In this document: in pieces, positions 1-35,264 of the stretch
Numbering within the stretch: the first letter of the stretch is position 1
How the letters are laid out: each line of letters begins with the position of its first letter
Source: Pseudomonadota bacterium
GTDB lineage: Bacteria; Pseudomonadota; Gammaproteobacteria; Burkholderiales; SG8-39
Reading direction: 5' to 3'
NCBI GenBank assembly: GCA_021813275.1
Contig: JAKALD010000005.1
Span: forward strand, 1-35,264
Length of the DNA stretch: 35,264 nt
Position numbers and translations under genes: made by a program
Notes under the pieces: generated by a model
The model's database searches: none
What the model saw: only the letters and a program-made list of their open reading frames with translations
Told to the model about the DNA's origin: nothing

Positions 1-720
1 CGCCGCGGGCTCGAGCCGCGCCGCCGAGGCGACCCGCGCCACGACGCGGTAGGCGAGCTCCACCTCGCGCGGGCGCATGCCGGCCGGATCCGCGAGCTCG
101 AGCAGCAGCGCGCGCAGGTACTCGCGGCGCGCGGTGGTCTGGTGCGGGGCCCCCTCGTAGGCCGGCATCGGGGTGAGCGCCGCGCCGTTCGCCTCGGCGA
201 GCGTGTAGGCGCGGTGCAGCCCCTCCCAGGTCGCGCCGGTCACCGGCAGCGCGAGCATGTGCGCGAGCGACAGCCGCCGCCCGAGCCAGCGCAGGCTGCG
301 CGCGACGAGGCGCGCGAAGCCCTCGCCGCTCCAGCGCGCGTCGGCCTCGAGCACGATCGCCAGCCCGTGGGCGAGCTCCGAGGCGCTGTCGAACAGCGCG
401 CGCAGGATCCCGGAATCGCCCTCGCGGCCTTCGCCGGGACGGCCGCGCGGCGCGAGGTAGCGCGCGCCGAGCGCTTGCCACAGCGGGCGCGCCGCCTGGT
501 CGAGCGCGAGCAGCACGCGCGCGCGCCGCTCCGGCGGGAGCGACGCGAGGCTGTTCATGCCCTGCACCCAGCAGGTGAGGTCGGCGAGCGCGCGCACCGG
601 GTCGTCCTGCGGGAGCAGCGCGACCAGCTTCTGTGCGTCGGCGACGTCGTAGGGCGGGGTGTCGGAAGCGCGCGCCTGCCCGAAGGCGAGCTCGCGGAAG
701 CGGGCGAGGTTGAACGCCAT
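1..720 (-). CDS. hypothetical protein, 3' part (runs off window start)
   Basis: Continuous minus-strand reading frame starting MAFNLARFRELAFGQARASDTPPYDVADAQKLVALLPQDDPVRALADLTCWVQGMNSLASL; open to window edge. Confidence 0.65.
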   Translation of the reverse strand, partial: MAFNLARFRELAFGQARASDTPPYDVADAQKLVALLPQDDPVRALADLTCWVQGMNSLASLPPERRARVLLALDQAARPLWQALGARYLAPRGRPGEGREGDSGILRALFDSASELAHGLAIVLEADARWSGEGFARLVARSLRWLGRRLSLAHMLALPVTGATWEGLHRAYTLAEANGAALTPMPAYEGAPHQTTARREYLRALLLELADPAGMRPREVELAYRVVARVASAARLEPAA

Positions 721-721
721 G

Positions 722-1141
722 TCAGCGCTCCCCCATCACGGTCACCACCAGGCGCCGCGCCTGCGGCTCGAGGCGGTGCTCCCACAGGTACAGGCCCTGC
801 CAGGTGCCGAGCAGCAGCCGACCTTCGGCCACCGGCACGGTGATCGAGTTCGAGGCCAGCACGGCGCGCGCGTGCGAGGCCATGTCGTCCGGGCCCTCGG
901 TGTCGTGGCGAAACGCAGGATCGCCGTCGGGGGCGAGGCGCGCAAACAGCGTCTCGAGATCCGCGCGCACGGAGGGATCGGCGTTCTCGCACAGGATGAG
1001 CGAGGCGCTCGTGTGCTGCAGGAAGAGCGCGCAGGTACCGGTGCGCACGCCGCTCTGGGCGACCAGCCGCGCGACTTCGCGCGTGACCTCGGTCGTGCCT
1101 CGGCCGCGCGTGCGGAAGCTCAAGGTGTGCTGCGCGATCAC
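722..1141 (-). CDS. yjbQ: YjbQ/UPF0047 family protein (secondary thiamine-phosphate synthase-like)
   Basis: Translation VIAQHTLSFRTRGRGTTEVTREVARLV...FLQHTSASLILCENADPSVRADLE...TWQGLYLWEHR is characteristic; GTG start overlaps upstream stop (GTGA). Confidence 0.9.
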   Translation of the reverse strand: MIAQHTLSFRTRGRGTTEVTREVARLVAQSGVRTGTCALFLQHTSASLILCENADPSVRADLETLFARLAPDGDPAFRHDTEGPDDMASHARAVLASNSITVPVAEGRLLLGTWQGLYLWEHRLEPQARRLVVTVMGER

Positions 1142-2310
1142 TCGGATACCGCCAGCGCGCGATAGACCGCCGTCTCGAACGCGTAGAAGAGCGGCAGCGC
1201 TTTCACGTCGGCGAAGGGCAGGACCTGCGTGAGGAACACGCCGCCGATGCCGCGGCGCACGTCGATCCAGTAGTAGGAGTTCGCGAGCCCCGCCCACATG
1301 AGCGTGCCCGCCGCGCGGCCGGTCGGCGCCGGCGCCTCGTTGATCTGGAACGACAGGCCCCAGCTCTTCGGGGTGCCGGGGAAGAGCTCGGCGTCGTTCG
1401 ACACCGCCGGCATCGCGGTCCTGAGCATGCGCACGCACGTCTCGCCCATGTGGTTGCGCGCCATCAGCTCGACCGTCTCCGGCGCGAGCACGCGCCCGCG
1501 CCCGCCCGCGCCGCGCGCGAGGATCATGCGCACGAACTCGAGATAGTCGCGCGCGCTCGAGTACAGCCCGCCGCCGCCGCGCTCAAACTCCGGGTCCTGG
1601 CGCTCGCCGCGCTCGGTGGGCGCGAGCGCGCCGCGCGCGTCGCGCTGGTGGATCTTCGCGAGGCGCGCGCGCATCGATGGCGTGATCCGAAAGCCGGTGC
1701 TATCCATGCCGAGCGGCGCGAACAGGTTCGCGGCGAGGTAGGCGCCGAGCTTCTTACCGCTCGCCGCCTCGATCAGCCTGCCCGTCCACTCGAGGTTGAT
1801 GCCGTAGTTCCAGCGCTCGCCCGGATCGAAGAGCAGCGGCGCTTCGAGCGAGCGCAGCTCGCAGGAGCCCGCGCCGGGCAGGCCGGTCGCCTGCAGGTAG
1901 CGCTGGATCTCCGCATTCCAGATCTCGTAGCCGAAGCCCGCGGTGTGGGTGAGGAGGTGGCGCAGCGTGATCGGGCGCTTCGGCGGCCGGGTGCGCGGCG
2001 AGCCGTCCTCGGCGAAGCCTTCGAGCACGCGCGCGCGCCCGAGCTCGGGGAGCAATTCGGCGGCCGGGCGGTCGAGGTCGAGCGCGCCGCGCTCGACGAG
2101 CTGCATCGCGCCCGCCGCGGTGATCGCCTTGGTCATCGAGGCGATCCAGCCCACCGTGTCGGCGGTCATCGGCGCGGCCTCGCCCAGCACGCGCACGCCG
2201 AACGCGCCTTCGTAACGCGTGCCGTTGCGGTCGGTGACCATCGCCGCAACGCCTGGGACGTCGCCGGCTTCAACGGCGGAGGAGAGGAGCGCGTCGATCG
2301 CCCGCTTCAT
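1138..2310 (-). CDS. serine hydrolase / beta-lactamase family (class C-like, EstB type)
   Basis: 390 aa with SMTK motif (VGWIASMTKAITAAGAM) and YGINLEW; LRHLLTHTAGFGYE. Confidence 0.9.
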   Translation of the reverse strand: MKRAIDALLSSAVEAGDVPGVAAMVTDRNGTRYEGAFGVRVLGEAAPMTADTVGWIASMTKAITAAGAMQLVERGALDLDRPAAELLPELGRARVLEGFAEDGSPRTRPPKRPITLRHLLTHTAGFGYEIWNAEIQRYLQATGLPGAGSCELRSLEAPLLFDPGERWNYGINLEWTGRLIEAASGKKLGAYLAANLFAPLGMDSTGFRITPSMRARLAKIHQRDARGALAPTERGERQDPEFERGGGGLYSSARDYLEFVRMILARGAGGRGRVLAPETVELMARNHMGETCVRMLRTAMPAVSNDAELFPGTPKSWGLSFQINEAPAPTGRAAGTLMWAGLANSYYWIDVRRGIGGVFLTQVLPFADVKALPLFYAFETAVYRALAVSE

Positions 2311-2341
2311 CGGTCAGGTCGGGCGTTGCGAGAGCGCGGCA

Positions 2342-2590
2342 TCAGAAGGCGCGCAGGCCGTCGCTGAACGCGCCGTGCTTCTCGATGTGCTCGTTATAGG
2401 CGTCGAGGGCGCGCCGGTTCCTTCTCAGCCATGCCTCGCGCTGCTGCCGGCGGTTCGCCTCCGCGAGGCCGGCTTCGAGCAACGGCGAGAGGTTCAGCCC
2501 GAGGCGCTCGGCGCGCGCGCGCAACCGCTGGTCCACCACCAGGTCGGTCGCCTTCTTGCGCCGGCGCGGCGCGTTGGTAGGCGTGCTCAT
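2342..2590 (-). CDS. ccdA: CcdA-family type II antitoxin (no CcdB next to it)
   Basis: C-terminus NRRALDAYNEHIEKHGAFSDGLRAF is CcdA-like; the next minus-strand gene is the hydrolase at 2310. Confidence 0.75.
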   Translation of the reverse strand: MSTPTNAPRRRKKATDLVVDQRLRARAERLGLNLSPLLEAGLAEANRRQQREAWLRRNRRALDAYNEHIEKHGAFSDGLRAF

Positions 2591-2666
2591 CGGTTCGTCC
2601 TGTGCCGTGGCATTCGCGCAAACATAGACTATGCGCATCGCCGTGTGCGGGGCAAGCGCCGTTACG

Positions 2667-3284
2667 CTATCGCAACCCAAGCGCCTCGAAGCGCAGGTAC
2701 AGCTCGCGGCACGCCCAGGCGTCGGTCGCCGCGTAAGCGATCTGCACGGGCGAGAGGCGCGGCGCGGCCCAGTTGGTGGTTTTCGCGCCCTTCGGAATGC
2801 GCAGGCCGAGGAAGATCGCGGCGAGGTTGCGCACGCCCGACTGCTTCAGGCCGTGGCGCCGCGCGACGAGCCCGGCATCGAACACCGCGCGCTCCTCGAA
2901 GGCGAAGAGCTGCTTCAGCTCGCGCAGGTCGTGAGCGAGCGCGACACCCGCCTTGACGATGCCCGCCGCCCCGAGCAGCTCGGCGAGCGCCGCCGAGCAG
3001 TCCGTGCGCCGCAGCTGGAAGATGTACACCGCGCGCGCCGTGGCCACCTGCGCGAGCGAGGGCAGGTGGTGCTCGCCCTTCCTGAAGGCGGGGCGCGTCT
3101 CGGTGTCGAAGCCGACCACGCTCTCGGCGCGGATGTCGGCCATCGCGGCTTCGACATCTTCGGGCGAGGCGATGACGCGCGTCTCGCCCTCCCAGCGCCG
3201 GATGGGAAGCGCGATGACGTCCTCGCGCGCGATCGCGCGCTGGATTTCCGGGGGCAGCGCGCCCGGCCTCGGTGCGCCGCTCAA
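2667..3284 (-). CDS. 3'-5' exonuclease domain protein (RNase D-like)
   Basis: VVGFDTETRPAFRKGEHHLPSLAQVATARAVYIFQL...AYAATDAWACRELY; probable TTG start overlapping the upstream SDR stop. Confidence 0.85.
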   Translation of the reverse strand: MSGAPRPGALPPEIQRAIAREDVIALPIRRWEGETRVIASPEDVEAAMADIRAESVVGFDTETRPAFRKGEHHLPSLAQVATARAVYIFQLRRTDCSAALAELLGAAGIVKAGVALAHDLRELKQLFAFEERAVFDAGLVARRHGLKQSGVRNLAAIFLGLRIPKGAKTTNWAAPRLSPVQIAYAATDAWACRELYLRFEALGLR

Positions 3285-4021
3285 TTGAAGTGCAGCCCGC
3301 CGTTCACCTGCACGGTCGTGCCGGTCATGTAGGCGTTGCCGATCACCATGAGCACCGCCTGCGCCACCTCTTCGCCCGTGCCAAGACGCCCGACCGGGAT
3401 GCGCGCGGCCATCTCGGCGCGGTGCGCGGCGGTCATCTCGGTCTCGATCTGCGAGGGCGCGACCGCGTTCACCGCGATGCCGTCCTTCGCGAGGTGCGCC
3501 GCGTAGCCGCGCGTGAGCCCCTCCATGCCGGCCTTCGAGGCGTTGTAGTGCGCGCCCACCACGCCCGCGGCGCGCGCCGCGCCCGAGCTGATGTTGACGA
3601 TCCGCCCCCAGCGGCGCGCGCGCATGCCGGGCCACACCGCCTGCGTGCACAGGAACGCCGACTTGAGGTTGACCGCGATCGTGCGGTCGAAGTCGGCTTC
3701 CGAGAGCTCCTCCAGCCCGCGGCGCAGCGCCATGCCGGCGTTGTTCACGAGCACGTCGATCGGCCCGAGCGCCTCCTCGGTCGCGGCCACGAGCCGCGCC
3801 ACCGCCTCGGCGCCCGAGACGTCGGCGCCGAGCGCGACGCTCCTGCGTCCGAGCGCGCGGATCGCCGCGGCGACCGCCTGCGCGTCGTCGGCGCGGCTGC
3901 GGTAGTTGACCGCGACGTCGGCGCCCGCCTCGCCGAGGGCGAGCGCGATCGATCGGCCGATGCCGCGCGAGGCGCCGGTCACGAGCGCGACGCGGCCGGC
4001 GAGGTCGGGAACGAGGGACAT
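3281..4021 (-). CDS. SDR family oxidoreductase (3-oxoacyl-ACP reductase-like)
   Basis: GRVALVTGASRGIGRSIA (TGxxxGxG), NNAG, YNASK motif, C-terminus TGTTVQVNGGLHFN. Confidence 0.9.
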   Translation of the reverse strand: MSLVPDLAGRVALVTGASRGIGRSIALALGEAGADVAVNYRSRADDAQAVAAAIRALGRRSVALGADVSGAEAVARLVAATEEALGPIDVLVNNAGMALRRGLEELSEADFDRTIAVNLKSAFLCTQAVWPGMRARRWGRIVNISSGAARAAGVVGAHYNASKAGMEGLTRGYAAHLAKDGIAVNAVAPSQIETEMTAAHRAEMAARIPVGRLGTGEEVAQAVLMVIGNAYMTGTTVQVNGGLHFN

Positions 4022-4069
4022 GGTCGCCTCCATTGGAAAGTGCGAACGGCCGCCATTGTCGCGCAACCG

Positions 4070-4392
4070 CCGGCGCGGCGCTTCCAGCTGGTCATCTCGC
4101 GTCCGATCATTCACGAAGTGCTGGGCGTGCTCGCCCGGAAGTTCGCGCGCGATCGGGAACAGCTCGTGCGGACGGCCCTGTTCCTCGTCGAGCTGGGGGA
4201 GGTCGTCCACCCGCGCCGCCGGCTTCAGTGCTGCGGGACGAGCCCGACAACCGGAATCTCGAATGCGCGGCCGCGGGGCGTGCGCGCTGCATCGTGACCG
4301 GCGACCGGGCGATGCTCGACCTGCGCGAGCACGCGGGCGCGCAAATCGTCGCCCTGCGGCAGTTCCTCGATCTGCTGGAGACGCGTTCGTAA
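4070..4392 (+). pseudogene. PIN-domain toxin remnant, N-terminally truncated and frameshifted
   Basis: RFQLVISRPIIHEVLGVLARKFARDREQLVRTALFLVELGEVVHPRRRLQ in one frame continues as VLRDEPDNRNLECAAAGRARCIVTGDRAMLDLREHAGAQIVALRQFLDLLE in another; shift near 4227-4230. Confidence 0.75.
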
Positions 4393-4442
4393 GCGAGCGG
4401 CGGCGCTGGCGATTCGCGGCGGCCGGGCGCGATAATCTCCCC

Positions 4443-4757
4443 ATGCCTCCCGCCCCGGAGCCTTCCTACCGCGAGCTGGCGCTCAAGCTCCTGCCTTGGA
4501 TCTGCGTGCGCTGCGCGCGCGAGTTCCCGGCCTCGCGCCTCAAGGAGCTGACGGTGCACCACAAGGACGGCGACCACCACCACAACCCGCCCGACGGCTC
4601 GAACTGGGAGCTGCTGTGCCTCTACTGCCACGAGAACGAGCACGCGCGCGCGGAGGATGCAAGAGCGGGCGGCGGCGGCGAGCCGAAGAAGCCCCCCGCG
4701 GCGCACCGGCCGCTCGCGGGGCTCGCCGATCTCTTGAAGGAAAAGCGCGGGAAGTAG
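4443..4757 (+). CDS. yajD: YajD-like HNH nuclease family protein
   Basis: CVRCAREFPASRLKELTVHHKDGDHHHNPPDGSNWELLCLYCHENEH; CxxC...HH...N...CxxCH. Confidence 0.85.
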   Translation: MPPAPEPSYRELALKLLPWICVRCAREFPASRLKELTVHHKDGDHHHNPPDGSNWELLCLYCHENEHARAEDARAGGGGEPKKPPAAHRPLAGLADLLKEKRGK

Positions 4758-4830
4758 ATTCCCCCGACCCCGGGTTTGCCCGGTGCTCCGGCTGTGGGAT
4801 AATCCGGAATGCCGGAAAACGCAACAGGCC

Positions 4831-5085
4831 ATGGACATCGTCAAGCTGGGCAAGAAGGGGCAGGTCTCGCTGCCCGCGGGAGTTCTCCGTAAGCTCGGGC
4901 TGCGCGGCTCCGCGACGCTGCTCGTCGAAGCCACCGACGACGGGGCAGTCGTGCTGCGGCCTGCCGCCGTGTATCCGATCGAGCTGTTCAGCGACGCTCG
5001 CGTCAAGGAGTTCGAGGAGGCGGACCGGATCAGCGCGGCAGAGGCCGCGCGCGTCAAGAGAGCCGTCAAGCGCCGCCGGCGTTGA
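4831..5085 (+). CDS. AbrB/MazE/SpoVT-type antitoxin
   Basis: MDIVKLGKKGQVSLPAGVLRKLGLRGSATLLVEATDDGAVVLRP; overlaps downstream PIN gene. Confidence 0.8.
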   Translation: MDIVKLGKKGQVSLPAGVLRKLGLRGSATLLVEATDDGAVVLRPAAVYPIELFSDARVKEFEEADRISAAEAARVKRAVKRRRR

Positions 5086-5504
5086 AGCTGTTCCTCGACG
5101 CGAACGTCGTGTTCTCCGCGGCGCACCGCGCGGAAGGGCGCGCGCAAGCGCTCGTTGCGCTCGCGAGGGCGGGCCGCTGCCTGCTCGTCACGTCCGCGCA
5201 TGCGCTCGAGGAGGCGCGCAGGAACCTCGAGCTCAAGTCGCACGGCTATGACAAGCGCCTCGCCGCGGCGCTCGGCGCCATCGCCATCGTGCCGGAGGCG
5301 CCGCACGAGCTCGTCGCCTGGGCGCGCGCACAGGGTCTGCCGCTGAAGGATGCCCCGATCCTGGCCGCTGCGGTTCATGGCGGCGCGCATCTGCTCGTTA
5401 CGGGTGACGCGCGCGATTTCGGAAGCCTATATGGCCGCGCGCTTCGCGGGGTCACAGTGGTGACGCCCGCCCGGGCTCTCGAGGCCGTTCTGGCAGCGGG
5501 CTAG
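5082..5504 (+). CDS. PIN-domain toxin (VapC-like)
   Basis: MKLFLDANVVFSAAHRAEG...LPLKDAPILAAAVHGGAHLLVTGDARDFG; TTG start overlapping antitoxin stop. Confidence 0.85.
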   Translation: MKLFLDANVVFSAAHRAEGRAQALVALARAGRCLLVTSAHALEEARRNLELKSHGYDKRLAAALGAIAIVPEAPHELVAWARAQGLPLKDAPILAAAVHGGAHLLVTGDARDFGSLYGRALRGVTVVTPARALEAVLAAG

Positions 5505-5512
5505 GCCCGCGC

Positions 5513-6676
5513 TCAGGCCGGCTCTTCCTCGCCCTGCACCTCGTAGGTCGAAGGCCGTAGCTCGGGCACGGTGGCCGCGCGCCGCGCGAGCCACCAGCGG
5601 TACGGCGGCGGCACGAGCGCGAACTCCGGATCGGCGCCGAGCTTGCGCGCCGCGTCCATCGCCCAGTTCGGGTTGTAGAGCATCTCGCGCGCGAGCGCCA
5701 CGAGATCGGCGCGGCCTTCGCGCAGGATCGCCTCGGCCTGCTGCGCATGCACGATGAGGCCGACCGCCATCGTGGCGACGCCCGCCTCGCGCTTCACTTT
5801 CTCGGCATAGGTCACCTGGTAGCCGTAGCCGAGCGGCGCGCCCGGCACGGGACCGGCGAGGATGCCGCCGCCCGAGCAGTCGATCACGTCCACGCCCTTC
5901 GTCTTCAGCACCTTCGCGAGCGCGACGCTCTCCTCCGGCCCCCAGCCGGCGCCGTCGTCCACCGACAGGCGCATGAAGAGCGGCTTTTCCTCCGGCCAGC
6001 TCGCGCGCACGTGCTCGGCGACCTCGATCGCGAAGCGCATGCGGTTCGCGAGGCTGCCGCCGTACTCGTCGGTGCGCTGGTTCGCCGCGGGCGTGAGGAA
6101 CTCGTGGATCAGGAAGCCGTGCGCGCCGTGGATCTCGACCGTGTCGAAGCCGGCGGCCGCGGCGCGCGCCGCCGCCTTGCCCCAGGCTTCGGCGAGCGCG
6201 CGGATTTCGCTTTTGTCGAGCGCGCGCGGCACGGGCGAGCCGCGTTCGGCGGGAAGCGCGCTCGGCGCGACGAGCTCCCAGGCGTCCCAGTCCTCGATCG
6301 CGCTCGTTCGCTCGAGAGGCCTGCCGCCCTCCCAGGGGCGAGCGATGCGCGCCTTCCTGCCCGAATGGCCGAGCTGGATGCCGACCGCCGCGCCGCAGTC
6401 CTTCACGAGCTTCGCCACGCGCGCCAGGCCCGGCACGAAGGCGTCGTCCCAGATGCCGAGGTCGCCCAGCGTGCCGCAGCCGCGACGCTCCACCTTGGTG
6501 GATTCGAGGAACACGAGCCCCGCGCCGCCCGCGGCGTAGCGCCCGGCGTTCATCACGTGCCAGTCGGTCGCGTAGCCCTTCACGCCCGAATACTGGTGCA
6601 TCGGCGCGACGACGACGCGGTTCCTGAGCGCGAGCGAGCGCAGCGCGATCGGGCTGAAGAGGAGCGGGCGGGGCAT
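5513..6676 (-). CDS. NADH:flavin oxidoreductase / NADPH dehydrogenase (OYE family, NamA-like)
   Basis: MPRPLLFSPIALRSLALRNRVVVAPMHQYS...GVQLGH-like IQLGHSGRKA...GFDTVEIHGAHGFLIHEFLTPAANQRTDEYGGS. Confidence 0.92.
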   Translation of the reverse strand: MPRPLLFSPIALRSLALRNRVVVAPMHQYSGVKGYATDWHVMNAGRYAAGGAGLVFLESTKVERRGCGTLGDLGIWDDAFVPGLARVAKLVKDCGAAVGIQLGHSGRKARIARPWEGGRPLERTSAIEDWDAWELVAPSALPAERGSPVPRALDKSEIRALAEAWGKAAARAAAAGFDTVEIHGAHGFLIHEFLTPAANQRTDEYGGSLANRMRFAIEVAEHVRASWPEEKPLFMRLSVDDGAGWGPEESVALAKVLKTKGVDVIDCSGGGILAGPVPGAPLGYGYQVTYAEKVKREAGVATMAVGLIVHAQQAEAILREGRADLVALAREMLYNPNWAMDAARKLGADPEFALVPPPYRWWLARRAATVPELRPSTYEVQGEEEPA

Positions 6677-6748
6677 GGCGGCCTTTCTCGGAGCGCGAAG
6701 CGGGACCGGCCCGCATCTTACCCGGCCGCGAGCCACTACAATGCGGCC

Positions 6749-7417
6749 GTGAGCTCGTTTCCCGAAACGATCGAGCTGGAGACCGGGCCGCACCCCGACG
6801 CGGCGGTGATCTGGCTGCACGGCCTGGGCGCCGACGGCTCGGACTTCGTGCCCGTGGCGCAGGTGCTGGGACTGCCGCCGGGCCTTCACGTGCGCTTCGT
6901 CTTCCCGCACGCGCCCGAGCGGCCGGTGACGATCAACATGGGAATGCGCATGCGCGCCTGGTACGACATCGTGGAGCTGGGCGGAGCGCAGCAGGACGAA
7001 GAGGGCATCCGCGCCTCCCAGGCCCTGCTCGAAGCGCTCGTCGCGCGCGAGCGCACGCGCGGCATCGAGGCGCGGCGCATCGTGCTCGCCGGCTTCTCGC
7101 AGGGCGGCGCGATCGCGCTGCAGACGGGCCTGCGCCACGACGAGCGCCTCGCGGGCATCCTCGCGCTTTCCACGTGGCTGCCGCTCGCGCACACGCTCGC
7201 GGCCGAGCGCCACGCGATGAACGCCGACGTGCCGATTCTCCTCGCGCACGGCGAAGAAGACGCCATGGTCGGCATCGAGCGCGCGGCGGCCTCGCGCCGC
7301 GCGCTCGAGGCGCTCGGCTACGCGCCGGCCTGGCACACCTACCCGATGGGGCACGAAGTGTGCCCCGAGGAGATCGCCGACATCGCGAGCTGGCTCGCGG
7401 GCGTGCTCCGGCCGTGA
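6749..7417 (+). CDS. alpha/beta hydrolase, phospholipase/carboxylesterase family
   Basis: VIWLHGLGADGSDFVPVAQ...VLAGFSQGGAIALQTGL...AHGEEDAMV; GTG start. Confidence 0.9.
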   Translation: MSSFPETIELETGPHPDAAVIWLHGLGADGSDFVPVAQVLGLPPGLHVRFVFPHAPERPVTINMGMRMRAWYDIVELGGAQQDEEGIRASQALLEALVARERTRGIEARRIVLAGFSQGGAIALQTGLRHDERLAGILALSTWLPLAHTLAAERHAMNADVPILLAHGEEDAMVGIERAAASRRALEALGYAPAWHTYPMGHEVCPEEIADIASWLAGVLRP

Positions 7418-7983
7418 AGCTGCGCATACACGAGCACTCGCTCTTCGCGGTGCTCGCGCGCGCGCCGTGGTGGGTGAGCTTCCTGGTCGCGGGGCTCGTG
7501 CTCGCCGGGGCGCGGTTCGTGCTTCCGGTGCAGTACGCGGCGGCGTTCGCGATCCCCTTCGCCGGCATCGGCGCGTACGCCGCGTGGAAGCAGCTGCGCG
7601 CCCCGAGCGCGGAGCAGCTCGCGAAGACGCTCGAGGCGCTGCGCGCGATGCCCGCCGAGAATTTCGCGTTCGTGCTGGAGGAGACCTGGCGAAAGCACGG
7701 CTACGCGGTGGCGCGCCACGCGGGCGCGGGCGCCGACTACGAGCTCGAGAAGGGCGGGCGCACCGTGCTCGTCGCCTGCAGGCGCTGGAAGGCCACGCGC
7801 ACCGGCGTCGATCCGCTCAAGGAGCTGAAGGCCGCCGCCCGCGCGCGCAAGGCCGATGCGCTCTACCTCGCCGCGGGCGAGGTGACCGCGCAGGCGCGCA
7901 GGTTCGCGACCGACAACGCCGTGACGCTCGTCGAGGGTGCGGAAATCGCGAAGCTCGTCCCGCGCGCGGCGCAGCGGGCCTGA
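7414..7983 (+). CDS. membrane-anchored restriction-endonuclease-like (Mrr_cat type) protein
   Basis: Two hydrophobic N-terminal segments, then HGYAVARHAGAGADYELEKGGRTVLVACRRWKATRTGVDPLKEL...AQARRFATDNAVTLVEGAEIAKLV; overlaps upstream gene. Confidence 0.7.
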   Translation: MKLRIHEHSLFAVLARAPWWVSFLVAGLVLAGARFVLPVQYAAAFAIPFAGIGAYAAWKQLRAPSAEQLAKTLEALRAMPAENFAFVLEETWRKHGYAVARHAGAGADYELEKGGRTVLVACRRWKATRTGVDPLKELKAAARARKADALYLAAGEVTAQARRFATDNAVTLVEGAEIAKLVPRAAQRA

Positions 7984-8032
7984 CGCGCGCGTCAGAAACC
8001 ATGATCCGCGTCAACGATCGCGAATCGAGCGC

Positions 8033-8060
8033 TTGATCGCGCGTCGCGCGGTGCTAGGGT
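8033..8060 (+). promoter_or_regulatory. putative sigma70 promoter, extended -10
   Basis: TTGATC (8033-8038), 16-nt spacer, TGcTAGGGT (-10 at 8055-8060). Confidence 0.4.
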
Positions 8061-8065
8061 GAAGG

Positions 8066-8272
8066 CGAGCCCGCGGGGGCAGCCGGATACCGGCGATGCG
8101 GGATTCCCGGCGACCGTCGGGATACCGTGCCCTCGACGCCGCGGCAAGGGCGCCGCGGCGCCGGTCGCGGGCTCGGCCGCGGACTCCTCCCCGCGGGCAG
8201 CAAAGCGCCGATATGGCGCAGCCCGATGCAGTCGGGCCACAAGGCCCCGCCTTCGTGCGGGGCCTTTCTTTT
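8066..8272 (+). ncRNA. candidate structured intergenic RNA
   Basis: GCCCGCGGGG (8069-8078) can pair with CCCCGCGGGC (8189-8198); hairpins GCCGG-ATA-CCGGC, TCCCGGC-GACC-GTCGGGA, GCGCC-GATAT-GGCGC, GCCCGA-TGCAG-TCGGGC; ends at a strong terminator. No convincing protein in any frame. Confidence 0.45.
8241..8272 (+). terminator. rho-independent terminator
   Basis: AAGGCCCCGC-CTTCGT-GCGGGGCCTT perfect 10-bp stem followed by TCTTTT. Confidence 0.85.
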
Positions 8273-8319
8273 GCGGGCTGCGGGTAGGATAGCGGCCCCG
8301 CATTGCAAGGGAAGAATCC

Positions 8320-9249
8320 ATGCGCTTCGCGATCTACGGCACCGGCGGCATCGGCGGGTACTTCGGCGCGCGGCTGGCCGAGGCCGGCCACGACGTGCAC
8401 TTCATCGCGCGCGGCGCGCAGCTCGCGGCGCTGCACGCGAAGGGGCTCAAGCTGCTCAGCCCGCTTGGCGACGTGTTCCTCGATCGGCCGCAGGCGACCG
8501 ACGATCCGCGCAAAATCGGCGAGGTCGACTGCGTGATCCTGGGCGTGAAGACCTGGCAGGTGCGCGAGGCGGCCGAGGCGATGCGGCCGCTCGTCGGCCG
8601 GGATACCGTCGTGCTGCCGCTGCTGAACGGCGTGGAGGCTTCCGACCAGCTCGCCGAGGTGCTCGGCGGCGCGCATGTGCTCGGGGGCCTCGCCAAGGTC
8701 TTCAGCAAGATCGAATCCCCCGGCGTGATCCGGCACTTCAACACCTTCGCGCGGATCGACTTCGGCGAGCTCGCGGGCGGGCGCTCCGCGCGCGCCGAGC
8801 GGCTGCGCCAGGCGCTCGCCAGGCCCGGCATCGACGTCGCGGCGAGCGAGGACATCCGCACCGAGCTCTGGAAGAAGCTCGTCATCGTCAGCTCCTGGGC
8901 CGGGCTCGGCGCGCTCGCGCGCAGCCCGATCGGGGCGCTGCGCACGCTGCCCGAGACGCGCGAGCTGATCGACCGCGCGATCGACGAGGGGATCGACGTC
9001 GGCGTCGCGCGCGGGCACGCGATCGAGGCCGGCTTCAAGGCCGAGCTGTGGCGCATCTACGACGCTCTGCCCGCCGATGCGACCGCCTCCATGCAGCGCG
9101 ACATCATGGAGGGCAAGCCCTCGGAGCTCGATGCCTGGAACGGCGCGATCGTGCGCTTCGGCGCCGCGGCGGGCGTCGAGACGCCGGTGCACGAGTTCAC
9201 CTGCTACGCGCTCCTGCCGATGGAACGGCGCGCGCGCGGGCAGACCTGA
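8320..9249 (+). CDS. panE: 2-dehydropantoate 2-reductase family
   Basis: MRFAIYGTGGIGGYFGARLAEAGHDVHFIARGAQL...LWKKLVIVSSWAGLGAL. Confidence 0.9.
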   Translation: MRFAIYGTGGIGGYFGARLAEAGHDVHFIARGAQLAALHAKGLKLLSPLGDVFLDRPQATDDPRKIGEVDCVILGVKTWQVREAAEAMRPLVGRDTVVLPLLNGVEASDQLAEVLGGAHVLGGLAKVFSKIESPGVIRHFNTFARIDFGELAGGRSARAERLRQALARPGIDVAASEDIRTELWKKLVIVSSWAGLGALARSPIGALRTLPETRELIDRAIDEGIDVGVARGHAIEAGFKAELWRIYDALPADATASMQRDIMEGKPSELDAWNGAIVRFGAAAGVETPVHEFTCYALLPMERRARGQT

Positions 9250-9258
9250 AGCACCGGC

Positions 9259-10134
9259 TCAGCAGAGGCTGCGCGCGGGCAGCGAGCGATCGGCGATCGT
9301 GCGCGCCGCGGCTTGCGCGGGCTCGGGAAGCGCGTGCCCGCCGAGCGCGCTCGCGGGAAGCGGCCGCGCGCTCGCCCCGCCCAGGAACTCCGTGACGCGC
9401 GCGGCGCTCGCCGCGCCCGGCCAGTAATCGCCGTGCCCGTAGCCGGGCATCGCCTCGCGCGCGCTCCACAGCCCCGCCGCGGGGTCGCCGTTGCGTCCCA
9501 CCGCCGTCGGAAAGAAGCCTTCGCCCGCGGCGCTCTGCCCGAGCGGGAAAGCCCAGCGCAGCACCGCGTCGGCCTGCGAGAAAAGAACGAGCGTCCTTCC
9601 CGGCGCCGCCGCCGCGGCGCGCAGCTCGCCGCCGTCTTCCACCATGTACACCGGCACTGCAGCGGCCATGAGGCAGCACACCGTGAAGCGCAGCGCCTCG
9701 GGGCTTCCCGCCGCGCAATGCGCCGCGAGGAGCTCCAGCAGCAGCCGGTTGCCGAGCGAGTGGCACACGAGCCGCACTTCGAGCGGCCAGCCGCCCGCGG
9801 GCTGGAGCGCGGCGAGGAACGCGTAGAGCCGCTGCGCGGCTTCGCGCGCGACCGGGATCTCGAACGGATAGGCGAGCGGCCGCAGGATCCCCCAGTCCTC
9901 GTCGCCCGGCCAGAGGAACTCGCACAGCTGTCCCGCGGCGAGCGAGGCCTCGAGCCCAGTATGCGCGAGGAACTCGCCGTAGCTTGCGAGCGCCTCGGGC
10001 GCGGTGTTGTTGTAGCCGTGCACGAGGAGCGTCACGCGCCTGGCGTGCGGCATGGGCGCGGGCGAAACCGAGAGGCTGTCCGCGACCGGCCCGCCCGCGG
10101 GGCGCGTGCGCGCCGAGAGCACGATCGCCGCCAC
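9259..10134 (-). CDS. alpha/beta hydrolase
   Basis: RVTLLVHGYNNTAPEALASYGEF...VRLVCHSLGNRLLLELL (GxSxG-like HSLGN); GTG start. Confidence 0.75.
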   Translation of the reverse strand: MAAIVLSARTRPAGGPVADSLSVSPAPMPHARRVTLLVHGYNNTAPEALASYGEFLAHTGLEASLAAGQLCEFLWPGDEDWGILRPLAYPFEIPVAREAAQRLYAFLAALQPAGGWPLEVRLVCHSLGNRLLLELLAAHCAAGSPEALRFTVCCLMAAAVPVYMVEDGGELRAAAAAPGRTLVLFSQADAVLRWAFPLGQSAAGEGFFPTAVGRNGDPAAGLWSAREAMPGYGHGDYWPGAASAARVTEFLGGASARPLPASALGGHALPEPAQAAARTIADRSLPARSLC

Positions 10135-10135
10135 G

Positions 10136-10858
10136 TCAGCGCAGCTTCTGCAGCGCGGCGAGCAGGTCGCGCGCCACCGGCGCGAGGAACCCGCCGACGA
10201 TGCCGACGAGCGCGATGCCCGGCAGCTGCACGGCCTCGAGCCCGCCCGGCTGCATCGCCACGCCGATCACCGTGACGAGGAAGCTCAGCGCGAACGAGGC
10301 GATCTGAAGGTAGAGCTTCCAGCGGTAGCCCGCGGCGATCTGCAGAGCGTCGATCGCGCGCTGCACGTGGTGCATCACGCGCGCGCGGGCGTCGACCTCC
10401 TCCTGCGCGCGCTTTCCGCCCGGCGCGGGCGGGGTTGCCGCGATCAGGCTCTCGACGTCCTCGCGCTCGGCGAGCGCGGCCATGAGGCGCAGCAGGTCGG
10501 CGCGCCTCGCCGGGTAGTCGAGCACCACCTGCATCGCCGCGCCGATCTGGCCGCACATCTGCTCGATCGGGATATCGTAGAACGCCTTGTCGTCGCCCGC
10601 GGTCGCGAGCCGCACGAGGTCGCGCTCGGCAGCAATCGGATCTGGCCCGCCGCCCGCGGCGCGTTGCTTGCGCGCGAGCCAGGCGCGCAGGTACGCGCGC
10701 TGGTACCAGTTGCGCAGGGGGAGCATGTCCTTCAGCGTCTGGATGATCGCCATGCTGAGCACGCCCACCGCGGCCATCGCCGCGACGAACGCGGTGACGT
10801 TCTCGGCGACCGCGTGCGTGAACTGCGTGATCGCGGCGGCGTAGGCGTCGAGGCTCAT
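10136..10858 (-). CDS. membrane protein of unknown function
   Basis: Hydrophobic stretches near both termini (VTAFVAAMAAVGVLSMAII; IASFALSFLVTVIGVAM; LPGIALVGIVGGFLAPVA). Confidence 0.7.
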   Translation of the reverse strand: MSLDAYAAAITQFTHAVAENVTAFVAAMAAVGVLSMAIIQTLKDMLPLRNWYQRAYLRAWLARKQRAAGGGPDPIAAERDLVRLATAGDDKAFYDIPIEQMCGQIGAAMQVVLDYPARRADLLRLMAALAEREDVESLIAATPPAPGGKRAQEEVDARARVMHHVQRAIDALQIAAGYRWKLYLQIASFALSFLVTVIGVAMQPGGLEAVQLPGIALVGIVGGFLAPVARDLLAALQKLR

Positions 10859-10998
10859 CGCGTGCTCCTCCCCGTGGGCGGACAGCGGGATCAATGTGCG
10901 CGCGGTCCTCGGGCGACGCTACGCCGGGGGAGGGGGAGGGTCAAGCGGGGCGGAAGTGGGAATGGGTTGACCGGTGCCCCACGACGCATTAAGCTTAT

Positions 10999-11017
10999 TG
11001 GTTCCATAATGGTTCCA
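10999..11017. promoter_or_regulatory. direct-repeat operator candidate for the VapBC module
   Basis: TGGTTCCA TAA TGGTTCCA, two 8-bp direct repeats with 11-bp period, 6 bp before ATG 11023. Confidence 0.5.
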
Positions 11018-11022
11018 CCGCA

Positions 11023-11268
11023 ATGACAACCATGCTGACCCTGACATTGAAGAACATCCCGAAGGAGCTGCACGCCCGGCTCAAACAGGCCGCGGACCGA
11101 AACCGCCGGAGCTTGAACAGCGAGATCCTCGTGCGATTGGAGAGCGAATTCGCTGCTCCGACAGTCGATGCAGAGACGCTCGCGCGCAGACTGAAGGCTT
11201 TCACGGCAGGAATGCCGCGCGTCCAGCACGCCAGAGCGACTCGGTACAAGCGCCAAGGCCGCGCGTGA
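11023..11268 (+). CDS. FitA/Arc-like ribbon-helix-helix antitoxin
   Basis: MLTLTLKNIPKELHARLKQAADRNRRSLNSEILVRLESEF; overlaps PIN gene. Confidence 0.85.
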   Translation: MTTMLTLTLKNIPKELHARLKQAADRNRRSLNSEILVRLESEFAAPTVDAETLARRLKAFTAGMPRVQHARATRYKRQGRA

Positions 11269-11669
11269 TCGTCGTCGACAGCAATGTCATCGCCTACTGC
11301 TGGATCAACGGGCCGCTTACGGAGCTTGCGCAGCGTATACGCGTCCGGGACCCGGAGTGGCATGCTCCCATTCTGTGGCGATCGGAGATGCGCAGCATTC
11401 TCACCGGATACCTCCGCGACGGCAGCCTTTCGGCCGCGCAGATCGCGAGAATCATGGAGGCGGCCGAGGAAGCGCTCGCCGGGCACGAGCATCTGGTGCC
11501 GAGCGAGCGCGTGTTTCACCTTGTGCGTGAATCGCGGCTGTCAGCCTATGACTGCGAGTTCGTAGCCCTGTCCGGCGCGCTCGCCGTGCCGCTGGTCACC
11601 GCGGACAGGGCGATCCTCAGGGCGTTTCCGGCGCGCGCCGTCGCGATGCCCGACTTCCTGCGCGAATGA
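11265..11669 (+). CDS. VapC-like PIN-domain toxin
   Basis: MIVVDSNVIAYCWINGPLTELAQ...RLSAYDCEFVALSGALAVPLVTADRAILRAFP. Confidence 0.88.
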   Translation: MIVVDSNVIAYCWINGPLTELAQRIRVRDPEWHAPILWRSEMRSILTGYLRDGSLSAAQIARIMEAAEEALAGHEHLVPSERVFHLVRESRLSAYDCEFVALSGALAVPLVTADRAILRAFPARAVAMPDFLRE

Positions 11670-11731
11670 CCGACCGCATGGGGGAGCCGCGCTGAGGGCT
11701 GCGCCGGTTATCGAGCCATTGGAGTGATGCC

Positions 11732-11791
11732 ATGTCTGTCCACGTTCTCGAAGCGCGCTACGTGCGGGACTACGTGGTGTGGCTGCCCTTC
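11732..11791 (+). pseudogene. DUF2442-like N-terminal fragment
   Basis: ATG-initiated MSVHVLEARYVRDYVVWLPF then loses family-like sequence where the opposite-strand hydrolase begins. Confidence 0.5.
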
Positions 11792-12508
11792 AGTTCCCCG
11801 GCGAAGAACGCGAGCGCCTTCTCCCACGCGTCCTCGCTCGCCTCGGGCCGGTAGCGCTCCGGGTTGTCGAACGACTGGAACGCGTGCCCCGCGCCGTCGT
11901 AGCGGTGGAACTGGTGCTCGACGCCCGCGTCCGCTAGCGCGCGCTCGTAGTCGTCCACGTCCGCGGGCGAGGGGTTGGTGTCGTCGTTGCCGAAGAAGCC
12001 GATCAGCGGGCAGCGGATGTTTCCGGCGAGCGCGATCGCGGGCGGCGTGCCCGGGCCCAGCGGCAGCTTCACGCGCCCGCCGTAGAACACTGCGCAGGCC
12101 TTGTAGCGCGGATCGCTCGCCGCGCCGAGCCAGGCGACGCGCCCGCCCCAGCAGTGCCCGAGGATGCCGATGCGGCTCGCGTCGACGCCCGGCTGCTTCG
12201 CGAGCAGGTCGTGCGCGGCCTTGAGGTCCAACGTCGTCCAGTCGTCGCGGAACTCGTCGCGCTTTTGCTGCATCTCGGCCGACTTCGGCCACCAGTGGAA
12301 GATGAAGGGCACCGCCACCGCGTAGCCGTTCGCGCAGTAGCGGCTCGGCGATCTTGAGCGTCACCGTGTCGTTCTCCACCCCCGTATGCCCGACCGGGAT
12401 GTGCTGGCACTGAACGAGCCCCGGGCGCGGCCCTGCGCCCCGCGGCGCGAAGAGGAACACCTCCATGGGCACGCCCAGCACGCTCGTCGTTTCGATGCGG
12501 TAGTCCAT
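11770..12508 (-). pseudogene. dienelactone hydrolase family protein, single frameshift
   Basis: MDYRIETTSVLGVPMEVFLFAPRG...VTLKIAE in one frame continues as RYCANGYAVAVPFIFHWWPKSAEMQQ...GILGHCWGGRVAW in another; one extra C near 12341-12346 explains it. Confidence 0.8.
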
Positions 12509-12589
12509 CGCGGCTCCCCCGATCGGCTGAGCGGCCATGATATCGGCCCCGTGCTGCAGCGTTCCTCTCAGTCCGCCGCGCCGCCGGAT

Positions 12590-12980
12590 CCTGCAGCCTC
12601 CCGTTGGCGATGTTGGTGATCACCGGGCCCGGCGCGATCGCGTTCACGCGCTGCGGCGAAACGCCCTGCTCGGCCGCGTGCTCCGGATCGATTCCCTGCT
12701 GCACGTGGCAGGCGTAGGCCTTGACCCGCGGGATCGCGAGCGCCTCGGCGCTGTCCAGGCTGAACTCGGAGAACACCGCGTCCAGTCCTCCGGGATGCTC
12801 GGCCGCGCAGTCCCGGACGAAGGGCGTGGTCGCGCCCACGGTCGCGCAGACGTTGTTCGTATCGACCAGCCGCTCGGCCCCGAGCGCTTCCCCGTAGCGC
12901 ACGAGCAGATCCATCGCTCTCTGGCGTGCCGGGCCTTCCTTGCCGTCCAGCATGGCCTTTTCGTCGTCGGCCAGCTTCAT
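12590..12980 (-). pseudogene. chimeric remnant: aconitase X catalytic-domain N-terminus joined to an SDR fragment
   Basis: MKLADDEKAMLDGKEGPARQRAMDLLVRYGEALGAERLVDTNNVCATVGATTPFV...QQGIDPEHAAEQGVSP then RVNAIAPGPVITNIANGRLQDPA (SDR-like). Confidence 0.75.
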
Positions 12981-13037
12981 TCGCGCGCCTCCCGCTCGAA
13001 TGGTCGTTTGCGGCACGCGGGCTGTCAACGCACATCA

Positions 13038-13052
13038 TGAAACGATGTTTCA
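13038..13052. promoter_or_regulatory. IclR-type operator (TGAAACGATGTTTCA)
   Basis: Inverted repeat TGAAAC-N3-GTTTCA followed by AATATTGACAAG; shared with 15611-15638 on the other strand. Confidence 0.65.
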
Positions 13053-13118
13053 GAATATTGACAAGGCGGCGAGCGTGCGCGGAGAATTCCCTGCCCCGCG
13101 GCGAGAGAGGCTCGATCG

Positions 13119-14594
13119 ATGAAATTCAAACCCGGCCAGCGCACCGACGAGCGGATCCTCGCCTCGGACATCTTCGAGGTCGAGCGCTTCGATGTCGAGC
13201 GCCCGCGCGGTGCGCACCTGGACTTGGGCACCTGGCAGGAGGCCGCGCGCGAGATCCCGGTGTACCGCCGCTGCGACGTGCTCGTGGTCGGCGGCGGGCC
13301 CTCGGGCACCGCGGCGGCGGTGGCCGCGGCGCGCCTCGGCGCCGACGTCGCCCTGCTCGAGCGCTACAACCACCTGGGGGGCCTCTCGACCGGCGGGCTG
13401 GTCATCTGGATCGACCGCATGACCGACTGGGAGGGACGCCACGTCATCCGCGGCATCGGCGAAGAGCTGCTCGACCGGCTGCCGGCGGATGCGGTGGCCG
13501 GCCCGGCGCGCAGCGAGTGGGGCTCGCGCGACCCGGCGCGCGCGGCGCACTGGGCGCAGCGCACCGCCGCCTATCACGGCGTGGTGACCTGGTCGCCGAC
13601 CGTCGATCCCGAGCGGCTCAAGCTCGCCTCGCAGGAGCTGGTGCTCGAAACCAAGGTCCATCTCGTGTACCACTGCTGGGCGGCGGCGCCGCTCCTCGAA
13701 GACGGCGCGGTGCGCGGGGCGATCTTCGAGAGCAAGGCCGGGCGCCAGGCACTGCGCGCCCGGGTAGTCGTCGACGCCACCGGCGACGGGGACCTGTTCG
13801 CGCGCGCCGGAGCGGCGTTCGAATCCGACATCGAGCGCGACGACATCCACCATTGCATGAACACCGCGTGGCTGTTCGGCGGCGTCGACATGGAGCGCTG
13901 GCTGGAGTTCAAGGCGGGGCAGCCCGAGCAGTTCGCGGCGTTCATGGCGCGCGGCCGCGAGCGGCTGCGCCTCTTCGAGCGGCCGTTCGTTTCCTGGAGG
14001 AACGACGTCGCGCTCTTCATGGGGCCGCGCCAGTCGGGCTTCTCGGCGCTCGACCCGGACGACCAGACCGAGGTCGAGATCCGCTCGCACCGTCTCATGG
14101 CCGAGCACCTCGAGTTCTATCGGGCGAACGCGCCGGGGTTCGGGGGCGCCTTCCTCATGCTGAGCGCGCCGCAGCTCGGGGTGCGCCACAGCCGCCGGCT
14201 CGTGGGCGTGAGGCGAATCACGCGCGCCCAGTGGCCCACGGCGGCGGTGTTCGACGACGAGGTCGGCGTCACGCCCGCGGTGTCGCCGAAGTTCCCGAAC
14301 ATCTCGATCCCCTACGGCGCGCTGGTGCCGGAGAAGCTCGACGGGCTGCTCGCCTGCGGGCGACACATCGCCTGCGACCCGAGCTCGCACGGCTTCCTGC
14401 GCGAGATTCCGCAGTGCTGGATCACCGGCCAGGCCGCCGGGGTGGGCGCCGCGCTCGCGGCCCGCGACTGCGTCGAGCCGCGCGCCGTAGACGTAGGCGA
14501 GCTGCAGGCGCGGCTGCTCGGGCAGGGCGCGCACCTGCGGCCGGACGCTGCCGAAGGCAACGAGGCGCCGCTCGAGCGCTCGGGCGCGGCGTGA
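13119..14594 (+). CDS. FAD-dependent oxidoreductase
   Basis: CDVLVVGGGPSGTAAAVAAARLGADVALLERYNHLGGLSTGG; C-terminus CGRHIACDPSSHGFLREIPQCWITGQAAGVGAALA. Confidence 0.9.
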   Translation: MKFKPGQRTDERILASDIFEVERFDVERPRGAHLDLGTWQEAAREIPVYRRCDVLVVGGGPSGTAAAVAAARLGADVALLERYNHLGGLSTGGLVIWIDRMTDWEGRHVIRGIGEELLDRLPADAVAGPARSEWGSRDPARAAHWAQRTAAYHGVVTWSPTVDPERLKLASQELVLETKVHLVYHCWAAAPLLEDGAVRGAIFESKAGRQALRARVVVDATGDGDLFARAGAAFESDIERDDIHHCMNTAWLFGGVDMERWLEFKAGQPEQFAAFMARGRERLRLFERPFVSWRNDVALFMGPRQSGFSALDPDDQTEVEIRSHRLMAEHLEFYRANAPGFGGAFLMLSAPQLGVRHSRRLVGVRRITRAQWPTAAVFDDEVGVTPAVSPKFPNISIPYGALVPEKLDGLLACGRHIACDPSSHGFLREIPQCWITGQAAGVGAALAARDCVEPRAVDVGELQARLLGQGAHLRPDAAEGNEAPLERSGAA

Positions 14595-14680
14595 TCAGCG
14601 AAATATGCGTCCGGGACGGACAGTTCGTCGAATAGGGGCAGCCGCTCTTCCGAGTGCGCCCCGCGGCCGGAGGGAACTGA
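14595..14680 (+). pseudogene. biotin carboxyl carrier protein C-terminal remnant with in-frame TAG
   Basis: VISEICVRDGQFVE*GQPLFRVRP, BCCP-like (..I.VEDGQPVEYGQPLF); TAG replaces a likely Tyr/Phe codon. Confidence 0.6.
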
Positions 14681-14695
14681 CCGGCCGCGCTTTGC

Positions 14696-15559
14696 TCAGC
14701 TATACAGCGAGGAGGGTGAGCCCGACCGCGGCGCTGCGGCGGCGATCTTCGTTTCGCCCGCAAGCCCGCCGATCTCGTGCGCGATCACCTGCGCGGTGCG
14801 CACGAGCTGCGGGGCGACGAGCGTGCGCAGGCGCTCGAGCGGGAAGGCGTAGGCGGGCCCGCCGCACAGCAGCGCCATCGTCTCGCCGCCCGGCGCGGCG
14901 AGCGGCACGGCGATCGAATTGACGTCGGGGTGCCACTCGCCGGCGGACATGCTGTAGCCGTGCTTCGCGGCGTCCGCCAGGGCGAGCTCCAGCCCGGCGC
15001 GCAGCTTCGGCCAGTCTTCGCCGAAGGCGCGGCGCAGATCGTCCAGGAGCCGCTCGCGCTCGGCGGGTCCCCGCGCGCTCAGGTACGCCCGCCCGAGCGC
15101 CGAGTTCGGCATCGGCACGCGCGAGCCGACGTCCAGCCGCGACAGGACCATCGAGGCCGGCGCGCGGCAGGTCTCGATGATGATCATTTCCAGGCCGTTG
15201 CGCACCGCGAGGTAGGCCCAGCCGCCGATCGCCTCCGCGAGCGCGGCCATGTGCGGCCGCGCGAGCGCGCGCACGTCCACGCTGCGCAGGAAGGCGTGCG
15301 CCAGCGCAATCACGCCGGCGGCGAGCTGGTACTTGTCGGGCTCGCGCGCGGGCCTCAGGTAGCCGACCGACACGAGCGTGGCGAGCAGGCGGGTCACCGT
15401 CGGCTTCGGAATGCGCGTGGCGCGCGCGATCTCGCCGTTGCTCATCGGCCGCGGATCGGCCTCGAAGCAGCGCAGCACGGCGATGCCGCGCTCGAGCGCG
15501 GAGACGGTGTTCGTGCGCCGCTTCCGGAAACCCGCGGCCTTCGTGCGGCTGCGCGCCAT
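14696..15559 (-). CDS. IclR family transcriptional regulator
   Basis: SALERGIAVLRCFEADPRPMSNGEIARATRIPKPTVTRLLATLVSVGYL plus IclR effector domain. Confidence 0.93.
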   Translation of the reverse strand: MARSRTKAAGFRKRRTNTVSALERGIAVLRCFEADPRPMSNGEIARATRIPKPTVTRLLATLVSVGYLRPAREPDKYQLAAGVIALAHAFLRSVDVRALARPHMAALAEAIGGWAYLAVRNGLEMIIIETCRAPASMVLSRLDVGSRVPMPNSALGRAYLSARGPAERERLLDDLRRAFGEDWPKLRAGLELALADAAKHGYSMSAGEWHPDVNSIAVPLAAPGGETMALLCGGPAYAFPLERLRTLVAPQLVRTAQVIAHEIGGLAGETKIAAAAPRSGSPSSLYS

Positions 15560-15622
15560 CGGTGGGTCTTTCTCCTGTCCGGCGGCCGATGTTGACGTCG
15601 CCGCAAGCGCTTGTCAATATAC

Positions 15623-15637
15623 TGAAAAGCCGTTTCA
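15623..15637. promoter_or_regulatory. IclR-type operator (TGAAAAGCCGTTTCA)
   Basis: Reverse complement TGAAACGGCTTTTCAGTATATTGACAAG closely matches 13038-13064. Confidence 0.65.
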
Positions 15638-15674
15638 TAATCACCGCGGAAGCGGCGATCAGGGAGGAGGGGTC

Positions 15675-16488
15675 ATGCGAAGGAGCTTGGGGGCGATGGT
15701 CGCGGCCGCGGCGCTCGCCTGCGGCCTGGCGGGGGCGGCGCGCGCCGCGGAGACGGTCAAGGTCGGCGTGCTCGCCCCGTTCTCGGGGCCGTTGGCCCCC
15801 TGGGGCACGCAGTTCCGCGAGGGCATCGGGGTCTGGCAGAAGCAGCACGGCAATAGCGTCGACGGCGTTCCGATCGAGGTGATCTACCGCGACACCGGGG
15901 GCCCGAACCGGCGCGCGCACGCCAGCTCGCCGAGGAGCTCGTGCTGCGCGACAAGGTGCAGTACCTCGGCGGGCTCGTGTTCACGCCGAACGCGCTCGCG
16001 ATCGCGGACCTGATCACCGAAGCGGAGACGCCGACCGTGATCTTCAACGCGGCGACCTCGGTCATCACGCGCAAGTCCCACTACTTCATACGCGTCAGCC
16101 AGACGACCCCGCAGGTGGCGGCGCCGATCGGCGAGTGGGCCGCCAAGCACGGCATCAAGACCGCGGTCACGGCGGTCTCGGACTACGGGCCCGGCTTCGA
16201 CGGCGAGGAGTACTTCTCCAAGGCCTTCAAGGCCGGCGGGGGGCAAGGTGATCGAGTCGATCCGCATCCCGCTCGCGACGACCGACTTCCCGCCGTTCTT
16301 CGAGCGCGTGCTCAAGGACAAGCCCGACGCGCTGTTCATCTTCGGGCCGGGCGGACCGCCCACCGTCGGCATGATCAATACCTGGGCCTCGCGGCTCAAG
16401 CCCTCCGGTATCCAGCTGCTGTGCACCGCGGAGACCCAGCAGATCGACCTGCCGAAGATCGGTCCGGCCGCGCTGTCGGTGCGCGGTC
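15675..16488 (+). pseudogene. branched-chain amino-acid-type ABC substrate-binding protein, frameshifted and C-terminally truncated
   Basis: MRRSLGAMVAAAALACGLAGAARAAETVKVGVLAPFSGPLAPWG; frame changes near 15907 (one base missing) and in a G-run at 16238-16243 (one extra G); ends ...QQIDLPKIGPAALSV. Confidence 0.8.
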
Positions 16489-16674
16489 TCTCGAATCCGC
16501 GACCAGGCGGGGCTGACGATCATCATGATGGAGCAGAAGATCGACCTCGCGCTCGCCTTCGCGCAGGACGTGCTGGTGCTCGACCGCGGCCGGGTCGTCC
16601 ACCAGGGCGCGAGCGAGGCCCTGCGCGCGGACGAGGCGGCCAAGGTCCAGCTCTTCTGCGTCGGCGGCGGCTGA
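16489..16674 (+). pseudogene. LivF-type ABC ATPase C-terminal fragment
   Basis: SRIRDQAGLTIIMMEQKIDLALAFAQDVLVLDRGRVVHQGASEALRADEAAKVQLFCVGGG*. Confidence 0.8.
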
Positions 16675-16751
16675 CCGCGGGCGGGGCGCGGCGCGCCCGC
16701 GCCCGGCAGCGCGCCCCGAGTCTGTGGGATGATCGCCCGGGGGTCGCCCTC

Positions 16752-17198
16752 ATGCCTTCTCGCCGCATACCGGTTGCCGAGCTGCTCGCCGAGTACCTGC
16801 GGCCGTGGAAGCTCGCCACCCTCGCGCTCGGCGTCGCGCTCCTCGTCCTCGGCGCGCTCACCGATCAGGCCCCGGACTGGGACGTCCCGGTGAGCCTCGT
16901 CATGGCGTTCCTCGCCTATCTCACCGCGCCCTGGAGCCTGCGCGTCATCCTCGAGCGCAGGTGGCGGCAGTGGCCGGCGATGCTCTTCGTCACCTGGTTC
17001 AGCGTGGACGGCAGCTACGCCCTTTACTGGCACTTCAGGAACCCGGCCGTGCTCGGGCTCATGCGCGAAGCGAACTTCTTCGCGTCGCTTCCGCTCTACG
17101 GCCTGTGCGGGCTCGTGTGGCTCTACCGCGGCAGCCTGCGCGAGCTCGCTGCGGAGATCCGCGCGCGGCTGGCGATTCGACAAGGAGGAAACCGATGA
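16752..17198 (+). CDS. hypothetical membrane protein
   Basis: 149 aa with several hydrophobic segments; overlaps next gene start. Confidence 0.7.
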   Translation: MPSRRIPVAELLAEYLRPWKLATLALGVALLVLGALTDQAPDWDVPVSLVMAFLAYLTAPWSLRVILERRWRQWPAMLFVTWFSVDGSYALYWHFRNPAVLGLMREANFFASLPLYGLCGLVWLYRGSLRELAAEIRARLAIRQGGNR

Positions 17199-18793
17199 GC
17201 GAGAGACGCCGCAGCTTCTACGGCTGGGGCTACGAGGGCGAGGCGCCGCCCGCCGGCGAGCTCGAGTGGTTCGAGCGCGCCTGGGCGAAGCTTCTCGGCG
17301 TCGAGCGGTTCGACCCCGCGCCGATGCCGCGCGCGGACGAGATCGCGCTGCGCGCGCCGCGCATTGCACCGCCCGCGAGCCTCGCCGCCGTCTGCACGAC
17401 CGGGCATCACGCGCGCCTCGCACACAGCTACGGCCGCTCGGTGCACGATCTCGCGAAGATGATCCTGCGGCGCGACTTCTCCAACCCGCCGGACGCGGTC
17501 GCGCATCCGAAGACCGAAGCCGAGATCGCGCAGCTCCTCGACTGGTGCGGCGAGACGGGCATCGCCGCGATCCCCTTTGGCGGGGGCTCGAGCGTGGTGG
17601 GCGGCGTGAATCCGCCCGCGCAGGCGAAAGCGGTGCTCACGATGGACCTCTCGCATTTCGATCGCGTGCTCGAGATCGACCCGATTTCCCAGGCCGCGCG
17701 CGTGCAGGCGGGCGTGCTCGGGCCGAGCCTGGAAGCGCAGCTCAAGCCCTCGGGCTTGACGCTCAGGTTTTTCCTGCAGGCCTGGGAGTTCTCCTCGCTC
17801 GGCGGCTGGATCGCGACGCGCGCCGCCGGCCACTACGCCACCGTCTACACGCAGATCGACGACCACGTCGAGTCGCTGCGCGTGGTGACGCCCGCGGGGA
17901 TCCTGGAATCGCGGCGCCTGCCCGCCTCGGGCGCGGGCCCGAGCCCGGACCGGATGTTCATCGGCTCGGAGGGCTCGCTCGGAATCATCACCGAGGCGTG
18001 GGTGCGGCTTCACCGCCGGCCCACCTTCCGCCAGGCGACCACCGTCGGCTTCAAGGACTGGGAGAAGGCGGTCGAGGCGGTCAGGAGGCTCGCGCAGTCG
18101 GGGCTCTATCCCGCCAACGCGCGCCTGATCGAAGCGAGTGAAGCGCGCTTCACCGAGGCGGGCGACGGCACCAGGCACCTCCTCGTCCTTTCCTTCGAAG
18201 GCGCGGACCATCCGCTCGACACCTGGATGAAGCGCGCGCTCGAGTTCTGCGCCGACCACGGCGGCGAGTGGGACGCGAAAGCGCTCGAAGCGCCCGAATC
18301 GCAGCGAAGCGGCGCGGCCGGCAGCTGGCGCGACAAGTTCCTGCGCGGGCCGTACCTGCGCGAGCACGCGATCGCGCGCGGCGTCATGCGCGACACCGTC
18401 GAGACTGCGATTCCCTGGAGCGGCTTCCTTGCGCTCGAGCGGAAAGTGAAGGACGCGACGCTCGCCGCGATCCGCGAAGCGACCGGGCGCGAGGGCTCCT
18501 GCACCGTGCGCTTCACCCACCTCTACCCCGACGGCCCGGCGCCGTACTTCACCTGGCACGCGTACGGCGACAAGGCGAGGCTCCCCGAGCAGTTCTGGGC
18601 CATCAAGTCCGCCGCCTCGCAGGCGATGATCGACGCGGGCGGCACCATCACCCACCACCACGCTCTCGGGCGCGATCACCGCGAGTGGTACGACCAGCAG
18701 CGGCCGTGGCTCTTCGCCGAGGCGTTCAAGGGGGCGAAGAAGCGGCTCGATCCGCTGGGGGTGATGAATCCGGGGGTGATCGTCGACTCGTGA
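17195..18793 (+). CDS. FAD-binding oxidase, alkyldihydroxyacetonephosphate synthase-like
   Basis: AIPFGGGSSVVGGVNPP, MFIGSEGSLGIITEAWVRL, THHHALGRDHREWYDQQR. Confidence 0.92.
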   Translation: MSERRRSFYGWGYEGEAPPAGELEWFERAWAKLLGVERFDPAPMPRADEIALRAPRIAPPASLAAVCTTGHHARLAHSYGRSVHDLAKMILRRDFSNPPDAVAHPKTEAEIAQLLDWCGETGIAAIPFGGGSSVVGGVNPPAQAKAVLTMDLSHFDRVLEIDPISQAARVQAGVLGPSLEAQLKPSGLTLRFFLQAWEFSSLGGWIATRAAGHYATVYTQIDDHVESLRVVTPAGILESRRLPASGAGPSPDRMFIGSEGSLGIITEAWVRLHRRPTFRQATTVGFKDWEKAVEAVRRLAQSGLYPANARLIEASEARFTEAGDGTRHLLVLSFEGADHPLDTWMKRALEFCADHGGEWDAKALEAPESQRSGAAGSWRDKFLRGPYLREHAIARGVMRDTVETAIPWSGFLALERKVKDATLAAIREATGREGSCTVRFTHLYPDGPAPYFTWHAYGDKARLPEQFWAIKSAASQAMIDAGGTITHHHALGRDHREWYDQQRPWLFAEAFKGAKKRLDPLGVMNPGVIVDS

Positions 18794-18803
18794 GGCTCGA
18801 GCC

Positions 18804-19307
18804 TCAGCGCAACCCGAGCACCTTCTTCACCGTCGCGACGCATTCTTCGTAAGCAGGCTGGAAGTCCAGCGTCTCCAACGCCGCGAAGGTCGTGCGCAGC
18901 GGGGCGTCATGCGTTTCGATGCGCGCGCGAATCTCTTCGCGCTTCGCCTCGAGGATGCGCCGCATGCCCGCGAGCGCGCCCGGCTCCCGCGTTGCGACGA
19001 GCGCCAGGTCGAACAGGTCGCGCGCGGTGAAGTCACGGCCCCGGTGGTGCACTTTCTTGGCGATGATCTCGGCGGTGGTTTCGACCTGGACGGTCCTGCC
19101 GAGCACCGTCTCGACCGCCGCCGGCTCCGGCGTCAGGGCGCCGGAAACGATGAAATCGATTTCGCCTTCCGGGAAGTATAGCTTCACGAAGCCCGCGTCC
19201 TCGATGTACTTGGTGGTGAGCGCCTCGGCCGCCTCGGCGACCGAATCGATCAGCTCGAGCGCCCGCCGAAAGAGGACCTCCCAGCTATTCAGGCGCTCTT
19301 CCGCCAT
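18804..19307 (-). pseudogene. AbiEii/AbiGii-like nucleotidyltransferase-family protein lacking the catalytic core
   Basis: FVKLYFPEGEIDFIVSGALTPEPAAVETVLGRTVQVETTAEIIAKKVHHRGRDFTARDLFDLALVA; expected GGGTxL...DxDxF segment absent between ELIDSV and AEALTTKYIEDA. Confidence 0.6.
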
Positions 19308-19555
19308 GCCTCTTCCCTGATCGTGACGCCGAGCCCGCGCGCGATTCTCTCCAGGTTCTTCTCCACCTTGCCGGCCTTCGCCCAATTGCCGACCTGCCCG
19401 ACGAGCCCGCCGAGAAGCGAAGCGGGCGCTTCCTCGATGAGGGCGATGAAGTGCGCCTCCTTCCCCGGCGTGGGCTTTCCGGAGAGCAGGGCGTGCACGA
19501 GCTCCTCGGGCGTCAGCGTCTCCTTGAAGCTCACGCTCGCGCTCGTGCAGGCCAT
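19289..19555 (-). CDS. hypothetical protein upstream of the AbiEii-like gene (possible partner)
   Basis: MACTSASVSFKETLTPEELVHALLSGKPTPGKEAHFIALIEEAPASLLGGLVGQVGNWAKAGKVEKNLERIARGLGV; overlaps start of downstream gene. Confidence 0.55.
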   Translation of the reverse strand: MACTSASVSFKETLTPEELVHALLSGKPTPGKEAHFIALIEEAPASLLGGLVGQVGNWAKAGKVEKNLERIARGLGVTIREEAWRKSA

Positions 19556-19559
19556 GCCG

Positions 19560-19888
19560 ACGAAGTCCGGCTGCGCGAGCTCTTCGGCTTGCCGACGAAG
19601 CCCGCGACGCACGACTGGCCCTTGAGGGAAAGCGACCAGGACTGGATCGTGAAGGGCGTGCGCCTTCCCGCCGGGACGGAATTCCGGGCCATGTACAAGG
19701 CGCGGAGCTACTTCGCCCGCGTCGAAGGCGGGGCGCTCGTGCTCGAGGGCAAGCGCTACGACTCTCCGTCCGCCGCCGCCGTCTCCATCACCGGAAGCGC
19801 GGTCAACGGCTGGCGCTTCTGGGAGGCGCGGCTGCCCGGGCAGTCGGGATGGAACATGATCGAGTCGTTCCGCAGGTCGAGCAGGTAG
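19560..19888 (+). CDS. DUF4357-like domain protein, possibly N-terminally truncated
   Basis: LPAGTEFRAMYKARSYFARVEGGALVLEGKRYDSPSAAAVSITGSAVNGWRFWEARLPGQ; start codon unclear. Confidence 0.5.
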
Positions 19889-20034
19889 AGCGGTCGAAAG
19901 CGGGCGCGGAAGAAAAGGCGCAGCGCGGGCTTCGCCGCGTGGCTCAGGCGCGGAGCGAGCTCATCATCGGGCCGGAGGACGCGTTTCCCGGCCGCGGCGG
20001 CCGGCGGGCCGCCTCGGCCGATCGGACGAAAAAA

Positions 20035-20050
20035 GCGTACACTTGTACGC
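20035..20050. promoter_or_regulatory. inverted-repeat operator
   Basis: GCGTACA-CT-TGTACGC, perfect 7-bp arms, 3 bp before ATG 20054; third GTACAA half-site just downstream. Confidence 0.6.
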
Positions 20051-20053
20051 GAA

Positions 20054-20710
20054 ATGAGTACAAACGCGAGCCCGCTCGCCGCCGCCCTCTTCGGCAAGTC
20101 GATGCGCGCGATCCTAGGGCTGCTCTACGGGCGGCCGGACCGGCGCTTCTACGTGCGCGAGATCGCGCGCGCCGCGGGGATGACGCCGAGCTCCCTGCAG
20201 CGCCAACTGGCGACGCTGCAGCGTGCGGGGATCATCGAGCGCAGCGAGGAAGGGCGCCAGGTCTACTACCGGGCCGATTCCCGCTGCCCGATTTTCGGGG
20301 AGCTCAAAGCGATCGCGGCGAAGACCTTCGGCGTCGCCGAAGTGCTGCGCGCCGTGCTGCGGCCGAGAGCGAAGCGCATCCGCGCGGCGTTCATCTACGG
20401 ATCGGTCGCCAAGGGCACCGCGGCGGCGGGCAGCGACATCGACCTGCTCGTGATCGGCGAGGTTGCGCCCTCGGAGATCGCCGTGGACCTTGCGCAGGCG
20501 CGGCAGCGCCTGGGCCGCGAGGTGTCGCTGCTCGCGTACTCGAGCGCCGAGTTCGCGGCGCTCGCCGCGCAGGGCAACGCTTTCGTGACCCGGGTCCTCG
20601 AGGGCTCGGTCATCTGGCTGATCGGCGACAGGGAGACGGTGGATGGCCTCCGGACGCTCGAATCTCGAAAACCTCGCGCGCGCAAGGCAGCTCAACGCGG
20701 AGCCGCCTGA
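20054..20710 (+). CDS. winged-helix regulator fused to MNT-type nucleotidyltransferase
   Basis: FYVREIARAAGMTPSSLQRQLATLQRAGIIERSEEGRQVYYRAD (wHTH) + AFIYGSVAKGTAAAGSDIDLLVIG (GSx10DxD). Confidence 0.88.
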   Translation: MSTNASPLAAALFGKSMRAILGLLYGRPDRRFYVREIARAAGMTPSSLQRQLATLQRAGIIERSEEGRQVYYRADSRCPIFGELKAIAAKTFGVAEVLRAVLRPRAKRIRAAFIYGSVAKGTAAAGSDIDLLVIGEVAPSEIAVDLAQARQRLGREVSLLAYSSAEFAALAAQGNAFVTRVLEGSVIWLIGDRETVDGLRTLESRKPRARKAAQRGAA

Positions 20711-21086
20711 CCCGCGGGAGATCGCGAACCTGCTCGCCGGAGCGAAGGTGCAGCTCCGGGACGCGGCCGGCGCCGGCTTGAGCGCGCCGAGCCGGTTCGC
20801 GCTCGCCTACAACGCGGGCCATGCCCTGGCGCTCGCCGCGCTGCGTGCGAGCGGCTATCGGCCCTCGAGCGCGGGGCATCGCCGCATCGTGTTCCAGGCG
20901 CTGGAGTCGACCTGCGGCGCCCCCCGGGAGCTGTGGATGGCGCTCGACCGCTATCACGACCGGCGCAACAAGACCGAGTACGAGGGCGCGGCAGCCGCGA
21001 GCGCGCTCGAGGCGGACGACCTCACGAAGCTCGCTTCGCGGCTCGAGGCGCTCGTGTTGAAGCGCCTGAAAGCCCAGAGCGCCTGA
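20643..21086 (+). CDS. HEPN-like domain protein (putative toxin partner)
   Basis: SNLENLARARQLNAEPPDPREIANLLAGAKVQLRDA...YNAGHALALAALRASGYRP...ALDRYHDRRNKTEYEG. Confidence 0.75.
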   Translation: MASGRSNLENLARARQLNAEPPDPREIANLLAGAKVQLRDAAGAGLSAPSRFALAYNAGHALALAALRASGYRPSSAGHRRIVFQALESTCGAPRELWMALDRYHDRRNKTEYEGAAAASALEADDLTKLASRLEALVLKRLKAQSA

Positions 21087-21111
21087 GCCTCTCGTTAAAG
21101 GGTGACGGCCC

Positions 21112-21906
21112 ATGCTCGGCGCGGTGATCGGCGACATCGTCGGCTCGATCTACGAGGGAGGGAACAGGCCCCCGAAGGACTTCCCGTTCTTCGGCGCGGG
21201 CGCGCGCTTCACCGACGACACCGTTTTGACGATCGCGGTCGCCGACGCGCTGCTTGACGACAAGCCGCCCGCGCGCACGCTCGCCGAGTGGGCGCGGCGC
21301 TATCCGGGGCGCGGCTACGGGGCGGGGTTCGCCGCCTGGGTGAGGAAGGGCGAGCTCGAGCCCTACGGCAGCTTCGGCAACGGCGCCGCGATGCGGGTGA
21401 GCCCGGCGGCGTGGCTCGCGCGCTCGCTCGAGGAGGCGCTCGTGATGGCGCGCAGGGTGACCGAGGTGACGCATAACCATCCCGAGGGGCTGAAGGGCGC
21501 GGCGGCGACGGTGCACGCGATCGTGCTGGTGCGGGAAGGCGCTTCGCCCGAGGCGATTCGGGAGGCGATTGCGGCGGGCTACGGCTACGACATGGCGCGC
21601 ACGATGGATGGGATCCGGCCCAGGTACGTGTTCAACGCGACCTGCCAGGGGACCGTTCCCGAGGCGCTCATCTGCGCGCTCGAGGCGACCTCGTTCGAGG
21701 ACGCGATCCGGAACGCGGTTTCCCTTGGCGGCGACACCGACACGCTCGCGGCGATCGCCGGGCCGGTGGCGGAGGCGAGGTTCGGGATTCCGGAGGAGAT
21801 TGCGGAGCGGGGAAGGAGCTATTTCACGGAGGAGATGCGAGGAATCATGGAGCGCCTCTACGCTCGCGCCGGCTCCCTCCCGGGGCAGGTACCGGCTGGA
21901 CGATGA
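21112..21906 (+). CDS. ADP-ribosylglycohydrolase family protein
   Basis: MLGAVIGDIVGSIYE...RFTDDTVLTIAVADALL...FGNGAAMRVSP...SLGGDTDTLAAIAGPVAEARFG. Confidence 0.93.
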   Translation: MLGAVIGDIVGSIYEGGNRPPKDFPFFGAGARFTDDTVLTIAVADALLDDKPPARTLAEWARRYPGRGYGAGFAAWVRKGELEPYGSFGNGAAMRVSPAAWLARSLEEALVMARRVTEVTHNHPEGLKGAAATVHAIVLVREGASPEAIREAIAAGYGYDMARTMDGIRPRYVFNATCQGTVPEALICALEATSFEDAIRNAVSLGGDTDTLAAIAGPVAEARFGIPEEIAERGRSYFTEEMRGIMERLYARAGSLPGQVPAGR

Positions 21907-22304
21907 GATAAGGCAGCGTGCGGATGAGGAGCCGGCGAATTCACGGCACCCGCTAGAATCGGGCGACCAGGAGCGCTCCACCGGAGAGGAGAGGTGCCGA
22001 GCAAGCCGATCGCCGTCCCGCTCGAGAGCATCGAAGCGCGCATCCTCGTCCTGCGGGGGCAGAAAGTCATGCTCAGCGCGCACCTCGCGGAGGTCTACGG
22101 CGTCGCGCCGCGCGCCCTCGTGCAGGCGGTCAGGCGCAACCTCGAGCGCTTCCCCGCGGATTTCATGTTCCAGTTGACTTGGGAAGAGGCGTCCGACTTG
22201 AAATCACAATCTGGGGATGGGTAAAGAATTTCTGTTGAAGAAGTTCTCGCAAGAGGCCTCTTTCCCCTCGGCGAGCAGTTCGGAGTGGGGGCTAATTCGC
22301 ATGT

Positions 22305-23306
22305 ATGGATTCGAAACATGCGAAGTCTCCGTGTTGTGGGGTGCGCGTTCGCCGATTCGGAGCGCGGCGAAGGCAATGCGTGCGATGCAAGCGCACATGG
22401 ACGATTCGTCCGAAGAAACGCGGGCGTCCGGTGCACCGGACGCCCGCGTCGATTCTGCACAAGGTGTTCGTGCGCGGCTTCACGCTCAGCCAGCTCGCGT
22501 CCAATCGTCAAAGCGTTGCGCTTGCGGCGTTCCGGTATCGATTCCGGCAGGCGCTCAAGCGGTTTGTCGCTCGGCCGAGTCCGCAGAAGATTCCTCGGGG
22601 GCCGCTGGTGCTGCTTGCCGACGGGCTGTGGTTCCAGTTCGACGGAGTACCGTGGGTGCTGTATTTGATGGCGCTGAAGCCCTGCAGGGGCAACCACGCT
22701 GTCTTTCTCGATCCGATGCTCTGCCCAGGCAAGGAGGGCGCCTCGCGCTGGCAGAGGGCCTTGGCGGCGATTCCTCAGCAGGCACAGCGACGCATTCAGG
22801 CCATTGTCGTCGACAACCTCCCCGGATTGCGAAAGCTCGCCCACCAGCATGGCTGGATACTGCAACTGTGCCACTTCCATTTGCTGCTCAAGCTGCAGGT
22901 TCATCGTCGTGGCGTGCGCTACGCCCTTCGTGGTGGCCCCGTTCGCGAGGAGATCTACCAGCTCATGCGGGAAGCAGTGGAATTGCCCGAGGGACGACGC
23001 CTGCACCATACGCTGCAGCGTCTGCGTCGTTTATCTCTCTCCGACTGTGGGACCGCCCGCATTCAAGCCACAGTCCGCGAGTTCTTGCAGGCATTCAGGT
23101 TCTACCGCTCATACCTTACGCATCCGCACCTCGGTCTTCCTCGAACCACAAACGCCATCGAATCCATGGGGCGGCCTGTTCGCGAGATGTTCCGAAGCAG
23201 CCGCTCCGGTTCGAACCCCAGATCGGTGTTGCTTTGGGCTACCGCTCTTATCCGCATGCGACCCAGGATCACCTGCAACGGCCATATCTTCAACAGAAAA
23301 ACTTAA
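22305..23306 (+). CDS. DDE transposase with N-terminal zinc ribbon
   Basis: [81 protein letters not shown]. Confidence 0.88.
22418..22449. repeat. 32-bp perfect palindrome inside the transposase CDS
   Basis: ACGCGGGCGTCCGGTG/CACCGGACGCCCGCGT, all 16 pairs complementary. Confidence 0.95.
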
Positions 23307-23718
23307 TCCTTCTCCAATCTGTGACCTTGAAGCGCGGCCAGAACATCAAGTATCTGCCCTACGCCTTCACCGAACAAGGCGTGGCCATGCTCTCGAGCGT
23401 GCTGCGAAGCCCCCGCGCCGTGCGGGTCAACATCGAAATCCTGCGCGCCTTCGTGAAGCTGCGGCAGATGCTCGCCTCGAACGCCGAGCTGGCGCGCAAG
23501 CTGACGGCGCTCGAAAGGAGATACGACGCCCAGTTCAAGGTCGTGTTCGACGCGATCCGCGAGCTCATGACGCCGCCGGCCGCGAAGCGGCGGTCGATCG
23601 GGTTCGGTCCTTGGGAGAAGAAATGACGGCGGACTTTTCCTGAGAGGGACAGCCGGAGCGCCGGTAGAATTTCGGCGTCCGAAAGACGCCGCGCATAACG
23701 CGAAGCGACGGGGGAGCG

Positions 23719-24215
23719 GTGCCGGGGAATCCGGAAGAAGAAGCCCGCGAGGAGATCGATCGGCTGCTCATTGCGGCGGGCTGGTCGGTGCAGGACTACA
23801 AGTCCGTAGACCTTCACGCGGCGCAGGGCGTCGCGTTGCGCGAATTCCCGCTGAAGGACGGCTACGGGGAGGCCGACTACCTTCTGTACGTCGACGCGAA
23901 GGCCGCGGGCGTGATCGAAGCGAAGAGGGTCGGCGCGACGCTCACCGGCGTCGAAGTCCAGTCCGGCAAGTATTCGAAGGGCCTGCCCGACGCGCTGCCC
24001 GCGTGGCGCCGGCCCCTTCCTTTCCTCTACGAATCGACGGGCCTCGAGACGCACTTCACGAACGGCCTCGACCCCGAGCCGCGCGCGCGCAACGTGTTCG
24101 CCTTCCATCGCCCGGAGACGCTCGCCGCCTGGCTCTCGACGCCGCAGCCGGATCCCGCCTCCGTGCCCGCGAAGACCGCCCGGTACGCGCGCTCGGATGC
24201 CGGCATCGGGACGTT
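23719..24215 (+). pseudogene. hsdR: type I restriction enzyme R subunit (HsdR) N-terminal fragment
   Basis: EEIDRLLIAAGWSVQDYKSVDLHAAQGVALREFPLKDGYGEADYLLYVDAKAAGVIEAKRVGATLTGVEVQSGKYSKGLP...FTNGLDPEPRARNVFAFHRPETLAAWL; no helicase domain follows. Confidence 0.85.
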
Positions 24216-24337
24216 CGCCTCACGAACGGCGCTGCCGCGGATCCGACGGGCCGTACGTGAGATCCTCGGCCGCTGTCACCGACAGCGACTGGTTCGATGT
24301 TCTTCGAGGCACATGTACAGCGGTGCGCTGCCTCGTC

Positions 24338-24685
24338 TATTTGGGGTACCAGAGCGAGATCGATCCCTGACCGTCGCATCGTGGCCGGATCGGGCGGCAT
24401 GCGGGCGGTACACCTTGGCGATATACGGCGGCGCGTGGCCGTCCACGAGCTGCTCGATCTTCGCCAGCGTGTTGACGAAATTCCGAGCTCGTTCGGCGTG
24501 TAGCGGATGCGCTCGTTGTGGGTGAGTGCGACCCGCCCGTTGCGGCCGCAGTGCTCGAGCCACTGCTCGTCCGACCCGTCGGGCGGGAAGAGGTCGTGAT
24601 GCCGCTCGACGGTCAGGCCGGCGGCAGCGAGGATTTCGGGAAAGCGTTTGCCGAGATCGCGGTCCGTGAAATAGACACGGCTCAC
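24338..24685 (-). pseudogene. PIN-like toxin, multiply frameshifted/deleted
   Basis: VSRVYFTDRDLGKRFPEILAAAGLTVERHHDLFPPDGSDEQWLEHCGRNGRVALTHNERIRYTPNEL | RNFVNTLAKIEQLVDGHAPPYIAKVYRPHAA | GSISLWYPK* in three frames. Confidence 0.7.
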
Positions 24686-25347
24686 GCAGCGCGCTCGTAC
24701 AGCACGGCTTGCTCGACTTCCTCTACGGTCAGGTCGAAGTCGGCGGCGACCTCCGCTGCCGGCTCCTTGGCGTCGATGCGCCCGGCGATGGCCGCGGTGG
24801 AGATTCCGGCGCGCGCGACGACCGGCCTGCCGAAGGCGACTTTCGGATCGATGGCGATGGTGCGGGGGGCGCGGCTGTCGGCGGAGACGAAGGGGTAAAG
24901 CCGCACCGGGAATTTCCATTCGTCCCACTCGACCCGTTTCAGGTGCTCCTCGAAGACGAGGCGCATGGCCAGTTGACCGGCGGTCGGCAGCTCGATCAGC
25001 TGCCCGTACTTGTCGAGAAAGAGCTTGCCCGCGTCGGTACGCAGCTCTTTGCTGAGGAGCAGGCGCTCGATTCTCAACGTCCGCTCCGCGTAATCCAGCG
25101 CCTCGCGTACCGCCCTGATCGTCACGCCGTGCTCGGTGCGCAGCGCGCGCAAAACGTGGGCCTCGATCAGGTTCCAGAACGACAGCGTCGGGGGCTGCTT
25201 GCGCGGTGGATGAATCAGAGGCCGGAAGTGGCCGACGCCCTTGGTTTTGCGGTAGGCGCGTCCCGCGACCCACGACCTGAGCGTCGGGGCAGGGAGTCTG
25301 AGGTAGCGAGCGGCCTCGGCCAGACCGTAAGCCGCCTGGTTCCTCAG
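24682..25347 (-). CDS. DUF433/HTH antitoxin (VapB45-like), start codon uncertain (CTG)
   Basis: LRNQAAYGLAEAARYLRLPAPTLRSWVAGRAYRKTKGVGHFRPLIHPPRKQPPTLSFWNLIEAHVLRALRTEHGV...IDPKVAFGRPVVARAGISTAAIAGRIDAKEPAAEVAADFDLTVEEVEQAV. Confidence 0.75.
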   Translation of the reverse strand: MRNQAAYGLAEAARYLRLPAPTLRSWVAGRAYRKTKGVGHFRPLIHPPRKQPPTLSFWNLIEAHVLRALRTEHGVTIRAVREALDYAERTLRIERLLLSKELRTDAGKLFLDKYGQLIELPTAGQLAMRLVFEEHLKRVEWDEWKFPVRLYPFVSADSRAPRTIAIDPKVAFGRPVVARAGISTAAIAGRIDAKEPAAEVAADFDLTVEEVEQAVLYERAA

Positions 25348-25565
25348 ATCGTGTTATTGCGCGTCTTTGCCGGCCTTCCTGACCATGCGGCGCATTATCG
25401 CGCCAAATGAGGGGCTTTCCGAGCCCGACGTCGGCGCAGCGGCCTCGGTGCTTTGCACCGTCTCGTCAATTCGCGTGAGGTGATTCGAGCCAGCGCCTCA
25501 GGGTCGGGCAGGGGAAATCGTCGCTGAAGGAGCCGCTCGAAGCCCTCTACGGCCGCCGCCTTTGC

Positions 25566-26141
25566 CTACCGATAGCTCCTGAACTGCCCCACCACGACGC
25601 CGAAGATCTCGAGGTCGTCCTTCGGCCGGATGACGGGGTAAGCCTTGTTCTCGGGCCGCAGGACAATGCGGCCCTTCTCGCGCGCGAGGCGCTTCAGGGT
25701 GAATTCGTTGTCGAGGATCGCGACCACGATGTCGCCGACGTTCGCGCTGGTGCGCTTTTCGACCACGACGGTGTCGCCGTCGAGGATCCCCGCGTCGATC
25801 ATTGAGTCGCCCTTCACCTTGATGAGGAGGGTTCGGGAGGGGTTCGCGACCAAGTGCTCGTCGATGGTCAGTGTCTCCGGTGCGGTCTCCGCCGCGGGGC
25901 TCGGCATGCCCGCGCGCACGCTCTCGGCGACCGGGCGCTCGAAGAAGCGCTTGCCGGGCTTGAGCCGCCGATCGGGCGTGCTCTCGAGGAACCCCTCAGA
26001 CTTGAGCCGCAGGACCATCTCGGCCACGGACGCCTTGGAATTGAGCCCGACCAAAGCGCCGATGCGCGCGTAGGAAGGAAGCACGCGGTGCTTGGCGTAG
26101 TAGTCTTGCAGCCGCCCTACGTATTGACCGTCATCAGCCAT
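25566..26141 (-). CDS. LexA-like repressor (S24 peptidase)
   Basis: MADDGQYVGRLQDYYAKHRVLPSYARIGALVGLNSKASVAEMV; Ala-Gly site VRAGMPSPA; GDSMIDAGI (Ser); FTLKRL (Lys). Confidence 0.88.
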   Translation of the reverse strand: MADDGQYVGRLQDYYAKHRVLPSYARIGALVGLNSKASVAEMVLRLKSEGFLESTPDRRLKPGKRFFERPVAESVRAGMPSPAAETAPETLTIDEHLVANPSRTLLIKVKGDSMIDAGILDGDTVVVEKRTSANVGDIVVAILDNEFTLKRLAREKGRIVLRPENKAYPVIRPKDDLEIFGVVVGQFRSYR

Positions 26142-26154
26142 CAGCCTACGATAC

Positions 26155-26168
26155 CGAACGAACGTTCG
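26155..26168. promoter_or_regulatory. LexA-type operator CGAACGAACGTTCG
   Basis: GAAC-N4-GTTC core flanked by ACCGAAC...GTTCGGT, directly upstream of the LexA-like gene and in the divergent intergenic region. Confidence 0.7.
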
Positions 26169-26262
26169 GTGGTCAATCCATACGACATAGTCTGGTCGCG
26201 AACAAGTGCGACTTCTGTAAGAGCTGCCGAATAGGCGGAACATCTTCCGGCGAGGATGAGAC

Positions 26263-26994
26263 ATGTCTACGGTCAGTGGGATCGATTGGACCGAGATCAC
26301 CTGGAATCCCACGGTCGGTTGCGCGAAGATTTCGCCCGGCTGCAAGCACTGCTACGCCGAGAGCATGGCGAAGCGGTTGCAGGCCATGGGGATGCGAGGC
26401 TACGAGAACGGCTTCGAGCTGACGCTCATGCCGGAACGGTTGAGCGAGCCCCTGGAGCGCAGAAAGCCGACCGTCTATTTCGTCAATTCCATGTCGGATC
26501 TGTTTCATGAACGGGTCCCGTTCGATTTCGCCCGTCGCGTTTTCGATGTCATGGGGCGTTCGCCGCAGCACACCTTTCAGGTGCTCACGAAACGGGCGGA
26601 CCGGATGGCCGAGCTCTGCGCGGATCTGGCGGTGCCGGCGAACGTGTGGCTCGGCGCGTCGGTCGAAAACCGCAAGCACGGCCTGCCGAGAATTTCGCTG
26701 CTGCGCGGAATCGACGCGCCGGTGCGCTTCCTGTCGATCGAGCCGCTGCTGGAGGACCTTGGGAGCTTCGACCTCCGCGGGATCAAGTGGGTGATCGTCG
26801 GCGGCGAGTCCGGCCGCAAGGCGCGCCCGATGAGGTCGGCCTGGGTGGACAACATCAAGCGGCAATGCGACGAAGCGGGAGTGGCCTTCTTCTTCAAGCA
26901 ATGGGGTGCATGGGGAATGGACGGGCAGAAGCGCTCCAAGAAGGCGAACGGCAGGCTGTACGCGGGCCGGCTGTGGGACGCGATGCCGGCGTAG
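26263..26994 (+). CDS. phage Gp37/Gp68 family (DUF5131) protein
   Basis: SGIDWTEITWNPTVGCAKISPGCKHCYAESMAKRLQAMG...KPTVYFVNSMSDLFHERVP...VIVGGESGRKARPMRSAWV...FFFKQWGAWG. Confidence 0.92.
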   Translation: MSTVSGIDWTEITWNPTVGCAKISPGCKHCYAESMAKRLQAMGMRGYENGFELTLMPERLSEPLERRKPTVYFVNSMSDLFHERVPFDFARRVFDVMGRSPQHTFQVLTKRADRMAELCADLAVPANVWLGASVENRKHGLPRISLLRGIDAPVRFLSIEPLLEDLGSFDLRGIKWVIVGGESGRKARPMRSAWVDNIKRQCDEAGVAFFFKQWGAWGMDGQKRSKKANGRLYAGRLWDAMPA

Positions 26995-27087
26995 CCTCGA
27001 GGCGCTGCAGCGCCTTCCGCAATCAATGCTTCGTCAGGCGCCCTCTATCAACCGTACCCGGCGCTCATCGTCCGCGTGCGATGACAT

Positions 27088-27104
27088 GTTCCCAAAACGG
27101 GAAC
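27088..27104. promoter_or_regulatory. HigA-type operator
   Basis: GTTCCC-AAAAC-GGGAAC, perfect 6-bp arms upstream of higB. Confidence 0.6.
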
Positions 27105-27141
27105 TTCGTGCTAAGTTCACCGCTCCAATCTCCAGGCTTGG

Positions 27142-27432
27142 ATGAAAGTACTCGACCGCGAGCGGCTCGAGCGGTTCTGCCGCAAGCACACCGATGCCCG
27201 CAGCTGGATCGAGAACTGGCTGGCCGATGTCGAGAGCGCAGAATGGAGCACGCCGCAGGACATTCGCCGGCGCTACGCCAGCGCCAGCTTTCTGCCGGAA
27301 GGGGTCGTGGTCTTCAACGTGAAGGGCAACGCGTACCGGCTCGAAACGACGGTAGCCTATCGGACCGGCGTCGTCCTGATCGATTGGATCGGCACGCACC
27401 GCGAGTATGACGAGCGCAACAAGAGGCGCTGA
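27142..27432 (+). CDS. higB: HigB family toxin
   Basis: LDRERLERFCRKHTDARSWIENWLADVESAEWSTPQDIRRRYASASFLPEGVVVFNVKGNAYRLETTVAYRTGVVLIDWIGTHREYDER. Confidence 0.92.
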   Translation: MKVLDRERLERFCRKHTDARSWIENWLADVESAEWSTPQDIRRRYASASFLPEGVVVFNVKGNAYRLETTVAYRTGVVLIDWIGTHREYDERNKRR

Positions 27433-27433
27433 C

Positions 27434-27841
27434 ATGGAACTGCGGATCATCAAGACCGAAGAGCAGCATCGCCGCTACCTCGAAGAAGCGCGGCGCCTGG
27501 CGAAGGGCGACCCCGAGCCGGAAAGCGAGGACGGCGCACGGCTCGAGCTCCTCGCCAAGCTCATCGACGACTACGAGAAGGAGCGCTTCAAGTTCCGCAA
27601 GCCCGATCCGATCGAGGCGATTCTCTTCCGGATGGAGGAGCAGGGCCTGCGCCAGGCGGACATCGCCGCGCTCGTCGGCGGGAAGAACCGGGCTTCGGAG
27701 ATCCTCTCGCGGAAGCGCCCCCTCACGCTTGCGATGGTTCGTGCGCTTCACGAGAAGCTCGGCATTCCCAGTGAGCTTCTGATCCGCGAGCCCGCCGCCG
27801 AATACCGGGTGCGCCGGCCTGGAGGTAAGCGGACTCGATGA
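27434..27841 (+). CDS. higA: HigA-type helix-turn-helix antitoxin
   Basis: FKFRKPDPIEAILFRMEEQGLRQADIAALVGGKNRASEILSRKRPLTLAMVRALHEKLGIPSELLI. Confidence 0.9.
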   Translation: MELRIIKTEEQHRRYLEEARRLAKGDPEPESEDGARLELLAKLIDDYEKERFKFRKPDPIEAILFRMEEQGLRQADIAALVGGKNRASEILSRKRPLTLAMVRALHEKLGIPSELLIREPAAEYRVRRPGGKRTR

Positions 27842-27899
27842 GCGCTGCGCCGAAGGCAACCGAGGATGTGCTGCCAAACCTTTGACCAAGGGTGACGCC

Positions 27900-28132
27900 A
27901 TGCCGCGCACCCTCTCGATCAACCGCGCCCCCGTGCTCACCCTCTGGGCCACGATCGTCGCCGAGCGCCTGGGCTTCGACCACGACGAAGCGCTCACGCT
28001 CGGACACACCGTCGCGGGCCTCAACGCCTACTCGAAGGGCGTCTCGCTCGGCCTCTTCACGCCCGCCCCTGAAGAGGTCAAAGCCAGGCGCGCGACCTGG
28101 ACGCGATCAGAAAGCTCGCCAAGGCGGTTTGA
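27900..28132 (+). pseudogene. internally deleted conserved hypothetical protein
   Basis: N-part MPRTLSINRAPVLTLWATIVAERLGFDHDEALTLGHTVAGLNAYSKG and C-part ARDLDAIRKLAKAV* in different frames; expected middle missing. Confidence 0.55.
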
Positions 28133-28145
28133 GTCGCGGCCTGCG

Positions 28146-28166
28146 CCGTTCGCGATTTGCGAACGG
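28146..28166. promoter_or_regulatory. inverted repeat upstream of DUF4258/DUF2283
   Basis: CCGTTCGC-GATTT-GCGAACGG, perfect 8-bp arms. Confidence 0.5.
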
Positions 28167-28207
28167 TGCGTCCGTCAACCGGGGTCGCAACCGAGCGTTG
28201 CCCGGGC

Positions 28208-28471
28208 ATGCCGCCGGAGATTCCCGCCTTTGTGCTGACGGAGCACGCCAAGGTCGTGCTCGCCGAGCGGGGCATACCGCTCGCCTGGGTCGAACGTGCT
28301 CTGGCCCGGCCGCAACGCACGGCCGTCGACGACGCCGATCCGGAGCTGCGCCACGCGATTGCGGCGATCCCGGAGCACGGTGACCGCTATTTGCGGGTGA
28401 TCTACAATTTCACCGTCGCGCCATGGCGCGTCGTGACCGCCTATTTCGATCGCGGACTGAGGGGCGAGTGA
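28208..28471 (+). CDS. DUF4258 domain protein (RelE/BrnT-like putative toxin)
   Basis: FVLTEHAKVVLAERGIPLAWVERALARPQRTAVDD...YLRVIYNFTVAPWRVVTAYFDRGLR. Confidence 0.8.
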   Translation: MPPEIPAFVLTEHAKVVLAERGIPLAWVERALARPQRTAVDDADPELRHAIAAIPEHGDRYLRVIYNFTVAPWRVVTAYFDRGLRGE

Positions 28472-28671
28472 TGAGGATGCACTACGACGAAGAGGCTGAC
28501 GCGCTCTACCTGCGGCTCGACGACTCGAAGATCATCGACTCGAAGGAAGTCCAGCCGGGGATCGTGCTCGACTTCAACGCGGAGCAACAAGTCGTCGGCA
28601 TCGAAGTGCTCCGACTCAAGGAGCGCGTGCCGAACGCCGACGTCAAGCAGCTTCATTTCGACGTCGCCTGA
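28471..28671 (+). CDS. DUF2283 domain protein (putative antitoxin)
   Basis: MRMHYDEEADALYLRLDDSKIIDSKEVQPGIVLDFNAEQQVVGIEVLRLKERV; one-base overlap with DUF4258 stop. Confidence 0.88.
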   Translation: MRMHYDEEADALYLRLDDSKIIDSKEVQPGIVLDFNAEQQVVGIEVLRLKERVPNADVKQLHFDVA

Positions 28672-28690
28672 CCCCGCGGCGATCGCCAGG

Positions 28691-28711
28691 AAACGGGGTC
28701 CGACCCGTTTT
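28691..28711 (+). terminator. hairpin, terminator- or REP-like
   Basis: AAACGGG-GTCCGA-CCCGTTT perfect 7-bp stem downstream of DUF2283. Confidence 0.45.
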
Positions 28712-28752
28712 CAGCGCCGCTCGGCGCGGGCGCGCGAAGAGAGGAGAACGAG

Positions 28753-29514
28753 ATGCCGAAAACCGTCCTCATCACCGGCGCCGGGAGCGGCTTCGGCCGC
28801 GGCGCCGCGGTCGAGCTCGCCAGGCGCGCTCACAAGGTGATCGCCACCGTCGAGACCGAGGCGCAGGCGAAGGAGCTCGTCGCCGCGCACCCAGAGCTGA
28901 CGGTCGAGAAGCTCGACATCACGAACCCGGGCGAGGTGGCGAAGGTCGACCGCTGGAACTTCGACGTCTTCGTCGCGAACGCGGGCCGCGGCCAGACCGG
29001 CCCCTTGAGCCTCGTTCCCATGGAGCGCCTGCGCGCGGTGTTCGAGGTGAACGTATTCGGCACGTTCGCGATCACGCAGCGCGTCGCGCAGGCGATGCGC
29101 AGGAAGCGCGCGGGGCGGATCCTCATCGTCTCCTCGATCGGCGGGGTGCGCGCGGGCGTGGGCTCGGGGCCCTACACGATGACGAAGCACGCGCTGCAGG
29201 CCTTCGGCACGGCGCTGCGCGCCGAGCTCGCGCCCTTCGGCGTGGACGTTGCGCTCATCAACCCCGGCCCGTACGCCACCGGCTTCAATGACCGCATGGC
29301 GAACGACCCGGGTCCCTGGTTCGACCGCAGGACGGCCGCGCCCGAGGACGTGGCGGTCATGGATGCGCTCGTCGCGCGCATCACCGTCGGCCAATTCGAC
29401 CCGAAGGAGGTGGTGCAGCGCTACGTGGAGCTCGTCGAAGCCGACAAGACCGAGCTCGTCAACTTCATCCCGCCCGACATCCTCGATCGCTTCCTCAAGC
29501 CCACGAACGCCTGA
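28753..29514 (+). CDS. SDR family oxidoreductase
   Basis: KTVLITGAGSGFGRGAAVELARR...VANAG...YTMTKHALQAF. Confidence 0.92.
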   Translation: MPKTVLITGAGSGFGRGAAVELARRAHKVIATVETEAQAKELVAAHPELTVEKLDITNPGEVAKVDRWNFDVFVANAGRGQTGPLSLVPMERLRAVFEVNVFGTFAITQRVAQAMRRKRAGRILIVSSIGGVRAGVGSGPYTMTKHALQAFGTALRAELAPFGVDVALINPGPYATGFNDRMANDPGPWFDRRTAAPEDVAVMDALVARITVGQFDPKEVVQRYVELVEADKTELVNFIPPDILDRFLKPTNA

Positions 29515-29554
29515 GCCCCTCGCCAAGCGGCGCGCGCAGCCGTAGGCTAGCGCC

Positions 29555-29899
29555 ATGGCGAACGACCGCCCCTGGCAGCGCGACTACGCGATCAAGCGCA
29601 CGCTGGTGATCGCCGAGACGCCCGAGCTGCGCGTGATCGACCAGACGCTCGCTCCGGGCGAGCGCGTGCCCTGGCACCTGCACCCGGACAACGACGACCT
29701 CTTCATCTGCCTGCGCGGGACGTTCGAGATCCACGAGATCAACCCCGAGCGCAAGACGGTGCTCGAGGCGCTCGACCGGCACCTGGTGCCCAAGCGCGAG
29801 CCGCACATGGTGGTGAACGTCTCGGGCGAGGAGTGCCAGCTCCTCACCATCCAGGGGCCGGGGAAGTACGACTTCAGGCGTCTGCCGAAGCTCGACTGA
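29555..29899 (+). CDS. cupin domain protein
   Basis: APGERVPWHLHPDNDDLFICLRGTFEIHEI...GEECQLLTIQGPGKYDF. Confidence 0.88.
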   Translation: MANDRPWQRDYAIKRTLVIAETPELRVIDQTLAPGERVPWHLHPDNDDLFICLRGTFEIHEINPERKTVLEALDRHLVPKREPHMVVNVSGEECQLLTIQGPGKYDFRRLPKLD

Positions 29900-29966
29900 G
29901 CCTTGCCGCGCCACGGCTCGAACCGTCCCTTCGCCTCGTCGAACGGGCGAAGAAGCGCAGCGCGCC

Positions 29967-30869
29967 TCAGCCCGCCGCAGCGCCCGCGTCCGCGGTGAAC
30001 AGCTCGACCCGCTCCCCGTAGCCGCGGATCTCGGCGTCGCCGAGGCTGCGCAGCGCGAGCTCCGGGCAGCGCTCGGCGGTCTTGCCCGAGACGAGCAGGC
30101 GCGTGCCGTAGTCCTTGTTGAGCGCCTCCAGCCGCGCGGCGAGGTTCACCGCGTTGCCGTGCACGGTGTAGGTGAGCCGCCCGCTCGAGGCGACCGCGCC
30201 CGCGACCACGCGCCCGGTGGAGAGGCCGATGCGGTTGCGCACGCGCAGTCCCGCGAACTCGCGCGCATCGGCCGCGCGCACCATCTCGAGCGCCGCGGCG
30301 AGCGCGTTGGCGGCGTGCGCGGCATCGGCGACCGGCACGTTGAACACCGCGAGGATCGCGTCGCCCTGGAACTGGGTGACCACGCCCTTGTGCCGCTCGA
30401 CGATGCTCGCCATCGCTTGGAAGTAGGCGTTGAGGAACTCGACCACGCCGTGCGGCCCGAGCGAGTCGGTGAGGAGCGTGAAGTTCTCGAGGTCGCACAC
30501 GAGCACCGTCGCCTTGGCCTCGAGCGGCTCGAGCCGCCCGCCCGCCGAGAGCAGGCCGTGCGCCACCTCCTCGGGCAGGTACTGGCCGAGCGTCTCGCGC
30601 ATGAGCCTGCGCTCGCGCAGGCCCTCGACCATCTGGTTGAAGGAGCTCGCCGCGTCGTCGAACTCGCGGATGCGGCTGCCCGGCAGGCGCGGCACGTCGT
30701 CGAGCCGCCCGTCGCGCACGACGCGCGCGACGCGCGCGAAGGCGTGCACCGGCGCGCTCAGCCGCCTTCCCGCGATCGCGGCGAAGAGCACCGCGGCGAC
30801 GAGCACCGCGAAGCCCGCGCCGATCCATCCTCGATGCGGCGGACCCGCCGGGCAGGCTGCGCAGCACAA
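29967..30869 (-). CDS. class III adenylate/guanylate cyclase with TM + HAMP-like region; N-terminus likely truncated
   Basis: KATVLVCDLENFTLLTDSLGPHGVVEFLNAYFQAMASIVERHKGVVTQFQGDAILAVFNVP...TYTVHGNAVNLAARLEALNK; only a short leader before GWIGAGFAVLVAAVLFAAIAGRRL. Confidence 0.85.
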   Translation of the reverse strand: MCCAACPAGPPHRGWIGAGFAVLVAAVLFAAIAGRRLSAPVHAFARVARVVRDGRLDDVPRLPGSRIREFDDAASSFNQMVEGLRERRLMRETLGQYLPEEVAHGLLSAGGRLEPLEAKATVLVCDLENFTLLTDSLGPHGVVEFLNAYFQAMASIVERHKGVVTQFQGDAILAVFNVPVADAAHAANALAAALEMVRAADAREFAGLRVRNRIGLSTGRVVAGAVASSGRLTYTVHGNAVNLAARLEALNKDYGTRLLVSGKTAERCPELALRSLGDAEIRGYGERVELFTADAGAAAG

Positions 30870-30878
30870 GGGGCGTGG

Positions 30879-30895
30879 TACACTGGATTCGTGTA
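30879..30895. promoter_or_regulatory. inverted repeat upstream of RHH/VapC
   Basis: TACAC-TGGATTC-GTGTA, 16 bp before ATG 30911. Confidence 0.5.
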
Positions 30896-30910
30896 ATTTC
30901 CGCTGACCCC

Positions 30911-31162
30911 ATGAAGAACGTGACGATTACACTGGACGAGGAGACGGCGCGGCTGGTGCGCGTGCGTGCGGCGGAGCGGGACATGAGCGTATCCCGGTAC
31001 ATCGGTGAGCTGCTGCGCGCCGACATCCGCGCCTCGCGCGAGTACCAGGAGGCGTACCGCGCCTTCCTCGCCGAGAAGCCGCTCAAGCTCAGAAAGAGTG
31101 CCGCAGACCGGTACCTGACCCGCGAGGAGGCTCATGACCGGGCCGGTCTTCGTAGACGCTAA
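30911..31162 (+). CDS. CopG/RHH antitoxin
   Basis: MKNVTITLDEETARLVRVRAAERDMSVSRYIGELLRADI. Confidence 0.88.
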   Translation: MKNVTITLDEETARLVRVRAAERDMSVSRYIGELLRADIRASREYQEAYRAFLAEKPLKLRKSAADRYLTREEAHDRAGLRRR

Positions 31163-31649
31163 CGTCTTCCTCTATGCGCGCGACGAAATCGAGCCGGCGA
31201 AGATGGCGCGTGCGAGAGCGTGGCTCGAGTATCTCTGGCGCGAAAGCCTGGGGTGCACCAGCACGCAGGTGCTCGCGGCGTATTACGTCAACTTGAAGCG
31301 CAAGGCTGGAGCCCGCCTCGCGCTGGAGGCGGCGTGGCAGGACGTGGCGAAGTACCTCGCGTGGCGCCCCCAACCTGTGGACGAAGCGGTTCTCAATCGC
31401 GCGCACGACATCGAGCAACGATATCGGCTCTCCTGGTGGGACAGCATGGTCGTCGCCGCCGCGCAGCTGCAGGAGTGCGCGCTCTTGCTGACGGAGGATC
31501 TGCACGATGGGGCGGTATTCGGCGCCGTCACCGTGCGCAGCCCCTTCACGCTCTCCGCCGAGCAACCGCCCCCCGCGTACGCCGCGCCGCCCGCCGCGGC
31601 GAGCCGGCACCGGCGGCGCGGCCGGCCGAAGCGAGTCGCCCTGCCCTGA
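31134..31649 (+). CDS. VapC-like PIN toxin with basic C-terminal tail
   Basis: MTGPVFVDANVFLYARDEIEPAKMARARAWLEYL...IEQRYRLSWWDSMVVAAAQLQECALLLTEDLHDGAVFGAVTVRSPF then PPPAYAAPPAAASRHRRRGRPKRVALP. Confidence 0.88.
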   Translation: MTGPVFVDANVFLYARDEIEPAKMARARAWLEYLWRESLGCTSTQVLAAYYVNLKRKAGARLALEAAWQDVAKYLAWRPQPVDEAVLNRAHDIEQRYRLSWWDSMVVAAAQLQECALLLTEDLHDGAVFGAVTVRSPFTLSAEQPPPAYAAPPAAASRHRRRGRPKRVALP

Positions 31650-31679
31650 AGTCGGACAGCCGCCCGTCCAGGAGCTTTC

Positions 31680-33053
31680 CTAGCCGAGCGGCTTCAGGTC
31701 CTCGAGCACCGTGGGCAGCAGCTCGCTCACGGTCGGGTGGATGCGCACGTGGCGCTGGAACTCGCTCGCCGGGGTCTGCGCGTACACGGCGTCGATGAGC
31801 GAGTGCACCGACTCGTCACCGCCCGTGCCGAAGAGCGCCGCTCCCAGGATGCGCTTCGAGCGCGCCTCGACGTGGATCTTGAGAAAGCCGCGCGTCTCGC
31901 CCTTCTCGACCGCGCGCGCGACGCGCGCCATCGGCCGCTTGCCGACGAGCGCCTCGATGCCCGCCTTGCGGATCTCGGCCTCGCTCATTCCCACGCGGCC
32001 GAGCGGCGGGTCGATGTAGAGCGCGTACACGGGCACGCGGTCGGTCCATCTGCGCGCGGCGCCCGCGAGCAGGTTGTCGGCGACGATCTCGTAGTCGTTG
32101 TAGGCGGTATGCGTGAAGGCGCCCTTGCCGTTGCAGTCGCCGAGCGCCCAGACGGCCGGGTTCGTGGTGCGCAGCTGCTCGTCCACCTCGATGTAGCCGC
32201 GCGCGTCGGTGCGGATGCCGGCTTCTTCCAGCCCCAGGTCGTCGGTGTTCGGCACGCGCCCGACGGCGAGCAGCAGGTGCGTGCCGCTCGCGCGCGGCGC
32301 GCCTTCTCTGCACTCGAGCCCGAGCGCGATGCGCGCGCCCTCGCGCGCGACGCTCACGCAGGCGGCGTTCACGCGCACGTCGATCCCCTCGGACTCGAGC
32401 GCCTCCTTCACCGCCTGCGAGACGTCCTCGTCTTCGCGCGCGATGAGGCGCGGCGCCATCTCGATCACGGTGACGCGGGTGCCGAAGCGGCGGTACATCT
32501 GTGCGAACTCGAGCCCGATGTAGCTGCCGCCCACGACGAGCAGGTGCTCGGGTACGTAGTCGAGGTCCATCATCGACTGGTTGGTGAGGAACGGCACGGC
32601 GTCGAGGCCGGGGAGCTTCGGCACGAGCGGCCGGCCGCCGACGTTCAGGTAGATCCGGGGCGCGCTGAGCTCCTCCTCGTTCACGCGCACGGTCGCGGGG
32701 CCGGTGAAGCGCGCGTGGCCGCGGTACACGGTCGCCACGCGGCGCATCCATTTCTCCACGCCCTGCGTGGCGGCGCTCACGATCGAGTCCTTGCGCAGCT
32801 TGATGCCGGGCATGTCGATGCGCGCCTCGCCCGCGAGCCGCACGCCGTACTCGGCGGCGCGCCGCGCGAGCCGCGCGACGTAGGCGCTCGCCACCAGCGC
32901 CTTGGTGGGCGTGCAGCCGTCGTTCACGCAGGTGCCGCCGAAGCGCGCGCGCTCGATCACCGCGACTCGCATGCCGGCGGCGGCGAGGCGAGCGGCGAGC
33001 GCCGGCCCGGCCTGGCCGGTGCCGATCACGATGGCGTCGTACGAGGCGGGCAC
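31680..33053 (-). CDS. pyridine nucleotide-disulfide oxidoreductase (mercuric reductase/dihydrolipoamide dehydrogenase-like)
   Basis: YDAIVIGTGQAGPALAARLAAAGMRVAVIERARFGGTCVNDGCTPTKALVASA; VVGGSYIGLEFAQMY; WALGDCNGKGAFTHTAYND. Confidence 0.93.
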   Translation of the reverse strand: MPASYDAIVIGTGQAGPALAARLAAAGMRVAVIERARFGGTCVNDGCTPTKALVASAYVARLARRAAEYGVRLAGEARIDMPGIKLRKDSIVSAATQGVEKWMRRVATVYRGHARFTGPATVRVNEEELSAPRIYLNVGGRPLVPKLPGLDAVPFLTNQSMMDLDYVPEHLLVVGGSYIGLEFAQMYRRFGTRVTVIEMAPRLIAREDEDVSQAVKEALESEGIDVRVNAACVSVAREGARIALGLECREGAPRASGTHLLLAVGRVPNTDDLGLEEAGIRTDARGYIEVDEQLRTTNPAVWALGDCNGKGAFTHTAYNDYEIVADNLLAGAARRWTDRVPVYALYIDPPLGRVGMSEAEIRKAGIEALVGKRPMARVARAVEKGETRGFLKIHVEARSKRILGAALFGTGGDESVHSLIDAVYAQTPASEFQRHVRIHPTVSELLPTVLEDLKPLG

Positions 33054-33164
33054 GGCGGAACTATAGACCGCTGCGCGGCCGGCCGGCTTGCAGCCGGCGG
33101 ACATTGCGCCGCCGCGGCGCGTGCGGGGCGCGAACTTGCGCGAATCTTGCAGGGCGCCGCGCGC

Positions 33165-33545
33165 TCAATACCGGCCCTTGCGCGGGATGACGTTGCGCAC
33201 CCCGCCGAGCGGGTCGGGGTTGTCGCCCCTGTAGCGCGGGATCACGTGCACGTGCGCATGCCACACCGACTGGCCCGCCACTTCGCCCTGGTTCACGCCG
33301 ATGTTGTAGCCCTCCGGCCGGAAGCGCGCGTCGAGCAGCGGCTTGAGCGCGCGCACGAGCGCGAAGCACTGCGCGTATTCCTCGGGCTCGAGCTCCCAGA
33401 TGCTCGCCACGTGGCGCCGCGGCAGCACGAGCGCGTGCCCGGGCGAAACGGGGAACTTGTCGAAGACCGCGATCGCGCGCTCGTTCTGGGCGAGGATCTC
33501 GCGGTCCGGACGGCAGAAGATGCAGGGCTTCGCGACGGTGTTCAT
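33165..33545 (-). CDS. HIT family protein
   Basis: CIFCRPDREILAQNERAIAVFDKFPVSPGHALVLPRRHV...GQSVWHAHVHVIPRY. Confidence 0.92.
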   Translation of the reverse strand: MNTVAKPCIFCRPDREILAQNERAIAVFDKFPVSPGHALVLPRRHVASIWELEPEEYAQCFALVRALKPLLDARFRPEGYNIGVNQGEVAGQSVWHAHVHVIPRYRGDNPDPLGGVRNVIPRKGRY

Positions 33546-33609
33546 GGCGCGCGATTATGCGCCCGCGCCGTACCTGCACCGATGCGCGGAGCTGCGCTAC
33601 ATTCGCGCG

Positions 33610-33867
33610 ATGCGAGCGAAAGCGACTGCTCGCCGGGCACCCGCCGAGCAGCATCTCGAGCTGCGCGCCCGGTTGATGCGCGGCATCGCGCGCGCCTACC
33701 GCGAGAGCGGCCTCACCCAGGTCGAGGCGGCGGCGAAGCTCGGCGTGTCGCAGCCGCGGCTGAACTCGCTGCTCAAGGGGCACGTCGAGCTCTTCAGCCT
33801 CGATGCGCTCGTGAGAATCGCCGCGCTCGCGGGGCTGCACGTGCGGCTCACGGTGCGTAAGCCGTAA
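33610..33867 (+). CDS. XRE-type HTH protein (orphan antitoxin-like)
   Basis: YRESGLTQVEAAAKLGVSQPRLNSLLKGHVELFSLDALVRIAALAGLHVRLTV. Confidence 0.8.
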   Translation: MRAKATARRAPAEQHLELRARLMRGIARAYRESGLTQVEAAAKLGVSQPRLNSLLKGHVELFSLDALVRIAALAGLHVRLTVRKP

Positions 33868-33901
33868 GGCGCACGGCCGGTCGCGGCCTTACAATGGCCG
33901 C

Positions 33902-34441
33902 ATGAAGCGCTTTGCCCGGGTGCTCGCGCTCGCCGCGCTCGCGGCGTCCGTCGCGCCGTGGCAGGAGGCCCGCGCCATGTCCTTCAAGCTCACTTCCAGC
34001 GCGTTCGCCGAAGGCGGCGCGATCCCCTCGAAGTACACCTGCGACGGGAGCGACGTCTCGCCGCCGCTCGCCTGGTCGGGCGTGCCGGCGGGCGCGAAGA
34101 GCCTCGCGCTCATCGTCGACGATCCGGATGCGCCCGATCCCGCCGCGCCGAAGATGACCTGGGTGCATTGGGTGGTCTACGAGATTCCGCCGTCGCAGAG
34201 CGCGATCGCCGAGGGCGCGCAGCCGCCGGGCGCGAAAGGCGGGCTCAACGACTGGAAGCGCACCGGCTACGGCGGACCGTGTCCGCCGATCGGGCGCCAC
34301 CGCTACTTCTTCAAGCTGTACGCGCTCGACACGATGCTTCCGGACCTCGGACGTGCGACCAAGGCGCAGCTCGAAAAGGCGATGCAGGGGCACGTGCTCG
34401 CCGAGGCGCGCCTCATCGGCACGTACCAGAAGCACCGCTAG
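33902..34441 (+). CDS. YbhB/YbcL family Raf kinase inhibitor-like protein, signal peptide
   Basis: MSFKLTSSAFAEGGAIPSKYTCDGSDVSPPLAWSGVPAGAKSLALIVDDPDAPDP...WVHWVVYEIP. Confidence 0.93.
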   Translation: MKRFARVLALAALAASVAPWQEARAMSFKLTSSAFAEGGAIPSKYTCDGSDVSPPLAWSGVPAGAKSLALIVDDPDAPDPAAPKMTWVHWVVYEIPPSQSAIAEGAQPPGAKGGLNDWKRTGYGGPCPPIGRHRYFFKLYALDTMLPDLGRATKAQLEKAMQGHVLAEARLIGTYQKHR

Positions 34442-35264
34442 CCGAGCGCGCGCAGCTCATCGAGCAGCTTCTGCGGGATCCGCACGCCCTCGGCGAGCGC
34501 GCGCGCGAGCCGCGCGAGCAGGTCGTCGCCGGGCAGGAGCACCGGGCGCTCCGCATCGGCGGCGGGCGTAGAGCGCACGACGTGCGAAAAGCGCGCCATC
34601 GCGGCGGCGAAGGCCTCGCGCCCGATCAGGCGCGCCGGATCGAGGACGAGGAAGAAGTGCCCGAGACCCTGCGGCTCGTCGGGCCGATCGACCCACGAGG
34701 ACACGTCGGTGAGGAAGCGCGCGCCCGCGAGCAGGCCCGCGAGCAGGTCCACCGCCATCGCGAGGCCCGAACCCTTGTGCGCGCCGAAAGGCAGCAGGAA
34801 CCCGGCGAGCGCGGCCGCCGGGTCGGTGGTCGGACGCCCGTGCTCGTCCGCCGCCCAGCCCTCGGGGATGCGCGCGCCCGCGGCGAGCGCGGCGCGGATC
34901 TTGCCGCGCGCCGCGACGCTCATCGCGATGTCGAGGATGAAGTGCCGTCCCTCGGGGCCGGGCGCGGCGACGCACAGCGGGTTGTTGCCGAGACGCAGCT
35001 CCCGGCCGCCCCAGGGCGGCATGGTGGTCGAGGCGTTGGTGCCGGCGAGCATCGCGTAGCCCGCCTCGCAGGCCGCGCGCGCGTACGGCGCGAGCGCGCC
35101 GAAATGATTGCTGTGCCGGCAGCCGACCCAGCCGATGCCGGTCGCGCGCGCGAGCTCGATCGCCGCCTCGAGCGCGCGCGTGCCGACCACGGGCCCGAGC
35201 GCGTTCCCCCCGTCCACGAGCGCGAGCGAGGGCGCGCGCGGCTCGAGCCGCGGCGCGGCGCGCG
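34438..35264 (-). CDS. Ldh family oxidoreductase (malate/L-lactate dehydrogenase family), partial at window end
   Basis: VDGGNALGPVVGTRALEAAIELARATGIGWVGCRHSNHFGALAPYA...GFLLPFGAHKGSGLAMAVDLLAGLLAGA. Confidence 0.92.
   Translation of the reverse strand, partial: RAAPRLEPRAPSLALVDGGNALGPVVGTRALEAAIELARATGIGWVGCRHSNHFGALAPYARAACEAGYAMLAGTNASTTMPPWGGRELRLGNNPLCVAAPGPEGRHFILDIAMSVAARGKIRAALAAGARIPEGWAADEHGRPTTDPAAALAGFLLPFGAHKGSGLAMAVDLLAGLLAGARFLTDVSSWVDRPDEPQGLGHFFLVLDPARLIGREAFAAAMARFSHVVRSTPAADAERPVLLPGDDLLARLARALAEGVRIPQKLLDELRALG

Follow-up and report, generated by a model that had tools for sequence, protein, structure and literature searches.

Two genes lie back to back at positions 25566-26994 of the window, by which we mean the whole 35,264-nucleotide stretch of DNA that was analysed: a LexA-like gene on the minus strand, here named lexA2, and a DUF5131 gene on the plus strand, with an operator between them (Table 1). 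This divergent pair had been read from the letters of the DNA alone, and family searches have borne it out. LexA2 matches Peptidase_S24 (E=1.3e-30) and scores above the 110.95-bit cut-off of TIGR00498, the LexA equivalog model (121 bits, or 120.1 when the whole genome is searched), and the DUF5131 protein matches PF07505 with 353 bits against a gathering score of 28.9.

Table 1. Positions of the cassette, its control elements and the neighbouring genes in the window.
Feature	Position	Strand	Description
Three small toxin-antitoxin-like gene pairs	4783-5504, 11023-11669, 30875-31649	+	
HTH-nucleotidyltransferase gene, then partner	20054-21086	+	
ORF6N-domain gene	21994-23626	+	apparently split
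ORF6N parts	N-terminal 21994-22224; C-terminal-like after about 23330	+	
Weak IS256-like transposase ORF	22305-23306		
ORF with N-terminal HsdR domain (PF04313) only	23719-24525	+	
lexA2, second LexA-type repressor	25566-26141	-	191 aa; ATG at 26141; divergent winged-helix N-terminus; A77-G78, S113/K150
Rightward promoter (divergent gene)	26124-26152	+	-35 TTGACC (26124-26129, in lexA2 codons 5-6); 17-nt spacer; -10 TACGAT (26147-26152)
lexA2 promoter	26148-26176	-	-35 TTGACC (26176-26171); 17-nt spacer holding the operator; -10 TATCGT (26153-26148); conserved in relatives
Operator palindrome CGAACGAACGTTCG	26155-26168		core GAACGAACGTTC at 26156-26167
tcmP 5'-end stub KCDFCKSCRIGGTSSGEDETC	26204-26266	+	21 codons; no start codon; fused onto the DUF5131 start
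DUF5131 gene (PF07505; PDC-M30B/M41B)	26263-26994	+	243 aa; predicted radical-SAM-type TIM barrel
CX6CX2C codons (C20, C27, C30)	26320-26352	+	likely [4Fe-4S] ligands; invariant in 55 relatives
HigB toxin and HTH antitoxin genes	27142-27841	+	directly downstream of DUF5131

The Ala-Gly cleavage site and the Ser/Lys dyad expected of a self-cleaving repressor are indeed retained in LexA2, and A77-G78, S113 and K150 are invariant across 14 aligned homologues. Since the match of LexA2 to the LexA DNA-binding Pfam model scores 20.4 bits, below the cut-off of 23.7, its DNA-binding domain is considered divergent. The source genome (G000, a 3.67-Mb draft, 94% complete) also encodes a canonical LexA on contig C233, which scores 232 bits in the same TIGR00498 search and is 33% identical to LexA2. 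A canonical SOS box, CTGTATATAAACACAG, is found elsewhere in this genome just upstream of an imuA-like ORF, read as imuA from its sequence. With a canonical LexA and its SOS box both retained in the genome, the role of master SOS regulator does not fall to LexA2, which may respond to a different signal. Control of the core SOS regulon (recA, imuAB and others) by LexA2 was not found, the imuA-like gene having the canonical LexA box. Sites of the form GAAC-N4-GTTC show no excess genome-wide (12, versus 14 for a reversed-pattern control), and two other such sites that were inspected, one inside a gene (L007) and one directly behind a gene (L009), are not promoter-like; a wider LexA2 regulon is therefore not claimed.

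Homologues of LexA2 with 50-82% identity occur widely in the order, and those in named records come from Gallionella, Gallionellaceae, Nitrosomonadales, Nitrosovibrio, Nitrosospira, Methylobacillus, Chitinimonas and others. Sanchez-Alberola et al. reportedly described, in 2015, a non-canonical betaproteobacterial LexA of the Sideroxydans lithotrophicus / Gallionella type, with the motif GAACGaaCGTTC, that serves as SOS master regulator in those bacteria. The box of LexA2 and the taxa of its homologues are presumably the motif and taxa of that non-canonical SOS regulon. The two share the motif and the promoter position, and the proteins are homologous (57-66% identity of LexA2 to Gallionella, Gallionellaceae and Nitrosomonadales proteins); however, the Sideroxydans-type LexA is an SOS master, whereas LexA2 shares its genome with a canonical LexA and is linked to a cassette that moves laterally. 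LexA2 is a homologue of the Sideroxydans-type LexA with an apparently local regulon.

The GAAC-N4-GTTC box that the sequence-only reading had placed between the two genes is present as the palindrome listed in Table 1. Its exact 14-mer, CGAACGNNCGTTCG, occurs twice in the 3.67-Mb genome with no mismatch allowed, and about 0.02 occurrences are expected per window. The pattern G[AT]ACN4GT[AT]C is found upstream of 61 of the 70 LexA2 homologues (from Gallionella, Nitrosomonadales, Methylobacillus and others), most often immediately after a TTGAC -35 hexamer. Judged by this comparison, the position and conservation of the operator are far beyond chance. The Bacillus-type LexA box is CGAACRNRYGTTCG. 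The operator in the window is near-identical to it, but the LexA lineage differs, and the DNA-binding domain of LexA2 is poorly matched by the LexA model. The motif had been called Gram-positive-style; it is there, but it is no oddity, being the motif of an entire betaproteobacterial LexA family. In a few lexA2 genes of the Methylophilaceae type (L082, L091, L112 and L115), GTAC-N4-GTAC stands where GAAC-N4-GTTC is otherwise found in the promoter, so that the motif has shifted within one LexA family.

A second promoter faces the divergent gene, and its -10 element ends 3 nt before the operator. This rightward promoter, TTGAC[CG]-N17-TANNAT, is found at a fixed distance and with nine of the twelve consensus bases matched in every cargo-bearing close locus examined (11-12; those scored were the window, L047, L064-L067, L069, L103, L104, L291 and L292). 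It is weaker in the cargo-less close homologues L068, L293 and L294 (8, 8 and 6 matches), and only one of 53 distant LexA2 homologues has it with at least 9 matches. Its -35 element is encoded by codons 5-6 of lexA2, GGT CAA. Across the ten close genes compared, CAA is the invariable choice, against a share of 27% in the remainder of those genes, and codon 5 ends in T every time, even where the amino acid has changed (GGT accounts for 10% of the glycine codons elsewhere). Because these codons are fixed despite synonymous sites that are near saturation among the ten lexA2 genes, we argue that selection acts on the DNA for a real rightward promoter. In L047 and L069, the starts of lexA2 and tcmP are only 45-46 bp apart, so that one operator would serve both sides and a LexA2 dimer should block both directions. 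One operator probably controls both lexA2 and the divergent gene. The earlier proposal that the DUF5131 gene is under an SOS-type repressor is thus strongly supported, at the level of sequence, by the shared operator and the conserved second promoter.

It is conceivable that LexA2 controls itself only and that the divergent DUF5131 gene is an unregulated passenger. The 53 distant lexA2 genes, which are most of the homologues, mostly have no such neighbour or second promoter, and it is a caveat on the rightward promoter itself that it matches the consensus at only 9 of 12 bases. We consider this very unlikely, since no cargo-bearing locus lacks the rightward promoter, which is weaker where cargo is missing and is kept at synonymous positions of lexA2, and since the linkage is seen again, with the cargo changed, in some 10 genomes from different families.

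The comparison of related loci bears on what this shared control region governs. The cassette-bearing lexA2 genes fall in one clade (support 98/97, nine rows in the tree). Among its members and further close copies, DUF5131 is directly divergent to lexA2 in the window, in L065/G349 and in L066/G132, while tcmP and then DUF5131 stand on the divergent side in L047/G046, L069/G376, L103, L104, L291 and L292. In L048/G070, this place is taken by a HipA_2/DUF3037 pair (L048 9535-10907, minus strand) followed by DUF5131, and in L183/G023 the HipA_2 and DUF3037 genes are alone (8207-9858, plus strand), with no DUF5131 within the stretch read. TcmP was identified by TIGR04474 in L047 (172 bits), L069 (146 bits) and L104 (121 bits), and also on contig C168 of the source genome; in L291 it was recognised by the beginning of its ORF. 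No fewer than three TcmP types have been exchanged at the same place.

By the PADLOC models, the DUF5131 protein of the window is PDC-M30B/M41B (359/356 bits), the TcmP proteins of the relatives are PDC-M41A or M30A, and the HipA_2/DUF3037 pair is PDC-M66A/B. PDC stands for phage defence candidate (PMC11514479), and membership is a prediction of defence from genomic context. Of the PDC-M41 and PDC-M30 systems (TcmP and DUF5131), the window has the B component, whereas the adjacent A component has no copy in cis other than a stub; PDC-M66 is the system of HipA_2 and DUF3037. We know of no reported link of the PDC-M41, M30 or M66 candidates to a LexA.

The locus is sparse among close relatives of its host. 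Copies of lexA2 with at least 74% identity are found in 4 of 97 genomes of its own GTDB family, the window's genome excluded, with one more at 49%, and the GC content dips to 62-66% at the locus from 70-74%. This sparse distribution and the GC dip point to lateral acquisition of the LexA2 locus. A search of plasmids returned S24 proteins of less than 60% identity only, and the cassette is therefore not a known plasmid element.

The short stub in front of DUF5131 aligns with the Cys-rich N-termini of TcmP proteins, with BLOSUM62 scores of 66 (L069) and 63 (L292); the best unrelated tile in the 35-kb window scores 44, and thousands of shuffles reach 47 at most. By these alignments, the stub is the scar of a tcmP deletion. 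L065 has a stub, AYRGREPSFIKHELLRAY, from a different TcmP type, which scores 80 to the TcmP of L104 (maximum of shuffles, 42). As the two stubs come from different TcmP types, tcmP was lost at least two times, by deletions that spared DUF5131. Loss of tcmP through an IS was considered and dropped, since no IS stands at the junction, where the stub passes straight into the start of DUF5131. The only TcmP of the source genome is on contig C168 beside a second DUF5131, and this pair (L051 2495-4191, minus strand) has neither lexA2 nor a GAAC-N4-GTTC box, its DUF5131 being 56-58% identical to that of the window. The C168 TcmP could act in trans for the window DUF5131. The lack of a TcmP partner noted in the sequence-only reading holds locally, but it reflects a secondary loss and not a different system, and a tcmP is present on C168. 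A tcmP in an identical second cassette, which that reading had named as evidence against itself, did not turn up in the genome search: the second cassette is non-identical and without lexA.

The stub without a start codon, the low-GC island, and the nearby IS-interrupted ORF6N gene and truncated HsdR-like ORF could also be taken to mean that the cassette is decaying, with tcmP gone and DUF5131 a non-functional orphan on its way out. We regard this as improbable. DUF5131 is full-length and keeps all family-invariant residues, with a dN/dS of about 0.08-0.10 against its relatives where not saturated; together with lexA2 it is under strong purifying selection (about 0.04-0.14 where not saturated). 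The form without tcmP is also found in G132 and G349, the stub in G349 being independent and of another TcmP type, and TcmP is available in trans.

What DUF5131 may do is suggested by structural modelling. The Cys-rich CxxxxxxCxxC motif that had been pointed out is invariant in 55 relatives (Table 1), and beyond its three Cys no invariant Cys is found among DUF5131 relatives. An AlphaFold2 model, built with the window protein and 54 relatives, has a pLDDT of 94 and a pTM of 0.90. Six PDB chains match it at E<0.001, and all are spore photoproduct lyase (SPL; probability 1.00, query TM 0.49-0.55, which is moderate). SPL is a radical-SAM enzyme. The predicted structure has the TIM-barrel fold of the radical-SAM superfamily, with CX6CX2C in place of the canonical CX3CX2C. 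No sequence relatives of DUF5131 were found in the PDB, and the SPL family models of Pfam and NCBIfam did not match, so the likeness is in fold only. The TcmP of L103 was modelled as a class I methyltransferase (pLDDT 90), with which its FxGxG and DP motifs agree, and its best functionally named match is RlmJ. RlmJ is an rRNA m6A methyltransferase. The biochemistry of DUF5131, first described as unknown, can thus be narrowed to a predicted radical-SAM fold nearest to spore photoproduct lyase, in a protein that is a PADLOC phage-defence candidate. DUF5131 is abundant in viral contigs (at least 595 confirmed stretches), and near-full-length TcmP is also found in 22 of the 80 viral DUF5131 loci retained. 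DUF5131 and TcmP are nearly absent from the literature searched, which places TcmP only beside the Hna defence gene of S. meliloti and in prophages.

These observations raise the question of whether DUF5131 could be an SplB-like DNA-repair enzyme, that is, a radical-SAM lyase induced by damage, which would directly reverse a lesion of thymine or another base and form a stand-alone repair unit rather than a defence system. SPL is the sole significant fold match in the PDB, and purifying selection has kept DUF5131 after tcmP was lost in the window and in G349. Moreover, reports of LexA control over SplB exist for alpha- and beta-Proteobacteria (PMC3323433) and for Bacteroidetes (PMC8565304). Like those splB genes, the window has a gene of predicted radical-SAM fold under predicted LexA control, and such control of SplB-type genes would fit a repair role of DUF5131. 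On the other hand, DUF5131 is not of the SPL family by sequence, and its Cys spacing differs; the Cys that acts as hydrogen donor in SPL is not conserved, because DUF5131 has no invariant Cys besides the three ligands; and repair alone does not explain the abundance of DUF5131 in phages and its linkage to TcmP. We therefore hold stand-alone repair to be possible but unlikely. Membership of the PDC systems, phage abundance and partner exchange fit a defence role.

Considering the locus as a whole, we find it likely that it is a LexA-governed divergent cassette, in which a DNA-damage switch of a known kind seems to have gained control over an exchangeable cassette that is a candidate for phage defence or DNA repair. 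Comparison among loci, working from sequence, shows the LexA family, the operator, the two promoters, the linkage, the exchange of cargo and the tcmP stub. We propose that a LexA2 dimer on the operator would block both promoters. By analogy with LexA, RecA-ssDNA arising from DNA damage or phage attack would stimulate self-cleavage of LexA2 at Ala77-Gly78 by Ser113/Lys150, and lexA2 and DUF5131 would then be expressed together. As its fold and motif suggest, DUF5131 could hold a [4Fe-4S] cluster through CX6CX2C and act on nucleic acid by radical-SAM chemistry. With TcmP, its methyltransferase-like usual neighbour, it would belong to a candidate phage-defence or lesion-handling module; with the cis tcmP deleted to a stub here, it may work alone or with the TcmP of C168. 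The weakest step of this mechanism is the role of DUF5131 for the cell.

Neither the LexA motif nor the pairing of DUF5131 with TcmP is new. A LexA clade that would be dedicated to exchangeable candidate defence cassettes, and move with them, through one shared operator is not described, as far as the literature searched shows. A broader reading joins these points: lexA2, with one operator under two overlapping divergent promoters, would be a mobile unit that captures and exchanges PDC-M41, PDC-M30 and PDC-M66 and makes them DNA-damage-inducible independently of the host SOS regulon, and DUF5131, the most constant enzyme, would be a radical-SAM protein of SPL fold that works on nucleic acid. 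We offer it tentatively, as a serious possibility that we would not yet back in full. If true, there would be a second SOS-type switch dedicated to defence-type genes, which travels with them and stands apart from the SOS response of the cell. DNA damage would then be a concrete induction test for the very widespread, uncharacterised DUF5131/TcmP pair, and its chemistry would gain a structural hypothesis, a radical-SAM barrel resembling a lyase of DNA photolesions, paired with a methyltransferase like RlmJ.

Several other genes in the window are of similar character (Table 1). The ORF6N-domain gene is apparently split by the weak IS256-like transposase ORF, and the ORF with the HsdR domain is likely the remnant of a type I restriction subunit. 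The HigB toxin next to DUF5131 matches PF09907 with 86 bits. One of the three small toxin-antitoxin-like pairs was assigned by family search (AbrB/MazE and PIN) and two by eye (antitoxin and PIN). The HTH-nucleotidyltransferase gene and its partner match PADLOC PDC-M05A/B with 228 and 140 bits, and a similar HTH-nucleotidyltransferase gene is found near lexA2 in L069 (147-743) and L186 (7918-8580).
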